From contig JADGAN010000002.1 in NCBI GenBank assembly GCA_015231955.1, forward strand, positions 62,001-126,000: DNA of 64,000 nucleotides, read 5' to 3'. Origin of the DNA: Oligoflexia bacterium. GTDB taxonomy: Bacteria > Bdellovibrionota > Bacteriovoracia > Bacteriovoracales > Bacteriovoracaceae. Below, in pieces: positions 1-64,000 of the stretch. The notes under the pieces are model-generated. The model worked only from the letters and a program-made list of their open reading frames with translations, was not told the DNA's origin and did no database searches. How positions within the stretch are numbered: position 1 is the first letter of the stretch; each line of letters begins with the position of its first letter. A program made the translations under genes and the position numbers.

Positions 1-881
1 CCAGATCCCGCAGAGGTAATCGCCTGGCGATAGTGAGAATCTTGAACATCCCCACAGGCAAAGACACCCTCAATGTTGGTTTTACTTCCATGATTGGTTA
101 TAATAAAACCGTTTTCATCAAGAGTTAATTGCCCACCTAAGAAGGCCGTATTAGGAGTATGCCCAATCGCTACAAACAGCCCATCAGTTGCACGCTCCTC
201 CAGCGCCCCTCCACTTACCACGTTTTTCAAGGTAATCGCGTTCACACCCTGTTCATCAGCGTGAATTTTAGTGACAGCACTATTCCAGATAAATTCGATT
301 TTAGGATTCTTTCGCGCATGCTCTTGCATGATTTTACTTGCACGCAGTTGATCCCGACGATGAACTAAGTAAACCTTTTTGGCAAATTTTGTAATGAACA
401 TAGAATCTTCAAGTGCGGTATCTCCGCCACCTACGACGTGCACAATTTTATCACGGTAGAAAAACCCATCGCACGTAGCACAAGTACTAACACCTCTGCC
501 AATCAAGGCCCGCTCTTCAGGAAGCCCTAGAAGGCGCGCACTCGCTCCGCTTGCAACCACCAAAGTGTGTGTCTCATACTTTTTTCCAGCATCACTCTCC
601 AGGCAAAAAGGGCGCTTTCCGAGGTCGCACTTTACAATCGACTCTTGAACAAAGGTTGTTCCAAAATGTGCCGCCTGTTGTTTCATGCGATCCATAAGCT
701 CCGGGCCCATGATCCCCTCTGGAAAGCCTGGAAAATTTTCTACCATCGTGGTCATCGTGAGCTGTCCCCCTGGTTGCCCACCCTCAAATACAACCGGAGC
801 TAACCCGGCGCGTGCAGCATATAAAGCGGCAGTATAACCCGAAGGTCCCGTTCCTATGATAATAATCTTTGCCACACTCAT
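1..881 (-). CDS. trxB: Thioredoxin reductase, C-terminus cut by window edge
   Basis: FAD/NADPH-dependent enzyme that reduces thioredoxin in the cytoplasm. The leftward frame begins with an N-terminal FAD-binding glycine motif (GTGPSGYTA) and contains the redox-active CATCDG motif (Cys-x-x-Cys), followed by an NADPH-binding VVGGGD motif. Near the left edge is the second FAD motif (GVFACGDV). About 293 codons are present, against roughly 310-320 for the family, so only the last part is missing beyond base 1. The ATG at 881-879 overlaps the TGA of the upstream small gene as ATGA, indicating translational coupling within one operon. The family assignment is secure. Confidence 0.95.
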   Translation of the reverse strand, partial: MSVAKIIIIGTGPSGYTAALYAARAGLAPVVFEGGQPGGQLTMTTMVENFPGFPEGIMGPELMDRMKQQAAHFGTTFVQESIVKCDLGKRPFCLESDAGKKYETHTLVVASGASARLLGLPEERALIGRGVSTCATCDGFFYRDKIVHVVGGGDTALEDSMFITKFAKKVYLVHRRDQLRASKIMQEHARKNPKIEFIWNSAVTKIHADEQGVNAITLKNVVSGGALEERATDGLFVAIGHTPNTAFLGGQLTLDENGFIITNHGSKTNIEGVFACGDVQDSHYRQAITSAGS

Positions 882-1147
882 CGCTTAGACTCCCCTGGTG
901 ATTTACTGGATCCGCCCCCTTTGGGATGCACACCAAGAGTGGCCAGCATCTCCTCCCTCAGGGACTTCTCCTGCTTCTTCTTCATCACAATCGCCTCTGG
1001 GCGATCATCTTTTTCCGGGTGCATTTCATAATAAGCATCGACAGAGATCAGCTCATTAGGTTTTGCTGCTTCTCTGGTGGTCTTAAACGACTCACCCGTC
1101 ATCGTGCACTCATAAGTGTGAAACTGTTTCATCCTCTTTTTTGACAT
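878..1147 (-). CDS. Small conserved-looking hypothetical protein upstream of trxB
   Basis: An 89-residue, charged protein that I do not recognise. It begins MSKKRMKQFHTYEC and ends in a Gly/Ser/Lys-rich tail. I chose the ATG at 1147 because AGGAGCT lies about eight bases upstream; a longer in-frame start at 1195 would begin almost at the predicted transcription start and adds an unconvincing leader. It overlaps trxB by four bases (ATGA) and shares its promoter, so a link to thiol redox or a general housekeeping role is possible. It contains only one cysteine, so no metal-binding or redox motif is evident. Confidence 0.75.
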   Translation of the reverse strand: MSKKRMKQFHTYECTMTGESFKTTREAAKPNELISVDAYYEMHPEKDDRPEAIVMKKKQEKSLREEMLATLGVHPKGGGSSKSPGESKR

Positions 1148-1205
1148 TGGAAAGCTCCTATGGGGGCCACTTCTTGCTTGGCCAGAATTTTTCATGCTTA
1201 GTGGT

Positions 1206-1234
1206 ATTATAAAAAGTGGGCTTAGTCAGGCCAA
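1206..1234 (-). promoter_or_regulatory. Sigma-70-type promoter for the small gene/trxB operon
   Basis: Read leftward: TTGGCC at 1234-1229, a 17-base spacer, then a perfect TATAAT at 1211-1206. Transcription would start near 1199, giving a leader of about 50 bases before the ATG at 1147. This also argues against the longer start at 1195. Confidence 0.65.
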
Positions 1235-1282
1235 ACTTTCATTTAAGGCCCTAAGAGTCTATTAGTTCAAAGGAGTTTGCTT

Positions 1283-2023
1283 ATGAGTAGAAAAGGCAGA
1301 GAAGGCCTACTTACAATCTTATCCCTCTTTTTTGCTATAAGCTCTGCCTTTGCCGTATCGGAAGGACGTATTCTTGATCACTCCCAAAGTCACACAACCT
1401 TTATTATCAATCATGGAAGTAACGATAATATTCTAGTCCATGATGAGGCCGATTTTTACCTTGGAACCAAACAAAAACATCTGCGCAAACTTGGCCGGGC
1501 CAAGGTCACAAAAATTTTTCCCACGTACTCTACCTGGATGCTTAAGCAACCAGACCTTATCAGTAAGGATTTGATCACCAAGGGTGCCCTCGTGCTCTTT
1601 TTCTCTTATCACCGCTACGATCCCCACTATTTTAAAAAGGAGTACATTCCCGCAAACAAAATAGTGCTCCCTTATCACAGTAATTATCAAATGGCCGAGT
1701 TATACGATAGAAATGGAAATGATCAACCTAACAAGCTTGTTAAAAACCCTGAACGCCATCCCGCCTCTGCTGCTTTGAACCTGGTTTCGAAAAAGATCTT
1801 GGCCACCGTACCGGCCACTGGACTAGCAAAATGGGAAGAAAAGAGCATTATCGAAATTGATGAGAATGATCAATGGGGAACTCGAGGCAGCGACGTTATT
1901 GTCAACGAACTTTTTCCTGTACCCGACAATTCAGAAAAACAAAAACATTTTCGATTTAAACGAATCCAGAGTAAAATTGATAATCATGTAGAGAATGCAA
2001 ACCATAACGAAGGTAATAGATAA
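1283..2023 (+). CDS. Exported protein, paralogous N-terminal domain to next gene
   Basis: A 246-residue protein with a typical signal peptide (basic start, hydrophobic core, cleavage near SSAFA). The ATG at 1283 has AGGAG seven bases upstream; a TTG six bases earlier is less likely. After the signal, residues about 28-90 carry a beta-rich segment (GRILDHSQSHTTFIINHG) that aligns well with the start of the downstream protein (LRILKVSDSQHTLLINRG). The remaining part is hydrophilic and unrecognised. The stop codon overlaps the next start by one base (TAATG), so the two are coupled. Probably periplasmic; the exact function is unknown. The shared segment recalls the small beta domains of FlgT-like proteins, but this is only a resemblance. 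Confidence 0.8.
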   Translation: MSRKGREGLLTILSLFFAISSAFAVSEGRILDHSQSHTTFIINHGSNDNILVHDEADFYLGTKQKHLRKLGRAKVTKIFPTYSTWMLKQPDLISKDLITKGALVLFFSYHRYDPHYFKKEYIPANKIVLPYHSNYQMAELYDRNGNDQPNKLVKNPERHPASAALNLVSKKILATVPATGLAKWEEKSIIEIDENDQWGTRGSDVIVNELFPVPDNSEKQKHFRFKRIQSKIDNHVENANHNEGNR

Positions 2024-3108
2024 TGGCATGGGTATTGGTTTTAGCTTTGACGGCCCTCACCTATAGTAATCAACTATTTGCGCTGGCAATTGATGAAAAA
2101 CTCCCACTGCGAATCCTCAAAGTTTCTGATAGCCAACACACCTTGCTTATCAACAGAGGCGTAGAAGATGGATTAGTCGTCGGTGATCACGCTCGCTTTT
2201 TTCTCACCACGGGCGTTGTCGCCAGAGGGGTAGCAATCAAAACATCTCCCACCCGCTCAGTTTGGTCTATCTATAAAGTTGTTTCTTCTGATGATCTCAC
2301 CGTCAACAAAGTGATGAATTTAAAAATCACTCCTCCGGTAAAGCTCTCAAACGATCCCACTAAGATGCTCGCACGCAGTGAAGTCACTGATGAGACACCC
2401 TCCAATATCGTACTTGCTGAGGGGGCCGAAGATTTGGAAAGTAACAAACTGAGTGACGAAGAAAAAAAAGATTTAAAGGCGCTCTCGCAACACTTGGCGG
2501 ATATCACTCCTTATATCTCCACTAAGACTCTAGAGTTTTGGAGTCTCTTTCATATCACCGCCTTTGCTACCACAAACTCTCCAGGGCCCTATCCAGGCAG
2601 TAACGGCAGTGAAAAAAATATCGACATCACCTTTGGTCTTGAAAAATATTTTCAAAATCAAAAAAGCTGGATCCATCGTATCTCCCTTTCACCTTTTGTC
2701 CACTTTACCAAGCAAGATGCAAGCAGTGTTCAAGGTCACACCATGGGAAGCTCCACCTTTGGAGGCGGCCTTGCTAGCTACTGGCACCTCTTGGCCTCTC
2801 CTTTGTCCATTGGAAAAGTCATCCTCTTTCTAGGACCTAGCTTTGCTCTGGGAAATGCCAGTGACTCCAGTCAGCTCTACTACTACCTTAATACCAATGC
2901 CAACAAGAGCAACAACGTTAGTGGTTCTTTTACCGCATTCACCTTTGGAGTCGGATTAAAATACTATTTTGGCCACAACTTTGGCATACGCACACTCGTT
3001 GACTACTATCAACGTGCAGAGGCCTATGTGGTTGATGGTCTACAAGATCGCTATACAAAAGTTGTAAAAGGACCACGCTTTCTTATCGGAATTGGTTACC
3101 GCTGGTAA
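2023..3108 (+). CDS. Exported protein with predicted C-terminal outer-membrane barrel
   Basis: 361 residues. A signal peptide precedes a beta domain (about 25-95) shared with the preceding gene. A polar linker rich in Ser/Glu/Lys follows (about 110-165). Residues about 175-361 alternate hydrophobic and polar residues, are rich in aromatic and glycine residues, and end in GIGYRW, with the terminal aromatic residue typical of outer-membrane beta barrels. I infer a barrel of about eight strands with a periplasmic N-terminal domain. The partner upstream would be a soluble version of the same periplasmic domain. Function unknown. Confidence 0.8.
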   Translation: MAWVLVLALTALTYSNQLFALAIDEKLPLRILKVSDSQHTLLINRGVEDGLVVGDHARFFLTTGVVARGVAIKTSPTRSVWSIYKVVSSDDLTVNKVMNLKITPPVKLSNDPTKMLARSEVTDETPSNIVLAEGAEDLESNKLSDEEKKDLKALSQHLADITPYISTKTLEFWSLFHITAFATTNSPGPYPGSNGSEKNIDITFGLEKYFQNQKSWIHRISLSPFVHFTKQDASSVQGHTMGSSTFGGGLASYWHLLASPLSIGKVILFLGPSFALGNASDSSQLYYYLNTNANKSNNVSGSFTAFTFGVGLKYYFGHNFGIRTLVDYYQRAEAYVVDGLQDRYTKVVKGPRFLIGIGYRW

Positions 3109-3109
3109 C
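3095..3109. terminator. Short hairpin between convergent genes
   Basis: GTTACC-GCT-GGTAAC forms a perfect six-base-pair stem over the stop codon of the rightward gene, next to the stop of lemA. There is only a weak TTAAAATTT tract after it, so termination is uncertain. Confidence 0.35.
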
Positions 3110-3727
3110 TTAAAATTTCACCTTAGGTGCCGCTTGCACATCATTAAGATTTTCAACTTCAAATTGTGGTTTTTTGTTATGGTGTAAGAAGACGGAGTTA
3201 TACCACGATGTTGGAGGCACGGTGATTAAGTTATTAAACTCCTTTACCGACTCAATGTAGCGATTTCTTGCAACTGTAATGCGATTCTCCGTTCCCTCCA
3301 ATTGATTGGCAAGGTCCAAGAAATTTTGATTGGCCTTTAATTGTGGATAATTTTCAGAGACTACCATGAGTCGCGCTAATGCCCCACCAAGAGTCGATTG
3401 TGCTTTGGTAAACTCCGCCATCTTTTCCGGTGTCAATTGGTCCAAATTCACATTCATACTGGTGGCCTTGGCCCTTGCTTCTATCACTTGTGTGAGTGTC
3501 TCTTTCTCATGAGAGGCGTAGCCTTTGACCACCTCCACTAAATTAGGAACCAAATCTGCTCTTCGCTTATATTGATTTTGCACCTCTGCCCACTTGGCCT
3601 CAACATCGTTCAAGGCAGTCGGAATACTTTGCATTCCACAACTAGAAAGTAAAATAAGCATGGAGAGCATCGGTAGTAACACCATTAATCTAACTCTCTT
3701 TGATCTTAAACTTAAACTTAAACTCAT
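3110..3727 (-). CDS. lemA: LemA family lipoprotein
   Basis: 205 residues. The N-terminus is a lipoprotein signal with lipobox LLSSC (Cys30). The body matches the LemA family: an N-terminal helix region (ALNDVEAKWAEVQNQYKRR), the very typical RRADLVPNLVEVVKGYASHE segment, then LARLMVVSENYPQLKAN and the ENRITVARNRYIESVKEFN motif. LemA proteins are helical-bundle membrane-anchored proteins of poorly defined function, often next to TPM-domain (YgcG-like) genes; no such neighbour is seen here. AAGGAG lies just before the ATG. Confidence 0.93.
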   Translation of the reverse strand: MSLSLSLRSKRVRLMVLLPMLSMLILLSSCGMQSIPTALNDVEAKWAEVQNQYKRRADLVPNLVEVVKGYASHEKETLTQVIEARAKATSMNVNLDQLTPEKMAEFTKAQSTLGGALARLMVVSENYPQLKANQNFLDLANQLEGTENRITVARNRYIESVKEFNNLITVPPTSWYNSVFLHHNKKPQFEVENLNDVQAAPKVKF

Positions 3728-3823
3728 AAAAACTCCTTCAATTATAAAAGATGATCATGTTATAGTTCATCTTACAAAAGATTTCATCACAATAATTTTA
3801 CGACTTAAATTAACGAGGTGTTC

Positions 3824-4393
3824 ATGTCTTTCTTAAACGACTATCCGGCCTTTGCAGGCTTTCTTAAATTTGCAATTCTTGCCACTCTTGGTGAAATTAT
3901 CGCCCGCCTGGTCACCACTGGCCGTCTCACTCTTCGCGGTATCCACCTTGGCGAACGCGCTCTTGCTTGGGGTTTTATTGGTTATGTCTTAAGCTTTGTC
4001 ATTCCTATCTATAGTGCCGGCATTGACAAGCTGGCCGCTCTTGATCGCCTCATCCTACTTCCCATGGCACCCGAACTCTCACTTGCCTTTTGGAAATCTT
4101 TTTGGATAAACGCCCTCTTTGGTTTACCGCTGATGATTTTTCATCGTGTAACCGACACCTTTATCGACAATCGCGCCTTCCTGCGCTTGGGCGGCTGGCC
4201 CTTTTCACAAACTCTGATCGCTGTCGACTGGAAAAATATTTGCCGTAAAGTGGCTCCCACACTCGTCTGGTTTTGGCTTCCGGCGCACACTATCACCTTC
4301 ATGCTCTCTCCAGAGTACCGTGTATTCATGGCAGCACTACTATCTATTTGCCTGGGAATGATTCTTGCGCTAATGAAACCTCGTAGTAACTAA
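3824..4393 (+). CDS. Conserved polytopic membrane protein
   Basis: 189 residues starting MSFLNDYPAF, with GAGGTG shortly before the ATG at 3824. Several hydrophobic segments are visible: about 10-28, 48-66, 95-112, 140-160 and 166-182, the last close to the C-terminus. A recognisable stretch is FLKFAILATLGEIIARLV near the start, shared in my recollection with a family of uncharacterised bacterial inner-membrane proteins. No catalytic motif is evident. The 9-bp repeat array starts immediately after its stop codon. Confidence 0.75.
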   Translation: MSFLNDYPAFAGFLKFAILATLGEIIARLVTTGRLTLRGIHLGERALAWGFIGYVLSFVIPIYSAGIDKLAALDRLILLPMAPELSLAFWKSFWINALFGLPLMIFHRVTDTFIDNRAFLRLGGWPFSQTLIAVDWKNICRKVAPTLVWFWLPAHTITFMLSPEYRVFMAALLSICLGMILALMKPRSN

Positions 4394-4445
4394 ACAAAGC
4401 AAACAAAGCAAACAATGCAAACAATGCAAACAAAGCAAACAAAAG
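4392..4445. repeat. 9-bp tandem repeat array
   Basis: Six consecutive 9-base units, AAACAAAGC or AAACAATGC, the last one degenerate (AAACAAAAG). The array starts at the stop codon of the membrane-protein gene and its last unit merges with the Shine-Dalgarno of selD (AAAAGGA). Copy-number change would alter the leader of selD but no reading frame. Confidence 0.95.
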
Positions 4446-4457
4446 GATCTCTCCATT

Positions 4458-5531
4458 ATGATTATGCAAGAGCAAACAAGATTAACTCAATTTAGCCCAG
4501 GCGCAGGTTGCGGTTGTAAAATCTCGCCCCAAGATCTGCAACAAATTTTAAGCAGCGAACATAAAAGTTTTCTTACCTCCAAGCTACTTGTCGGTCACGA
4601 CACCTGCGACGATGCGGCAGTTTATCTTCTTGATGATGAAAATGCTCTGGTCAGCACTACCGATTTTTTCACTCCCATTGTGGATGACCCTTACGATTTT
4701 GGCCGTATTGCTGCCACCAATGCCATTAGCGACGTCTATGCTATGGGAGGAAAACCCATCCTGGCGCTCGCTGTTTTGGGATGGCCACTAGAAAAGCTCA
4801 AGGCCTCCATTGCAAAAACTGTTATTGATGGTGCTCGTGAAGTGTGCCGAAATGCCGAAATCCCTCTAGCAGGCGGGCATAGCATCGACATCTCTGATCC
4901 CATTTTCGGTCTTATGGTGAACGGTATTGTCAAAAAACAGCACCTCAAACAAAACTCCACCGCCACACCCAATTGCAAACTCTTTTTGACCAAACCTCTT
5001 GGCATTGGGCTCATCTCTACCGCACAAAAACGCAATCTAGCATCAGCACAAGATGTGCAACTCATCGTTGAGCTCATGACCACACTCAATCGCCCTGGAG
5101 AACTCTTTGCTAAATTACCCCAAGTGGTAGCGATGACCGATGTGACAGGGTTTGGATTTTTAGGACACTTGCTAGAGATGTGCAGTGGTAGTAACGTCGC
5201 TGCCACCATCGATTTTGCGCATGTTCCTCGCATTCCTGGCATTGAAAAATATTTATCCCAAAAGACAGTACCAGGTGGTACCTATCGCAATTTTAAAAGC
5301 TATGGTGATAAAATTCTCTTTGATACCCAAGATGAATCCACTCTTGAGACCATGAAGCATCTCCTTTGTGATCCCCAAACCAGCGGAGGCCTACTCCTCG
5401 CTGTCACCGATGAGGCAAGCAGTATCGCCCACTTTCTAGACACTGCCGCCTCGCTTGGTCTTGCTCTCCAAGAGTTTGGTCACACCATGAGCAAAGACCC
5501 AAACTCTAAACACTATATCCATGTTGCCTGA
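4458..5531 (+). CDS. selD: Selenide, water dikinase
   Basis: 357 residues. It makes selenophosphate from selenide and ATP, the selenium donor for selenocysteine, selenouridine in tRNA, or selenium-dependent molybdenum hydroxylases. The N-terminal glycine-rich active-site loop GAGCGCKI contains Cys18 and Lys21, equivalent to Cys17 and Lys20 of the E. coli enzyme; the reactive residue is Cys, not selenocysteine. Further family motifs are HDTCDDAAVY, TTDFFTPIVDDPYDFGRIAA, NAISDVYAMGG, GGHSI and DPQTSGGLL. AAGGA precedes the ATG at 4458; a second ATG lies two codons later. No other selenium gene is in the window. Confidence 0.97.
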   Translation: MIMQEQTRLTQFSPGAGCGCKISPQDLQQILSSEHKSFLTSKLLVGHDTCDDAAVYLLDDENALVSTTDFFTPIVDDPYDFGRIAATNAISDVYAMGGKPILALAVLGWPLEKLKASIAKTVIDGAREVCRNAEIPLAGGHSIDISDPIFGLMVNGIVKKQHLKQNSTATPNCKLFLTKPLGIGLISTAQKRNLASAQDVQLIVELMTTLNRPGELFAKLPQVVAMTDVTGFGFLGHLLEMCSGSNVAATIDFAHVPRIPGIEKYLSQKTVPGGTYRNFKSYGDKILFDTQDESTLETMKHLLCDPQTSGGLLLAVTDEASSIAHFLDTAASLGLALQEFGHTMSKDPNSKHYIHVA

Positions 5532-5536
5532 CAATC

Positions 5537-5558
5537 AACTTTTGTTCAAAGTTCTTTT
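5537..5558 (+). terminator. Possible terminator after selD
   Basis: AACTTT-TGTTC-AAAGTT followed by CTTTT. The six-pair stem is AT-rich and overlaps the 3' end of the convergent rnhB gene, so it is a weak candidate. Confidence 0.35.
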
Positions 5559-6229
5559 AAAGGGGCGTAGGAGAGACGGTGAATAGGAGAAGCGCCTAAT
5601 TGCCTCAAAGCAAGCTTATGTTCTTTGGTTGGATAGCCAACGTGTTTGCTAAACGCATAGGCACCATTTGCATATAAGCTATCCATCTTTTGCATCAAGA
5701 GGTCGCGATACTCTTTAGCGATAATAGAGGCCAATCCAATGATAAGCGATTTGAGATCACCTTTGACGATGGGGATTTGCTTAAGACAAGGGTGATGCCA
5801 CTTCAGTGGTTTGTTGCCATCGATAAGCAGAGTGCCTTTCGTGAAGGGGCCCAAAGAGTGCAAACAAGTTTTAAGCGAGTTTTCCATGGCAAGCAAAGAG
5901 GCGTTAAGGATATTGATTTTATCGATCTCTTGAGATCCAACCTCAGCAATAGCAAAAGAAATGCTTTCATCATCTAGTTTATAAGGCGTATCTGGGCGAA
6001 GCACTGAAATATCAATCTCTAGTTGCCGTAAAAGCTGCAAACGCTTTTTAGAAGTAAGCCCTTTGGAATCGGTAATGCCAAACTGCTGAAGCTTTTGGAG
6101 AAAAGGGTGGTGGCCTTGGTTGCCGATTACTAGTGTGGCACTAACAACGGGGCCTGCAAGACAACCTCGTCCTACTTCATCGGTACCCGCTACAAAATCT
6201 GTATTTGCAAAATACTCTAGGTCAAACAT
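5546..6229 (-). CDS. rnhB: Ribonuclease HII
   Basis: 227 residues from the ATG at 6229, which lies two bases after the stop of the upstream gene. Removes RNA, including single ribonucleotides, from RNA-DNA hybrids. The family signature GTDEVGRGCLAGPVV near the start supplies the first Asp-Glu metal ligands; LLIDGNKPL carries the next Asp and SLIIGLASIIAKEYRD the SI(I)AK motif with the last Asp in the following helix. Also typical are ITDSKGLT and the C-terminal KHVGYPTKEHKLALRQLG. An earlier in-frame ATG at 6280 would overlap the upstream gene by 49 bases and adds non-homologous sequence. Confidence 0.95.
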   Translation of the reverse strand: MFDLEYFANTDFVAGTDEVGRGCLAGPVVSATLVIGNQGHHPFLQKLQQFGITDSKGLTSKKRLQLLRQLEIDISVLRPDTPYKLDDESISFAIAEVGSQEIDKINILNASLLAMENSLKTCLHSLGPFTKGTLLIDGNKPLKWHHPCLKQIPIVKGDLKSLIIGLASIIAKEYRDLLMQKMDSLYANGAYAFSKHVGYPTKEHKLALRQLGASPIHRLSYAPLKEL

Positions 6230-6231
6230 GG

Positions 6232-7146
6232 TTATCTCATTTTGGTCATTAGAAAATCGGTAAATAAGATGATGGTACAAAGAGTGGTGTAAGCGATGAC
6301 AATCAGAGGAAGACGATTTGCCATTTTAGTCGTTGGTCGATACATAAAGCGTACAATGAGCAGCGATACCACTGCGAGAGAACCCATCGAGAGAAAAATG
6401 GTTATTGGGGCCAAGTTTAGGCCAGCACCAAGACGAAAGAGTGAGAAGAGCTGAACAGCAAAGAAAAAGATGATAAAAGCGGCCGCCATGTCTGCTCCCA
6501 AAACACGTGAATAGGTGTGAAAGGGGAGCGCCTCATCGGCAGGTGCACGTATTTTACGAGCAATCTCCCAGGCCCATAGGGGAGCCGCCCACCAAACTGC
6601 CAAGGCAAAATGCTCAGAGGTAAGCAGTGGAACTTTATAAGGTGCCTTTGCCAAGGCGATCAGGTAAAAGTTCCACAGAAGCACTACCGGTGCATGGGTA
6701 AGAAAAGTGTAAATACGATTGTTGGCCATAAAATGAGGAATAAAAAACCATTTTCCCATGGCAAAAGCGAAAAGGAACAGCACTAGAAATGGAAAGAAGG
6801 CCGCTTTTAGCTTTAAGTTTATCAAAAAGAGTAGAACTGAAATTGTTGCAATAAGAGTGTTTAAATTTTTTGTGGTAATTTTGCCCGATGGTAGAGGTTT
6901 CTCAGGAAAAAATCTGCGATCACTCTCGTAGTGTTTGATGTCTTCAAAAAGTCGAATAAAAAGGATGGTAAGCATGATCGTCACTGCGCCAGGAAAAATC
7001 ATAGCAGGAATAATCAACTTTAAAGGGGTGGATAACTCTCCATGCCTTACTTGAAGCATAAGGAAGATTCCTACAGATAGAAAAATAGAATATGCTACTG
7101 CCCTTATCGGGAAAACGGATATCAAATGACCTAAAATCCTCTTCAT
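6232..7146 (-). CDS. UbiA-family prenyltransferase-like membrane protein
   Basis: 304 residues with about eight to nine hydrophobic helices. The first UbiA Asp-rich loop appears as RLFEDIKHYESDRRFFPEKPLPSG, here in two parts (EDIKHYESD and RFFPEKPLPSG), where PLPSG is a hallmark of the superfamily. The second loop region reads REIRAP-like, here ARKIRAPADE, followed by TYSRVLG. UbiA enzymes transfer prenyl chains to aromatic or other acceptors in the inner membrane; the acceptor cannot be named here. The gene is directly upstream of rnhB (two bases) and just downstream of the moa genes (five bases), so it may be the tail of the molybdenum-cofactor transcript. Confidence 0.8.
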   Translation of the reverse strand: MKRILGHLISVFPIRAVAYSIFLSVGIFLMLQVRHGELSTPLKLIIPAMIFPGAVTIMLTILFIRLFEDIKHYESDRRFFPEKPLPSGKITTKNLNTLIATISVLLFLINLKLKAAFFPFLVLFLFAFAMGKWFFIPHFMANNRIYTFLTHAPVVLLWNFYLIALAKAPYKVPLLTSEHFALAVWWAAPLWAWEIARKIRAPADEALPFHTYSRVLGADMAAAFIIFFFAVQLFSLFRLGAGLNLAPITIFLSMGSLAVVSLLIVRFMYRPTTKMANRLPLIVIAYTTLCTIILFTDFLMTKMR

Positions 7147-7151
7147 TGCAC

Positions 7152-7559
7152 CTATACCTCACTCTCGGAAGACTCTTCTTTCCAGATAGGAACTCGCTTC
7201 TTAACCTCATCAATAATATATTGGCAACCAGCAAAGGCCTCCCCTCTATGCTCAGCAGTTGCGACAATCCAAACTGCCATCTCTCCAACAATAAGATCAC
7301 CAATCCGGTGGATGCAAAAGGCATCTAGTAACGGAAATTTACTTTTTGCTTCGTTAATGATCTTTCGCCCTTCTAATTCCGCCATTTCTACATAGCAATG
7401 ATAACGAATACCACGGACAATTTTATTGTCGTTTTTTATCCGTACAATTCCGGCAAAGGTAACCGCACCGCCAGCATGGATCTTGTCAATGAGCTGGAAG
7501 ATTTGAGCTGGAATGTCCTCTATCTTCTCTTTAGAAATACAAAATTGTTTTTCTAACAT
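7152..7559 (-). CDS. moaE: Molybdopterin synthase catalytic subunit MoaE
   Basis: 135 residues from ATG 7559; GGGAGG eight bases upstream lies in the last codons of moaD. With MoaD it adds two sulfurs to precursor Z to give molybdopterin. Family motifs: GAVTFAGIVR (active-site region), HRIGDLIVGEMAVWI, and EHRGEAF...CQYIIDEVKKRVPIWKEE, where the Lys residues of VKKRVPIWK belong to the catalytic pocket. A TTG nine bases earlier in frame would leave no room for a ribosome site. It is the last moa gene in the operon. Confidence 0.95.
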   Translation of the reverse strand: MLEKQFCISKEKIEDIPAQIFQLIDKIHAGGAVTFAGIVRIKNDNKIVRGIRYHCYVEMAELEGRKIINEAKSKFPLLDAFCIHRIGDLIVGEMAVWIVATAEHRGEAFAGCQYIIDEVKKRVPIWKEESSESEV

Positions 7560-7564
7560 CTTTT

Positions 7565-7807
7565 TCAACCTCCCGATACTGGTGGAATAAAAACAACGAT
7601 ATCGCCATCTTTTAGTTGCTTATCCATTGTTTGGTATTCACAATTAATCGCCACTTGTAGCGCCTCTAATCCAAAACTAAAAGTGTAACGACTAGATAAC
7701 TCCTGGTAGAGTTCCTGAGGTGTGCTTGCCGCAGTTTCCAGGATTTCAAAATCTTTACCAGTATCACTACAAAAATTGGCAAAATAGTTAATTTTAATTT
7801 TCATCAT
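7565..7807 (-). CDS. moaD: Molybdopterin synthase sulfur-carrier subunit MoaD
   Basis: 80 residues with a ubiquitin-like fold signature. The C-terminus VVFIPPVSGG ends in the Gly-Gly that is adenylated and thiocarboxylated to carry sulfur to MoaE. Two adjacent ATG codons open the frame; GAGGTGAG overlaps the end of the moaC-mobA gene and serves as ribosome site. The gene order moaD-moaE is the usual one. No moeB/thiF-type activating gene is present in this operon, so the activating enzyme must be encoded elsewhere. Confidence 0.95.
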   Translation of the reverse strand: MMKIKINYFANFCSDTGKDFEILETAASTPQELYQELSSRYTFSFGLEALQVAINCEYQTMDKQLKDGDIVVFIPPVSGG

Positions 7808-7808
7808 C

Positions 7809-8945
7809 TCACCTCACCTGTTCCTTTTCTGAAGGGGTGTTGACATTGGAAATTATTTTTTCTTCAGTGGGTATTACCCGTTTTACTAACCCTAAACTAT
7901 CAAGTCGACTCAATATTTTTCTAGGGCATTTATTTCCATCGCGCTCAATAAAATCATTTACCACTTTAAAATAATGATGAGAGTAGATCGCACATAGTGG
8001 CTCACACCACTTTTTCTCTCGATTATAAAAAGATGTGGCCATTTTCGTATCATCATACTCTTTCATAAGTAGATCAACATTTTCTTGATTCATATACGGA
8101 AGATCAATGGCCAAAACAATAATGCCCCCATTAGAAACAGGCATCTTTTTCTTTGCACTTAAAATTCCTTTGAGTGGCCCCTCTACTTTTTCCCATTGGG
8201 GGTTATCATCATCGTCGAGCAAAAGATTTTTGCCAGCAAATTTATCCTCATGTGCTTGCTCTTTACGGCAAGAAATAAAGATATTTTCATTGTTAATTCC
8301 CACACTACTCAAGAGATCACAACAAACTTGTAATTGTGTTTTTGCTTGACCGTGATAGGCGATTTGTGTTTTGTCCTCTCCCATCCGCGAGCTCTTTCCT
8401 CCTGCTAACACCAGCCCCATCAATTTATCCCGACACCAATGGTAATCGCGCTTTCCTCCACTTTTTTCTAAGAGGCGTACCTCTTTAATGACAATATCCG
8501 AGGAGTAGGCTTTACACATATCATAGATAGTAAGTGCTGCAACCGAGGCCCCAGTCAGTGCCTCCATCTCTACACCGGTTTTAGCACTGCTTTTACTCTC
8601 ACACTCAATAACCACATGGCCATCGCGATTTAAATCGATATTAAAACGGCAACTCTCAATGGGAATTTGATGGCAAAAAGGGATAAGTTCATAATTCTTT
8701 TTAACCGCCATGGTGCCCGCAATAATTGCCGTTTGAAAAACTGGACCTTTGGGTGTGTAAAGCTCCGCTGTTGTTGCTGCGCTATGCTCATTGCTTTTGC
8801 TGGCAAGCGCTTCAATGATGGCATCAGGCAAGTATACTATACTTCGAGCACGTGCCACTCGAGTAGTTATGTGTTTGCTACTGACATCAACCATCTTGGG
8901 TACAATTTGTTCCGCTTTTTTTTCTAAATGAGTAAATTCCATCAT
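7809..8945 (-). CDS. Fused MoaC (cyclic pyranopterin synthase) and MobA (guanylyltransferase)
   Basis: 378 residues with two complete enzymes in one frame. Residues about 16-170 are MoaC: MVDVSSK, IAGTMAVKKNYELIPFCHQI, AKTGVEMEALTGASVAALT and KSGGKRDYHW. Residues about 175-378 are MobA: GLVLAGGKSSRMGEDK (GTP-binding loop), VEGPLKG, and DLPYMNQENVDLL. MoaC converts the MoaA product into cyclic pyranopterin monophosphate, and MobA attaches GMP to the finished cofactor, so the fusion joins early and late steps of the same pathway. The junction is only about five residues long, with no frameshift or stop. The gene lies between moaA and moaD. Confidence 0.93.
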   Translation of the reverse strand: MMEFTHLEKKAEQIVPKMVDVSSKHITTRVARARSIVYLPDAIIEALASKSNEHSAATTAELYTPKGPVFQTAIIAGTMAVKKNYELIPFCHQIPIESCRFNIDLNRDGHVVIECESKSSAKTGVEMEALTGASVAALTIYDMCKAYSSDIVIKEVRLLEKSGGKRDYHWCRDKLMGLVLAGGKSSRMGEDKTQIAYHGQAKTQLQVCCDLLSSVGINNENIFISCRKEQAHEDKFAGKNLLLDDDDNPQWEKVEGPLKGILSAKKKMPVSNGGIIVLAIDLPYMNQENVDLLMKEYDDTKMATSFYNREKKWCEPLCAIYSHHYFKVVNDFIERDGNKCPRKILSRLDSLGLVKRVIPTEEKIISNVNTPSEKEQVR

Positions 8946-8951
8946 TATCCT

Positions 8952-9893
8952 TTAACCTCCAATCTCATCCATACGATTACTAGAACTTCTCCGGCCAGCG
9001 TGCCTGCGCTGCTCTTTAATCTCCATCACCATGGGATACATCATACAAATTTCACTTTCACTGGCCCCGGCCAAATTAATCCCTTGAATATCCATCAAGC
9101 ATGTTCGTAAATTTCCATATTGGTCGAGTCGTAGTCGTGTGCAGTGATTACAAAAAGCACAACTCTCTGGTGTGATAAATCCGATTTTGGCCCCCTCTTT
9201 AGTGATCAGATAATAGGCAGTAGACGAGGGAACTCTCTCTTCACTAATAACATCATACGACTGATAAATACGCTCCTCTACTTCTTTTGCGGGAATGTAG
9301 TATTGATTAAACTCCTCTAGGGCCTTGCCAATTCTAATCAACTCTAAAAATCGTACCTCAACTCCATGCTCTCTTGAAAAATCCATAAAGCCGGGTAGCT
9401 CATCATCATTCACCCCTCGCAGTAGGACACAGTTGATCCTCACTTTAAAACCAAGAGCAATCGCCTCCTCAATATTAGAACGTACCAGTTTAAATTGTTC
9501 ACATCCCTCTTTCCCTCTACTAATCTCCCTAAAGCGATCCTCGCGTAAGCTATCGAGACTAAAATTAATATAATTACAATGATAATTTTTTAATTCCGAA
9601 AGCAGCTTTGGTGTAAATAATCCGTTTGTCGTAATCGCCAATTTTCGAAGCGGTAATGCATTTAAGGCCTCAACAATGCTCAATAAATCTTTTCTTAAAG
9701 TAGGTTCACCTCCAGTAATCCTAATTTCATCAATTCCCCAAAACTTCACTAAACTCTGGCAAATATTTACAATCTCAAACGCCTCCAGGATCCGTCCCTT
9801 AGAGGAATTACTCTTGGCCCGTCCTCCCCTACAATAAAGACAGGAGAACTGGCATTGGTCGGTAATGGAAAGTCGTAATTTATTTGTTTTCAT
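8952..9893 (-). CDS. moaA: GTP 3',8-cyclase MoaA (radical SAM)
   Basis: 313 residues from ATG 9893. The radical-SAM cluster is CQFSCLYC (Cys14, Cys18, Cys21), preceded by LRLSITDQ. The glycine motif ITGGEPTLRKDL follows. The C-terminal second cluster has the pattern CAFCNHCTRLRLDQYGNLRTC, and the chain ends in Gly-Gly as in other MoaA proteins, where these residues are needed for activity. It rearranges GTP in the first step of cofactor synthesis. The start is uncertain: ATG 9893 matches the family but has only a run of A upstream; an ATG at 9944 has GGGGAT upstream, adds 17 residues and overlaps moeA by 34 bases. Confidence 0.95.
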   Translation of the reverse strand: MKTNKLRLSITDQCQFSCLYCRGGRAKSNSSKGRILEAFEIVNICQSLVKFWGIDEIRITGGEPTLRKDLLSIVEALNALPLRKLAITTNGLFTPKLLSELKNYHCNYINFSLDSLREDRFREISRGKEGCEQFKLVRSNIEEAIALGFKVRINCVLLRGVNDDELPGFMDFSREHGVEVRFLELIRIGKALEEFNQYYIPAKEVEERIYQSYDVISEERVPSSTAYYLITKEGAKIGFITPESCAFCNHCTRLRLDQYGNLRTCLMDIQGINLAGASESEICMMYPMVMEIKEQRRHAGRRSSSNRMDEIGG

Positions 9894-9910
9894 CTTTTTT
9901 TTTATTTTTT

Positions 9911-11203
9911 TTAACGGTTCACCCACTGGTAATAGGGAACCCATAATTTTTCATCCCCAGGAGATAGCTCTTTAGATTTAAGCAAGCTCTCCCAGGAGAT
10001 CTCCACAAAACCATCTGTGCCTCTTAATGCCAGTTCATCCCCTGAATTGCGAGGGTAACAAGGCGTGGCAATAAAATATCCTTTTCGCTCACAAGCTAAC
10101 TTAACTGGAATAAAATGGCAAAACTCTTCTTGCAGTCGAAGCTCTTTCCAATAATCCCTTGGAAACTCTACCAAGCACTCCTCCTCACCATGAAGAAGCT
10201 CGCTCCAAGCTGTCACCAGATAGCGCCGGAGTACCATCAGCGCCGACAATGGATTTCCGGGAAGACCAAAAAGCAAGTCTCCGCCCAAACTCACACCAAA
10301 ATAAAAAGGACGCCCTGGTCTTTGCTGTACTCGATGGAAAAGCTTACTAACCTTTAGTTTCTCTAAAACTGTTGGTACGTAATCAAATTTTCCTTTGGAT
10401 ACCCCTCCTATAAGCAAAATGATTTTTTCTTTTCCTTTTTCTTTCCCTAAAATTTTTCCAATCCCCTTCTGCATCTCCTCTTCGTTGTCTTTAAGATGCA
10501 GCCAAGATATCTTGCTTAGGCCCAAAGCTAGTAACTCTTCTGCAATCACAAAAGGATTGGAGGCGCGAATGCGGTAATCATCCACCTCCACCTGTTCTTC
10601 TGGAAGAGCAATTTCATCACCAGTACTTACAATCACAACCTCCGGACAATAATTGACCTTCACATGAAAAATTCCCTGACTAAGCAAGACTCCCGTCGTC
10701 CCAGTACACAAAGGCCCCCCTCGCCTAAACAAAAGATCTCCTTTGCGATAATCACTCCCACCTCTTGCAATGTTTTGTCCTGGCAGCACATTATCTGGAA
10801 ATTGAGTTACTCTATCGGCAGCTATCACAATCTCTTCATAAGGAATGATCGCCATGCAATTTTCAGGAACCGGGGCGCCTGTCATAATCTCTATGGCGGC
10901 ATCTGTTGTTAGCTGCATTTTATTGCTAAGTGTATGCACGACCTCTTTGGCATCACCTGCACGAATTGTTCCAATAATTTGTAACCAAGAATTTTCTTGA
11001 TAGTTTTTACTGATCGCAATCCCATCCATCAATGCTTTTGCAAAGGGAGGAGCATCTCGTCTTGCTATGATATCTTCTGCAAGCACTCTGCAAAAGCTCT
11101 CTCGCTTAAAATTAGTAAGACATACTGCCTCTTGCATTTGCCACCAAGATCGGTTATTTATCTCATTCTTAACAACTGCATATGCATCTTTTACTATCGT
11201 CAT
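9911..11203 (-). CDS. moeA: Molybdopterin molybdenumtransferase MoeA
   Basis: 430 residues; inserts molybdate into adenylylated molybdopterin. Domain motifs in order: RRDAPPFAKALMDGIA (normally PPFxxSAMDGYA), EIMTGAPVP, VSTGDE, IGGVSKGKFDYV, QQRPGRPFYFG and FGLPGNPLSALMVLRRYL. The length is slightly above the usual 400-410. As first gene of the leftward operon it sits downstream of a 216-base divergent intergenic region with a perfect inverted repeat. No mogA/moaB-type adenylyltransferase is visible in the window. Confidence 0.95.
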   Translation of the reverse strand: MTIVKDAYAVVKNEINNRSWWQMQEAVCLTNFKRESFCRVLAEDIIARRDAPPFAKALMDGIAISKNYQENSWLQIIGTIRAGDAKEVVHTLSNKMQLTTDAAIEIMTGAPVPENCMAIIPYEEIVIAADRVTQFPDNVLPGQNIARGGSDYRKGDLLFRRGGPLCTGTTGVLLSQGIFHVKVNYCPEVVIVSTGDEIALPEEQVEVDDYRIRASNPFVIAEELLALGLSKISWLHLKDNEEEMQKGIGKILGKEKGKEKIILLIGGVSKGKFDYVPTVLEKLKVSKLFHRVQQRPGRPFYFGVSLGGDLLFGLPGNPLSALMVLRRYLVTAWSELLHGEEECLVEFPRDYWKELRLQEEFCHFIPVKLACERKGYFIATPCYPRNSGDELALRGTDGFVEISWESLLKSKELSPGDEKLWVPYYQWVNR

Positions 11204-11272
11204 GTGTGATCCTCACTTGCTCCTAAGCTCGTAATAATGCTGAATTAAGAAAACAAATACAATCTTAACCGG

Positions 11273-11295
11273 CCTCTTAAGATTTACTTAAGAGG
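11273..11295. promoter_or_regulatory. Perfect 9-bp inverted repeat upstream of moeA
   Basis: CCTCTTAAG-ATTTA-CTTAAGAGG, nine pairs with a five-base loop, about 70-90 bases upstream of moeA and 125 bases upstream of the divergent RRM gene. No T-run follows on either strand, so it is more likely an operator or a leader-RNA hairpin than a terminator. Several further TTAAG elements lie on the moeA side. Confidence 0.5.
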
Positions 11296-11352
11296 GGATA
11301 ATAGCACAAATAAAGATTGACTGAAAAATAAATTGCCCCTAGACTTTACTAC

Positions 11353-11380
11353 TTTAGTGAACCGAATGGCGGTGTATAAG
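11353..11380 (+). promoter_or_regulatory. Possible promoter of the RRM-protein gene
   Basis: TTTAGT at 11353-11358, a 16-base spacer, and TATAAG at 11375-11380. It would leave a leader of about 33 bases before the ATG at 11420. Confidence 0.4.
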
Positions 11381-11419
11381 GAAACGTAAACGATTCATTT
11401 TTTTCAAGGACTCGGTACT

Positions 11420-11809
11420 ATGGCAAAAATTTATGTAGGTAACTTAGCGTGGGGTACAACAGAAGAGGATTTAGCAAGCCTGTTCTCCCAGTATGGGACA
11501 GTTGAAAACGCTAAAATCGTCAAAGATCGCGAGACCGGCCGTTCAAAAGGCTTTGGTTTTGTCGATATGGCCACTTCAGAAGAGATGGAAAAAGCTATTT
11601 CTAGTTTAGATGGAACAGATTTCAAAGAGCGTACCATCAAAGTTAGTGAAGCAAAATCTACTAATGAGCATGGTGGAGGCAACAGCGCTGGTGGAAGACA
11701 AGGCGGCGGCGGCGGCAATTTTAGAAGAAGAAGTGGCAGCGGCGGCGGCGGCGGCGGTGGAAACTCCGATTTCAATAGAAGAAAAAGCAGCTATCGTTTT
11801 AATTCATAA
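11420..11809 (+). CDS. RRM-domain RNA-binding protein with Gly-rich tail
   Basis: 129 residues. One RNA-recognition motif fills residues 3-78: RNP2 is IYVGNL and RNP1 is KGFGFVDM, both with the aromatic residues that stack on RNA bases. The tail (about 85-129) is rich in Gly, Arg and Ser, with runs of five and seven glycines, resembling the cold-induced RNA-binding proteins of cyanobacteria and other bacteria. The gene appears monocistronic. AAGGA lies about 11 bases before the ATG. The tail is encoded by GGC repeats prone to in-frame length change. Confidence 0.93.
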   Translation: MAKIYVGNLAWGTTEEDLASLFSQYGTVENAKIVKDRETGRSKGFGFVDMATSEEMEKAISSLDGTDFKERTIKVSEAKSTNEHGGGNSAGGRQGGGGGNFRRRSGSGGGGGGGNSDFNRRKSSYRFNS

Positions 11810-12017
11810 TACATTGAGATATCTAGTTTGGTTTTTTAGTGTTTGTTGGTGCCGTTTTCTCAAGTAATTTTTAATCTTGAAACGTTACGCCATCTTATAC
11901 ACTGTAGGCATCAACAATCCCTAAAAAATTTAAATTTTATCTTGGCCTTTCTAGGCTTTAAAAAAGATCTGGCCCTTGCTAAAATCAATCTGTGTTATCC
12001 ATTGTTAAGGAGGGCCC

Positions 12018-12776
12018 ATGATGGAGACGCTTTCACATACAATAGAACTTCCATCAAAAATTCACCACTTTCCCACTCACCATAATTTAGGGAACTCTGT
12101 TTTAGGAACGCCCATCGGCTACTTTACCGTAGGGCACGGATCCAAACAGATCTTAATCATGAGTGGGCTGCATGGGGATGAATTTGAAGCACAAATTCTT
12201 TTAGATGCCATTTTCAGAGAGCTGATCACCACCCAACATTTTGCTCGCTATTTTGAAAGCTGGACTATTGCCATTTTGCCAGTGGCAAATCCTGACGGTG
12301 CTCATTTACGACAACGTTGGAATGCCAATCTCGTTGACCTCAATCGCAATTTCCCAACGAAAGATTGGAATCCAGCGCCGCTAAAACCTCGCTATACGCC
12401 AGGTCCTGCTCCTGCAAGTGAGCCTGAAACAAAAAATATCATCACTCTTATCAAGGGCCATCGCCCTATTTTAGTGCTAGATATCCACTCCTTTCAAACT
12501 TCAGCAGTACTACCTTGCCTACCCTCGAAAAATCGTTTCCCTTGCGATGGTGACCTGCTTGATCACTTGATTAAAAGGCTTGCACATAATCTTCATGTTC
12601 CGATTGGCGATGAGGTGCTTGGTTACGAAACTGCTGGTGGTAAGCACACTTGGTGCCAAGAGCAAGGAATCCCAGAGATCACCTTAGAGGTAAAAAGAAA
12701 TATTAATCATCAAGAAATTGTTGAACGCTACTTAGGGCCTACCATCCTTTTCCTTGATGACTTTCTTCATGCATAA
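12018..12776 (+). CDS. M14 zinc carboxypeptidase, MpaA-like
   Basis: 252 residues without a signal peptide. Zinc ligands are visible as SGLHGDE (His52, Glu55) and LDIHSF (His157), and the catalytic Glu is in EITLEV (Glu224). The stretch NPDGAHLRQRWNANLVDLNRNFP is characteristic of the MpaA branch, which cleaves the gamma-D-glutamyl-diaminopimelate bond of murein tripeptide in the cytoplasm during wall recycling. A succinylglutamate-desuccinylase-like role cannot be excluded. AAGGAGG precedes the ATG with good spacing. In a predatory or scavenging bacterium it could help degrade wall peptides taken up from prey; that is inference. Confidence 0.85.
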   Translation: MMETLSHTIELPSKIHHFPTHHNLGNSVLGTPIGYFTVGHGSKQILIMSGLHGDEFEAQILLDAIFRELITTQHFARYFESWTIAILPVANPDGAHLRQRWNANLVDLNRNFPTKDWNPAPLKPRYTPGPAPASEPETKNIITLIKGHRPILVLDIHSFQTSAVLPCLPSKNRFPCDGDLLDHLIKRLAHNLHVPIGDEVLGYETAGGKHTWCQEQGIPEITLEVKRNINHQEIVERYLGPTILFLDDFLHA

Positions 12777-13067
12777 CCGCTCCCACATGTAAGATTTTGC
12801 ATTTTTCACCCGCTATCAAAAAAAAAAAAACAAGAGTCAAAACGCCACCATTAAAAAAAAATCTCCACACAGCAAAGATCTCTTTAGACACATTTCAAAA
12901 ACATTTTCGAGTGGTGCCATTTTTCACCAGTAAGCACGCTTATCTCAAGCATGCAGAGTAAGTATTTTTACATTGAGAACTATCTGCAAAAAAGTTAATC
13001 CTATATACGAAGAACATTTCTGTTCTATGTAACTTTGATAACAAGTAGTTTTTAAAAGGAGACGAAA
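12777..13067. other. Intergenic region with palindrome before lipoprotein gene
   Basis: 291 bases without a convincing gene. It contains a long A tract (near 12820-12835) and a second A tract. A palindrome AGAACA-TTTC-TGTTCT at 13011-13026 lies 42 bases before the lipoprotein start, where an operator or leader hairpin would be expected. A second imperfect repeat GGTG-N7-CACC lies near 12912-12930. Confidence 0.4.
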
Positions 13068-13835
13068 ATGAAAAAACAGTTAAAATCTTTGTTACTCGTT
13101 TCAATGCTATCCTTAGTATCTTGCTTTGGTGGTGGCAGTGGTAGTGTTGGCGGCGGCGGCGGTGGCGGTGGCGGTGGTAGCTACTCCAGTAATGCTGATA
13201 AGTTTGTCAGTGCCCTTAATGCTTACTATGGCACAAGCTACGGCGATAAAATTCGCCTGGTAAAAGAGCATGGTCAAGAGGCTTATGAATATTGTGTTAT
13301 CTATGATGACCGCAGCAACCAATATGTTGCTTACAACTTATCAGGCTACTATCCTGGCATGAGCATTGGCTCCTACCTCTCTTCAGCAGGAAATAGAGAC
13401 ATCATCGGTAACCTTGAGTATACATCCTATGGCACATACTATAGTTGGGCCTACGACATTCATTTCGAAGAAACTGCTGCTAGTGCAAAAGATCTCGAAA
13501 AAGTTGGTGCCTTCATTCAAGAGAAGAAAAACGTTGCTATGGGTGAGAAAATTGCTGCTGAATTTGGTTTAAGCGAAGATCGCGGAATTCAAATTGCAAA
13601 ACTTGCAAGCCAGTGGGGAGCGCTTAAGAAGAAAAGAACTCTCACCTCTGCTGATGCCCATGCTTTCTCCAAGCAAGTTATTGGTGTAGATCTTGAGACA
13701 GCGACAAAAGCATTCAAAAAATCCCTTGAGGGTGACAAAACTGACCTCAATGCACTTTTTGATAAGGCCGCTGAAGTTAACAACACCACTCCAGAAAGAA
13801 TTAACAAAATTTTCAATGAGCTATTGAATAAATAA
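13068..13835 (+). CDS. Lipoprotein with polyglycine linker
   Basis: 255 residues. Lipobox LVSC (Cys19) follows a basic, hydrophobic signal. Directly after the lipidated Cys comes a Gly/Ser linker with ten consecutive glycines, then a Tyr-rich domain (about 40-140) and a helical charged domain (about 140-255, ending in ERINKIFNELLNK). I do not recognise either domain. AAAAGGAG before the ATG and a strong terminator after the stop suggest a well-expressed single-gene unit. Likely anchored in the outer membrane, with the linker holding the domain away from the bilayer. Confidence 0.85.
   Translation: MKKQLKSLLLVSMLSLVSCFGGGSGSVGGGGGGGGGGSYSSNADKFVSALNAYYGTSYGDKIRLVKEHGQEAYEYCVIYDDRSNQYVAYNLSGYYPGMSIGSYLSSAGNRDIIGNLEYTSYGTYYSWAYDIHFEETAASAKDLEKVGAFIQEKKNVAMGEKIAAEFGLSEDRGIQIAKLASQWGALKKKRTLTSADAHAFSKQVIGVDLETATKAFKKSLEGDKTDLNALFDKAAEVNNTTPERINKIFNELLNK
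13149..13178 (+). repeat. GGC/GGT triplet repeat encoding polyglycine
   Basis: About ten consecutive glycine codons of GGC and GGT just behind the lipidation site. Slippage would change linker length in frame. Confidence 0.85.
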
Positions 13836-13887
13836 GACATCCCTTCCTGGAGACCAATTGAATACATAGACAAAACCAGGGATGGTG

Positions 13888-13922
13888 GGCCTATTTACCT
13901 CGGTAAGTAGGCCTTCTTTTTA
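13888..13922 (+). terminator. Strong rho-independent terminator after lipoprotein gene
   Basis: GGCCTATTTACC-TC-GGTAAGTAGGCC gives a 12-pair stem with one G-U pair and a two-base loop, followed by TTCTTTTTT. The next gene starts only about 23 bases after it, so it may act as an attenuator for the downstream operon. Confidence 0.9.
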
Positions 13923-13944
13923 ACAATTTTTTGAGTATAAAAAA

Positions 13945-16900
13945 ATGAAAAAAAACATAATAAATTTACAAAATTCTGTTCTCTGCTTTTTACTACTAAC
14001 CATTACTGCTTTTGTTCACGCAGAGACATCCTTTCTTCCGGGACTTGTACCAACAGAGTATGGATTAGCTCCCGCAAGCGATCTTATCTACAATGGAAAG
14101 ATGCTTACAAGTGATGAGGCCCATCAGCTCTATCTTGGCAGCAATGGAAAAATGGATCTCTCCTTACTCAATCCCGATGATAGCTCTCCGTTGTGGAAAA
14201 ACCTTCCGCCAAGAGCACTTAATATCCATGATAATAGCAAAGAAATAAAAGTAAATGCAGACGATTTACTAAAATATATGGATCAAGTTCCTTCTAGAAG
14301 TGGTAACTTTCGATTTACAGTGAGTGCGGATCACAAGGCCTACACTATAATGCTTAGTAAAAATATCCACAATGTACTCCTGAAAAAATCCCTATTGCAA
14401 AAACTTGGATATACAACTCCACCTATAAAATACCTCCCTAAAATAAAACTTAAGTTTACTTCCTCTATGGAAAAAGAACTCTTTATGGAAAAGATGGCCG
14501 AAAGCACTTTTGGTGATCCTGGACGTTGGATCATCAATTATCGAGACCATCTACGGGCAAAAAAGGATCTTGAAGAAGTTGATGAAAATAAAGATAATAA
14601 CGACGATGAAGATAAGGATGATGAGGAGGAGAAAGAAGAGAGCGGCGATGATGGCATTGATCCTGATGATGAAAATGAAGTTACTGTAGATGGGCCACTT
14701 GCTGATAGTGATGAATTACTACTTCAAGATCTCATCATCATGGAAGATCAAAATCACCTCTATAATTTAGCAATTGGATACCTTCCATCTCAAGTAATCC
14801 AAGGTCGAAGAGTCTTAAATTCACTACTCATTCCCTACTCTTTGGTTGAAGTTCCAGAAAGCTTAAACCTCTTTGCATGGCATGTAGGTCGCGTTGTTAA
14901 TAAACAGATCGATTTTGGGTACGAATCGGCCGAGGAGTTTACCACAAGTTATGAAGATGCTCGCTGGATTGCAAGAAGAGTATTAAAGCTTACACGCGCT
15001 GATTTTGAGGAGATCGTGGCAAACGCCTACTATCCAGAGGCGGTGGCAGCTCTCTTAGTTGAAAAATTGCTCTCCAGAAGAAACCATCTTGCTAAAATAT
15101 TAAACTTAGAAAATGAGAGCAGTGAAATCGCATTTGATCCAGAAATCACTATTGATCCCTATTTAAGAGACGGCAAAATAATCAAAGAGAAGTGGGAAGG
15201 ATACGCCTCTCGCTTTTCCTATGGCGATCCCAACTCCCCCTTATCGCGAAGTGAGTTGTTTGCCTTTGCCAAGTCAAAGTTCATCTCTACAGGTATAAGC
15301 AATTTAATCACTTTAGTGAACAAGCATCTTCCTCATACCGATATCGAATCGGCCCTCTTCCAGCGCCAAGAGGATCTCTTTTTTAAACAACTTGCTGAGT
15401 ATGCCGTTACAGGAAAAGTGACTCCTGTTCCCTTAGGCATATGGGCCACGCCCATTGCAGGGATTAATCTCATTGCCTCTCGCGAGATCATTGCCGGTAG
15501 CTATCTTGGAACAGATAATGTGATTCAGCTCGCCGATTCAGTTGGTCTTAGTGTCGATGCGGGGGCCTACCTCCGAGTAGAAGGTATGCAATACCCCATC
15601 AGTGTCACCGGGAAAGCAATGGCCACGATCAATCGCATCTACTCCCACTTACGACCGATTAAAAGTTTTAAGGCCGGTCTTCGCTATCCTTATAAAAATC
15701 TCTTTGTTCCCTATTTTCAAAGAAAGCTTGGACACTTCTTTGATGAGATTTTAACTGGTGATTTTGAAAAACTTCAAGAAAAAGAGCGCAAGAAAATCTT
15801 AGAAGAGATGATGTTCCACTTTAAGGAGCAGATGCAAGTGGGCGAATCGATCCTGATCAGCGACGCTGTCGGAGGAGGAGTTAACCTTGCGGTTGGCAGC
15901 GGTTATACGCGAATGGTGGAAGCGCAAGCGGCCTTTGGTGCATCTCTGGTGGTACTCTCACGCCTGCACATTCATAGAAAAGATGAGAATACGATTCAAA
16001 TTTATAAAGATTTGGGAAATGTTACCTCTCTGGTTGTCTCTTTCCAATTAAAAACCTTGATCCCTGTGCTCTCAGTCAGCGCCAAGTGGAGCAAAGGTAG
16101 TGCAAAATGTAAGTTTTACTCTTTAAACATCAATGAGAATGAAAAAGAAAATCCCCATCTTATTAAAAATTTAAAAGCACTGCGCACTCTCTTTTTGAAT
16201 AACTCCCTAGAGCTTGCCTCCACTGTCAAAAAACCGTATCGCCTGATAAACCGTTTCACCCAAGGGGTGATTAAAGGCAATGTCCTCTTCTTTCAAGCAG
16301 GGCGTATGACTTTAAATACCAAGCTTACCATTATCCATCCCAGTGGTGCGCGCAGAGATTTTTTTAGGGCGCAGGCGATGAAGAGACGTGGGCTTAACTT
16401 TGAGCAATTTAGCATCGATGCCGTTAATAGTATTTTACGCGATTATGCAGAGTGGGACATGCATCTCGATCGCGCTACTGGTGATAGTCCTGCAGATAGT
16501 ATCAAGGGCAGCTCCCTTAATATGACCGTTAACTATGAAGGGGAGATAAAAAATAAACGCGGAGAAAAAGGTGATATTGAAAATCGCTTTGCCCTCATTA
16601 GCAAAACCTGGAGAGGATGGTCGATTAGTCGCGAGAGCGCAGAAAATATTATTAAGCAAATTAATCAAAAATTTAAAATCGATTTTTATCCAGAAAATGC
16701 ACTAGCACAAACAAATAAAATTTTCTTATACAATATCAGCATGGAAATTTACCTCTATGAAAAGGCCCTGCTGCACTTTATGAATTTAAAGGAGAGCAAA
16801 GTCTCCTCCATCTTCTCTCGTCACGTGCTTGGTGTTGGTGACTTGATTAAGAAATGGCGTTTTATGCATGAGTGGAGATCCGCCAAGAACGATCTTCGTT

Positions 16901-17196
16901 GGAATAATTACATGCAAGAGGGAAAGCATATGCGCTTACTACTGAGCATGGCCCATAGCTGGCTCGGGTTTGATGGCCTTTTAGAACTCTTTGGAGGCAA
17001 GGATAATATGTTTATCATCTCTAAGCTTTCTGGCTTTAGAGTGGGTGATGAGGCCGGAGACACGCCACTCATGTCTCACACCCTTGGAGAAATTGGCAGT
17101 CGTGCCCTTTCAGGACCGCTAGCGCAAATGCAAAATCAAATCAATGCCACCCAGAGTGAATTTCTTGCTTACTGGCTAATCGAACGCTTGCAATAG
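13945..17196 (+). CDS. Large exported protein of unknown function, acidic insert
   Basis: 1083 residues with a clear signal peptide (MKKNIINLQ... to AFVHAE). Residues about 205-255 form a very acidic segment rich in Asp and Glu. Residues about 645-720 are rich in Gly and alternate hydrophobic residues (GGGVNLAVGSGYTRMVEAQAAF, given here only as the region), suggesting beta structure. No enzyme motif is recognised and there is no clear C-terminal barrel signature. The ATG has almost no ribosome site and lies about 23 bases after a strong terminator. The gene is followed after 20 bases by a secreted subtilisin-like protease, which suggests a joint secreted or periplasmic system, perhaps substrate, inhibitor or partner. 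Confidence 0.85.
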   Translation: MKKNIINLQNSVLCFLLLTITAFVHAETSFLPGLVPTEYGLAPASDLIYNGKMLTSDEAHQLYLGSNGKMDLSLLNPDDSSPLWKNLPPRALNIHDNSKEIKVNADDLLKYMDQVPSRSGNFRFTVSADHKAYTIMLSKNIHNVLLKKSLLQKLGYTTPPIKYLPKIKLKFTSSMEKELFMEKMAESTFGDPGRWIINYRDHLRAKKDLEEVDENKDNNDDEDKDDEEEKEESGDDGIDPDDENEVTVDGPLADSDELLLQDLIIMEDQNHLYNLAIGYLPSQVIQGRRVLNSLLIPYSLVEVPESLNLFAWHVGRVVNKQIDFGYESAEEFTTSYEDARWIARRVLKLTRADFEEIVANAYYPEAVAALLVEKLLSRRNHLAKILNLENESSEIAFDPEITIDPYLRDGKIIKEKWEGYASRFSYGDPNSPLSRSELFAFAKSKFISTGISNLITLVNKHLPHTDIESALFQRQEDLFFKQLAEYAVTGKVTPVPLGIWATPIAGINLIASREIIAGSYLGTDNVIQLADSVGLSVDAGAYLRVEGMQYPISVTGKAMATINRIYSHLRPIKSFKAGLRYPYKNLFVPYFQRKLGHFFDEILTGDFEKLQEKERKKILEEMMFHFKEQMQVGESILISDAVGGGVNLAVGSGYTRMVEAQAAFGASLVVLSRLHIHRKDENTIQIYKDLGNVTSLVVSFQLKTLIPVLSVSAKWSKGSAKCKFYSLNINENEKENPHLIKNLKALRTLFLNNSLELASTVKKPYRLINRFTQGVIKGNVLFFQAGRMTLNTKLTIIHPSGARRDFFRAQAMKRRGLNFEQFSIDAVNSILRDYAEWDMHLDRATGDSPADSIKGSSLNMTVNYEGEIKNKRGEKGDIENRFALISKTWRGWSISRESAENIIKQINQKFKIDFYPENALAQTNKIFLYNISMEIYLYEKALLHFMNLKESKVSSIFSRHVLGVGDLIKKWRFMHEWRSAKNDLRWNNYMQEGKHMRLLLSMAHSWLGFDGLLELFGGKDNMFIISKLSGFRVGDEAGDTPLMSHTLGEIGSRALSGPLAQMQNQINATQSEFLAYWLIERLQ

Positions 17197-17216
17197 GCAA
17201 GAAGGACGGAATTTTT

Positions 17217-20200
17217 ATGATCTCTATGAAAAGTGTTATTCAGATTTTACTGCTTTTCCTTCTTTTACTGCCTCATGCGTTTGCAACAGAGTATGCGGTG
17301 ATGGTGGAGTTTTTAAAGAAACCAACGCTTCATGAGCTCTCGAGCGTGCGTGCAGCAGTACCACAAAGCACCTTGGAAATTTTCGATACCCTCCCTTCAG
17401 AATATTTCGAACGCCTTTATCGCTTGCAATTTACTGGGGACGAAGTTTTCAAAGAAAAAGTAAAAAAAGATCTGCTAAAAATCGGCAGCATTAAAAAGCT
17501 TGAGGATATTTTTCCCATCGAAGCTCTCTCTATCAAACCCAGTAGCAGTGGCCAGCAAGCAACCAATGATCTCTTCTTCGCTTACCAATGGGGTTTAAAA
17601 AATCAAGGCCAAACTATTTATCGCGATCTTGATGATATCCACCTAGAGGAGATTATAGGTCTCCCTGGAAGCGATATTCATTGGGTTACTCCACAACTAC
17701 GGCCATCGCCCTCCAACACAACTATTGTTGCCGTTCTCGATAGCGGTGTTGATCTTGATCACCCCGATCTCAAACAGAGCATTGCTTTAAACTCGAAAGA
17801 GTGTGATGGCGATAAGCTTCCGCTCAAACCAGAAAGTGATAAGGATGGCAATGGTTACATTGGTGATTGCATGGGATGGAACTTTGTCTCCACTAAAAAA
17901 GAGGGGGACGAGCGCCCCTTTGATGATTCAGGACATGGTACTCACATAGCAGGAATTTTAGCAGCGCAAATCAACAACAACATTGGTATTGCTGGAGTTT
18001 CTCCCTCGCTTAAAATTCTTCCAGTCAAAGTGCTTTATCAACAAGATCAAGGTGACCGCACCTCCCTGGCCACCGGAACCCTTTCCGATCGCTTGGCCAA
18101 AGGTATTTTATACGCAATCAAACGTGGTGCTGGTGTTATCAATCTAAGTTTAGGTTGGCCATTAAGTCTCGATACCTCCTATTTACGCAACAGCATTGCA
18201 GAGGCACTCAAGCGCAATATTGTGGTGGTTGCGGCCGCAGGCAACAACAATCATAGCAGTCCTATTTTTCCTTGTGCTTATAAAGGAGTGATCTGTGTGG
18301 GTGCGATTACCGCCAATGGGGAAATGGCAAGCTTCTCCAATTTTGGTGGCCACGTTGATGTCACTGCTCCAGGGGATAATATTCTCTCCACCTATCCGAC
18401 AAAGCTCACTCCAGACTTTTTTTCGGTGAATGGATATGAAATAAAAAATGGCACGAGCCAAGCAGCACCCTTTGTGGCCGCCGTAGCGGGAATGCTGAAA
18501 AACCAAAACCCTTCTCTTAGCAATGAAGAGGTGTATGCAAAAATTGTCTCCTCTGCTAGTGGCCCCAATGCAAATCATAAGCAGGAAAAATTCACGCTTA
18601 AAGGTGTGGTTAATCTTGAGCGGGCCCTCTTCTCATTAAGTGACAACTCCTCTCCGATCGTACTTCCCGACTTTAAAGATATGCCAGAGGTGGTGATCGA
18701 TGATGTCAAACACGCCTTTTCTTATCCTCTCACGATTAAAAATTTTATTGCTCCTGCAAAAAATGTAAAGATCAGTGTAAGGGCCTTTGTTGCCAACCAA
18801 GAGTTAAAGTTAGCAAGCAGCAAATTCATCTATCCTTACTTAGGTAGCAGTGAATCGCGAACACTTGCTTTAAGTGGTGTGATCGATGATCTAGATGTCG
18901 ATAATACTTTGCGCTTAGAGGTATCTGTTACCCATGCTAACGAAAACCATCACTATTTCAGTGAACTAAAAATAAGTCGCATGCCAGGTTTTTCATCTCC
19001 TACCATTATTAGCAAAGAGATACTCCCTGATAGCAAACTTCGACCTCTCATTGCAACGGTGCTCGATCCTCAGTTCCTCTCTTCCTATCCTCAATATTAT
19101 ATGGAATCGAAAATGAGAGAGGGTGAAGAAAGTCGCGGATTAAAGATCAATATTTTCAAGACGACAGCGGCCCTCTTGGAGTCCTACCAACCACTTGCAC
19201 GAGCACTACAAATTCCCCAAGCAGATTCCCTGATCTCTGTAATGTTTATGGATATGAATGGTGATGGCCAAGGCGATTACATTGTCACCACCATTTGCAA
19301 ACAAGGAGAAAGCAAGTTTATACTTTACTCCTACTTTAATGCCAAAGGAGAGCTCTTTTCTCAAATACGTTTTATTCCAGAAACGGTGGTGCTTAACTAT
19401 AAAAAGGCACGCTACCTTCCGTTTAAAAATGCTCCCGCTATTCCGGTCTGGATCGATGAAGGCAAAATCCCTGCGCTCGATCTTAATCCCGATCCTTGGG
19501 AGGAGGACGCCACTCTTGAAAGTAAAGAGCTTAAAGCGAAACACCTCTATTACCTTGCTCCCACTAAAACAGCAGATGGCACCACCTCTTTTGAAACACG
19601 GATCGTAGATAACTTTGCTTGGGATAAGAGAGTGCGCAAACAGCTCTCCCTCGATTGGAATAGTGATATTGAACTGCTCGATGCTCTCCCTCAATCGCTT
19701 CAAGAAAAAGCAGAGGGAGTTATGAAAACTATTCTATCTATAGGAAAAAACTATAACAAAAAATATTATATTATGGAGTTATCCACAAAAAAATTGCCTG
19801 GTTTTATTGCAAGCGATCGCCAAGCACAGCAAGACTACCTCTATTTTCGCTTTTTACCTCTTGATAACAGCGGTAAGCATCTTGAAGCAGCTTATCTTTT
19901 TCCGCTACTCACCACGCCCGCAGCAGATAATCAAGCGATCAATACGCTACTGGCAGTTCATGAAAATAATACGACGGTTAACCTAAACTATCTCGATAGT
20001 GTTCATCGTAAAATCATCTCCTCCACCTATCGTCACCAAGAGATGCGTGATCATGTTCTCTCCGTGCTCGCATCCCATGCGCTGGGTGATGATCGCTTTA
20101 CCTTTTTGCAGTCAAAGAGCAACCTCATCCTTCACCACCTCTCCACGCAAACCCTTACAGAAAAAGTCAGCATGCGCCCTCTTACTCGCTTTAGCTTTAT

Positions 20201-20504
20201 GCCCGGATCACTCTATCAAGAGTTCTTCTATCCTCTACTAGCAGAGGGAAAACCCGCCCTCTACGTGGACGCAACGGAGATCAATCGCAAAGACATCTAC
20301 ATTCTCACCACCGACGATCAACAACAACTGATCTCGCCCATTCGCTTTAACTTAAAAGTTCCTACTGGTTGCAAAGCGATGAACCCCTCGCTTATCGATC
20401 TTACTACTACTACAGGAGTTACAAATCCTCAAAGAGAGTGGAGTTTTACTCTCTTTTGCGAGAAAGATAAAAAGTGGTATTTACACTTCGTTCCATTAAA
20501 ATAG
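17217..20504 (+). CDS. Secreted subtilisin-like serine protease (S8)
   Basis: 1095 residues with signal peptide (cleavage near AFAT). The catalytic triad is visible: Asp175 in VAVLDSGVD, His240 in SGHGTHIAGI and Ser414 in GTSQAAPFVAAVAG; the oxyanion Asn is in AAAGNNN. Residues about 25-110 look like an inhibitor/propeptide-type domain. A long C-terminal part (about 470-1095) has beta-rich segments and a DMNGDGQGDYIV motif (about residue 680), like calcium-binding FG-GAP/VCBS repeats. AAGGA precedes the start. It is probably secreted to the periplasm or outside and matured by removal of the prodomain. It is co-transcribed with the 1083-residue exported protein. Confidence 0.93.
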   Translation: MISMKSVIQILLLFLLLLPHAFATEYAVMVEFLKKPTLHELSSVRAAVPQSTLEIFDTLPSEYFERLYRLQFTGDEVFKEKVKKDLLKIGSIKKLEDIFPIEALSIKPSSSGQQATNDLFFAYQWGLKNQGQTIYRDLDDIHLEEIIGLPGSDIHWVTPQLRPSPSNTTIVAVLDSGVDLDHPDLKQSIALNSKECDGDKLPLKPESDKDGNGYIGDCMGWNFVSTKKEGDERPFDDSGHGTHIAGILAAQINNNIGIAGVSPSLKILPVKVLYQQDQGDRTSLATGTLSDRLAKGILYAIKRGAGVINLSLGWPLSLDTSYLRNSIAEALKRNIVVVAAAGNNNHSSPIFPCAYKGVICVGAITANGEMASFSNFGGHVDVTAPGDNILSTYPTKLTPDFFSVNGYEIKNGTSQAAPFVAAVAGMLKNQNPSLSNEEVYAKIVSSASGPNANHKQEKFTLKGVVNLERALFSLSDNSSPIVLPDFKDMPEVVIDDVKHAFSYPLTIKNFIAPAKNVKISVRAFVANQELKLASSKFIYPYLGSSESRTLALSGVIDDLDVDNTLRLEVSVTHANENHHYFSELKISRMPGFSSPTIISKEILPDSKLRPLIATVLDPQFLSSYPQYYMESKMREGEESRGLKINIFKTTAALLESYQPLARALQIPQADSLISVMFMDMNGDGQGDYIVTTICKQGESKFILYSYFNAKGELFSQIRFIPETVVLNYKKARYLPFKNAPAIPVWIDEGKIPALDLNPDPWEEDATLESKELKAKHLYYLAPTKTADGTTSFETRIVDNFAWDKRVRKQLSLDWNSDIELLDALPQSLQEKAEGVMKTILSIGKNYNKKYYIMELSTKKLPGFIASDRQAQQDYLYFRFLPLDNSGKHLEAAYLFPLLTTPAADNQAINTLLAVHENNTTVNLNYLDSVHRKIISSTYRHQEMRDHVLSVLASHALGDDRFTFLQSKSNLILHHLSTQTLTEKVSMRPLTRFSFMPGSLYQEFFYPLLAEGKPALYVDATEINRKDIYILTTDDQQQLISPIRFNLKVPTGCKAMNPSLIDLTTTTGVTNPQREWSFTLFCEKDKKWYLHFVPLK

Positions 20505-20522
20505 TCTCGAGTAAAAGCACCC

Positions 20523-20551
20523 TTGATAATATAGCTGATTCCTAGTAAATT
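20523..20551 (+). promoter_or_regulatory. Promoter of tyrS overlapped by inverted repeat
   Basis: TTGATA at 20523-20528, a 17-base spacer, TAAATT at 20546-20551. A perfect 8-base inverted repeat, TGATAATA (20524-20531) and TATTATCA (20555-20562), brackets the promoter and could be an operator. Confidence 0.5.
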
Positions 20552-20604
20552 TAGTATTATCATAGATCCCCATTATCAGCATGATCGTAATCGGAGCTTT
20601 TACC

Positions 20605-21876
20605 ATGTACGACCTCTATACAGATTTAGTAGAGCGTGGAATTATTGAAAACACCTCTAGTGAAAAAATTAAAGACCTCTTAAATCAGCAAAAGATCGCC
20701 TTCTATGCGGGATACGATCCAACCTTTAAAAGTTTGCAAATTGGAAATCTTTTTGCCATCGTCACCATGAAGCGTTTACAACAAGCGGGACATCGCCCGA
20801 TTGTGTTGGTTGGTGGTGCTACAGGAATGATAGGAGACCCCTCGGGTAAAAATTCTGAGCGAAACCTCCTCGACGAAGAGACCATCTCCGCCAACCTTTG
20901 TGCTCAAGAAAAGCAGTTACGAAAACTTTTGGATTTTGAAAATCCCGACTGTGGGGCAATGGTGGTTAATAACTACGATTGGTTTAAGGGAATGAACTTG
21001 ATCCATTTTCTTCGTGATGTGGGCAAAAGTTTTCGTTTAAGTGAGATGCTCGCCAAAGACTCTGTCAAATCTCGCCTGAACTCAGAGGTAGGCATTAGCT
21101 TTACCGAATTCACCTATCAAATACTGCAGGCCTACGATTTTGTCTTCCTCTTTAAAGAGCATGGCGCACTTTTACAGCTTGGAGGAAGCGACCAATGGGG
21201 CAATATTACGGCAGGAATCGATCTGATTCGTAAAACCTACCAAAAAGAGGCCTACGGCCTAGTAATCCCTCTGGTAACCGATTCCCAGGGAAAAAAATTT
21301 GGCAAGTCGGAGGGCGGTACTGTCTATTTAGATCCAGAAATCACCAGCCCCTATAAGATGTATCAATACCTTTTAAACACCGAAGATAGTATGGTGATCA
21401 AATATCTAAAATACTACTCCTTCCTTTCACTCCCAGAGATCGCCGAACTCGAACACCTCACTGTCAGCGCACCAGAAAAGCGAGAAGCACAAAAGGTGCT
21501 TGCAAGAGAGGTCACCAAATACGTTCACGGAGAAGAGGGTTTGCTCTCGGCGGAGAATGCCACCAAAATTTTCTTTGGTGAAAAAATTGGCAACACTCCG
21601 GCAAGCGAACTCCTCTCTATTTTTATGGATGTGCCCTCCATTACTCTTGAGAGTTCCAAAATCGATGCAGGCATAAATATCCTAGACCTCTTATCGATCA
21701 CTCCACTTTATAAAAGCAAGGGAGAGGCCAGAAGAGCAATTGCCCAAAACGGTGTCTACATCAACAACGATACCTTAAGTAATCCCGAGCTGATTATTGG
21801 CAAAGAGCACTTTATCGATGGAAAATTGCTCATCTTGCGGAAAGGAAAAAAGAACTATTGCCTTGTCTCCATCTAA
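20605..21876 (+). CDS. tyrS: Tyrosyl-tRNA synthetase
   Basis: 423 residues from ATG 20605, which has GGAG eight bases upstream; an in-frame ATG at 20581 has none. Charges tRNA-Tyr. Motifs: AGYDPT, LVGGATGMIGDPSGKNSER, the tyrosine-pocket QILQAYDF and GGSDQWGNI, and KFGKS (the KMSKS-type loop). The C-terminal S4-like RNA-binding domain begins near LLSITPLYKSKGEARRAIAQ. Unusually, the HIGH signature reads QIGN (Gln45, Asn48), so both histidines are replaced, while the surrounding sequence is normal. Length and all other blocks match the bacterial enzyme, so it is probably active. Confidence 0.96.
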   Translation: MYDLYTDLVERGIIENTSSEKIKDLLNQQKIAFYAGYDPTFKSLQIGNLFAIVTMKRLQQAGHRPIVLVGGATGMIGDPSGKNSERNLLDEETISANLCAQEKQLRKLLDFENPDCGAMVVNNYDWFKGMNLIHFLRDVGKSFRLSEMLAKDSVKSRLNSEVGISFTEFTYQILQAYDFVFLFKEHGALLQLGGSDQWGNITAGIDLIRKTYQKEAYGLVIPLVTDSQGKKFGKSEGGTVYLDPEITSPYKMYQYLLNTEDSMVIKYLKYYSFLSLPEIAELEHLTVSAPEKREAQKVLAREVTKYVHGEEGLLSAENATKIFFGEKIGNTPASELLSIFMDVPSITLESSKIDAGINILDLLSITPLYKSKGEARRAIAQNGVYINNDTLSNPELIIGKEHFIDGKLLILRKGKKNYCLVSI

Positions 21877-21887
21877 GGAGACTTTCT
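21865..21887 (+). terminator. Terminator overlapping tyrS stop codon
   Basis: GTCTCC-ATCTAA-GGAGAC followed by TTTCT. The six-pair stem is perfect and its loop contains the TAA stop codon of tyrS. Confidence 0.6.
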
Positions 21888-22081
21888 CATTACTTTATAT
21901 CTAGAGAAAAAATACCATAAATGCTGGATTTGTCAGGGGGTGTATCTGTCTTAAGAATTGTAACCATTTTGTTCGCATTTTTATTAAAAAATACAAACAT
22001 CCCAACTGCATCCAGCGACTCTTGGTTAATAAAGAGCTTTCATAAAGAAATAGCTCGCTTTTAAATTGCCTATCTGAATAG

Positions 22082-22345
22082 AACCCTAAATTTGATCTTT
22101 TAGAAAGAGCATCATACAAACAATCTCCCTCCTCTCCCACTTGTGGTCAACTGACTGGATGGTGTGGCCCCTATCTTGATCCCACTGTAATTGATTACAC
22201 CAGCGAGTACGTTCTCATTTATAGCGCAAATCTGGTCATCTCTTGCGGTTCTAACCTTGTCTGCGGAGATAGCGATGATCTTAGTGCCAGTTCAGTAAAT
22301 TTCACTGAGATTGCTGTTCGCAATTTTCATTTTTTTTATGTCTAG
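22082..22345 (+). pseudogene. Start-less open frame, probable gene remnant
   Basis: An 87-codon frame follows an in-frame TAG at 22079 and ends at TAG 22343-22345. It has no ATG, GTG or TTG start, yet its composition looks like protein: it contains PTCGQLTGWCGPYLDP and LVISCGSNLVCGDSDD, with regularly spaced Cys. Upstream, other frames of the same strand also give short protein-like pieces (for example KCWICQGV near 21920) broken by stops. It overlaps the 3' end of the leftward exported gene by 44 bases. I read it as a decayed gene; no family is recognised. A leftward 79-codon frame at 21901-22140 is less convincing. Confidence 0.35.
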
Positions 22346-22886
22346 ATAAGAAATCTAAACAGTTTTTAAGAAGTCCGTGGGATTTTTTTTCATCAATGGT
22401 GCGCTCAAGGGTTCTTCGTTTTTTTTCTATTAACTTCTCCATCTGTATTTTGGCCTTTTTTATTTTTGAATTAATCCTAACTGATGCATCTTTATGATTC
22501 TGATCAGAATTTTTACTAGTTGGAAATTTTCTTATGTATAGATCACGAATTTTTTCATTTAATTCAGATCTATGACGCTCTGTATGCGAACTAAATTCGG
22601 TAAGGTAATGAGCGCGTTTATCTTCCTTGAAAGGGGCATTTTTTACCTCTGCAATCAGGGAGTCTAGGTTTCTTTTTAGAGCGGTATAGTTTTTATGAAT
22701 TAATTCATTGATTGCCGTTTCAGATTGCTTAATTAACTGCGCTTCATTGGTTGTAGGACTATGGATACGAACCACTGTCATATTTGCACCACTTAGAGGT
22801 ATTCCTAAGCCAGCAAAAGTAGGAGTAGAAGTAGAAGTAAGAATACAGCTAAAGAGAGTTAAAAATAAAATTATTTTCCAATCCAT
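22302..22886 (-). CDS. Exported helical protein, unknown function
   Basis: 194 residues with a signal peptide (MDWKIILFLTLFSC... to PTFAG). The mature part is highly charged and predicted helical, with Lys/Glu-rich heptad-like stretches (about 60-190), so a periplasmic coiled coil is plausible. The Cys in FSC is followed by Ile, not a good lipobox context, so secretion by signal peptidase I is more likely. AGGAGG precedes the ATG. The gene lies 20 bases after the stop of the large polytopic exported protein and is probably in its operon. Confidence 0.7.
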   Translation of the reverse strand: MDWKIILFLTLFSCILTSTSTPTFAGLGIPLSGANMTVVRIHSPTTNEAQLIKQSETAINELIHKNYTALKRNLDSLIAEVKNAPFKEDKRAHYLTEFSSHTERHRSELNEKIRDLYIRKFPTSKNSDQNHKDASVRINSKIKKAKIQMEKLIEKKRRTLERTIDEKKSHGLLKNCLDFLSRHKKNENCEQQSQ

Positions 22887-22906
22887 ATAAAATCCTTCCT
22901 CCTGTC

Positions 22907-25276
22907 TTATTTAGAATCAAGTATTTTTGTATTTTCATCGGACATTTTAAAACGGGCCACAAACGATTTCAAATAGCGCAAGGATATAATCTCAAAAATA
23001 CTTTCCTCTTTTTTATGAATGGTGTTTGTTTTATATCGTTGATCTTGCTGCAAATTTTCACTATCCGTACTTGTTCTTGAATAATCTTGCGTTTGTTTAC
23101 TATTGGCCGGTATCTCACTGACCTCCACTATTTGCTTCGCTAAAGGATTGGGATGAGACTTATTATCACTGACGCTATTATTAGTGCTTAGTAAATTATT
23201 ATCAACACGATTAAATAAAGGCAGCAAAGCACTGCCTTCACTCATGAGCATGGGCGAGATTTTTCCTAAGATTGCTTTAAAAGAAGGGTGATTATAATAA
23301 CCTATAAATTTTTTTTGTGTTTTTTCCTCTTCGGCCAGAATTTTCTGTGGGTTCTGCTGCTTGTTTTTATTTTCTATACTTGAAATAGTTCTAATAACTT
23401 GCTCTGAGATCTGTTGGGGATTAGCAAGAAAAATTTCCGAAAATTTATTTTTTTTATCATTGTTTAATCGAGCATACTCAGTTTCCCTGAAATTTTGATT
23501 TTGCTTCATAAAAGAGTTAATAAATTTTTCATATCTGTCTATATCATTAGGAGATGGATTTTTTTCTCCCATACTTACCTGATGAAGCTCATTTAGTGTA
23601 TTCATAAAGGTAGGAGAACCTTTTAGGGCCTTAATATAGTGATTATCAGGTGACTGCCTGGCGATCGTATCAAAGTTGAAGGAGAATGATTGATCATTCT
23701 TTTGCTTGCAACTAAGATCAAGACGAAGGCCACTGAGTCCTGACGATGATTCTTTTTTTACAAAGCAAGGCCAAGACATTGATGTTTTTGCAGTAGATAA
23801 TTGCCCCTCAGGAGAAGATGCCAACACATTTTTCAAAAGAAACATTTGCAAAAAGTTTTTTAAAAAAACTACCGGCGGAGTTGCTTGGATCGATTCAGTT
23901 TTTTTATTGGGTTCAAGCGTTTCAGGAATATCGGTCCCTTCTTTGCAAATCTTGGGGTCAATGCTCTCTTTATCAACAACAGAACAATAAATATTTCTGA
24001 TAGCTGTCAATCGCGTAGAATATCTTTTAATTAACCACTTATAATAAACTATGGATGGTACTTTTAGGGCCATCAAAGCAATATTAACCAATAGAGCAAT
24101 TTGAGGGCCTGTAATTCCGCTTTTTTCTGCCGCATTAATAAATGTACTGATAGGTTTAATATTAAAGACAGAGATTGCACGGGCCGAGGACAACTTTCTT
24201 GCAAAGATGAACAAAATCCATCCGATTGCTTGCACAACAAATCCTGTTGCAAAATTACCCCACTCCCACCCTTGAGATTTTCCTAATTTCCCGCTACCAT
24301 CCATATGAAAAGTGGATTGATCCTGGGATCCGGTAAGAAGCTTATTGGCCACATCGGGATTATTCATCCATCCAACAAAAGCATGAACTGCTCCTAAAAC
24401 CGCAGCAATAAGAAGGAAAGCAGTGAATACTTTATTTGCGGCAGGGGGAGCCATGGCCTGAACCCTATAATATTCCACTTCGCCTTCATAAGTTAGAGGA
24501 CATGTCTTATAAAAACTTTCAACTAAGGCCAATCCGGCCAGTGCTCCACTAACAGCAATAGAGCTTATGATAGCGGCAAAATAGGCCTTTAAATACCTTA
24601 ATTGTAGCGCTGACATCTCATACATTTTTTTAAGAGCAATGTCTTGTACTGTTTGCCTCTTCTCTTGTTTTGCATCTGCATTTTCTGATAGAACCGGAGT
24701 ACTCTTCTTGCTATCAGAGGCATCGGAAATTTCCTTAACAGCTTGTTTGGTAAGGTTCATTATAGCAAGTTTAAAAGAAAGATATAAGAAAAAGTCGACC
24801 AGGAACATAGCTGTCCCTGAGATTTGAGTTAGTATATCACTTACCATAGGTGGGAAACCTGGGCATATCCTTGTAGGTTTACTCGCTGTTGTGGCCATGT
24901 CTTGAACACCTTTATTGTGAATGGCCACGGTCATTAAACCTTGGATTAAAAAAATCAGATCTGAGAGCATATCACTTATATACATCGCAATCGGGGCCCA
25001 ATCATCACCGGCAGCATTTCCTTGCCCGCCTCCCAAAGCTGCATTGCCGGCCATTCCCGTATTAAAGATGGATTGCAAACAATTCTTATCGTATCCCCCA
25101 CCCTCTTGCTGACAGCCATCAAGCGGCGAACACTTAGCATTCTCATCTGAAAGATTGCAGGCAGCTGGTGATAGAGGAGCAGGGGGAGACGGTGGTGAAG
25201 TTTGTGCAAATGCAAGATCACTAAGAGGGGAAAATATAAGTTGTAACGATATAATAATTGTAATGATTTTTATCAT
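22907..25276 (-). CDS. Large polytopic envelope protein with signal peptide, unknown function
   Basis: 789 residues from ATG 25276 (MIKIITIIISLQLIF, a signal-like start). An upstream ATG at 25345 adds 23 residues before the signal and has no ribosome site. After the signal come a Pro/Ser-rich linker and a Cys-rich segment (AACNLSDENAKCSPLDGC). Then about six hydrophobic helices lie between roughly residues 105 and 425, including FLVDFFLYLSFKLAIMNL and WILFIFA. The C-terminal 350 residues are soluble, polar and probably disordered or helical. I do not recognise the family. The topology suggests an inner-membrane protein with large periplasmic or cytoplasmic tail; partner of the downstream exported protein. 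Confidence 0.75.
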   Translation of the reverse strand: MIKIITIIISLQLIFSPLSDLAFAQTSPPSPPAPLSPAACNLSDENAKCSPLDGCQQEGGGYDKNCLQSIFNTGMAGNAALGGGQGNAAGDDWAPIAMYISDMLSDLIFLIQGLMTVAIHNKGVQDMATTASKPTRICPGFPPMVSDILTQISGTAMFLVDFFLYLSFKLAIMNLTKQAVKEISDASDSKKSTPVLSENADAKQEKRQTVQDIALKKMYEMSALQLRYLKAYFAAIISSIAVSGALAGLALVESFYKTCPLTYEGEVEYYRVQAMAPPAANKVFTAFLLIAAVLGAVHAFVGWMNNPDVANKLLTGSQDQSTFHMDGSGKLGKSQGWEWGNFATGFVVQAIGWILFIFARKLSSARAISVFNIKPISTFINAAEKSGITGPQIALLVNIALMALKVPSIVYYKWLIKRYSTRLTAIRNIYCSVVDKESIDPKICKEGTDIPETLEPNKKTESIQATPPVVFLKNFLQMFLLKNVLASSPEGQLSTAKTSMSWPCFVKKESSSGLSGLRLDLSCKQKNDQSFSFNFDTIARQSPDNHYIKALKGSPTFMNTLNELHQVSMGEKNPSPNDIDRYEKFINSFMKQNQNFRETEYARLNNDKKNKFSEIFLANPQQISEQVIRTISSIENKNKQQNPQKILAEEEKTQKKFIGYYNHPSFKAILGKISPMLMSEGSALLPLFNRVDNNLLSTNNSVSDNKSHPNPLAKQIVEVSEIPANSKQTQDYSRTSTDSENLQQDQRYKTNTIHKKEESIFEIISLRYLKSFVARFKMSDENTKILDSK

Positions 25277-25345
25277 AAGGCACTTATCGGCGTAAAAAAA
25301 ATATCCATAAGTGTATCCGTTCTGCAGAAGAACATAATTTTTCAT

Positions 25346-25903
25346 AAAAAATAAGATCGCTGGTTTTAAGGCTTTTGGGCCACAGACCCCTAAAATGATA
25401 AATGCCTAAAAAATGAATTCATCATTTTCCCAGATGCTAGAGAATGTAGCTAAAGGATTTTTATTGTTAAAAATGGTACAGGCAGTGTCCTTGCTTATGA
25501 CAAGGGAATACAGCGCCAGAAAACCCCTCACTAGATTAATCGGGTCAAAAGGCAAGATATACAGAATTACCCCGTCGGTCGAGCCATCGTGCCAATAAAG
25601 CATTGATTAGCGTTTGGTATATAGACTGCAATTCAATTTCTACTTTTTAAAAATGAGTAATCGCCAAAGAAATAGTGGCGTTTTTTCTAGAGAAGGTTAC
25701 TTTCTCTAAAAAGCGCTCGCGTATATGCGTTTGCAAAACCACAAGTGCATGGCACGAATGACGAATGACCATGGTAGAGGGTCAAATATGTCACAAAAAG
25801 GAATGATTCCACTTAAGAGTGGGTAAGATAAAGTCAATAGTTCATGGAACAACGTTTGCAATAATGTTCCAGAAGGTTGAAATAGTTCGGTGAAGGAGGA
25901 AAG
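25346..25903. other. 558-bp region before aqpZ without a supported gene
   Basis: Between the leftward envelope gene and aqpZ. It has overlapping frames on both strands around 25406-25603 (60-65 codons); the leftward one reads rather protein-like (WHDGSTDGVILYILPFD) but neither has a ribosome site, so I call neither. The region may hold a gene remnant. A terminator-like hairpin sits at 25662-25686, followed by an imperfect palindrome AGAGAA-GGTTAC-TTTCTCT near 25690. Confidence 0.4.
25662..25686 (+). terminator. Terminator-like hairpin in intergenic region
   Basis: CGCCA-AAGAAATAG-TGGCG followed by six T. The stem is only five pairs. It would end a rightward transcript that has no assigned gene. 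Confidence 0.45.
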
Positions 25904-26590
25904 ATGAATAAATATTTTGCAGAATTTATTGGAACATTCTGGCTCGTCTTAGGAGGATGCGGAAGTGCCGTGCTCGCCGCCGCTTTCCCTAGTGTTGGGA
26001 TCGGGTTGCTTGGGGTTTCTCTCGCTTTCGGGCTAACAGTGCTTACAATGGCCTTTGCTATTGGGCATATTTCAGGATGCCATCTCAATCCGGCGGTCTC
26101 CTTCGGGCTTTGGGCCGGAGGTCGTTTTGAGAGGGCACAGCTCTTTCCCTATGTGATTGCACAAGTACTTGGTGGTATAGTGGCCGGAGGAGTTCTCTTC
26201 TTAATTGCTAGTGGTAAGGCCTCATTCGATCTTGCTGGAGGATTTGCGGCCAATGGATATGCCGATCACTCACCTGGCGGATACTCTTTTCTGGCGGCAT
26301 TGATTACTGAAGTGGTGATGACGATGATGTTTCTCTTCATCATCATGGGTGCTACGGACAAACGAGTACCTGCTGGATTTGCACCGATCGCCATTGGACT
26401 TGCCCTTACACTTATCCACCTCATCAGTATACCAGTGACCAATACCTCCGTGAATCCTGCTCGCAGTACTGGTGTAGCACTCTTTGTGGGTGGTTGGGCC
26501 CTCTCTCAACTGTGGGTATTTTGGGTGGCCCCCATCGTGGGAGGGGTGCTCGGCGGTATCTTGTATCGATTTATCGGCAAGTCAAGTTGA
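25904..26590 (+). CDS. aqpZ: Aquaporin Z-type water channel
   Basis: 228 residues with six transmembrane helices and the two NPA half-helices: HLNPAVS (about residues 61-67) and SVNPARS (about 184-190). The Arg after the second NPA is the selectivity-filter Arg. The N-terminus ([23 protein letters not shown]) and the spacing match E. coli AqpZ closely, so water rather than glycerol is the likely substrate. GAAGGAGGAAAG gives a very strong ribosome site. The gene stands alone, with higher GC than the sequence on either side. Confidence 0.96.
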
Positions 26591-26932
26591 CCTATCGGCA
26601 TTCAAGAGAGAGTAAGTAGGTGCCACTCGACATTTGGGACTCGACATGTAAACACAGCAGGTTCCAAAAAATTTCCCAAAAACATGCCATTTTTTTTTGC
26701 CTATTTTTAGATCGTCACTGGGATAGTAAATTTTATTTTAATCATCCAACCATTTATTATTAAAGTAAGAAGAAGAAAAGAAATAAAAAAAATTTATAGG
26801 CCACCGCTTGCACATGCGATAATACTGCTGCTGATTTGAAATTCTATGATTGATTTCGAAGCAAATAAATAACAAAGAAAAAAAAGGCATAAAAGGCATG
26901 TCTTTTTCAACCAACCTCACAAGGAGTTTTCT
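26591..26932. other. 342-bp intergenic region with repeat copy 1
   Basis: Non-coding, AT-rich. It holds the first copy of the dispersed repeat (26612-26665), then a T tract, a purine-rich tract and TTTATAGGCCACC near 26793, a motif echoed near the second repeat copy (TTTTATAAGCCACC near 30630). A GATAAT element with TG extension lies at 26815-26823 and may be the -10 box for the small exported protein gene. Confidence 0.45.
26612..26665 (+). repeat. Dispersed repeat, copy 1
   Basis: 54 bases starting GTAAGTAGGTGCCACTCGAC. About 83% identical to 30535-30587 in the same orientation; most differences are transitions. It can fold by pairing AGT and CC near the left with GG and ACT about 15 bases later, so a REP-like element is possible. 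Confidence 0.8.
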
Positions 26933-27280
26933 ATGAAATTTTCAGTTCTTGCGTTATCGTCCCTTATGCTCTGTTCGTCATTATTGTTGTTTTCGTTTTC
27001 CATTAACAATGCAGTAGCATCGAATTTACCTGCTCCTGCGGCACCTGCTATTGGTATCGTTACAACATCATCTCCAACAATAGCGACAGCTTATGGTGTT
27101 GAAACAACTTCTGGGTGTAACTGCTTGCCTGTGCCTATTCCAAAATCGAAAATGAAGGTCATCAACAACCAAAATAGATTAGAGCAATCGGCAAAAGATT
27201 TTGTCAATAGCTTTGATGAGAAAGCAAGTCCAGTTGGCGAACAAAATGATAGCAATGGAAATCATGTTGGTGCAATTTAA
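26933..27280 (+). CDS. Small exported protein
   Basis: 115 residues. A long signal peptide ends near NNAVAS, followed by an Ala/Pro/Thr-rich stretch, a CNCLP motif (two Cys at about residues 62 and 64) and a polar C-terminal half. AAGGAG lies before the ATG. It is about 38 bases upstream of the HELTH/DUF4105-type gene and probably in its operon. I do not recognise a family; a small periplasmic partner of the downstream protein is a reasonable guess. Confidence 0.7.
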   Translation: MKFSVLALSSLMLCSSLLLFSFSINNAVASNLPAPAAPAIGIVTTSSPTIATAYGVETTSGCNCLPVPIPKSKMKVINNQNRLEQSAKDFVNSFDEKASPVGEQNDSNGNHVGAI

Positions 27281-27318
27281 TATTGCAACACTTTTATTTC
27301 ATTAAATGAGAGGTGGGT

Positions 27319-29352
27319 GTGAATTTCACAATAATAATATTCATATTATTTTTACAATGGTTTTTATGCTTACCCTCATTTGCTATTGAACAGTTTAAGC
27401 TCACGATTGACGATTCTAAAATGAGTGACAACCTAGCTTCTTTTATACAAGAGGTAGAAGCGCTGATTCCATCGATGATGAAAGAGAGACTTGCTTTTCC
27501 TATTGCCATTCATTTTAAAAAGATGGGACCGCTCCAACAGAGCAAAAAGGGAGAGGAGATTTTGTATGGTTATACCCATTATGGGGATGGCCCAACCAAG
27601 AAGTTCATCGTCTTAAATGATCTTTTTCCCCAAGAGATCTTGGCCAACAAAGCATCATCTCCCTCCCTATCAAAGCACGGTAACCTTTATCAAAAGGCCA
27701 AGGCGGTGATCATTCATGAGCTCACCCACCTTTTAATGGAACAACTAGGTCAGCTAGACTCCCATTGCCGTAATCCCCATGACGATGGGGACTTAGTGAA
27801 AAAGATACAACAATACCGCCATATTTTAAATTGGCATAAATCGTGGCCACTTGGAGTGCTTAAAGCACACAATAAAAAACTTGCGACCAGCCCGGATGCT
27901 TATGAGTATGAGAATTTTTCAGAAAGTTTTCCGGTGATGATGGAGTACTTCCTTTTAGACCCTGTAGAGTTTAAACATCGCAGGCCTGCTACTTATGAGA
28001 TCATGCAAAAGATTCTCAACCATGATCCTGCGGTCGAGCAATGCACGTCTGAGAAAAACAGTGAAGCAGAATATTTTGTTCCTGTTAACTCTCTTGAGAC
28101 ACCACTAGGAGTGTTTCAAGCTCATGCTCGCATCGATCCGAAAAAAATTTATCAAGTCCACTATATGATCGCTGGAAAGCGCGGAGGAAATCCTTTTGGC
28201 CACTCTTCCTTTCGATTAGTCATCTGTGCTCCGGAAAGAACAACAGTAGGCCCAGAATGCCTTAAAGATATTCAGCATCATCTGTCGGTCGAATATGTCG
28301 GTTTTGCAGACTCTTCCCAGAACAAGAGCAAGGTTCCCACAAACGAAGCAATTAACGCTTTATTAGGAAAATTGCATTCGGGGGTACAAATCTTTCCTTT
28401 TGCCGATAAGATCCCAGAGTACACCCTTGCGACTGAGCGCGGACTCATTAGTGTTCCTCTGACCCTTTCCGAGGATCAGAAAAGGTCGCTTATCTATAAG
28501 ATGGTTCAAGATGTCTATGACTACGAGGGAAGATATAACCTACTTAGAGAAAACTGTGCAGGGCTTGCCAACAACGTTATCGCCAGCATTCTTCCTTCCC
28601 TCAAAAATAGTACAATAGAAACACCTCAAAATGTCTATTCCAAGCTGTTAAAAGCTGGACTGATGGACGATCACACTCTTCTCGAAGAGAAGCAAAATCA
28701 AAAAAAATCCTTAGTACAACTCTCTCAATACTATTCCTTTCCTCCTCAAAGTGAACTGTTCAAAAATAACCTGGCCCACTTAAAAGCAATTTTCAAGGAT
28801 AAAAAATTTCACTTCCCTCTCAAGAGTTTCAACGACTATTTGCAATTATCTACTGATGAAAAGAGAAAACTTTTTGAAAACACCATAGCGCAAGCAGCAG
28901 ACGGTGCCAAAGAGAAGAAACTTATTCAATACTATTTTCAGGATTGGCAAAACAAGGCCATCCAGTTACTCTACTATAAAACATTAAAAGAAAAACAAAA
29001 CATCTTAATAGATTATGTCTTAATGGTGAACAAAGCTGACCGTCACCCCGGAGAAAAGCTCTCCCCTGAAAAACTTAAAAGAGGTTACGATCCAAAATTT
29101 TACCAAGCTTTGCTGGATCTTCAAGACTTCTTGAAAAAGGTAGAGGCCATACCAATCACTCATCGCTATGGTATCCCTACTTCAGAGGAACTCAAAAAAA
29201 CACAGGAAGATGTGGTTGCAATTTTTAAAACAGCTGATCATTATAAGACCAATTTTCTTTTTATCACAAACTTCTTAGAGGAAAAAACCTCTAATCTGGA
29301 TGAAAAATTTGATGATGAACAGAAGTTTTTTGATGACCTCCTTGTTTTATAA
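27319..29352 (+). CDS. Exported protein: HELTH metallopeptidase-like plus DUF4105/Lnb-like domain
   Basis: 677 residues from GTG 27319; GAGAGG lies five bases upstream, and a GTG six bases earlier is possible. A signal peptide ends near LPSFA. Residues about 30-245 contain a gluzincin-type HELTH motif, with a later SESFPVMMEYFL segment that could supply the third zinc ligand. Residues about 255-460 resemble DUF4105, the N-terminal part of lipoprotein N-acylase Lnb: conserved FGHSSFRL and ENCAGLANN, with the His and Cys in the positions expected for catalysis. The C-terminal 200 residues are helical. It may process or acylate envelope proteins, but this is inference from the domains. Confidence 0.82.
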   Translation: MNFTIIIFILFLQWFLCLPSFAIEQFKLTIDDSKMSDNLASFIQEVEALIPSMMKERLAFPIAIHFKKMGPLQQSKKGEEILYGYTHYGDGPTKKFIVLNDLFPQEILANKASSPSLSKHGNLYQKAKAVIIHELTHLLMEQLGQLDSHCRNPHDDGDLVKKIQQYRHILNWHKSWPLGVLKAHNKKLATSPDAYEYENFSESFPVMMEYFLLDPVEFKHRRPATYEIMQKILNHDPAVEQCTSEKNSEAEYFVPVNSLETPLGVFQAHARIDPKKIYQVHYMIAGKRGGNPFGHSSFRLVICAPERTTVGPECLKDIQHHLSVEYVGFADSSQNKSKVPTNEAINALLGKLHSGVQIFPFADKIPEYTLATERGLISVPLTLSEDQKRSLIYKMVQDVYDYEGRYNLLRENCAGLANNVIASILPSLKNSTIETPQNVYSKLLKAGLMDDHTLLEEKQNQKKSLVQLSQYYSFPPQSELFKNNLAHLKAIFKDKKFHFPLKSFNDYLQLSTDEKRKLFENTIAQAADGAKEKKLIQYYFQDWQNKAIQLLYYKTLKEKQNILIDYVLMVNKADRHPGEKLSPEKLKRGYDPKFYQALLDLQDFLKKVEAIPITHRYGIPTSEELKKTQEDVVAIFKTADHYKTNFLFITNFLEEKTSNLDEKFDDEQKFFDDLLVL

Positions 29353-29416
29353 ATAACCACCATACTCAAATTATATGCTATATTTTAGTGGACGATAACA
29401 AACGCGAGGAATAGCG

Positions 29417-30292
29417 ATGGGAATTTTTTATGGACTTATGGCCTATGGGATGTGGGGATTTTTTCCACTCTATTGGTACTATTTACTCCACGTTTCCTCT
29501 GGAGAGATTTTGTGCCACAGAGTTGTCTGGTCACTCTTCTTTTTATCCGCACTATTGTTAGTGCAAAAAAGACTGCTACAATTTGGGCGTGCAATTCTTT
29601 CTTGGAAAATAGTACTGATCTTTACTACTTCCGCCCTCCTCATTGGGGCCAATTGGCTTATCTATATTTGGGCGGTTGTTAACCACTATGTATTGGATGC
29701 CAGCTTTGGCTACTTCATGAGTCCCCTCTTATACACTATTTTTGGCGTGCTCTTTTTTAAAGAACGCTTAGCGCTTAATCAAAAAATCTCTTTTGTATTG
29801 GCACTAACTAGCGTTATCTACCTTAGTCTTATCTATGGACACTTTCCTTGGATCTCTTTAGTGTTAGCGGTCACCTTTGCTCTTTATGGTGTGATTCGCA
29901 AAGGAGCACCTTTAGATGCGATTCAAGGGCTTACCATGGAAACTCTGCTGCTTTTTTTTCCGGCCATAATTTTTCTAGGATATCAGCTTAAGCAAGCACA
30001 AATGATTTTTTTGCACACCAATTTGCAAACAGATATTTTCTTGCTGGCTTCTGGTGTAGTTACCGCTATCCCTTTAATTGCATTTGCTCAAGCAGTAAGA
30101 GTGTTGCCCTTAAGTACCATGGGCATTTTGCAATACCTGTCGCCGACACTACAATTTTTTCTAGGATTGTTCCTTTACGATGAACCGTTTCCTGCAAACC
30201 GTTTTTTTGGTTTTCTCTTAATTTGGGCCTCGGCAGGGATCTATTTTATCCGTTGGAAAAACACTGATAGAGCAGCTGAAGCTAAATATTGA
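29417..30292 (+). CDS. rarD: RarD-like EamA/DMT transporter
   Basis: 291 residues with about ten hydrophobic helices in two EamA halves. The opening MGIFYGLMAYGMWGFFPLYW and LCHRVVWSL are characteristic of RarD (chloramphenicol-sensitive protein). Other family features are NWLIYIWAV, ASFGYFMSPL and GILQYLSPTLQFFLGLF. RarD proteins are inner-membrane exporters or permeases whose physiological substrate is not settled. The gene appears to be transcribed alone, with TATATT about 45 bases upstream. Confidence 0.93.
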   Translation: MGIFYGLMAYGMWGFFPLYWYYLLHVSSGEILCHRVVWSLFFLSALLLVQKRLLQFGRAILSWKIVLIFTTSALLIGANWLIYIWAVVNHYVLDASFGYFMSPLLYTIFGVLFFKERLALNQKISFVLALTSVIYLSLIYGHFPWISLVLAVTFALYGVIRKGAPLDAIQGLTMETLLLFFPAIIFLGYQLKQAQMIFLHTNLQTDIFLLASGVVTAIPLIAFAQAVRVLPLSTMGILQYLSPTLQFFLGLFLYDEPFPANRFFGFLLIWASAGIYFIRWKNTDRAAEAKY

Positions 30293-30698
30293 CAGCTCCA
30301 CAAAAATGTAAATATAAATAAGGAAAAGCAAAGAGACCTCATTATTTGCAACTATTTTCAAAATTAATGGATTGATGTTTATATAAGAAGTTAAAAATAT
30401 TTCAAATACCTTTATGATTTTTTGATCGCTGAAAACGCTTATTTAATAATTTTCTCTTTTCTTTGATTAATTTCGCCCCATTTTCCTTCGATTTCCTGAT
30501 TGTAGAATTAAGATTAATGAGTAGATGAGTGGGGGTGAGTAGGTGCCATTCACATTTGGTACTCGATATGTAAGTACAGCAAGTCCCCCAAAAAAACGGC
30601 CACCACCAATTTTTAAGCTTGAATTATTTTATAAGCCACCTTACTTAAGGATTATATGTTTGCTCAATATTTTGACTAGTAGAAAATCTCCATTTCAA
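30293..30698. other. 406-bp AT-rich intergenic region with repeat copy 2
   Basis: No supported gene. It holds the second repeat copy (30535-30587) and, further right, TTTTATAAGCCACC near 30630, similar to a motif downstream of copy 1. TGGGGG before and CCCCCA after copy 2 could pair and enclose it. Confidence 0.45.
30535..30587 (+). repeat. Dispersed repeat, copy 2
   Basis: 53 bases starting GTGAGTAGGTGCCATTCACA, direct repeat of 26612-26665. GAGTA and TACTC plus CCA and TGG within it can pair. Confidence 0.8.
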
Positions 30699-32093
30699 CT
30701 ACTTTCTTTTCCAAGTGATGGGAACTAAAAACTCTATGTCGGCCTTAACTCCATCATTTCCATCGTCCACATTCAATCGATGCCCCACCTGATTACCCTC
30801 ATTCTTTCTTTTATCTGTGATTACAATGCTAGGGGCCTGTTTGTTTAGCTCGCACACTCCAAAAACGCCCAGACGTGTATTATTATGCGCGCTTCCAGTA
30901 AGCACTACTACCTTTTGCTTCTTTTCTCGCTCATAATCCAAGATCAACTTTGAGGTATAGTTAAAACCTTTATATCGCTCGATTCCCTGTGAACCAAATG
31001 CGGTCATGCCTACCGAATAGGAAGTTTCCGTATCCAACGCCACTATGCGGACCTGGTGGCGTTTTGCCTCTTTTACCAACTCTGTAAAATTATATTTTTT
31101 CCACAACGCCCCCCTATTTTCGGCCTCGGTGCCAAGGTAATTAGGAACTCCGTGGCCTTGATCTAAAATATCTAAACGCTTGGCCAATTCAGCAGGCATT
31201 TCATCACTTTTACTTTGCAGATATTGATCCAATAATTTTTGGTGACTAGAATAGTACAAATGCTCTAATCCTAAAATGGCATTACTGGCCTTCATTTTAT
31301 CCATAAGTTCAATTAGCACGCGTTTTGACATCATATCGGGATGCATCTCTCCAACCACCACCGTATCGTAGTGATCTATAAGCTCTGCAAGTACTGCCAC
31401 TGGATCTTCCAAAGGAGCAGTCACTTGTAAGGGACTTTTTTCCTTTGGGCAATAAGCATCAAAAAAATGGTCTGACATTGTTAATAACGTAAACACCGAT
31501 TCTCTCGAGGGAACCAACTCTTGAGTAAAAGTTGAAGAAGAAAGATCACACTCTTTTTGTGTATCTAAATTCACAATTGTTCTTAACTCTTCATTACTAA
31601 TAGTCTTTGCAAACGCTTTAATCTCCTCAATGGCCTTTGCTGAAAAATCTTGATTCTCCAATAACTCACTTAAATCAAGTTTCTTAAGTTTTTTTATTTC
31701 AGGGGGAAGTATGGTTATTTGGTTACCATCAAGATTTAGCATTATTAAATTAGTAAGCTCTCCTATCTCTTTAGGTAATACAGTAAGCTCATTATCACCC
31801 AAATTTAATTCCTTTAAGTTCTTAAGCAATCCAATCTCTTTAGGTAATACTTTTAACTTCACACCAGCGAGAGAAAGGGAATATAAATGTTCACGCTCGT
31901 TTGGAGTCAATGCCTCTATCAAATCTTGCAAATCATTCTCAAACATTACCTCATCATTAAGTCTTAAACTTTTACTTTTAGGATTGTTCTTGAACTTCAT
32001 CAACTTATCCTGTACTCCTGTCGACAGTTGTGCATAAGAGTGAAAAGGAAAAGTGATCACTATAAATGATAATACAATTTTTAAAAGTTTCAT
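30699..32093 (-). CDS. Exported LRR protein fused to Tiki/ChaN-like domain
   Basis: 464 residues with signal peptide (cleavage near HSYAQ). Residues about 65-145 contain three leucine-rich repeats ([45 protein letters not shown]). Residues about 235-420 resemble the Tiki/ChaN/EreA-type superfamily: [11 protein letters not shown] (the GExH element), [30 protein letters not shown], and [11 protein letters not shown] near the end. Members bind or hydrolyse diverse substrates, often with metal or haem, and this fold also occurs in secreted toxins. The combination with an exported LRR is unusual. It could act on a host, prey or envelope target, but that is inference. Confidence 0.75.
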
Positions 32094-32539
32094 TTTACTC
32101 TACCTCATTATTATTTTTACAAAACAATAAAATTTACAGTCTATAATAATATTTTGTTTAATAAATGTTGATCATCAGTAGTATAAACATTATAACAAGG
32201 AACTTTCTGGATGCTTTTTAAGTAGAATAAAAAATAGATTCATAACTTACTTAATTTGCTTTAATACTGAAATTATTACACTTCATCACTGTCCCTCATT
32301 TTCAAGCAATAAAAAAATACTCAATAAATTTCAAGGAAAGTTGGCATTTTAAATGCTTACGTCCTCTTCGGCCTTCGATTATCAGAAAACAAACGGCCAT
32401 ATCTCAAATCAACATTCCTGCCTGACACCCGGCAAAATCTTAATTAGAAGACTATTGTTATATAGGAATGCCGTGGCACTTTGGGCAAGGCCTATTTTTT
32501 TTTGTTGTAATTTTGTTAGAACTACTAAAACATTATAAA
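32094..32539. other. 446-bp AT-rich intergenic region
   Basis: Divergent region between the leftward LRR gene and the rightward PAS-LuxR gene. It contains a palindrome GCATTT-T-AAATGC near 32344-32356 and TTATATAGG near 32458. No gene is supported; a frame from 32468 extends the regulator by 24 hydrophobic residues but looks spurious. Confidence 0.4.
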
Positions 32540-33391
32540 ATGGTAGGTGAAAATCGATATCAAAAAATTTTTGAGACCATTTTACATGGTTTAGTTTGTC
32601 TTGATGAAAACGGTCGTATTACTGAAGCCAATTCAAGCGCAATCAAGATTTTGGGTATTGCCCTTGAAAAGATGCAAGAGATTAGTGATCCTGATAGTTA
32701 TTGGAGAAGTACCGATGAGAATGGGATGCCTTTTTCGAAGGAAGGTCATCCAGCATTGAAAGTCCTTAGAGATGGAAGGGCAGTTCAAAATTTGATGGTG
32801 GGGATTTATGTGCCAACGATACAAGAGAAGAAGTGGCTTTTAGCGAATGTGACAAAGTTGAGTGATCGGTGTGTGTGTGTGTGTTTTAGCGATATTACAA
32901 CTCAAAAATTAAGGATACAAGAAGAGCTAGCAGCGAGCGGTAAAGAGGCCCTCCATTGTAGGGTTGCGCTTAAAAATGTTCTCCAGCAAATCGAAGAGGA
33001 GAAAAATCTCATACGATCGCAAGTGGCCTTGAACATTGAAAGAAATATTAAACCTCTTTTGTTGAAAATGAACAATATCATTCAAAAGCTGCCAGCTAAT
33101 GAGAGCGGAGTGATTGTAGGGTATACGCAAATGATGGAGCACTTTTTAAATGAGATTAATTCTGATTTTTATAAGAAGCTTGAAAATATCGCTCATTTAA
33201 CTGCCAGTGAAGCTCGGGTAGCCCACTTAATTAAGGCCGGCAAGACGATTAAAGAAGTTGCTTTACACTTAAATATCTCCAATGAAACTGTCAAAAAACA
33301 TATTACCCACATCAAGAAGAAGATGGGGATTGTTGCTACCTCTAAGAATCATCCTCGCAAAACACTGAAGGGCCACCTTTATCATCTCTAG
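32540..33391 (+). CDS. PAS-domain LuxR-type transcription regulator
   Basis: 283 residues from ATG 32540. Residues about 5-125 are a PAS domain (YQKIFETILHGLVCLDENGRITEAN, shown here only by its start YQKIFETILHG). A coiled-coil linker of about 70 residues follows. The C-terminal 60 residues are a LuxR/GerE helix-turn-helix: LTASEARVAHLIKAGKTIKE and ISNETVKKHITHIKKKMGI. No receiver or kinase domain is present, so the protein probably senses a small ligand or redox state through PAS and regulates transcription directly. No good ribosome site is seen, so the start is tentative; ATG 32468 would add 24 residues. It is just upstream of a chemoreceptor gene. Confidence 0.82.
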   Translation: MVGENRYQKIFETILHGLVCLDENGRITEANSSAIKILGIALEKMQEISDPDSYWRSTDENGMPFSKEGHPALKVLRDGRAVQNLMVGIYVPTIQEKKWLLANVTKLSDRCVCVCFSDITTQKLRIQEELAASGKEALHCRVALKNVLQQIEEEKNLIRSQVALNIERNIKPLLLKMNNIIQKLPANESGVIVGYTQMMEHFLNEINSDFYKKLENIAHLTASEARVAHLIKAGKTIKEVALHLNISNETVKKHITHIKKKMGIVATSKNHPRKTLKGHLYHL

Positions 33392-33412
33392 GTGGTATTT
33401 TTCATACCACTT
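33390..33412 (+). terminator. Hairpin after PAS-LuxR gene
   Basis: AGGTGGTAT-TTTTC-ATACCACTT, a nine-pair stem with one G-U pair, overlapping the stop codon. There is no U tract directly after, so termination may be weak. Confidence 0.45.
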
Positions 33413-33502
33413 ATGCCCCTTAAATATCCTCTTTGGAGGTAAGCTAAATTAGTCGAAAGGGAATACTATTAGTAATGGCATACTTAAAGCTTTAGGATAG
33501 GG

Positions 33503-34894
33503 ATGAAATTTCAACTAAACTTAAATATTAATAAGAAAATTTTTGCAATTATTGCGACTATCGTTTTATTAATGGGGGTGAGTAATTTGACAGTTGGGAT
33601 ACGACAATTCAAAGAACTCGCCAAGGAGTTAGAAGAGCTCAATAAGAAAATTATGAATTTTGAAGTTGCAGAGTTGCAACGACTTACTAAGAGAGAGTTT
33701 GAAATTCTTGATGCTGCAGGAATGGTTAAAGAAGAGGTGTACTTAAATAAATCAAAAGAAAAGGTTTATAAAAAGGTTGCAGAACTAAATAAGGATAATG
33801 AGATTAAAAATCACTATCTTTATATTGTTGATAGCAATAAAAAGATCGTTGCTCACCCTAGTTTTCAATTAGGAGCGACGCTAGAGGGGCCATTTGTACA
33901 AGAGATGATTAGTAAGCAAAATGGTCGAATTGAATATCAAGATCAAAAGGAGAGTTATATTGGTCTATATGAGACCTTTTCAGAGTTTGGATGGACGATG
34001 GTCACGCTCTATCGAAAAGGTTATCTTTATGAATCAATTAATAATTTTATTTATAAGATTGTCATCGTTACCACTGCGACACTTTTGGTATCAATTGGAA
34101 TGATGTTTTATCTAAAAGCCTTTTTAAGTAAATTTTCTTCAAGTTTAATTCAGGAGTCTAAAAAGGTTGAAGAGAGTAGCAATGAGATTTTAACCGGTAG
34201 TAAAAATTTAGAGGAGCGCAGTGCCAGTAGCGCAAACGCACTGTCCTCAACTGCAGCAACATTAGAACAGATAACTGGCACAGTTTTGCAAACTGCCGAA
34301 AATTCCAATCGAGCACAAAAATTGGCAGAGGAGTCGTATCAGGTAGTAAAGGAGGGTACTATTATTTCCAACGAAATGGCAGTGGCCATGAGTGAAATAT
34401 CAGATTCCAGTGAGAAGATTTCAAGCATAGTCAATATGGTGAATGAGGTGGCTTTTCAAACTAATATTTTAGCGATTAATGCGGCCATTGAAGCTGCCAA
34501 GGCGGGAGAGCAAGGAAAGGGCTTTGCGGTAGTAGCAATTGAGGTTCGAGATTTAGCACAAAGAACCACCACTGCTGTCAATGAAGTAAAAAAATTGATT
34601 CAACTGGATATTGAAACTGTAAAAAAGGGAAATGCCTTGGTTAAGAAAAATGAGCATAAGCTGCAAGAGATCGTGGATAGTTTTAAAAAGGTATCGGGTA
34701 TTCTAATAGAGATCTCTAGTGCGACTAAAGAGCAGTCACAAGGAGTAGAGGTGATTAATAATGCGGTAGCAAAGCTACAAACCATCATTCAAGAAAACTT
34801 AAATCTAGTCCAAGAGATCACCTTGTCAAATCAAAATATGACCAAACAAGCTAATAACATGCAGTTGCTGATAACTCAAAACTTATCGGCCTAA
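33503..34894 (+). CDS. Methyl-accepting chemotaxis protein
   Basis: 463 residues. Transmembrane helices at about 12-33 and 183-205 enclose a periplasmic single-Cache-type domain (about 36-180; note [16 protein letters not shown] and [11 protein letters not shown]). The cytoplasmic part contains the canonical hairpin tip [20 protein letters not shown] followed by [11 protein letters not shown] (about 314-345), which binds CheA and CheW. I see no HAMP domain between TM2 and the signalling helices and no CheR-binding pentapeptide at the C-terminus. AGGATAGGG precedes the ATG. Followed after 27 bases by a secreted Cache-domain protein. Confidence 0.93.
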
Positions 34895-34921
34895 TAGTGA
34901 TTTCAATTACAAGGAGTATTT

Positions 34922-35443
34922 ATGAAAAGAGCTGCTCTTTATGGTTTTTTAATGGTGTGCTTGATGGGAAGTATGCTTCCTATCTCTTATTCACAAGTTG
35001 ATTGGAGTGCCAAGACGGCAAAAGCAATGGAAGCCTTAAAAAGTAAGACCAATCAATTAGGATTGCCAAAGTTAGAAGGCGAGGAGAAGGTTTCAGACAA
35101 GAAAGTTCCTGGGCTCTATTTTGGAACCACTAAAATGAATAACAATTTCACCGTGATCGATGAGGTTAAAAAAGAGAATAGCGGAACAGCAACTTTGTTT
35201 GTAAAGAGTGGAGATGAGTATGTTCGAATCACTACCAATGTTCAAAAAGATGACGGTTCTCGAGCGCTTGGGACGATTCTTGATCCTAAAGGAAAGGCGA
35301 TCGTAGCAATTAATAATGGCGAGTCTTTTGCAGGTGATGTTGATATTCTAGGGAAAACCTATAATACTCGCTATGAACCAATCAAAGATAGTAAAGGAGC
35401 GGTTATTGGTATTTGGTACGTTGGTTATTTAAAGTTGGAATAA
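34922..35443 (+). CDS. Secreted free-standing Cache-domain protein
   Basis: 173 residues. A signal peptide ends near SYSQ. Residues about 60-172 match the Cache_3-Cache_2 type of sensor domain: GLYFGTTKMNNNF, FVKSGDEYVRITTNVQKDDG, LGTILDPKGKAI, SFAGDVDILGKTYNTRYEPI and GAVIGIWYVGYLKL. Such domains are normally the extracellular part of chemoreceptors or kinases; here it has no transmembrane helix beyond the signal. CAAGGAG lies before the ATG. Its position right after a chemoreceptor suggests a periplasmic ligand-binding partner that reports to it. Confidence 0.88.
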   Translation: MKRAALYGFLMVCLMGSMLPISYSQVDWSAKTAKAMEALKSKTNQLGLPKLEGEEKVSDKKVPGLYFGTTKMNNNFTVIDEVKKENSGTATLFVKSGDEYVRITTNVQKDDGSRALGTILDPKGKAIVAINNGESFAGDVDILGKTYNTRYEPIKDSKGAVIGIWYVGYLKLE

Positions 35444-35546
35444 TCTACTAGATGCAGATTAAAATTTGCTTCAATGTACCCTCTCCTGGATGTGCATGCA
35501 AAATTTCACTCTCCCTCTAGATGATACGACTTATATTTGATATTCT

Positions 35547-35577
35547 TTATTAGTTTACACCATTTATTCACTAATAA
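35547..35577. promoter_or_regulatory. Inverted repeat before glutamine synthetase gene
   Basis: TTATTAGT (35547-35554) and ACTAATAA (35570-35577) are perfect complements separated by 15 bases, ending just before the AGAGG ribosome site of the next gene. A regulator site or leader hairpin is possible. Confidence 0.35.
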
Positions 35578-35589
35578 GAGGTCTTGCTT

Positions 35590-37170
35590 ATGTCAAATCC
35601 TGTCCTACATCAGCATCTTAGGAAAGAACGTAACGAAATCAGTCGCGACGACTTGATAAAAATCATAAAAGAATTTGAAATTTGCCAGATGAGTTTTCTC
35701 TACTCTGGTCTTGATGGAAAAATTAAAGAGCTTAAAATACCCACACACGATCGCAAATATGCCGATATGGTGCTAGCGCAAGGGGAGCGCATTGATGGCA
35801 GCAGCATCTTTAAGGGAGTTATCGATACAGGAAATAGTGATCTCTACATTGTCCCCATTTACAAGACTGCGTTCTTTCACCCCTTTGAACAAAATACACT
35901 TGCTGTATTTTGTAATTTTCTTGATCGTAGCGGAGAGCTTTGTATGGCGGTGCCTGAAAATGTGCTGGCAAGAACTGCTGCCAATTTCAGGGAACGCACA
36001 AAATTAAACTTAAATGCTCTAGGTGAGTTGGAATTTTATTTAATTTACGATCCAACTATTCTTACCGATGTTCCTAGTGAATATAAGAGTGCTGCCTCTA
36101 AAATTTTCATGGGGAAATCGCAAAGAAACTATCACCAATCGTATCCCTATAATAAGCAAGCAATGATCTTAAATAGTATGCTTTCACTCATCTCCTCTAT
36201 TACTGGTGCAGTTAAGTATGCACACGCTGAAGTAGGATGCATTGAGGGGCTGAAATCCAATCTGGCCGAGATCAATGGCAAAAATTGTGAACAGTTTGAG
36301 ATTGAGTTTTTACCTCGTCCTATTGAAGATATGGCCCACTACTTAAATCTTGCCAAGTGGATTATTCGCACCGTTGCTTATCGTTTTGGCAGCGTTGCTA
36401 CCTTTACTCCTAAAATTCAAGATGGCCATGCAGGTACTGGCATGCATGTACACTTGGAGCTAACCACACTCACCACTCCTGCACAAAATGTGATGGTAAA
36501 TCGACATAGTGGCAAGCTCAGTGAAGAGTCGCTAGCGCTGATCGGTGGTCTTGCTCAGATGGCACCCTCACTCACCGCCTTTGGCAATACGGTAGCAAGC
36601 TCCTATTGGAGATTAGTGGCCAACCAAGAGGCACCAACGCGTATCTGCTGGTCGGAACAAAATCGCTCGGCACTGATTCGTGTGCCTTTGGGGTGGAGTA
36701 ACCTAGGCAATTTGGCAGAGAAAGTCAACGACCTCTCCGTGCGCACCGAGACCCCCACCCATGCCTCTTCACGACAAACGGTTGAACTACGCAGTCCCGA
36801 TGGTTCTGCTATGATCACACTTTTGTTAGCAGGAATTTGTGCTGCCGCTGAACACGGTCTTTGTAATCGCGAGCAATCCCTGGAGTTGGCAAAAAAGCTC
36901 CATGTCACTGGCAACATTTTTAACAACGGCGACTACTTGCACTCTCTTCCCTCTCTACCCGCAAGTTGCCAGGAATCGGCAGAAGTGTTGCAAAGGGATC
37001 GTGGCATCTATGAACGCGCAGGCATTCCAACCAAAACCATTGACTATTTAATTCAGCACCTAAAAGAAGAGGCCACACTCTTTACCAGAGATCATCTGCA
37101 AAAGCTCTCTACAGAGGAGCAAAAGAAATTCACACGCGATATCCTTCACAAAGATCTCCACGCTCAATAA
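35590..37170 (+). CDS. Glutamine synthetase family protein
   Basis: 526 residues from ATG 35590 (AGAGG about ten bases upstream; a TTG six bases earlier is unlikely). Catalytic-domain motifs: LGELEFYLIYD (metal ligand region), CEQFEIEFLP, the ATP/metal loop GHAGTGMHVHLEL, TAFGNTVASSYWRLV (like the NSYKRL block), SALIRVPLG and ELRSPDGSA (with the metal-ligand Arg-Ser-Pro). An N-terminal beta-grasp region precedes it. The length exceeds the usual GSI (about 450-470) by about 60 residues at the C-terminus. I see no adenylylation-site Tyr loop of the classic NLYDLP form. Either a true glutamine synthetase or a gamma-glutamyl-amine ligase relative. Confidence 0.88.
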   Translation: MSNPVLHQHLRKERNEISRDDLIKIIKEFEICQMSFLYSGLDGKIKELKIPTHDRKYADMVLAQGERIDGSSIFKGVIDTGNSDLYIVPIYKTAFFHPFEQNTLAVFCNFLDRSGELCMAVPENVLARTAANFRERTKLNLNALGELEFYLIYDPTILTDVPSEYKSAASKIFMGKSQRNYHQSYPYNKQAMILNSMLSLISSITGAVKYAHAEVGCIEGLKSNLAEINGKNCEQFEIEFLPRPIEDMAHYLNLAKWIIRTVAYRFGSVATFTPKIQDGHAGTGMHVHLELTTLTTPAQNVMVNRHSGKLSEESLALIGGLAQMAPSLTAFGNTVASSYWRLVANQEAPTRICWSEQNRSALIRVPLGWSNLGNLAEKVNDLSVRTETPTHASSRQTVELRSPDGSAMITLLLAGICAAAEHGLCNREQSLELAKKLHVTGNIFNNGDYLHSLPSLPASCQESAEVLQRDRGIYERAGIPTKTIDYLIQHLKEEATLFTRDHLQKLSTEEQKKFTRDILHKDLHAQ

Positions 37171-37177
37171 GAGGCCC

Positions 37178-37474
37178 CTAAGATTTCTGCACGCGGATCG
37201 CTTCTTGATGAATGAGCTTATAGACTTTTGTGATGAGCTCTTGTGACAGCAGTAAGCGCTTCGATAATTTTCGACGCTTGCTTTCCCCCTTTAGCCACTC
37301 TCGCTTTTGTAGCGCCGTCATTCCACTTCTGGCCTTGATTTTGCCAATCTTTTTTACAAGCTTAAAGCGTTTGGCCAAATCGCGAAGAATTTTTTCATCG
37401 ACTGCTGCCAGTGAAGTGCGCAGCCTTTGCATCTCTTTTTTTTGCTTGTTCATACGAGCAACGTCACGCTTCAT
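37178..37474 (-). CDS. Chorismate mutase-like protein (AroQ type)
   Basis: 98 residues forming a single helical AroQ domain: LRTSLAAVDEKILRDLAKRFKL gives the first Arg region and LAKR, KKIGKIKARSG the active-site Lys, and LIHQEAIRVQKS the terminal Gln. It converts chorismate to prephenate in phenylalanine and tyrosine synthesis. The stand-alone form without prephenate dehydratase or dehydrogenase is found in several bacteria. GGGAGAG lies upstream of the ATG. The sequence is unusually Lys/Arg-rich, so a structural relative without activity cannot be excluded. Confidence 0.8.
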   Translation of the reverse strand: MKRDVARMNKQKKEMQRLRTSLAAVDEKILRDLAKRFKLVKKIGKIKARSGMTALQKREWLKGESKRRKLSKRLLLSQELITKVYKLIHQEAIRVQKS

Positions 37475-37560
37475 ATTTAATACTCTCCCTGATGATTAAT
37501 ACCCCTTTTCGATTATAATTCCAAATTCAAAATATTTTTGATATTTGTGGCAACAAAATA

Positions 37561-37584
37561 ATGGAGGCGACTATGGAGGCAACT
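37561..37584 (+). repeat. 12-bp duplication of ribosome site and start codon
   Basis: ATGGAGGCGACT followed by ATGGAGGCAACT, then ATGGTG. Each unit provides a GGAGG five bases before the next ATG, giving three in-frame possible starts for ung. Confidence 0.85.
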
Positions 37585-38271
37585 ATGGTGGATCCAAAAT
37601 GTATTCAAATCGAAGAGAGCTGGAAAAAGCATCTGCTCGGTGAGTTTTCCAAAGATTATATGCAGACTCTTCGTACTTTTCTTCAAGACGAACTCCAGCA
37701 AAAGAAGCTGATCTTCCCTCATGGAAGTGAAATTTTCTCAGCATTTAATCTTACTCCTTTTGATCAAGTTAAAGTGGTTATCATTGGTCAAGATCCTTAC
37801 CATGGTATTGGCCAGGCCCATGGCCTTTGCTTCTCCGTTAAACCTGGCATTCCGGCGCCACCATCACTGCTTAACATTTATAAAGAGCTTGCAAGTGATG
37901 TGGGATTTACCGCCCCAACTCATGGACACCTCATCTCTTGGGCCAAGCAAGGGGTGCTGCTCTTAAATGCAGTTTTAACCGTGGAAAAAAATAGGGCCGG
38001 CTCCCATCATGGCAAGGGTTGGGAACAGTTTACAGATAAAGTCGTGGATGTGCTCAATCGCGAGAAGGAGAATCTTGTCTTTATCCTTTGGGGAAGTCCA
38101 GCACAACGAAAGTGTGCCCATGTTGATGGAAGAAGGCACTTGATCTTAAAAGCGCCGCACCCCTCTCCCCTTTCTTCCTATCGTGGTTTCTTTGGGTGTA
38201 GGCACTTTTCCAAAACCAACCAATTTCTTAGTGAAAAAAATCTTCCGCCTATCCACTGGCAACTGCCATGA
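37585..38271 (+). CDS. ung: Uracil-DNA glycosylase
   Basis: 228 residues from the third in-frame ATG; starts at 37561 or 37573 would add eight or four residues. Removes uracil from DNA in base-excision repair. The water-activating loop is GQDPYHGIGQAHG with catalytic Asp70; GLCFSVKPG, LLLNAVLTVEKNRAGSHHGKG (in two parts) and HPSPLSSYRGFFGC, with the catalytic His, complete the family-1 signature. The stop overlaps the rsmE start by four bases (ATGA), so the two are co-translated. Confidence 0.97.
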   Translation: MVDPKCIQIEESWKKHLLGEFSKDYMQTLRTFLQDELQQKKLIFPHGSEIFSAFNLTPFDQVKVVIIGQDPYHGIGQAHGLCFSVKPGIPAPPSLLNIYKELASDVGFTAPTHGHLISWAKQGVLLLNAVLTVEKNRAGSHHGKGWEQFTDKVVDVLNREKENLVFILWGSPAQRKCAHVDGRRHLILKAPHPSPLSSYRGFFGCRHFSKTNQFLSEKNLPPIHWQLP

Positions 38272-39038
38272 ATCAACTGATTGTCTATGAGAGGGAGATT
38301 GTAAACAATCTTGCAACTATTGCCAAAAAGGATGCCTTACATTTTTCATCCCCCATCTCTTCTCATGAAAGGATCTCGCACCTGCAAGATGTTTTGCGGG
38401 CGCGTATTGGTGATACCCTCAAAATTTTCATACCAAATCAATCAAGAAGGATCGCAAAGATCATCCAGCTAGATGATAATACTTGCACTCTAGAACTAGG
38501 GCCGCCACTCTTGGAGGTGATCTCCCCTTTTACTCATCTTCACCTGCTCATTGGCATTAGTCGTCCGCTTACCATGAAGAAAATTTTCGAGCACGCCACG
38601 GCCATGGGAGTTGCACAGCTACACTTTTTCCTTGGGGAAAAGAGTGAAAAATCGTACTTGCAATCACCCCTTATAAAATCGAAAGAGTACTTACGTTTTA
38701 TAGAGCAAGGGTTGTCGCAATCGTCTCGCTATTTTAAACATCCACAAGTGGAGTTTCACTCTTATTTAAAAGAGCTGGCCCTTCCTCCTATTGCAAACCG
38801 CTTCTACCTAGAAAGTAGTGCCAAAGCAACGCTACAAACAGAGCAACATCTCTTGGCATCCCCTACTCTTTTGGCCATAGGTCCAGAGCGAGGATACTCT
38901 GAAAACGAACTCGCCACTCTCAAGCAAAAAGAGTTTCAAGGTGTACGCATCTCACAATCGATTTTGCGAGTAGAGATGGCGCTCTTTTATGCTCTTGCAC
39001 AACTGGAATTTATCCATCTTCATCAAAGTTGCTCTTGA
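38268..39038 (+). CDS. rsmE: 16S rRNA m3U1498 methyltransferase
   Basis: 256 residues of the SPOUT (trefoil-knot) class. An N-terminal PUA-like part contains HLQDVLRARIGD, and the knot includes LLIGISRPLTMKKIFEHATAMGV, AIGPERGYSENE (SAM-binding) and SQSILRVEMALFYAL. It methylates U1498 of 16S rRNA. It overlaps ung by four bases. The family assignment is secure although the identity to E. coli RsmE looks moderate. Confidence 0.94.
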   Translation: MNQLIVYEREIVNNLATIAKKDALHFSSPISSHERISHLQDVLRARIGDTLKIFIPNQSRRIAKIIQLDDNTCTLELGPPLLEVISPFTHLHLLIGISRPLTMKKIFEHATAMGVAQLHFFLGEKSEKSYLQSPLIKSKEYLRFIEQGLSQSSRYFKHPQVEFHSYLKELALPPIANRFYLESSAKATLQTEQHLLASPTLLAIGPERGYSENELATLKQKEFQGVRISQSILRVEMALFYALAQLEFIHLHQSCS

Positions 39039-39110
39039 AAAGCTCACACTAACCAGTATACAACTATGGTACAACTGATTTGATTACCTAGATAAGGATA
39101 AGGAGCATGT

Positions 39111-40112
39111 ATGGCATTCAACTTACGCAATCGTCACTTTCTACGATTAATGGACTTTACTCAAGAGGAGATGAAATTTCTTCTTGATCTCTCGAAAGAT
39201 TTAAAGCGCGCAAAGTACACCGGTTCTGAAAAACCGTTGCTTCAAGGAAAAAAAATCGCGCTGATCTTTGAAAAAACTTCTACTCGTACCCGCTGTGCTT
39301 TTGAAGTTGCCGCTTACGAGCAAGGGGCCCACGTTACCTATATTGACTCCTCGGGATCACAAATCGGCCATAAAGAGTCGATGAAAGATACTGCTCGCGT
39401 GCTTGGCCGTATGTATGATGGCATTCAATACCGAGGTTATGGCCAACAAGTTGTGGAAACGCTAGCAAAGTATGCAGGCGTTCCTGTATGGAACGGACTA
39501 ACCAATGAGTTTCATCCCACACAAATTTTGGCCGATATTATGACCATGAGTGAACACTGCTCTAAACCACTTCGCGATATCTCTTTCTGTTATGTGGGTG
39601 ATGGCCGTTTTAATATGGCAAACTCTCTACTCGAAGGTGCCGTTAAGATGGGTATGGATTTTAGAATTGGCGCCCCTGCAAAGTATCAACCCGATAAAGC
39701 TTTAGTCGCCGAGTGTATGAAAGAGGCGCAAAAAAGTGGCGCTCGCATCACCATTACCGATGATATTGACAAGGCCGTAAAGGGTGTAGACTTTGTCCAT
39801 ACCGATGTTTGGGTCTCTATGGGTGAACCTGAGTCTGTATGGGTGGAGAGAATCGAGGCGCTTAAACCTTATCAAGTTAATAAAAAGCTTATGGAGCGTA
39901 CAGGAAATCCACTTGTGAAATTCATGCACTGTTTGCCAGCATTTCACAATCGTGACACCAAAGTTGGGGAAGAGGTTTTCAAGAAATTCTCTCTTGATGG
40001 TGTTGAAGTGACTGAGGATGTTTTTGAATCTCAACAATCGATCGTTTTTGATCAAGCAGAAAATCGCCTGCACACCATTAAGGCGGTGATGGTGGCCACG
40101 CTCGGTCTCTAA
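39111..40112 (+). CDS. argF: Ornithine carbamoyltransferase
   Basis: 333 residues. Makes citrulline from ornithine and carbamoyl phosphate in arginine synthesis, or the reverse in arginine catabolism. Motifs: STRTR (Ser57-Arg61, carbamoyl-phosphate binding), HPTQ, and HCLPAFH with the ornithine-binding Cys. LNDVWVSMG-type ornithine region appears as [17 protein letters not shown] lies just before the ATG; a second ATG in another frame sits four bases earlier. No other arg gene is nearby, so the direction of the pathway cannot be told from context. Confidence 0.96.
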
Positions 40113-40122
40113 TCTCCCCTAC

Positions 40123-41187
40123 TTATAGCACATAGACCGAATAGATCCTTGTCATCTCTTCTTCACTACAATCTTTCATCTTTCCAATATTCTCGCTCTC
40201 TATAAATTGAGATAGCTCATGGCAATTTTTAGTAGAGGGTAAGTAACGAACAACCACACAAGGATTGGAAAACTTCTCTTTTAAGGTTTTTAACGTCTTC
40301 TTAATTGGATCTAGATCACTTACACCTTCGAAATTCAAAAAGGAGTGAAAGGAGCTTTGATTACTGCTTGTAATGCCACTCAAAACTTCACAAGTACCAC
40401 CCAATTTATAGTGAATTTTAACTTTATTGTGTTGTAATTGATGTTTTACCTTCGTCAAGATTTCACGTTTTAGTGACGGTGGGATCTGCTCTTTCGGTAA
40501 ATAACGAAAATCCCCTACAAATGCGAGGTGAAAGAGGAAAGAGGTGACACTCTCTCCTTTATTCAAAATTGTGGATAAGGCAGAAAAGAGTCCACTCTTT
40601 TTCTCTTGAAGAGCAATTAGTGAGATATTATTGGATCCTAGAAATTTTTGTACCCAAGGCAGGGACAGCACTTGCAACCAAAAATTAAAGCGCTTAAAGG
40701 GAAAATTTTTTTTACATTCGCCAATAGGCCTTTTAAGAACATGCTTAAAGCGAGAGGCCAAGAAAATTTTGCTTATAGGCCGCACCCGGGATAGAAAGCG
40801 CTCAAAGCTGCCACAAACCAAAACCCCTCGCTGAATATCGTGAATACGAGAGTCCCAGTGCCTTTTGGCCTCCTCACTTAAGTCCGCTTTAAAGTCATCA
40901 AATTGACCTAACCGATGTTGTACAAAGACGGGATCTTGGTAAAAACCAATGAAGTGAAGATAATCATCCACAGATAATTTTTTAAGCGCCAAAAGTTTAA
41001 GCTCTAGCAGATATTGGTTTTCAGGATTGGTGTCTATACAATAAATCTCCTCAAGGGAAGGGGTATCCAGCAATGCAATCACTCTTTCACCATTACCTGT
41101 GATTGCAGTGGCCATGGTGGCCTTAGCGTTTTGAATCATGTGGCGATCGATACGATTATCTTCGATAACGTGCGAGTAACAAATCAT
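40123..41187 (-). CDS. BtaA-like (DUF3419) protein
   Basis: 354 residues from ATG 41187, which has GGAG six bases upstream; an ATG four codons earlier is possible. Matches the BtaA/DUF3419 family: YSHVIEDNRIDRHM at the start, a SAM-binding region (GNGERVIALLD, IYCIDTNPENQYLLELKLLAL) and LSVDDYLHFIGF. BtaA moves the aminocarboxypropyl group of SAM onto diacylglycerol in the synthesis of betaine lipids. Its partner BtaB is not in the window, and the classic TIxSGG-type loop is altered here (ATAITGNGE), so a related lipid or non-lipid substrate is possible. Confidence 0.78.
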   Translation of the reverse strand: MICYSHVIEDNRIDRHMIQNAKATMATAITGNGERVIALLDTPSLEEIYCIDTNPENQYLLELKLLALKKLSVDDYLHFIGFYQDPVFVQHRLGQFDDFKADLSEEAKRHWDSRIHDIQRGVLVCGSFERFLSRVRPISKIFLASRFKHVLKRPIGECKKNFPFKRFNFWLQVLSLPWVQKFLGSNNISLIALQEKKSGLFSALSTILNKGESVTSFLFHLAFVGDFRYLPKEQIPPSLKREILTKVKHQLQHNKVKIHYKLGGTCEVLSGITSSNQSSFHSFLNFEGVSDLDPIKKTLKTLKEKFSNPCVVVRYLPSTKNCHELSQFIESENIGKMKDCSEEEMTRIYSVYVL

Positions 41188-41426
41188 GAGTTTCTCCATT
41201 TTAGTTTTCTAAAAATGCTGGGGATCTCTTTTAAGGATACTTCAATGTTGCCATTTTCAAACAACGGCAATTTTTTTATCCGTTTTTTAGACAAAAAAAT
41301 ATGCTCATCCTTATGCACACGGGGGGTTCTGCATAGGGGTTCCGCATATCGGCAACTACAGTTATCACCATTATTGCTTGCTTGATTGCTTGCTTGCGCT
41401 GCTTTTTCTTCGATAAGCTGCTGCAA
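41184..41426 (-). CDS. Possible small protein upstream of BtaA-like gene
   Basis: An 80-codon frame with a TTG start and no ribosome site. Its TGA overlaps the ATG of the BtaA-like gene as ATGA, which is the main support. The N-terminal third is low complexity (from CTTG/CAAG repeats near 41375-41400); the C-terminal half (HIFLSKKRIKKLPLFENGN) looks more like protein. It may be a leader or remnant. Confidence 0.3.
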   Translation of the reverse strand: MQQLIEEKAAQASNQASNNGDNCSCRYAEPLCRTPRVHKDEHIFLSKKRIKKLPLFENGNIEVSLKEIPSIFRKLKWRNS

Positions 41427-41483
41427 TTACGGACGCTGTGGCATATATTCGTAAAAAAAAGGCCATAGGACAGCGATTCCTTG

Positions 41484-41489
41484 TATAAT
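41484..41489 (+). promoter_or_regulatory. -10 element for the DUF349 gene
   Basis: A perfect TATAAT preceded by TTG (TTGTATAAT). No good -35 box is visible. It would start transcription near 41496, right at the base of the hairpin at 41500-41530. Confidence 0.5.
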
Positions 41490-41499
41490 TTTGCCCTAT

Positions 41500-41530
41500 G
41501 GGGGATGCTACTATGGAAGGAGCATCCCCC
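41500..41530 (+). promoter_or_regulatory. Perfect 10-bp hairpin at predicted mRNA 5' end
   Basis: GGGGGATGCT and AGCATCCCCC pair perfectly around an 11-base loop. It begins about four bases after the predicted transcription start, 128 bases before the start codon, and no U tract follows. It may protect the mRNA 5' end or be a protein-binding operator. Confidence 0.6.
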
Positions 41531-41657
41531 GTTAATCTTCAGATCGCTAGTTTCCCTCTACTGCTCAAAAATGAGTGTCGACAATTTCTCTACACTTAAA
41601 TATCATTTTGGAAGATACTCTTACAAAAAACATGCCCAAAAAACATGGAAGGTTGCA

Positions 41658-44594
41658 ATGAAGATCAAAGATTTTTTCTCGCCAAAATGGAAGCATAGTA
41701 ATCCCCAGGAAAGACTCAATGCAGTCATGAATTTACCGTGCAATGACGATCTAAAAGAGGTGATCCTGCGTGATCAAAATCGCGATGTGGTGCTTGCGGC
41801 CCTTAAACGCGTTCGAAACCCACTTTTTTTTGAAAGCTGGATAGAAGACGAGCTTCCTCCGGGCCATCCTTTTAAAAAGGAGATTGTTGAGCGTTATGAA
41901 GAGCTTTTGTATAAGGCCATGATCTCAACCAAAGTGAACTTAAATGAGGATGAGTTCGACTTAATACTTAGATCACTTAAAAATAGTGAAAAACTGCTCG
42001 AGCTGGCCCATGAAATCAAGGATGAGGAGAAGCGATTAAAAATTTTACAACGCCTGGATAGTGAAAAGGCCCTCTATAAATTTTTAAAGGACTATGAACC
42101 CAACATTAATTTTGAGATCTTGATGGAAAAGATTAATGATGGCGATATCCTGAGAAAGCTCACCACCTTTGCAAAAAATAAAAAGCTTAAGCGACTTGCG
42201 GAAAAGAAGTTAGAGGGCCTAAAACGCAACTATCAAAACCTAAGCAATGCAGAAGTGAGGCAACACCTCGAAGCAGTGATTAGCGAGTTAAAGCTGATTA
42301 GAAAAGAGCGTGAATGGGAACGGGCAGAGAGTGAAATGACATCCCTAGAAGAGCGTTGGAATAAAATTGATCCCGGCAGCAAGCATACCCTTCGCCAAGA
42401 GTTTAATCTTATCCTAAGTCAGATTCGAGAGGGACTCTCCTTATATCAAGAATTAAACCGCAGTATGGCCGAACTTTTAAAGAAAAAAGAGTCGGGACAG
42501 AAGGTTACAATAGAGGAGTTTCGACGCCCAAATCTTAATCACCTTTCTGAAAAAGAGCTTAAAGATTGGAAACAAAAAATTTTTGGCAGCAATGAGAATA
42601 CCGCAGAGATCATGCTTTCACCTCATGAGCAGCAAGCACTACGCTCCGAAAGCAAGCGTCAGCAAAATGAAAGTGAGGCCCAAGAAAAGCAAAAATTATT
42701 TTATCTTGGGAAACGTTTAGAAGAGATTAAACGCCTGCAAAAAGATGTAGAGGTACAAAAACTCTCCGCGATCAGTGCACATAAACGTCTGCAGGATATC
42801 GTTACCCATTGGGATCGTGATTACACTCCTACCTTTGAAAATAATCCTATCAGGCATGAATTTGATAATATTAAAATTGGCCTTAGTAATATTTTGAATG
42901 ATGCCGTGGCCTTGCATGAAGAGAAGCTACAAAAAGAGGAGGCGCGTAAGAAGCGCGCCTATGAAATTGTCCATGATATTCAAGAGATTATTAATGGTGA
43001 GGATAATAAGCATCGCCCGCTAAGACCGCTGCAGGATGAGTTTGAAAAGATCCTTGCGGAAACCAATATTGAACGCGATCTGGTCAAAGCGTATCGTAAT
43101 AATCTTGACCGCTTCTATAAGGAGTTAAAGCAACACAAAGAGGATCGCCACTGGGAAGAGTGGGCCAACTATAAGTACAGGCAAGAGCTGTGCCAAGAGC
43201 TGCAACTACTGGCAAGTGACCTTCATCAAGAATTTATTGGCAATAAACTTTTAGAAATTTTATCCAAGTGGAAAAATGCAGGGCGTGTCTCCAAAGAACA
43301 ATTTGAGGAGCTCCATCAAAAATTCAAACCGATTGCTGATCAAATTATTCAAAGCTGTCTCGATAAGAAGCGCGAATGCCTCTCTCGGTTGAAGGAAGAG
43401 TTAAAAATCTTAGACGACGAAACTGCGGAAATCAATTACAGAGGCCTAAATGAACGAGTTGAAGCAATTCAAGAGGAATGGAGGAGGGCCGGTCAGCTTC
43501 CTATGGCAGTTGAGCGTGATTATGTTGACCAATTTAATAAATTAAAATCTTACTTCTTTAAGAAAAAAGAGAGCTTCTTTCAAGAGCGCGATAAAGAGCG
43601 AGCACAAAATCTTGAAAATAAAATCCGTCTTTTGGCGGAAACGGAACGAGTAATTAAAGAGCCCTATGACAAGAAGATCAAACTGGATAAAGTTCGCGAT
43701 TTTCAGCGTCGTTGGAAGGAGATTGGCCCTATTCCCAAGGGAGTGACTGATGATCCCTGGGTACACTTTAAAAAATTGTGTGACGATTTTTATGAAGGAT
43801 TACAGGAAGAAAAGCAGGAGATCGTTGCCCAAAAAGTCGAGCTACTAAAGGGCCTACAAGAAGTGCTTGCAACTATTGATCATGTAGATTTAAGTGAATT
43901 TGAAGAAAAGCAGCAAAAAGTTTCAGAACTACAAGAAAGCTGGAAAGATATTGCTATTTCTTCCAGAGAGCACGACCAACAATTTCATGCATTAGTCGAT
44001 CAATTCTACCGTCAAAAAAATGAGAAGTTTGAAAAATTAAAACGTGCAAAACAAGAGATGATAAAGGCAAAGCTCTCTTTATTGACCACTATGGAAGGAG
44101 AGTATCCTAATTTAGCGCATGAAAGCGCCCTCACTTCGTTAAATGAGCTTCGTCCCAAATTCCAAGAGGCCACTACTCAAGATGAAGGCCTCGATGCAAC
44201 TTTGCATGAACGCATGCTAAGAATCTTTCGCACAATCGAAGCAGAAAAGAGTTTATGGGAGCAAGAACCTGAGGGAGAAAATAGTGATACACTTCGCGAC
44301 TATCAAGATATCATTAATCAACTGGCAGTCATCTCCCGCATCCTAAGTCCACAAAATAGTTTTGAAGCAAGTAGTGGAGTAACCCTTACGCTTGCAGAAC
44401 AGTTGGAGTATGGACTCAAATTCAAAGCATTGATTGTGGATAAGGATAATCCTGATAAGAACAGAGAAAATGCTCTCAGTGAAGTCTTTAAACTGCAAGA
44501 TAAGTGGATCAAATTAGCACCAATCTTTTCTGGAAGGCCGGAAAAACAAGCGCTTTGGAAGGCCTACAAGGGAGTTTTATCCTCTATCTTTTGA
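41658..44594 (+). CDS. DUF349-repeat coiled-coil protein
   Basis: 978 residues from ATG 41658 (GGAAGG six bases upstream). Upstream in-frame ATGs exist but the mRNA probably starts near 41496 and the added residues are not convincing. The protein is almost entirely charged and helical. DUF349 repeats are recognisable by Trp-containing cores such as LSKWKNAGRVSKEQFEEL, IQEEWRRAGQLPMAVERDYVD and FQRRWKEIGPIPKGVTDD. DUF349 proteins are cytoplasmic; some are linked to ribosome or nucleic-acid functions, but the role is not established. No signal peptide or membrane segment. Its 3' end overlaps the convergent methyltransferase gene by 31 bases. Confidence 0.85.
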   Translation: MKIKDFFSPKWKHSNPQERLNAVMNLPCNDDLKEVILRDQNRDVVLAALKRVRNPLFFESWIEDELPPGHPFKKEIVERYEELLYKAMISTKVNLNEDEFDLILRSLKNSEKLLELAHEIKDEEKRLKILQRLDSEKALYKFLKDYEPNINFEILMEKINDGDILRKLTTFAKNKKLKRLAEKKLEGLKRNYQNLSNAEVRQHLEAVISELKLIRKEREWERAESEMTSLEERWNKIDPGSKHTLRQEFNLILSQIREGLSLYQELNRSMAELLKKKESGQKVTIEEFRRPNLNHLSEKELKDWKQKIFGSNENTAEIMLSPHEQQALRSESKRQQNESEAQEKQKLFYLGKRLEEIKRLQKDVEVQKLSAISAHKRLQDIVTHWDRDYTPTFENNPIRHEFDNIKIGLSNILNDAVALHEEKLQKEEARKKRAYEIVHDIQEIINGEDNKHRPLRPLQDEFEKILAETNIERDLVKAYRNNLDRFYKELKQHKEDRHWEEWANYKYRQELCQELQLLASDLHQEFIGNKLLEILSKWKNAGRVSKEQFEELHQKFKPIADQIIQSCLDKKRECLSRLKEELKILDDETAEINYRGLNERVEAIQEEWRRAGQLPMAVERDYVDQFNKLKSYFFKKKESFFQERDKERAQNLENKIRLLAETERVIKEPYDKKIKLDKVRDFQRRWKEIGPIPKGVTDDPWVHFKKLCDDFYEGLQEEKQEIVAQKVELLKGLQEVLATIDHVDLSEFEEKQQKVSELQESWKDIAISSREHDQQFHALVDQFYRQKNEKFEKLKRAKQEMIKAKLSLLTTMEGEYPNLAHESALTSLNELRPKFQEATTQDEGLDATLHERMLRIFRTIEAEKSLWEQEPEGENSDTLRDYQDIINQLAVISRILSPQNSFEASSGVTLTLAEQLEYGLKFKALIVDKDNPDKNRENALSEVFKLQDKWIKLAPIFSGRPEKQALWKAYKGVLSSIF

Positions 44595-45826
44595 CGTTTG
44601 TCGGCCCAAATCACAAACCTAAGTTTTATTCCTCCATGAGTGAAAAGATGTGTCTGTACTACTTGATACCCTTTGATTTTCTCTTTCATTAAAATTTTCC
44701 GCGGAACCACCATTGCAAGCAGTAAAGGGGCATAGGTCACGATAATCGCTTCAACAATGTTGTGAAAATATTCTCGTAGCCCTCCGGCCATCTCCGTAGT
44801 CTTAATGCGCTCTCCATAAGGAGGGTTAAGCACCACCATGTTTTTATCGTGAAATTTTTTATATTTAAAATTAAAAAGATCTGCCGTCTCAAACACCACT
44901 GGGGTTACTGCGTTTGTGCAGTTACTTTTAGCACCTGTAATGGTCTCAGGATCAATATCAAAACCAAGATAACTTAGTAAGGGAACCGGTACTGAAAACG
45001 AGTATGCACTCTTAATCTCATCATAATGTTTCAAAAAGGGTTTAAAGAGTGGTAGATGCAAAAAAGAGTAATCACGTGAAAAGTTGGCACAATTTAAAAA
45101 TAAGTGCTCAAAAAGGAACGTTCCAGAACCACACATAGGATCGATAAGAGCACTCACTTCGCGCTTAGGCAGCTGCTCTTGCAAAATCATGAGTAGTGCT
45201 GAGGCCAAATTCTCTCGAATTGGTGCTTTCCCTACAAAAGTTTTATAGGAGCGCTTATAGAGTGGATCACCACTGGTATCAATACTAAGAGTACACTCAT
45301 CAGCTTCAAAACGAACATAAAGTTCAGTGGGCACGGCCAGCAACTGTGCCGCTTCGACACCCTTCTTAGACGGTGGCCTTGCTTTGTAAAAATCTTGAAT
45401 TGCAGATAGCATGCAATCCTTGATTCTTCCCGTATGCATGATCCGCGACTTTGATGCTGAGGCCGAAATTTCTGGCAACTGCCCAAGAAGATAGTGTTGC
45501 CAGGGAATTTTCCTTACCTTGTTATAGAGCTTAGGAAAATCGCGGCAGCGAAAGCTTAGCACTCTCAGCAAAATGCGTGTAGGCACTTTCAAAAGAAGAT
45601 TGAGAAGGCAACCACGCTCAAGATCTGTTTCTAGCAACAACCCACCAGGCACTATCTCCACGGCCGGCATTTCATCTTGTCTTTCACTCTGCCGGATCCA
45701 ATGGGAAAGCGTGGGCCACTTCTGCTTTAACTCTGTTAATGCAATTTTTTCAAAATCGAGGGGAACGATAAGAAAGAAGCGCGCTCTATCAACTTTATCA
45801 AATTTATCAACACCATCTAGCCCCAT
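44564..45826 (-). CDS. THUMP-domain N2-guanine RNA methyltransferase (RlmL/UPF0020 type)
   Basis: 420 residues. The N-terminal part (about 15-180) fits a THUMP-like RNA-binding domain (LDFEKIALTELKQKWP). The methyltransferase domain shows SGDPLYKRSYK, APIRENLASALL, DPMCGSGTFLFE (SAM-binding) and the catalytic NPPYGERI. The best-known homologues are RlmL, which methylates G2445 of 23S rRNA, and YpsC-like proteins; the RlmK part of the E. coli fusion is absent. The start overlaps the upstream alkyltransferase gene by ten bases; GGAAGG lies nine bases upstream. Confidence 0.9.
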   Translation of the reverse strand: MGLDGVDKFDKVDRARFFLIVPLDFEKIALTELKQKWPTLSHWIRQSERQDEMPAVEIVPGGLLLETDLERGCLLNLLLKVPTRILLRVLSFRCRDFPKLYNKVRKIPWQHYLLGQLPEISASASKSRIMHTGRIKDCMLSAIQDFYKARPPSKKGVEAAQLLAVPTELYVRFEADECTLSIDTSGDPLYKRSYKTFVGKAPIRENLASALLMILQEQLPKREVSALIDPMCGSGTFLFEHLFLNCANFSRDYSFLHLPLFKPFLKHYDEIKSAYSFSVPVPLLSYLGFDIDPETITGAKSNCTNAVTPVVFETADLFNFKYKKFHDKNMVVLNPPYGERIKTTEMAGGLREYFHNIVEAIIVTYAPLLLAMVVPRKILMKEKIKGYQVVQTHLFTHGGIKLRFVIWADKRQKIEDKTPL

Positions 45827-46506
45827 AAAGAGAGGCCTTCCAGCTCTAAAAGGTGTCGCTTTAATTCACTCCCTTGATGAGCACTAAACCCCCCAAGCAT
45901 TTTCTTTTTAGGACCACTTTTGACCACACGATGACATGGAACAAGGATAGGAAAAGGGTTGCTCGCAAGTGCTTGCCCCACTGATCGCGCGCCTAGTGCC
46001 ACACGCGCGTTCTCCTCCATCCCCTTTAGGCGCCGCCACACTTCTCCATAGGAGAGTACACTGCCATTCTTGATAGACCTCGTGGTACGATAGACATCTA
46101 CAAAAAAGGGGGATTTTTTTTCTAGCTTCTCTAAGTAAAGTTCAAAGCAACTAAAATTAACCTCTTCTCCTAAGAAAAACTTTTCCGCCATCTTCATAAA
46201 CTGAAAGGCATACTCTATCAACTCTTGTTCGATACTTAGCTCACTCTCTTGGGAAAATAACACCGACAATTTTGAAGAGTTATTATCGCGTACAAAGTCC
46301 ATGAAAAAATCTGCATCAAAAGAGTTGAATATTTTTTTATCCAATACTTTATTCAGTTGTTCATTCAACCTTCTTACCAGATCTACTCGGTTATCCTCAG
46401 GCAAGCAAAGAGTAAGAATCTTCTTTTTAGAGATTAAGAATGCAAAAGCACACTCTCCAATAGGTGAGTAGAAAATTGCTCTAAAAATATCACTTTGGCA
46501 GATCAT
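45817..46506 (-). CDS. ogt: Methylated-DNA-[protein]-cysteine S-methyltransferase
   Basis: 229 residues. Directly reverses O6-alkylguanine by transfer to a cysteine of the protein. The acceptor is Cys191 in ILVPCHRVV; VLSYGEVWRRLKG, ARSVGQALASNP and GGFSAHQGSELKRHLLELEG are the surrounding DNA-binding and active-site blocks. The N-terminal domain (1-130) is longer and more divergent than in Ogt or the C-terminal part of Ada. It overlaps the downstream methyltransferase by ten bases, so the two form an operon. Confidence 0.93.
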   Translation of the reverse strand: MICQSDIFRAIFYSPIGECAFAFLISKKKILTLCLPEDNRVDLVRRLNEQLNKVLDKKIFNSFDADFFMDFVRDNNSSKLSVLFSQESELSIEQELIEYAFQFMKMAEKFFLGEEVNFSCFELYLEKLEKKSPFFVDVYRTTRSIKNGSVLSYGEVWRRLKGMEENARVALGARSVGQALASNPFPILVPCHRVVKSGPKKKMLGGFSAHQGSELKRHLLELEGLSLWG

Positions 46507-46624
46507 AAAAAACTCCTACTTTATTCCGATGAGGAAGTCGGGTGGATCATTGAATGACTTAGTAGAATAAAATTGCCTTGTCAAATATTTAAATTTCATT
46601 TTTCACTTGAGAAGGAAACGCTTC

Positions 46625-48277
46625 GTGCAACTAAAATCACAAATAATCAAAATCCATGACTTAAATTATAAAAAAACCAAGCAGCAGGCGCAAGAGCTAC
46701 TTGAAGATTACTCCCCATTACTTCGTTCTTATCAAAAAGATCATGAGAATTTCTCCAAACGCCCCTTCGAGCTATCTAGTATAAAAAAACTTTTTCAGGC
46801 CATTAACTCTTCCAATATCATTTTGGTCGGAGACTTCCACACTTTTGAACAAAACGCAAAGAATTTTGAGCGCCTTCTTAAATATTGTACACTTCACCGC
46901 CTGCAATTTGTGGTAGCACTTGAACTGTTGATGGCAAGTCATCAACACTTTGTACATCAGTTCATGCTGGGTGAGACTAGTGAGGTAGATTTTCTAGAAA
47001 ATATCCAATACGACAAAAATTGGATGTTTCCCTGGTCGCACTATCGTGGGATTTTTCATATTGCAAAAGAGGCGCACGCCCCAGTTTTTGCTATTAACTC
47101 CAAAGGAAATCTTTGCGAGCGTGATCAATTTGCGGCGGATACCCTTTCCAGCATTCGCAAACAATACCCAGATAAAATTATCCTCGTCTTAATCGGAGAG
47201 ATGCATATTGTTTCTAATAAACTTCCTCAAGCACTCTGCCTATCTCTTAAAAACAAAAAGATCTCAGCAACCAAAATTACCACCATTCACCAAAATCTCG
47301 ATCATGTTTACAAGCAATTACAAGTAACTAACACCAAAAATGCCGTCGTTCAATTCACCTCCAAGCGATCTTCAAAACTTCTGGAGTTTTGTTTGCAAAC
47401 TGCACTTCCTTGGTCCAAGTACGAAAGCATGCTCTATTGGATCGAATGCATCGGAGGAGACAGTAGAGCTTTTGATGGCAACATTGAAAATAAATTTATT
47501 CCCATCATTAAGCAACTCCAATCTTTTTTGCAACTCGAAGAGTTCATCACTGATGAAGAGCTTGAAAACTTTATCATTTATAACCGAGATAAAAATGATT
47601 TCATACTAAAAGAGATTCAAAAAATCAAACAATTAAATTTACGTCAACTAGCAGAACATCTCCTTACTAATGGCAAGAGCTTTAAGCTCCCTTATAGCTC
47701 TAAACTTTATAGTGCCCACTATTCTATGAATAAACTCTCCTATTTAGCGGGCGTTTGTCTCTTTGATTCCATCTATAAGCAGCTTGACCTCTCTTATGAT
47801 GATCTGCTTGAAAGCGCCAAGGCCTCCCGTTTTATTGCGCTTATGCATCAGCACATTACCTCCTATCTCTGCTCCAAAATTTTAAATCCGCATCGAAAAT
47901 GTGATTTATATAAAGATCTTTGCTTAAAGCTATCAGCTCCGGCCATCGATCCTTACATCCGAAAAGTTTATATCGAAAGCATTAAAATTATTGATGCATG
48001 CAAAGAAACAGAGGAGGGGAATGACAAAAAATGGAACGAAAGTATTTTCGCCTTAAAACACTCCTTGCCGTTTATCAATGATGTTGCTACTTTAACCGGA
48101 CATATCTTTGCAGAACTGCTTTTTGAGAAGCTCTATGAGATGGATTATAAGATCGCTATTCACCATCTAAAAAATCTCCTCTTCGTACACCCTCTGGGTG
48201 TTGACGATCTTAAAGAAATAAGCGACTTTCTTTTTAAACAAACAAAGCTTCATTTACTGCAAAAGAAAATTTTTTAA
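46625..48277 (+). CDS. Cytoplasmic ChaN/Tiki-like protein
   Basis: 550 residues from GTG 46625, with AAGGA eight bases upstream; a TTG six codons earlier lacks a site. No signal peptide. Residues about 60-215 resemble the ChaN (haem-binding, DUF399) branch of the Tiki superfamily: NIILVGDFHTFEQN, FVVALELLMASHQHFVHQF, WMFPWSHYRGIFHIAKE and ILVLIGEMHIV. The C-terminal 330 residues are helical and unrecognised. ChaN proteins are usually exported lipoproteins, so a cytoplasmic long form is unusual. The stop overlaps the dtd start by one base (TAATG). Confidence 0.8.
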   Translation: MQLKSQIIKIHDLNYKKTKQQAQELLEDYSPLLRSYQKDHENFSKRPFELSSIKKLFQAINSSNIILVGDFHTFEQNAKNFERLLKYCTLHRLQFVVALELLMASHQHFVHQFMLGETSEVDFLENIQYDKNWMFPWSHYRGIFHIAKEAHAPVFAINSKGNLCERDQFAADTLSSIRKQYPDKIILVLIGEMHIVSNKLPQALCLSLKNKKISATKITTIHQNLDHVYKQLQVTNTKNAVVQFTSKRSSKLLEFCLQTALPWSKYESMLYWIECIGGDSRAFDGNIENKFIPIIKQLQSFLQLEEFITDEELENFIIYNRDKNDFILKEIQKIKQLNLRQLAEHLLTNGKSFKLPYSSKLYSAHYSMNKLSYLAGVCLFDSIYKQLDLSYDDLLESAKASRFIALMHQHITSYLCSKILNPHRKCDLYKDLCLKLSAPAIDPYIRKVYIESIKIIDACKETEEGNDKKWNESIFALKHSLPFINDVATLTGHIFAELLFEKLYEMDYKIAIHHLKNLLFVHPLGVDDLKEISDFLFKQTKLHLLQKKIF

Positions 48278-48717
48278 TGAAAATAGTTATCCAAAGATCC
48301 AAAGAGTCCTCCGTTGTTGTTAACTCCGAAATCGTGGGAAAAATATCACATGGAATGGTTGTTCTACTGTGTTTTGAGAAGGGAGATAGCGAACTTTTGC
48401 TAGAAAAAGCTATTCATCGGACAATCAACATTCGAATGTTTGAAGATCCACAAACAGGAAAGATGTCCCAGAATATCTCGCAAGTTTCAGGACAAATTCT
48501 TTGCATTAGTCAGTTCACTCTATCGTGGGAAGGTGAAAAGGGGCATAGGCCTAGTTTCGACAACGCCTTAGAACCAGCAGAGGCGAAGCGACTTTATGAG
48601 ATTTTTTGTGCCAAAATTCGTGCACAGGGAATCCCCGTTGAGTGCGGCGTTTTTGGTGCCTATATGAGCGTCAATATTGCTAATGATGGCCCAGTTACTT
48701 TTTATTTCAAATTTTAG
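48277..48717 (+). CDS. dtd: D-aminoacyl-tRNA deacylase
   Basis: 146 residues, the typical length. It removes D-amino acids and glycine mischarged onto tRNA. Family motifs: MKIVIQRSKESSVVV, NIRMFED, the SQFTL active-site block (ISQFTLSWEGEKGHRPSF in part) and the chiral-checkpoint GPVT near the end (NDGPVTFYF). It overlaps the upstream ChaN-like gene by one base, so translation is coupled. Confidence 0.96.
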   Translation: MKIVIQRSKESSVVVNSEIVGKISHGMVVLLCFEKGDSELLLEKAIHRTINIRMFEDPQTGKMSQNISQVSGQILCISQFTLSWEGEKGHRPSFDNALEPAEAKRLYEIFCAKIRAQGIPVECGVFGAYMSVNIANDGPVTFYFKF

Positions 48718-48731
48718 GAAGTCTAAATTAA

Positions 48732-50132
48732 CTACTCCGGCCGTCCATCCAGGTTCATTGCATTTAAAAGATCTTTCTTCTTTCCCACCTTAAGATTCAC
48801 TAGTTTTGCACTCTGAGTATCTACTCTTCTAAAAAATAGAGTGAAGCGAACAGCGTCGCTCTTTTCTTTTTTCTCCATTTCACTACTACTTCTTGTTGGC
48901 TCAAAGATAAGGCTGCCACCAAATTGCCTCATCATTTCCATGCAAAAGTTCATCGTAAAATCACTACTAGTAGACTCTCCATGCTTAAACGCTATCTCTG
49001 CTTTAGCATTGTCTAAAAATTCAATAATGACAGAGTCACGTACAATCTTACCCATAATCCGAATACGCCGCTCTTGATCCTTCTCTCCAAAAGTTTGAAC
49101 TAGTTCCGACATCAGATGAAAAAAAATCTTCTGAACCACATCCTCTTTTCCCCAGATTAACATATTATCGATGGTATCAATCTTTAAGATAATCCCATTT
49201 ACAAATAGTTTTTTGGAAAAAATATTTACAAGGTTATTGGTGATCTTGTTTAAATCAACACCTTGAAGCGGCGAAGCTGCCTCTGCATTCTCTATAGCTG
49301 CAGGTTCAGACGGGGTATCCTCTTTTGATTCAACTGTACCGCTAACATTGCTAAAATCACTAGCACCTTCGCTGGCCGTGTTCTCTGGCTTTTGCAACGG
49401 CCGTGATCCCCATAGCGCATTTTCTAGCAAAAAGTTGTTATAATGGGAAAAAAGTTTTGAACAATGAATAAGATCATTTTGTTCCAATGTCTTTTTCATA
49501 AGCTCTTCCACTTTTACACAAGAAGGGGAATCTTTTCTCTCCACCTCGTCTAAGGCATCTTGTTCTGACGCTCGATTAAGTTCTCGCAAGCGACGCTGGG
49601 AAAAGGTTAGTATCCAGAAGGCCCCTAGTGCTAATAGCAAAGTAGTTGCTACAAGTCCCATGATGAGGGAATAAAAATCACCACTGCGCTTTTTCCAAAC
49701 ATCAATTTCCTCTAGCAGTGAATCTTTGGCACTTTCTATTTGCGAAAAGAGGGGAACTAAAGTCTCCATATGGCCTTGTTGCTTAATCGATTGGTGAAAT
49801 TGAAACACACTCGAAGAGATCTTATTCATCTTTTCTAGAGCGGCAACCTTTGAAGTAGTATCCTCTAGCTCTTGCTGAACCTCTCCAAAGCACTCTTGGG
49901 TCATTCGTAAAAAATTATCCTGCAAATATTTCGTCGAGGGGCCCATGCTATTCCCATAGGCCATAAAACTCTGCATCACTCTCGAAAAGCAGGTATTGAC
50001 ACCATCTTGAATCAGGTAGTGGCGTCCAAGCGACTTGCTAACAAAATGTAATGACACGAGCAGAATCACCGACAAGAGCAAGGTCAAGGATACAATAAGC
50101 GATATTTTTGTCTTTAGTAGGTTATTCATCAT
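48732..50132 (-). CDS. Membrane histidine-kinase-like protein with degenerate ATPase domain
   Basis: 466 residues. TM1 (about 10-32) and TM2 (about 150-177) enclose a helical periplasmic sensor domain. A 190-260 linker is acidic and Ser/Pro-rich. The C-terminal part (about 290-440) is organised like a HATPase_c domain: VQKIFFHLMSELVQTF at the N-box position, VIIEFLDNAKAEI at G1-box position, and FCMEMMRQFGGSLIFEP at the end. The usual N-box Asn and the DxGxG box are not seen, and there is no phosphoacceptor H-box. It may be a signalling pseudokinase. No response regulator is adjacent. Confidence 0.7.
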   Translation of the reverse strand: MMNNLLKTKISLIVSLTLLLSVILLVSLHFVSKSLGRHYLIQDGVNTCFSRVMQSFMAYGNSMGPSTKYLQDNFLRMTQECFGEVQQELEDTTSKVAALEKMNKISSSVFQFHQSIKQQGHMETLVPLFSQIESAKDSLLEEIDVWKKRSGDFYSLIMGLVATTLLLALGAFWILTFSQRRLRELNRASEQDALDEVERKDSPSCVKVEELMKKTLEQNDLIHCSKLFSHYNNFLLENALWGSRPLQKPENTASEGASDFSNVSGTVESKEDTPSEPAAIENAEAASPLQGVDLNKITNNLVNIFSKKLFVNGIILKIDTIDNMLIWGKEDVVQKIFFHLMSELVQTFGEKDQERRIRIMGKIVRDSVIIEFLDNAKAEIAFKHGESTSSDFTMNFCMEMMRQFGGSLIFEPTRSSSEMEKKEKSDAVRFTLFFRRVDTQSAKLVNLKVGKKKDLLNAMNLDGRPE

Positions 50133-50185
50133 TGCGACTGCCTCCTCGATTTCCAGTAAAATAAAGGATTTTCCTATATTTTACA

Positions 50186-50213
50186 ATTCTATAGTGCTAT
50201 AAATCAGCGTCAA
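50186..50213 (-). promoter_or_regulatory. Promoter for kinase-like gene
   Basis: Read leftward: TTGACG (50213-50208), a 16-base spacer, TAGAAT (50191-50186). It lies about 55 bases upstream of the ATG at 50132. Confidence 0.55.
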
Positions 50214-50246
50214 GCTAGGCCAATATCTCCTTTGAAGCTTGAACTA

Positions 50247-50274
50247 TTGACTCATATAATAAATTTGCTATAAG
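50247..50274 (+). promoter_or_regulatory. Promoter for TonB-like gene
   Basis: TTGACT (50247-50252), a 16-base spacer, TATAAG (50269-50274). The leader to the ATG at 50362 would be about 80 bases. Confidence 0.6.
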
Positions 50275-50361
50275 CTTTCTTTAAGAATAAGACCATGGCA
50301 GCGATGGCAAAACTGCTATTAAGCTGTTACCAGATACCTGATACCAGGGGTTTTACCAGAA

Positions 50362-51189
50362 ATGTCAAAATACTTGGCGCTCATTTTAGGAACATCACTC
50401 CTTTGGCATCTCTTGATGTTCTCTCTGATTTCCAATTTTGAATCCTATATACAATTTTTTAAAATTAAAACAGATAAGCTTAAGCACTCAACTGCTCCTA
50501 TTGCTATTACCTCGATTCCCAAAGAAGAGCTTTTTAAACTAAAGCAACAAAAACGTATGCACACTGTCGGCAAAGATGATGGCAAAAAGAACATTTTCAC
50601 AATACCGCTCCAAAATAAGGCCACTCCCTTTATCCCGCCCACTAAGCATAAAATTGTGAAATCTAAACCGTCTCAAGAAATTTTTAAAGATAATCAAGCA
50701 ACTAGAACCATCTCCCTTGCTGACTTACAAACACGCTTAAACGAAGCAGAAAAAACCCATCTTTCTCCTTCTACTTCGGCAGTATCTATCCCTCAGCTTC
50801 CTCGAAATTTAAACCTTGATATTCGAGTGGAGGTTCCAGAAGGAGTCGATTTAGACAAGCTCAATGAGATCGAGCTTAAGTTTTACGGTTTCAACTTGCG
50901 AGTTTTTCGCTCTTACGTTTCTGCCATTTACCATGCGTACGAAGATTTTAAACTTGCCAGTCCTCACGTTAATTTTGCCCAAATGAGTAGGCAATCGCTG
51001 CTTGCATCGGTCACTTATAATGTAAATGGTGGGATTGAACATATTAGCTTTATCCGTTCTGCAAGTGATGACCGCTTGCAGGCCATGTTCCAGCGAGCAT
51101 TAGAGAACAACAGTGTCCAAAATCCTCCGAAGGAGATTGTCGAAAACGGCCGTTTTCAACTACGCTACGAACTCGTAGTAAATCCGTAA
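50362..51189 (+). CDS. TonB-like energy-transducing protein
   Basis: 275 residues. A single N-terminal membrane anchor (about 5-27, after MSKYLALILGTSLLWH) is followed by a Lys/Pro-containing periplasmic linker (about 35-130). The C-terminal domain (about 180-275) fits a TonB-type fold: VTYNVNGGIEHISFIRSASDD, FQRALENNSVQNPP and FQLRYELVV at the end. TonB couples the proton motive force to outer-membrane transporters. No exbB/exbD genes are nearby. TolA is an alternative, though the long helical domain of TolA is missing. Confidence 0.75.
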   Translation: MSKYLALILGTSLLWHLLMFSLISNFESYIQFFKIKTDKLKHSTAPIAITSIPKEELFKLKQQKRMHTVGKDDGKKNIFTIPLQNKATPFIPPTKHKIVKSKPSQEIFKDNQATRTISLADLQTRLNEAEKTHLSPSTSAVSIPQLPRNLNLDIRVEVPEGVDLDKLNEIELKFYGFNLRVFRSYVSAIYHAYEDFKLASPHVNFAQMSRQSLLASVTYNVNGGIEHISFIRSASDDRLQAMFQRALENNSVQNPPKEIVENGRFQLRYELVVNP

Positions 51190-51218
51190 CTCTAAAATTT
51201 CTAAAACTTCTAAAAATT

Positions 51219-51617
51219 CTAAAATTTGCTTAAACTCTTAATTTTTCCCCATGCTTTTGAAAATAAAGAATCGCCATCTATTTTGGATTTCTCAATCTCT
51301 TTAAAAAGCATCCTCAATAAATCACTGACTTCCCTTGTGATCTCTTCAAGCCCAACACTGCTAATTTTTTTTGCTATAATAGAACTATCAACTAATTCTA
51401 ATGATCGTTTGTAGCTTGCATGTTTTTGTTTGCACGCAGGGCAGACCTCCACATGTTTTTTCATATATTCAAAAATTTTTCCATGCAAATGACCATCTAA
51501 GTAGGGCAAGATTTTTTTTGAAAAGAAACAAAATGTTAACTGGGTTTCTCCATCGTTATTATCAAGAATCCTTCCTGTTTTCCTTGAATCTATCATCAAT
51601 TTATTTTCCATATACAA
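51219..51617 (-). CDS. Zinc-binding anti-sigma factor-like protein
   Basis: 132 residues from TTG 51617, with GAGGGAG about ten bases upstream; ATG 51611 is the alternative. The segment ILPYLDGHLHGKIFEYMKKHVEVCPAC carries the His-x3-Cys-x2-Cys pattern of zinc-binding anti-sigma (ZAS) domains. No transmembrane helix follows, so it would be a soluble anti-sigma. The rest is helical (KKISSVGLEEITREVSDLL). It lies 90 bases downstream of the divergent sigma-factor gene, the normal arrangement for a cognate pair. Confidence 0.7.
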   Translation of the reverse strand: MYMENKLMIDSRKTGRILDNNDGETQLTFCFFSKKILPYLDGHLHGKIFEYMKKHVEVCPACKQKHASYKRSLELVDSSIIAKKISSVGLEEITREVSDLLRMLFKEIEKSKIDGDSLFSKAWGKIKSLSKF

Positions 51618-51707
51618 CGAGAGCTTACTCCCTCATAGAATAAACCCTAATACACTCCTTTCCTCTTAAATCAAAGAGGGATCTTTGGTTTATAAAAAAA
51701 TGTTTTA

Positions 51708-52223
51708 TCAAACTAATTGCTCCGAAGCCAGCTTTGGATTTTCCTGTTCCATGAACTTAAGTAACTTATTTCTGGCCAAATTCAGTTTTAAACAAAATGA
51801 TTCCTCATCTAAGTCTAAAATGGTGGCCAAATTATCTATTGGCAAGATTCTCTCTTTATGTAAGTGCAAAATAGCTCTTTCTTCAGTGGTTAATCTTAGC
51901 ACTCTGGTTTTACCACTAAGATCCTCTCCCAATGTCTTTTTAATACCATCTTCTAATTGATAAAACCGCTTGCTTGCAACTTTATAAACATATTTATAGA
52001 GCCTTACCCGCAGCTTTTGCATTCGTTCTTTGCGACTATAATCATCGTTATTTTTCATAAGCAGGATGTTGTTAATAAGAGATTTTTCTTGAACTGTAGC
52101 GACCATACAAGCATCAATTACAACTTGTTCTGCTTGTAGATCGTCGGGAATTATCGCAAAGGCAAAACTATATAATTCTGGAACAAAGCTTATAAAATAT
52201 TTTTCAAACTCTTTTCTATTCAC
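51708..52223 (-). CDS. Divergent ECF sigma factor-like protein
   Basis: 171 residues, the size of an ECF sigma factor. The N-terminal part (about 8-50: PELYSFAFAIIPDDLQAEQVV) fits a weak region 2 and the C-terminal 50 residues fit region 4: LTTEERAILHLHKERILPID, then LATILDLDEESFCLKLNLARNKLLKFM with the helix-turn-helix. The usual region-2.4 promoter-recognition residues are hard to align, so specificity cannot be guessed. It is followed by a ZAS-type anti-sigma gene and preceded by a metallopeptidase lipoprotein gene, all leftward. Confidence 0.65.
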   Translation of the reverse strand: MNRKEFEKYFISFVPELYSFAFAIIPDDLQAEQVVIDACMVATVQEKSLINNILLMKNNDDYSRKERMQKLRVRLYKYVYKVASKRFYQLEDGIKKTLGEDLSGKTRVLRLTTEERAILHLHKERILPIDNLATILDLDEESFCLKLNLARNKLLKFMEQENPKLASEQLV

Positions 52224-52270
52224 ATTTTACACTTTATCAGCAAACCACATCGGTTTCAAGTGGGAAGATC

Positions 52271-53392
52271 TCATCTATCATGAATTGCACTGAAGAAAAA
52301 ACCAGCAAACCCTTGCTCTCTTTTATCACTAGGCAATTTTTTATACATTCCATATTGAGTTTCAATATATGACAAAAACTCTTTGATTGGAAGATGCAAC
52401 TTTTCTCGTATTTTTCCAAAATCGTCAACACTCTCTTCATAAGTAAGAAAGAGAGTCATCGAGGCATTATTCCAAGTTCTCTCCAGAAAGGAACACTTTC
52501 CATTGCGTTCTAACTTTAAAATTTTACACTCCTTTGCAAGTGTTGGAAAAAAACGCTCCTGTAAAAACTGATTTAACATTTGCTGACCACTCACTTTATC
52601 AGCAGGTTTCTCTTTTTGATAGCGCAGCGATAATTCCTTAATCAAAGCAACTGCTAGGTTATTTAATTTTTGCCGATTAGAACGAAAGCTTTTAATCTCT
52701 TTTTTCTTTTCTTCTGTATAGTGAAAATACTCAAAGGCCATCTCTTCTCCCATATAGTTGGCCAAGTTTTCACTAAATCCGACCTCTCCTTTAATAAAAA
52801 AGATGGTATGAAAAAGTTCATGAAAAACCAATTCTGCTAAACTTTCATTACTAAAATTAAAAAACGAAGAGAGAATCGTATCTTCAAAATACCCGAGTGT
52901 GGAGTAAGCATAAATAGGACGCTTCAAAGTCACATAACCCTCTTGTTCTAAGCTTTGAACATACTCTTCCGCAGCCTTATGGTTAAAAAAGCCTAAATAA
53001 GGAAAACACCCAACAAACCAAAAGCAGTGCTCTTTAGCTTTAATTTCATTAAAACGAGAGGCCACCACCATGTGGCTGACTTCTGAGTGCTCTAAAATTG
53101 TAGTTTTAGAGTAAATCCCTGAAGCTCTTTTTTGAAAATAGTCATAAAAATATTTTTTATATTGAATAATCTCTTGGATCTTCCTTTTATCCTCTTTTGA
53201 AATGCGCGGATCTTGCAAGGCCTTTTCATTGGTAACAGCACTGTTTTGAATTTTTAATTGACCACTTCCTTGATCTACAATGTAGCGAAAAGAAGCACAG
53301 GAGAAGAGAAACAAGAAAAACAGGAGAAAAAGAATAAGCAGCAAAAAAAGCAAACTAACTCTATGGTAATACCCACGAAATCCCTGCTTCAT
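52271..53392 (-). CDS. Aminopeptidase-like lipoprotein (HExxH, PF10023 type)
   Basis: 373 residues from ATG 53392, overlapping the upstream gene by 32 bases; a ribosome site is not obvious, so the start is tentative. A hydrophobic signal ends in the lipobox LFSCAS. The protein follows the predicted-aminopeptidase family: a WFVGCFPYLGFF block, AYSTLGYFEDTILSSFF, the zinc motif FHELFHTIFF (HELFH) and the downstream ENLANYMGEEMAFEYF helix. It would act as an envelope-anchored metalloprotease. The neighbouring sigma/anti-sigma genes suggest a stress or envelope-signalling role, perhaps as target or regulator. Confidence 0.85.
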   Translation of the reverse strand: MKQGFRGYYHRVSLLFLLLILFLLFFLFLFSCASFRYIVDQGSGQLKIQNSAVTNEKALQDPRISKEDKRKIQEIIQYKKYFYDYFQKRASGIYSKTTILEHSEVSHMVVASRFNEIKAKEHCFWFVGCFPYLGFFNHKAAEEYVQSLEQEGYVTLKRPIYAYSTLGYFEDTILSSFFNFSNESLAELVFHELFHTIFFIKGEVGFSENLANYMGEEMAFEYFHYTEEKKKEIKSFRSNRQKLNNLAVALIKELSLRYQKEKPADKVSGQQMLNQFLQERFFPTLAKECKILKLERNGKCSFLERTWNNASMTLFLTYEESVDDFGKIREKLHLPIKEFLSYIETQYGMYKKLPSDKREQGFAGFFFSAIHDR

Positions 53393-53990
53393 ATTCAAGA
53401 TTATTTTTAATATCGTTGTAATCATTGGCACTAAAAACCGTTTTTACAGATCCAGTTATTGCGATTAACTTAGTTATATTGATCTTTAACATAAAGGTGC
53501 CAAACATGGCATTGCTTTGTTCTCGAGGATTATTCACTTTATAAAGAATCCTCTCCCCTACTGCCTCAAAAGTATAGTCAGTTATACTGCTTTTGATTTG
53601 CCGGGCATACCCAGCGCTCACAACTGGAGTGATCATGGCCTTTCTACTCGCAAGCATCTGCCGCAGACCCGCCCCATAAGTTTTAGTCTTCACACGATTT
53701 TGAATGCTCACTATATAAAGGCCTGGCTCAATTAAGACTCGCTCATTTTGAGTTAAGATCTCATCATTATGACTATAGTTAAACTCAATCCCTGTGGTGC
53801 TAAAAAAATAGATGGCCATGCTTCCAGAGTAAGTTCTCGAGGTAAGACTACTCTCTTTGTTGGATCCATAGACGTGTTTACTGTACTTAAACCCTCCATT
53901 AAGCTCGGCCATAGAGAACGCATTGCCAATGCAAAGAAGCGTAAGCAAGAGGGGCAATAGAACAATCAGATGCTTTCTAAAAGTAACCAT
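53361..53990 (-). CDS. Outer-membrane beta-barrel-like protein
   Basis: 209 residues. A signal peptide ends near GNAFSM. The mature chain alternates hydrophobic and polar residues in strands such as GSMAIYFFSTTGIEFNYSH and ITPVVSAGYARQI, and ends in EAGISWVLP, where a near-terminal aromatic residue fits a barrel. About eight strands are expected. Its 3' end overlaps the metallopeptidase gene by 32 bases. Function unknown; it may be the first gene of the operon leading to the sigma/anti-sigma pair. Confidence 0.72.
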   Translation of the reverse strand: MVTFRKHLIVLLPLLLTLLCIGNAFSMAELNGGFKYSKHVYGSNKESSLTSRTYSGSMAIYFFSTTGIEFNYSHNDEILTQNERVLIEPGLYIVSIQNRVKTKTYGAGLRQMLASRKAMITPVVSAGYARQIKSSITDYTFEAVGERILYKVNNPREQSNAMFGTFMLKINITKLIAITGSVKTVFSANDYNDIKNNLEYEAGISWVLP

Positions 53991-54059
53991 ACCACTATTG
54001 TAAAAAAAACATAGAGGAGACGGTAGCAGGCAAAATAGTTAGTTATTAATGAGAAGCTA

Positions 54060-55469
54060 TTAAGGCGAAACAACTTTTCCTTGAGAGGAGATGGCGGTGG
54101 AAGAGATGATCTCTACATCTACCCACTTCCAAAGATAATCAGAGTCTCTTCCCAGATCTTTGAAGTGAACAATGCGCATGCAATTGGTTCTTCCACGCCA
54201 CTTGTGCTCTCCCCGCTTTTCGTCGGCCCCATCAACTAGAATCGTATAGATTTTTCCCACCATCTGCTTCCGAAGCTTTTCTTGCACTGAAAGTTGCTTT
54301 AATTGCAACTCTCGCAAACGCTTATAACGAATCTCGTCGGTTAATACATCTTCCATTTTAGCAGCGGCCGTACCCTCACGAGGAGAAAAAGCGTAAGAGT
54401 AGATAAAGTCGTATTGGGCCAAATCCAATAAATCCATAGAGGCCTGATGCTCCTCCTCTGTCTCATTGGGAAAGCCACAAATCATATCGGAAGAGAGCAC
54501 AATCTGGGGTTGCAGCTTTCTCAACTTTTGCAAAAGCCCTAAGTAGTGCTCAATCGTATAACCACGATTCATACGCTTCAAAACGCTATTTGATCCCGAT
54601 TGCACCGGCAAATGCAAGTGATGGGATAATTTCTTAGATTCTCCATGCCACTCAATCAGCTCATCACTCATATCGCGAGGATGCACGGAAGTGTAGCGTA
54701 AAATCTTCAGTCCATTAATCTCCTCCAGCTCATAAAGGAGCTCTACAAAGCGATCGTAGGAGTTTACATTTTGGCCAAGGAGTGTCACCTCCTGCACGCC
54801 ATCCACCTCTATAAGCCTCCTCACATCACTCACAATCTCACTTAAAGGACGCGACTTTTCACGCCCTCGCGTATAAGGAACAATACAATAGGAGCAAAAA
54901 TTATTACACCCCTTCATAATCGCAACAAAAGCACGCGGCCCCTTATGAACAATCTTCGTCTCCGCAAAGGAAAACTCCTTCTCCTCTGAAAGTTCATTAG
55001 GCCACAAAAAGCGCTCACCTCCAGAGGCCCCGGCCCCGGCCGACGCCGACGCCGACGCTGACGCTTTTGCCGCAAATACCTTACTCACTAACTCCGGAAT
55101 ATGTTCAAGGTGATCAGGAGCAAAGACAAAATCGAGGTAACGATACTTTGCAAGCAGCTTATCCCCCTCTGCCTCTCCAACACAACCACCGACCCCAACC
55201 ACTAGCTCGTTATTCTTTTCTTTCAGCTTTTTAATCTCTCCGAGGTGAGAATAAAAGCGAGCATTGGCATGATCCCTAATAGCACAAGTGTTAAAAAGGA
55301 TTAGATCGGCATCAAACTCCGACTTGCACTCTTCAAAGTTGATATCTGAAAGCAGCGACAAGATCCTCTCCGAGTCGTGCATATTCATTTGGCAACCATA
55401 GGTGCGAAGAAAAACTTTGCGTTTGCTTTGTTCAGCATTTCCACCATTCTCAATATTCAGGGTAGTCAT
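54060..55469 (-). CDS. miaB: tRNA-2-methylthio-N6-dimethylallyladenosine synthase
   Basis: 469 residues. The N-terminal UPF0004 domain carries cluster cysteines Cys26 (YGCQMN), Cys62 (NTCAIR) and Cys96 (GGCVG). The radical-SAM motif is GCNNFCSYCIVPYTRG (Cys188, Cys192, Cys195), and LGQNVNSY, SGSNSVLKRMNRGY and a C-terminal TRAM-like part (GKIYTILVDGADE) follow. The enzyme adds a methylthio group to i6A37 in tRNAs. Unusually, residues about 133-151 are a low-complexity Ala/Ser/Gly insert encoded by GC-rich hexamer repeats between the two domains. Confidence 0.96.
   Translation of the reverse strand: MTTLNIENGGNAEQSKRKVFLRTYGCQMNMHDSERILSLLSDINFEECKSEFDADLILFNTCAIRDHANARFYSHLGEIKKLKEKNNELVVGVGGCVGEAEGDKLLAKYRYLDFVFAPDHLEHIPELVSKVFAAKASASASASAGAGASGGERFLWPNELSEEKEFSFAETKIVHKGPRAFVAIMKGCNNFCSYCIVPYTRGREKSRPLSEIVSDVRRLIEVDGVQEVTLLGQNVNSYDRFVELLYELEEINGLKILRYTSVHPRDMSDELIEWHGESKKLSHHLHLPVQSGSNSVLKRMNRGYTIEHYLGLLQKLRKLQPQIVLSSDMICGFPNETEEEHQASMDLLDLAQYDFIYSYAFSPREGTAAAKMEDVLTDEIRYKRLRELQLKQLSVQEKLRKQMVGKIYTILVDGADEKRGEHKWRGRTNCMRIVHFKDLGRDSDYLWKWVDVEIISSTAISSQGKVVSP
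55027..55064. repeat. GC-rich hexamer repeats inside miaB
   Basis: About two copies of GGCCCC followed by about four copies of GCCGAC, giving the Ala/Ser/Gly linker of MiaB. Much more GC-rich than its surroundings; a change by one unit keeps the frame. Confidence 0.85.
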
Positions 55470-55520
55470 CGATTTTTATCCAGGGTCAAGAGTGGCCATA
55501 AAAAAAAGTTACCCTGCTAT

Positions 55521-55802
55521 TTAGCAAACTCTCTCTGACTTTCGCAAACAATAATTTTTGTAGGCATCACCCAAACTTTCAGGAAAGAGGATTAAAGCAT
55601 CGCTGCCTAAGTAATAAAAGGCCTCAAAAAGCTCTTCTCCTCCCTCCTCCTGCCTACTGCTCGCGGCCCAAATGATCTCTCCATCCCCACTGAGAGTAAC
55701 GTAGGGAGGCCCGTCAATGGCAAGTCCTGGGATCATTTCCGGATGGGCAAGTGGAGAGTTGTTGTACTTTGTGTGTGAGAAAATCTTCAGTATTATCCTC
55801 AT
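55521..55802 (-). CDS. Small hypothetical protein upstream of miaB
   Basis: 93 residues, not recognised. It contains MIPGLAIDGPPYVTLSGDGE, EELFEAFYYLGSDALILFP and ends YKNYCLRKSERVC. The internal ATG at 55736 (MIPGLA) is a possible alternative start. The weak GGATGGG before the ATG at 55802 and the location about 50 bases upstream of miaB on the same strand support it moderately. Confidence 0.5.
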   Translation of the reverse strand: MRIILKIFSHTKYNNSPLAHPEMIPGLAIDGPPYVTLSGDGEIIWAASSRQEEGGEELFEAFYYLGSDALILFPESLGDAYKNYCLRKSERVC

Positions 55803-55942
55803 ATTTTATTCCCATCCTCTTGTCCCATGGCCAGTTGGCACCCCATACTGCAGCAAATTAATCGGATTTTTTTTCGATTTTCTTGACTCCAAAGATAGTT
55901 TTTTGCTTTAATTAAAAGGAAAATTTCACAAGGGGCCAATCT

Positions 55943-57292
55943 ATGCCACAACGTAAAGATAAAGCTATTTTGTTTCTGTTGTTCACGATGATCTGCACGA
56001 GCGCTCTCCCTTCACTCCTTTTTGCAAAAGATTACTCTTTGCGAGAACTTGTCAGCGAAGCCAAACAACGCTCCCCTCTCTTAAAAATGGTTGATGGAGA
56101 TCTCGGGGTTCTTCGGAGTGCACAACAACTCACCTCAAGTTACCACTTTCCCATCTTCACGATCAAACAGGGGTTTACCTACTCTAACAATCCTGTGAAT
56201 GTCTTTGCCTTTAAACTAGGACAAGAGGATTTTAAGATGAACGATTTTGCGATTGATAAACTCAACAATCCTGATCGTCGAAAAAATCATCAAACTAGCT
56301 TATCCCTGATGCTTCCTGTGGATATTGCCGGTAAACTTAGCGCAGAAGATCGGGTACTCGAAAAGCAGTCTGATGCAAAAACCTCCGAGCGCACTTGGGT
56401 ACTAAAAGAGATCATTCGCGGTATTTATGGGGCCTACTACGCTTTTCACTATATGGAGAATTTACAACAATTTTTAGAGGAGGAGCGTGCTTACTTAAGT
56501 AAAATCATCCACGCTTACGATGGAAAGTATGAGGAAAATAAAAATCGTTACCTCATCTTTAATCAAGGGCGAATTATTCTGGAACAGTTAAATGAGGCAT
56601 TGGCAAGCATCGCTTTGGAAAAGAAAAGGCTCCTCTCTGGTCTGCAATACTTCATTGGGAATAGCGATAGCGATATCTCCATTAAACTCAATACGAAAAT
56701 GGATGAGGAGATCTATAGTAACTTAGATTGGAAAAATTATGACCCATCCTCGTCCTCACACTCTTATCGTGAAGATTTAAAAACTATGCGTCTAATGGTG
56801 GATTCTCTCTCTCTGGATGTGCTCAAAGAAAAAAAACGCTGGTGGCCAACCCTTGCTCTCTTTGCCGAACATAACATTAACAGCGAAAAGTTTGATAAGT
56901 ATGGAAAGGATTCGAGTGCTGGTGCTTTCCTTAGTTGGAGCTTTGGTCTACACCTACCCTCTGTGGTTGCACTGGCCGAGAGCAAGGTGATGGCAGCAAA
57001 TGCAAAGTACCAAGAGCAAGAGGCACGAGTAAATAATGAGCAGCGTGAAGCTTTTGAGGAGTTAAAGCAACTCCAAAACACCATTGAAAAAGGGGAACGC
57101 CGCCACCAGCTTTTTAAGGAGAATAAAAAAATTCTTACCTACCAATACCAGCGCGGCTCTGTGGAACTCTACAATATGCTCGATAATTTTGCTCACTATA
57201 TTGAGAATTACTTAGGCCTCATCAAAAGCAAGAGTGATTTTAAAGTTAAATTTATTCGCTTTATCGACAACTTCAATGAGGTGACCCTATGA
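55943..57292 (+). CDS. TolC-family outer-membrane efflux protein
   Basis: 449 residues. A signal peptide ends near LLFAK. The rest is a TolC-like alternation of beta segments and long helices: YSLRELVSEAKQRSPLLKMVDGD at the N-terminus (first helix), GFTYSNNPVNVFAFKLGQED and a second repeat starting near AKYQEQEARVNNEQREA. It would form the outer-membrane duct of a tripartite pump. AAGGGG precedes the ATG. Its last four bases overlap the RND gene (ATGA), so the two are translated together. Confidence 0.88.
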   Translation: MPQRKDKAILFLLFTMICTSALPSLLFAKDYSLRELVSEAKQRSPLLKMVDGDLGVLRSAQQLTSSYHFPIFTIKQGFTYSNNPVNVFAFKLGQEDFKMNDFAIDKLNNPDRRKNHQTSLSLMLPVDIAGKLSAEDRVLEKQSDAKTSERTWVLKEIIRGIYGAYYAFHYMENLQQFLEEERAYLSKIIHAYDGKYEENKNRYLIFNQGRIILEQLNEALASIALEKKRLLSGLQYFIGNSDSDISIKLNTKMDEEIYSNLDWKNYDPSSSSHSYREDLKTMRLMVDSLSLDVLKEKKRWWPTLALFAEHNINSEKFDKYGKDSSAGAFLSWSFGLHLPSVVALAESKVMAANAKYQEQEARVNNEQREAFEELKQLQNTIEKGERRHQLFKENKKILTYQYQRGSVELYNMLDNFAHYIENYLGLIKSKSDFKVKFIRFIDNFNEVTL

Positions 57293-60200
57293 CTCCAGTC
57301 GGAATGGCCGGACAAATTGCTAGACAATTTTTAAACTCCAAATTAACCCTGCTCTTGGTGATCACCTCCTTAATGCTGGGAGTGTTTGCTGTTTATATGA
57401 CCCCCAAGGAGGAGGAGCCGCAAATCAAAGTACCCATGGTGGATATCCTGATTCCAGTTCCAGGATACTCTCCTAAAGAGGTAGAAAAGCGTGTGGCCTC
57501 CATTGTTGAACGAGAGATGAGTGCTCTCACTGCGATTAAGCACATCTACTCCACCTCGCTGGAGAGTGCTGCTCTCATCACTGTGCGCTTTGAGGTGGGC
57601 GAGGATTTGGAAACCAGTTTAGTCAAAATTCACCACAAGATGACCGCACTCAAGGATATGCTTCCGGCGGAGGCGATGAATGCCAAAATCACTTCCTATA
57701 CCATTGACGATGTTCCCTTTTACGCTGTTACCTTCTCTTCTCACAAACTCTCCTCCGCGATGATTCGGGAAAAAATTGTTCCCCTAGCAAAATCGCTACA
57801 GGCCATTAATGGCATAGGCAACCTCGATATCATTGGTGGTGAACGAAAAGTTGTTGCGATTACTCCACAACTAAAGGAACTCTCACGACTAGGCATTACG
57901 CTTATTGAACTAAAGCAAGCAGTAGAACGAGCAAGCTCTGAGTACATGGTTGCTACCATTAAAGAGCGCTCTCCAGAACCTGTTTTGTTTGTTGGTTCTT
58001 TTGTTAAAAATATTGCTGATATTAAACAGATCCCCATTGGAAGGCGCTCTGGAAAAGCACTCACTCTTGGTGACGTCGCAAAAGTTACCCTCGATTATGA
58101 TCATATCAATCACCACGTCTCTTCTGGAAAAGAGGGCGCGGCCGCTGTCACCATCACCTACACGAAGAAGAGGGGAGAAAATGCCACGATCCTTGCTTCG
58201 GCCCTTCACGATAAACTGCAAGAACTTGCTCCTCTCTACTTAGGCAAAGATCAAGAGATTGCCTGGGAGATCACACGCGATTACGGTGCCACCGCTAAAG
58301 AAAAATCGAATGAACTACTTGAGCACTTGGTAATTGCCACCATCTCCGTGATGGCCTTAATCGCAATTACCATGGGCATCCGTGTCTCCTTGGTGGTGGG
58401 GATTGCTGTTCCCGTCACTCTAGCACTCACCCTTTTGATTTATTACCTTCTCGGCTACACTTTAAATCGCGTGACCCTCTTTGCGCTCATCTTTTCGATC
58501 GGTATTTTAGTGGATGATGCCATCGTTGTGGTTGAAAATATCTACCGTCACCTCTCTCTTGGAATCCATAAAGCACGAGATATCGCAATCACTATTGCCA
58601 CCGATGAGGTGGGAAATCCCACCATTCTTGCCACGCTTACTGTGATTGTGGCGATCATGCCGATGGCCTTTGTGGGTGGTTTGATGGGCCCCTACATGCG
58701 GCCCATCCCCATTGGCGCTTCACTGGCAATGATTTTTTCTCTCCTCATTGCGTTTATGGTTACACCTTGGGCCTCTAAAAAAATTATCAGTGATAAACCA
58801 CATGCACATGAACATGAACACAAAGAACACAGCGAGGGAAAAATCGCCACACTCTTTCGTGCTGCCATGGCATGGATTATTGAGAAGAAGTCACACACTA
58901 TCATTATTTTTGCCATCGTCTTTGTTCTCCTCTTGGCCTCACTCTCTCTCGTACTCACCAAGCAAGTGATGGTGAAAATGCTTCCCTTTGACAACAAATC
59001 GGAGTTTCAAGTTTTAATCGACCTCCCGGCCGGCGCAACTTTGGAGGACACCAAAAGCGTTGCAAATGAGCTTTCTGAAAAACTCTATACCTATCCCGAT
59101 GTGAAAAGTATTCAAACCTACGTCGGAGTGGCGGCCCCCTTCAACTTTAGTGGAATGGTCAAGCACACCTTCATGCGTGCCCAAAGCTATCGTGCCGATC
59201 TTCAAGTCAACCTCCTGGATAAGCATGAACGAAAAATTCAAGGCCACGACTTGGTTAAAAAAATTCGTGAAGAGACCAAAGATTTTCTTGTTCGTTACCC
59301 CGGACTACTTTTGCAGTATTTAGAGATTCCACCAGGACCCCCAGTACTCTCCACAGTTCTCGCAGAAATATACGCATCAAACGAGGAGCAACAGAGGAGC
59401 GCAGTCCAGGATGTTGTCGCTGTCTATCATAATACCGAAGGTATGGTCGAAACCGATTCCACCCTCGACAAAGGTGCTCCTACACTCCTTTACGATTTCA
59501 ACCGCAGCAAAGGGGTGCTCCATGGCGTACCTCAAAATTTTGCAACCAACACTCTCTTAATGGCATTAGGTGAACTCAACATCTTTACTCTTCATAAAGA
59601 GGGTGAAGAGGAGCCCATCTTCATGCGCATGTCACTTCCTGCGGAAGCAAAGAAGAGTGATGGTGAAATCCTCTCGCTGCTGGTGCCTTCACTTGAAGGA
59701 GACAAAGTACCGCTAAAAAACCTTATTGAGATTAAGAAGAGTGAAACCCGAAATCCCATCTATCATAAAGACCTACGACCAGTAATGTATGTGATGGGAG
59801 AGGTTTCAGGCGATGAAGAGAGTCCCTTCTATGCGATTACCAAGATGAATCCTAAGCTTGAAGACAAGTTTGATCTCCTGTACATTGGGACACCTCCCGC
59901 AAGTAGCGCACGACCGATCTTAAAGTGGGATGGGGAAATGGATATCACACTTGAGGTCTTCCACGATCTCGGCATCGCTTTCATGATCGCCATCATTCTT
60001 ATCATTATTATTGTGATTGGATGGTACAACTCCTTTCTCCTCCCCTTTATCATTGTAGTGCCTATCCCACTCACACTGATTGGAATCATCCCGGGCCATT
60101 TCCTAATGAACTCCTTCTTCACCGCCACCTCGATGATTGGTTTTATTGCAGGAGCAGGTATCACTGTTAGGAACTCCATTATATTGATCGATTTTATCGA

Positions 60201-60462
60201 GGAGAAGCGCCTGCAAGGTTGCGACTGTAAAAGCGCGATTATCGACTCCACGATCATTCGTTTTAGGCCAATTTTACTGACAGCACTTGCCGTTTTAGTT
60301 GCAGGATTTGTCATCCTCTTCGATCCCATCTTTCAAGGACTCGCTATCAGTCTCATGAGTGGCTCCGTAATTTCGGCCCTGCTCTCCATCCCTCTAGTAC
60401 CTGTACTTTACTATTGGTTTTACAAAAGCAGACCTGCGGTTAAGAGTGTAAAACAAGTGTAA
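57289..60462 (+). CDS. RND-superfamily efflux permease
   Basis: 1057 residues with the AcrB layout: TM1 (about 20-37), a periplasmic loop, TM2-TM6, a second periplasmic loop and TM7-TM12. TM4 carries the proton-relay Asp pair in GILVDDAIVVVENIYR. In TM10 the relay region reads GAGITVRNSIILIDF, with Arg where AcrB has Lys940. A His/Glu-rich cytoplasmic loop (HAHEHEHKEHSEG, about residue 504) could bind metal. The substrate cannot be deduced. No membrane-fusion protein is encoded between TolC and this gene, which is unusual for the class. Confidence 0.93.
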   Translation: MTPVGMAGQIARQFLNSKLTLLLVITSLMLGVFAVYMTPKEEEPQIKVPMVDILIPVPGYSPKEVEKRVASIVEREMSALTAIKHIYSTSLESAALITVRFEVGEDLETSLVKIHHKMTALKDMLPAEAMNAKITSYTIDDVPFYAVTFSSHKLSSAMIREKIVPLAKSLQAINGIGNLDIIGGERKVVAITPQLKELSRLGITLIELKQAVERASSEYMVATIKERSPEPVLFVGSFVKNIADIKQIPIGRRSGKALTLGDVAKVTLDYDHINHHVSSGKEGAAAVTITYTKKRGENATILASALHDKLQELAPLYLGKDQEIAWEITRDYGATAKEKSNELLEHLVIATISVMALIAITMGIRVSLVVGIAVPVTLALTLLIYYLLGYTLNRVTLFALIFSIGILVDDAIVVVENIYRHLSLGIHKARDIAITIATDEVGNPTILATLTVIVAIMPMAFVGGLMGPYMRPIPIGASLAMIFSLLIAFMVTPWASKKIISDKPHAHEHEHKEHSEGKIATLFRAAMAWIIEKKSHTIIIFAIVFVLLLASLSLVLTKQVMVKMLPFDNKSEFQVLIDLPAGATLEDTKSVANELSEKLYTYPDVKSIQTYVGVAAPFNFSGMVKHTFMRAQSYRADLQVNLLDKHERKIQGHDLVKKIREETKDFLVRYPGLLLQYLEIPPGPPVLSTVLAEIYASNEEQQRSAVQDVVAVYHNTEGMVETDSTLDKGAPTLLYDFNRSKGVLHGVPQNFATNTLLMALGELNIFTLHKEGEEEPIFMRMSLPAEAKKSDGEILSLLVPSLEGDKVPLKNLIEIKKSETRNPIYHKDLRPVMYVMGEVSGDEESPFYAITKMNPKLEDKFDLLYIGTPPASSARPILKWDGEMDITLEVFHDLGIAFMIAIILIIIIVIGWYNSFLLPFIIVVPIPLTLIGIIPGHFLMNSFFTATSMIGFIAGAGITVRNSIILIDFIEEKRLQGCDCKSAIIDSTIIRFRPILLTALAVLVAGFVILFDPIFQGLAISLMSGSVISALLSIPLVPVLYYWFYKSRPAVKSVKQV

Positions 60463-60523
60463 AACAAGCTTAAACAAGGTTCTCGCATCTTGCACTTGTC
60501 GCAATCTATGGTAACTCTAAGAG

Positions 60524-61177
60524 ATGAAAACAAAAGCAAGAAACATTGAACTTTTCCGCTACAGTAAAACAGAAGAACGCGCCAACTCCGTCACCCATTT
60601 GGTTGGACTCCTCTTGAGCTTCATCAGTATGTTTATCCTGCTCATGGAGGTTCATACCAAGTCCTCACTCACTATTTTTTATTGTCTGATCTATTCCATC
60701 ACCGCGATGATGATGTTTGCCTCCTCCTTTAGCTACCACTTTACCACGAACGGAGGACGTAAATACCTCTTTAAAATTTTTGACCACGTCTCCATCTACT
60801 TATTCATTGCAGGAACCTACACTCCCATTGTTTTGATCGGAATGAAAAGCGCTCTGGCAATCAAACTCTTAATTGCAGTTTGGATCTTGGTCATCTTTGG
60901 CATTATCTATGAACTCCTCTTTCTTGGTAAAAATCGCTACGTCTCCACTCTCTTTTACTTACTCTTAGGAAATCTCTCCATCTTCACCTTGCATGAAATG
61001 CTGGTTACCCTCAATGTTAAAAGTGTAACCTTTCTGCTTGTCGGTGGGGCCATCTACTCTTTAGGAACCATCTTTTACATTATCAAGAAAATCCCTTACG
61101 GACACGCCATCTGGCACCTCTTTGTGATTGGAGGTTTTGTCACCCATTTTTTAGCAATCTATTTTTGTTGTGTTTGA
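60524..61177 (+). CDS. Hemolysin III / PAQR-family membrane protein
   Basis: 217 residues with seven hydrophobic helices. Family motifs: EERANSVTHLVG near the N-terminus, FASSFSYHF (Ser and His), FDHVSIYLFIAGTYTPI and the C-terminal YGHAIWHLFVIGGFVTH with the His pair that binds zinc in PAQR proteins. Bacterial members (YqfA, hemolysin III) are inner-membrane proteins of unsettled function, perhaps lipid hydrolases. The ribosome site is weak. It overlaps the convergent endonuclease gene by 19 bases. Confidence 0.92.
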   Translation: MKTKARNIELFRYSKTEERANSVTHLVGLLLSFISMFILLMEVHTKSSLTIFYCLIYSITAMMMFASSFSYHFTTNGGRKYLFKIFDHVSIYLFIAGTYTPIVLIGMKSALAIKLLIAVWILVIFGIIYELLFLGKNRYVSTLFYLLLGNLSIFTLHEMLVTLNVKSVTFLLVGGAIYSLGTIFYIIKKIPYGHAIWHLFVIGGFVTHFLAIYFCCV

Positions 61178-61917
61178 ATCGCCAAGCAACGCTCTTTTAA
61201 AATCTCATTCACATTTCCTTGGGCCTTAGCAATTTTCTCTGCACGCTTACACTCCCACGCGCCCGCTGGATACTGCTTATCCCAGGCCTCAAAGAGCTTT
61301 TGATTTTTATCACTGATAATTCCACGTCCCGGATAAACTTTATCCATATACATGTAGGTGCGAGCAACAATCCCTTTAGCAAAATCCATCGGTTCAAATT
61401 TCTTTTGCATAAGCTTTGCCTTACAATCACCAAAGTCGCGCTCACTACTGATAGAACGCCCAATCTCCGCCATAGAAAAATTGGATCGCAATCCATTTAA
61501 CTCTCCAATCTCCGGCCACAAATTATAAAGATCGGCCTCCATCTTTGCAAACTCGGGATTCTTCCCCGCACACTTTCTCCCTTTAAATTGCTTCCCCTTC
61601 TTCATGCACTCACCACTACCTTCACGCCACTCTTTAAAAGATTTTCCAAAGGCCTCTGCAGGAACCACATGCTCCCACTCTAAACGATACGCTCGCCGTG
61701 CATCCTTTTGCACTTTATAGCCACAACTCTTAAGATCAATCTTATTTCCCTGATAACGACAATTGCAATAAATGGTATAAGGATGCTCTTTATGAATAGC
61801 ATTGATAATCTTTTTGGCCTCACCAAAATTATCTATTTTCTGGTTTCCTTGACTAGCAGCGATCTCCCCCATGCTCCATAAAGAAAATAGCACCATCAAT
61901 AATAATATTTTTTTCAT
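61159..61917 (-). CDS. endA: Secreted endonuclease I
   Basis: 252 residues with signal peptide (cleavage near IAAS). EndA/Vvn-type non-specific nuclease: the catalytic site is RLEWEHVVPAEAFG (Glu82, His83), with the second half EADLYNLWPEIGELNGLRSN supplying the metal-ligand Asn132. Eight cysteines probably form disulfides, as expected for a periplasmic or extracellular enzyme. It would degrade extracellular or prey DNA to nucleotides. It overlaps the convergent hemolysin-III gene. Confidence 0.95.
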   Translation of the reverse strand: MKKILLLMVLFSLWSMGEIAASQGNQKIDNFGEAKKIINAIHKEHPYTIYCNCRYQGNKIDLKSCGYKVQKDARRAYRLEWEHVVPAEAFGKSFKEWREGSGECMKKGKQFKGRKCAGKNPEFAKMEADLYNLWPEIGELNGLRSNFSMAEIGRSISSERDFGDCKAKLMQKKFEPMDFAKGIVARTYMYMDKVYPGRGIISDKNQKLFEAWDKQYPAGAWECKRAEKIAKAQGNVNEILKERCLAIQTQQK

Positions 61918-61998
61918 AAATCCCCCTCTTCATTGGCATTAAAGCTTGGCGACACCTTTGACGTCCAAGGTGCCTGCTTCCCTTCTACGTTCTTGCAC

Positions 61999-62027
61999 TT
62001 TACTTCACTTGGCAAATAATTTAATAA
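61999..62027 (+). promoter_or_regulatory. Possible promoter of the GT-C-like gene
   Basis: TTTACT (61999-62004), 17 bases, TAATAA (62022-62027); TTGCAC (61993-61998), 17 bases, ATAATT (62016-62021) is an alternative. A bulged hairpin with ACCTT/AAGGT lies upstream near 61955-61973. Confidence 0.4.
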
Positions 62028-62054
62028 TAATGGGTATCACCAAGGAGTAATGAA

Positions 62055-63704
62055 GTGAAGTATCTGTTACAGTATCCGAAAACGTCTCTCGGATTTTTGA
62101 TTGTGATTTTCTTTTGTTCGTTTTTATACCTTGCTTTTTATCATTACCCTTTTATGGGAGCGGATTACTCCTTTCATTCGCCAAAGCTGATTGAGACCGC
62201 CGATTTTATCAAAAAAAATCCCTTTGCTATTCAATACTATTCGCGTGCCCTTGGAGGGATTCCCTATTATGGGCTTCCGGAAAATAATCAATTCTCGCTG
62301 CTGCAATACTCTTTTGTCCTTTTTCCTCCGTTAATTGCTTATATGGTTACGCTCTTTATCTATCTCTTGTTTGGGGGCATGGGGGCCTATCTCTTATTTC
62401 GAAAGAGCTTTGCGCTAGAATCAGAGAGTGCGATCATTGGTGCACTTCTCTGGATCAGCAATGGGTTTTATACCGCCCATATGCTTGTTGGCCACTATAG
62501 TTATGTGCATTTTATTACGATTCCTCTGGTCTGTTTTTTGTATTTTGAATCGCTTCGTCGCTCGAATAGGATTTATCTCCTGGGGGCCGCTCTGCTTAGT
62601 GCTAGTTACATCTATAGTGGTGGTTATTTCACAACGCTTTTATTGTTTCTTTCTATTTTACTATTGGTGCTTTTTTTTAAAATCCCTTGGAGTTTTAAAT
62701 CGTATGTTTTGCTTACAACGGTTACGGTTGCTATCGCTGCTAGTAGGTTGTGGGCGATCATTACAACCATACCTCTGCTCTATCACGACTATCGCTTGCC
62801 TACTACACCCACTTTTTTTGAAGCACTGATGATCAATGTAAGCGCTTATTTTGTGCCTCCTCGTCGTTTTTATCGAGGATCGATTAGTGATATGATTAGT
62901 TGGTGGGAGTTTTGTCAGTGGGTGTGTCCGCTGGCACTCTTGTTGCTCTTGCCTTTGCGAAAACAAATTGCAATCAAGCTGCCTAATACTTTTAGGGGAT
63001 GGATTAACATTGGCACCGTCATCTTCATTGTCCTCTTTTCTGGTGGTTTTTTCTTAGAGCTCTTTAGTAAAGTGCCTATCTTAAATTCCTACTGGGTGCC
63101 GATGCGCTTTGGGGCGCTCTTGATTTTGCCGCTGATTTTTCTTTATCTGCTTCTCTATTCCAAGTGGAAGTTGTCAAAACAGTATCTACTTATGGCAGGC
63201 ATTGCTATCCTCGCCATGCACCTTTTTGTTTTTCACTCGCTGATCAAGAAGGGGCGTGAAGGGTGTGGAATGTGGTACTTTGTTGAAAAAGAGATCTTTT
63301 GGAAGCGGCAACCACCTCTACCGCCAATCACCAGGCTCGAAAAGAGCGACGATCTCGCTATCCTTCGAGGTGCGCTTAATTTGCGCGCTTATGAGGGGGA
63401 GTTTGGTTACAACTTAGAGGGGATAAAAAAACCGCTTGCTCCGGGATCGGCGCTGGAGCAGTTTCGAAATCCGGCCTGCCTACTCTATCCAAAAGAAAAT
63501 AGTTGTGCCCCTTGGGACTTGATACAAAAGAGTGACCAAGAAAATTTACAACGCTTTCTTCACAATCTTGCTCCAAAGTGGAAGATTTCGCTATCTCAAA
63601 AAGTGGCAAATAGCATCTCGCTGCTAACGCTTCTCACTCTGGCCGCAATATTTACGCTTACACTTTTTTACAAACGTAGTAGGCGTTCCAAGTGTTGGCA
63701 GTAA
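62055..63704 (+). CDS. Polytopic membrane protein, GT-C/YfhO-like
   Basis: 549 residues from GTG 62055, with AGGAG seven bases upstream; the closer ATG at 62050 is out of frame (ATGAAGTGA). About 11-12 hydrophobic helices. A luminal loop after the first helix begins FMGADYSFHSP, resembling the Asp-containing first loop of GT-C glycosyltransferases that use polyprenyl-phosphate sugars. A soluble segment (about 405-510) precedes the last helix. I infer a role in surface glycan assembly, but no catalytic motif is certain. The convergent methyltransferase gene overlaps its 3' end by 47 bases. Confidence 0.65.
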   Translation: MKYLLQYPKTSLGFLIVIFFCSFLYLAFYHYPFMGADYSFHSPKLIETADFIKKNPFAIQYYSRALGGIPYYGLPENNQFSLLQYSFVLFPPLIAYMVTLFIYLLFGGMGAYLLFRKSFALESESAIIGALLWISNGFYTAHMLVGHYSYVHFITIPLVCFLYFESLRRSNRIYLLGAALLSASYIYSGGYFTTLLLFLSILLLVLFFKIPWSFKSYVLLTTVTVAIAASRLWAIITTIPLLYHDYRLPTTPTFFEALMINVSAYFVPPRRFYRGSISDMISWWEFCQWVCPLALLLLLPLRKQIAIKLPNTFRGWINIGTVIFIVLFSGGFFLELFSKVPILNSYWVPMRFGALLILPLIFLYLLLYSKWKLSKQYLLMAGIAILAMHLFVFHSLIKKGREGCGMWYFVEKEIFWKRQPPLPPITRLEKSDDLAILRGALNLRAYEGEFGYNLEGIKKPLAPGSALEQFRNPACLLYPKENSCAPWDLIQKSDQENLQRFLHNLAPKWKISLSQKVANSISLLTLLTLAAIFTLTLFYKRSRRSKCWQ

Positions 63705-64000
63705 GCTGCTTATCGCTTAGAAACTCTCCGTAGTGAATCAATTCCAGTCCACATCCTGCAAGAAATTCTAAAATTTCGGGATGAAAAAGGTATCTCATGG
63801 AGTGCATCTCTTTAATCTCGTGAAGCTCGTTAGTTTTTTGGTTTTTCATCAATAAATCGTAGTGAACTTCTACAATATTCTCTTGGTGACGAAGTCGTGG
63901 CGTTGCCTGCCTCCACAATTGCCACTCACTATCACTGACCTTCTTTACTCGGGTTTCTGGTCGCTCCGTAAGCACCGCGGGGCCATACCAAGTATCAAAA
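63658..64000 (-). CDS. SAM-dependent methyltransferase, C-terminal part
   Basis: About 113 codons of a gene that continues beyond the right edge. Sequence at the edge is FDTWYGPAVLTERPETR, followed by ENIVEVHYDLL, MHSMRYLFHPEILEFLAGCGLEL and WNAYYVCKKV. This is the beta-rich insert and C-terminus of a common class I methyltransferase family (methyltransferase type 11/12). The SAM-binding motif lies outside the window, so the substrate is unknown. Confidence 0.8.
   Translation of the reverse strand, partial: FDTWYGPAVLTERPETRVKKVSDSEWQLWRQATPRLRHQENIVEVHYDLLMKNQKTNELHEIKEMHSMRYLFHPEILEFLAGCGLELIHYGEFLSDKQLTANTWNAYYVCKKV

Follow-up and report, generated by a model that had tools for sequence, protein, structure and literature searches.

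A sigma-fold protein and its class-I anti-sigma-like partner in a family of Bacteriovorax-like predators: a candidate case of sigma mimicry

Gene content and order at the locus

The window, i.e. the whole stretch of 64,000 nucleotides of Oligoflexia bacterium DNA analyzed here, carries genes for a barrel-like secreted protein, a metallopeptidase lipoprotein with an HELFH (HExxH) motif, a sigma-fold protein and an anti-sigma-like protein, next to a convergent TonB-like gene and a gene coding for a kinase-like protein (Table 1). The genes described in an earlier note on this DNA are all present, with the coordinates and strands that it gave. The lipoprotein is a member of Pfam PF10023 (Aminopep, 1.9e-53 in a Pfam search), while the product of the TonB-like gene reaches TonB_2 at 0.065 in a single-sequence profile search. 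The barrel label derives from a signal peptide and a conserved position only, profile searches having returned no family match for this protein.

Table 1. Features of the sigma-like/anti-sigma locus, in window coordinates.
Feature	Position	Strand	Remarks
Barrel-like secreted protein, family unassigned	53361..53990	-	overlaps the peptidase gene; conserved 5' of the peptidase gene
PF10023 aminopeptidase lipoprotein (HELFH)	52271..53392	-	likely ATG at 53392; conserved neighbour
Intergenic gap, 47 bp	52224..52270	-	between peptidase and sigma-like genes; carries a sigma-70-like element
Sigma-fold (ECF-like) protein, 171 aa	51708..52223	-	GTG start; sigma2 and sigma4, with degenerate residues for binding core RNAP and DNA
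Family motif PDDLQAxQLVID, residues 26-37	52113..52148	-	at the position of the ordinary ECF core-binding D-x-x-Q-E
Soluble class-I anti-sigma-like protein (ZAS), 132 aa	51219..51617	-	C30...H55xxxC59xxC62; likely ATG at 51611
TonB-like protein, convergent	50362..51189	+	weak TonB_2 C-terminal domain; constant neighbour in relatives
Two-transmembrane pseudo-histidine kinase	48732..50132	-	C48 and C81 invariant in a helical periplasmic domain; CA fold of histidine kinases

Across 68 non-redundant loci, the gene order is miaB, barrel, aminopeptidase, glutathione synthetase, divergent lipoprotein, sigma-like, anti-sigma, TonB-like (convergent) and kinase-like, often followed by dtd and a ChaN-like gene. 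As the entire block is syntenic out to rsmD and coaD, gene order alone is weak evidence of common function. The sigma-like gene is followed directly by the anti-sigma gene in 63/68 loci, often with an overlap of 4 bp; the TonB-like gene comes next after the pair in 64/68, and TonB-like and kinase genes are divergent in 61/68. In the same number of loci (61/68) the sigma-like gene is preceded by an unrelated divergent lipoprotein gene, which usually comes after the glutathione synthetase gene, and it is just in the window and the sister genus that the aminopeptidase gene sits immediately 5' of the sigma-like gene. In the window genome the orthologue of the divergent lipoprotein lies on another contig (G000:C19:28468-29286). 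The glutathione synthetase gene (gshB) is absent from that genome, and a functional link to glutathione via a neighbouring gshB is thus not required.

The earlier note had grouped the barrel protein and the HELFH lipoprotein with the pair in one signalling cluster. Our search for conserved clusters recovered the order of sigma-like then anti-sigma gene, but not the adjacency of the barrel and HELFH genes to the pair, which is a feature of the window and the sister genus. Given the divergent lipoprotein gene that intervenes in most loci, this grouping does not stand, and we reject the barrel and peptidase genes as general members of a sigma operon; we infer that they are syntenic neighbours and not parts of a switch. 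The block also has its exceptions. In one genome (G003) the sigma-like/anti-sigma pair alone has been lost and all its neighbours are kept, with the lipoprotein, TonB-like and kinase genes adjoining, and in two others (G022 and G089) the sigma-like gene is much diverged, the anti-sigma gene is missing and the TonB-like/kinase pair lies elsewhere.

Within the family, 114 of the 129 genomes gave a profile match to the sigma-like protein, and in about 100 this match was strong; the named relatives are Bacteriovorax, Halobacteriovorax marinus and Bacteriovoracaceae MAGs. Among 241 genomes across the phylum we found no strong full-length relative outside the family; the few matches elsewhere are weak and mostly cover region 4 only, as expected since other ECFs exist. 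Chance is excluded by the presence of the sigma-like protein in about 100/129 genomes and of the pair in 63/68 loci. Judging from these genomes, the pair is a near-universal trait of one Bacteriovorax-like predator family and, in the phylum sample, confined to it. In the literature searched for Bacteriovorax, sigma factors and anti-sigma factors together, we found no description of this pair.

A sigma fold with altered contact residues, and its partner

Taken as a single sequence, the sigma-like protein of the window has no Pfam match: it does not reach the curated cut-off of Sigma70_r2 or r4_2, is missing from the Sigma70_r2 matches of its own genome, and hits the NCBIfam ECF model below cut-off (9.3e-6). 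The anti-sigma-like protein behaves similarly, with a match to the RsrA model below cut-off (4e-4), and zf-HC2 is found in 10/31 members of its family (best 4.7e-4). For the sigma-like protein, the weak assignment becomes firm with alignments of relatives and with structure. The sigma-like profile aligns to that of 10 ordinary ECFs with a probability of 93.7 (hhalign, E 1.9e-7) and matches SigW region 4 in the PDB (1.3e-4). The best PDB match of the anti-sigma profile is RsiW (0.006). An AlphaFold model of the sigma-like protein (pLDDT 89.7) has the two-domain sigma2 and sigma4 fold of ECFs, and its closest structural matches come from sigma/anti-sigma complexes and from PhyR, with SigW in SigW-RsiW first (Z 15.3 over 140 residues, rmsd 3.8), then RpoE-NepR (14.1), CnrH-CnrY (13.4) and PhyR (13.2). 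The 171-aa protein consists of sigma2 and sigma4 only, with no Pfam match to a receiver (REC) domain. The sigma/anti-sigma pair proposed in the earlier note is upheld in fold and pairing, as is the solubility of the anti-sigma-like protein in the window.

The location of the anti-sigma gene directly 3' of its sigma-like gene (63/68 loci) is that of class-I anti-sigmas. The HxxxCxxC zinc motif is kept in 36/63 members, including that of the window, and lost in 27/63, which rules out a zinc/redox switch as a general mechanism. The upstream cysteine at the position of the first ligand in RsrA is present in 35 of the 36 HxxxCxxC members, and about 18 members, all of the zinc type, have a C-terminal transmembrane segment. 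Such mixing of zinc and non-zinc, soluble and membrane forms is known within single ASDI groups (PMC7406223).

We compared 64 members of the sigma-like family with 17 ordinary ECFs from genomes of the same bacterial family, these controls having been picked by the Pfam region-4 model, a choice that favours a canonical sigma4 and not a canonical sigma2. The alignment register was confirmed by profile-profile comparison (hhalign). In region 2.2, the core-binding D-x-x-Q-E is replaced in the window by Q-x-x-I-D (D to Q33, Q to I36, E to D37): position 33 is acidic in 100% of the controls and Q in 92% of the relatives, and position 36 changes from Q/H/S to I/V/L in nearly all of them. Among the -10 residues of region 2.4, W78 is lost, N85 becomes K/R and D/E89 becomes Q. 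In the recognition helix, position 144 is basic (K/R) in 94% of the controls and I/L in the relatives, R149 turns into N/S, and the net charge is +0.9 against +4.1 in the 17 ordinary ECFs, with R151 and a slight positive charge retained. The window protein has neither the region 2.2 motif, nor the W/N/D/R of region 2.4, nor the basic helix of region 4.2, and from fold matches and residue comparison together it has a sigma-like domain with degenerate core- and DNA-binding regions, as in PhyR. The comparison thus shows that the residues by which ordinary ECFs contact core RNAP, the -10 and the -35 element are consistently lost in this family.

At the same time, several new residues are near-invariant (P26-D28, L29, Q30, A31, Q33, D37, R86 and Q89), and the sigma-like protein is therefore under constraint and not decaying. 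What is new here is that residues of sigma function have been lost across the family while the anti-sigma is retained. Because the residues of a working sigma are lost, the comparison drawn in the earlier note, to systems where a sigma factor answers to an envelope component, is unproven.

Neighbouring genes, promoters and co-variation

The kinase-like protein has a clear histidine-kinase CA fold in its structure model. Since the H-box and G-boxes are missing in essentially all of 65 members (H-box 0, GxGLGL 0, DxGxG 1, N-box 4), it is a pseudokinase.

The divergent lipoprotein of the relatives is about 250 aa long and has invariant cysteines. Its promoter region matches the attack-phase FliA consensus of Bdellovibrio, TTAAG-N16-CCGATA (PMC3627812), with at least 9/11 positions in 38/61 loci (3.2 expected) and at least 10/11 in 21/61 (0.25 expected), counts that represent a footprint and not independent trials, as the loci are related; scores on the opposite strand and in the TonB-like/kinase region are at background. 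The assignment leans mainly on the published Bdellovibrio consensus, because in a scan of 20 flagellin upstream regions about seven have a recognisable sigma-28 site near the start and the others look like shuffles. In most relatives, the divergent lipoprotein gene is thus predicted to be an attack-phase (FliA) gene. The possibility that the anti-sigma-like protein is the missing inhibitor of FliA is weakened by the presence of FlgM, FliA's own anti-sigma, in 13/13 genomes tested.

Concerning the pair itself, many relatives have a sigma-70-like element about 8 nt before the start codon of the sigma-like gene. The one in the window (TTGAAA-17-TAAAGT, 52259-52231, 7 nt before the start) is alone no better than chance. 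In alignments of relatives, no conserved ECF-type promoter was seen 5' of the pair, the lipoprotein, the TonB-like or the kinase genes. The elements visible between the lipoprotein and sigma-like genes and between the TonB-like and kinase genes are sigma-70-like or sigma-28-like only, so that an own ECF promoter in these regions was discarded.

Co-variation of evolutionary distances was assessed by mirror-tree in 43 loci, as partial correlations corrected for the background that miaB, aminopeptidase and glutathione synthetase provide. The sigma-like and anti-sigma proteins co-vary with a partial r of 0.43, a modest excess given that controls with housekeeping neighbours reach 0.24-0.35. For the sigma-like protein, the values are 0.29 with the kinase, -0.05 with the lipoprotein and -0.13 with the TonB-like protein; anti-sigma and kinase reach 0.40, and TonB-like protein and lipoprotein 0.47. 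These data give modest support to a physical sigma-like/anti-sigma pair, and none to the idea that the lipoprotein or the TonB-like protein controls the sigma-like protein. The convergent TonB-like gene mentioned in the earlier note is a constant neighbour, but one whose distances do not co-vary with those of the sigma-like protein beyond background.

Possible sigma mimicry and competing readings

The reading that we tentatively favour, and consider close to an even proposition, is that positions 51219-52223 encode a PhyR-like sigma mimic (anti-anti-sigma) without a receiver domain, together with its class-I anti-sigma. It is favoured by the residue losses, by the surfaces that class-I anti-sigmas bind, i.e. 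the RNA-polymerase-binding region 2.1/2.2 and the DNA-binding region 4 (PMC7406223), and by the precedent of PhyR, whose ECF-folded domain, degenerate in its core and promoter regions, titrates an anti-sigma (PMC8103513). The sigma-like protein would no longer direct transcription and would hold the anti-sigma through those same two surfaces. The anti-sigma would be shared with a true sigma encoded elsewhere, and the state of the envelope would shift its partition between mimic and true sigma; the nearby pseudo-histidine kinase, which carries a pair of periplasmic cysteines, may be the sensor. Several observations speak against mimicry: PhyR has a receiver domain and NepR as partner, whereas the sigma-like protein has neither, and no known gate; R151 and the slight positive charge are kept, and the gene order is the usual one for a working ECF and its inhibitor; no true sigma is encoded at the locus, and FliA, which would come to mind first, already has FlgM; finally, the pair can be lost with all its neighbours retained (G003). 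A close rival, which we regard as a substantial possibility, is a divergent ECF that still works and recognises promoters of its own; its class-I anti-sigma, soluble or tail-anchored, would hold it until an envelope or redox signal sets it free. The ECF fold spans the full length of the protein, which has been under long purifying selection, the order of the two genes and their frequent 4-bp overlap recall ordinary ECF operons, and 35/36 zinc-type partners have the RsrA-like first cysteine ligand; however, core-binding, -10 and -35 residues are gone in nearly all members, and a conserved ECF-type promoter 5' of the pair, lipoprotein, TonB-like or kinase genes was not seen.

The remaining alternatives have a much lower probability. 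It is improbable that the neighbours have no common function and that the pair just happens to sit in a long conserved stretch from miaB to rsmD and coaD. The synteny of the whole block would fit this, as would the loss of the pair alone in G003 and the separation of the sigma-like gene from the TonB-like/kinase pair in G022 and G089. Against it, 40-odd genera share the order at a protein identity of 20-30%, and the distances of kinase and anti-sigma co-vary (partial r 0.40). This alternative concerns the neighbours and not the sigma-like/anti-sigma pair itself. It is very improbable that the HELFH lipoprotein is a protease that degrades the anti-sigma by regulated proteolysis, as in RseA/DegS/RseP; a metallopeptidase signature does lie directly upstream in the window, but the peptidase is a predicted periplasmic lipoprotein and the window anti-sigma is soluble and cytoplasmic, the two are separated in 61/68 loci, and the peptidase is retained where the pair was lost (G003). 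Least probable of all is cell-surface signalling of the FecIRA type, with the barrel as receptor, the TonB-like protein as energy source and the anti-sigma as relay. Genes of all four kinds (barrel-, TonB-, sigma- and anti-sigma-like) do occur within 4 kb in the window, but at 209 aa the barrel falls far short of a 22-strand receptor and does not adjoin the pair in most relatives, and the anti-sigma, soluble or at most tail-anchored in relatives, lacks a periplasmic domain like that of FecR. As no Pfam domain of a TonB-dependent outer-membrane receptor or of a FecR-type transmembrane anti-sigma was found in the eight proteins tested, we reject this type of signalling on architecture; the earlier note was right to state that the system differs from FecIRA, and the similar cell-surface logic that it implied falls with it.

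If the locus does encode a sigma mimic, its closest counterpart would be PhyR/NepR of the alphaproteobacterial general stress response, a likeness that rests on a review (PMC8103513) and on fold matches: both have an ECF fold with degenerate core and promoter regions, a small anti-sigma partner and a histidine-kinase-like gene nearby. It differs from that system in that the partner is a class-I ASD/ZAS protein and not NepR, the kinase is a pseudokinase, and there is no ecfG-like sigma in the locus. With SigW-RsiW, SigR-RsrA and RpoE-ChrR the pair shares fold, gene order, the HxxxCxxC motif and the mix of zinc and non-zinc, soluble and membrane forms (PMC7406223), but it has lost the D-x-x-Q-E motif, the W/N of region 2.4 and the basic recognition helix, and has no recognisable promoter of its own.

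To our knowledge, sigma mimicry is known essentially from PhyR, and the switch between attack and growth in these predators is not understood at the regulatory level. If mimicry is true here, it would have evolved again, without phosphorylation, in bacterial predators, and automatic ‘ECF sigma’ labels can mislead. This reading predicts that the sigma-like protein does not bind RNA polymerase and binds its anti-sigma tightly. An extended version, which we consider rather unlikely, is that the locus represents a second, independent lineage of sigma mimics outside the PhyR clade, kept by almost every member of the predator family, where a stand-alone decoy with no receiver domain would form, with a class-I anti-sigma and the transmembrane pseudo-histidine kinase, a partner switch tied to the attack phase and controlled by the envelope.

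Related predators have group IV sigma-like proteins as well, namely the RpoE-like Bd0881 and Bd0743 of Bdellovibrio, although these are reported without a downstream anti-sigma gene, unlike the pair described here (PMC3464611). The likeness to the attack-phase FliA regulon of Bdellovibrio (PMC3627812) concerns the predicted promoter of the divergent lipoprotein neighbour and not the pair.

Envelope genes and the start of the sigma-like gene

Among relatives, the TonB-like and lipoprotein genes reach a residual co-variation of 0.47 (distance correlation over 43 loci, with the background of miaB, aminopeptidase and glutathione synthetase removed), the top value among all tested pairs and a hint of an envelope complex. 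The copy of the divergent lipoprotein gene in the window genome is preceded by a CCGATA box, with a weak -35.

In the lipoprotein/sigma-like intergenic region of relatives (e.g. loci L033, L056 and L060-L065), the start codon of the sigma-like gene lies only ~8 nt after a sigma-70-like -10 box, so its mRNA is probably leaderless there.

The pseudokinase gene

The pseudokinase and its relatives share a conserved KGxKKDL-like C-terminal tail with invariant G450 and K452. In the relatives, the TonB-like/kinase intergenic region carries a strong, conserved sigma-70-like promoter for the kinase gene (CTTGACTC ... GACAAT or TAGAAT). Ahead of this promoter lies a block of the ATTTTT type, likewise conserved and possibly a site for a regulator.

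Loci departing from the usual pair

At L170 (G003:C40), the sigma-like/anti-sigma pair is cleanly missing with every neighbour retained; this is a natural deletion. In G022 and G089 (L172, L174), a highly diverged sigma-like gene of 200 aa stands without anti-sigma, and the TonB-like/kinase pair is located elsewhere. The sigma-like protein of L040, 254 aa long and extended at the C-terminus, is possibly a fusion; no separate anti-sigma gene follows its ORF.

Coordinates of the features discussed
Feature	Location	Strand	Remark
Divergent lipoprotein gene, window genome copy	G000:C19:28468-29286 (L105, L179)		apart from the sigma-like/anti-sigma pair
Pseudokinase gene	window, 48732-50132	-	
Extended sigma-like ORF	L040 (G015), 6889-7653
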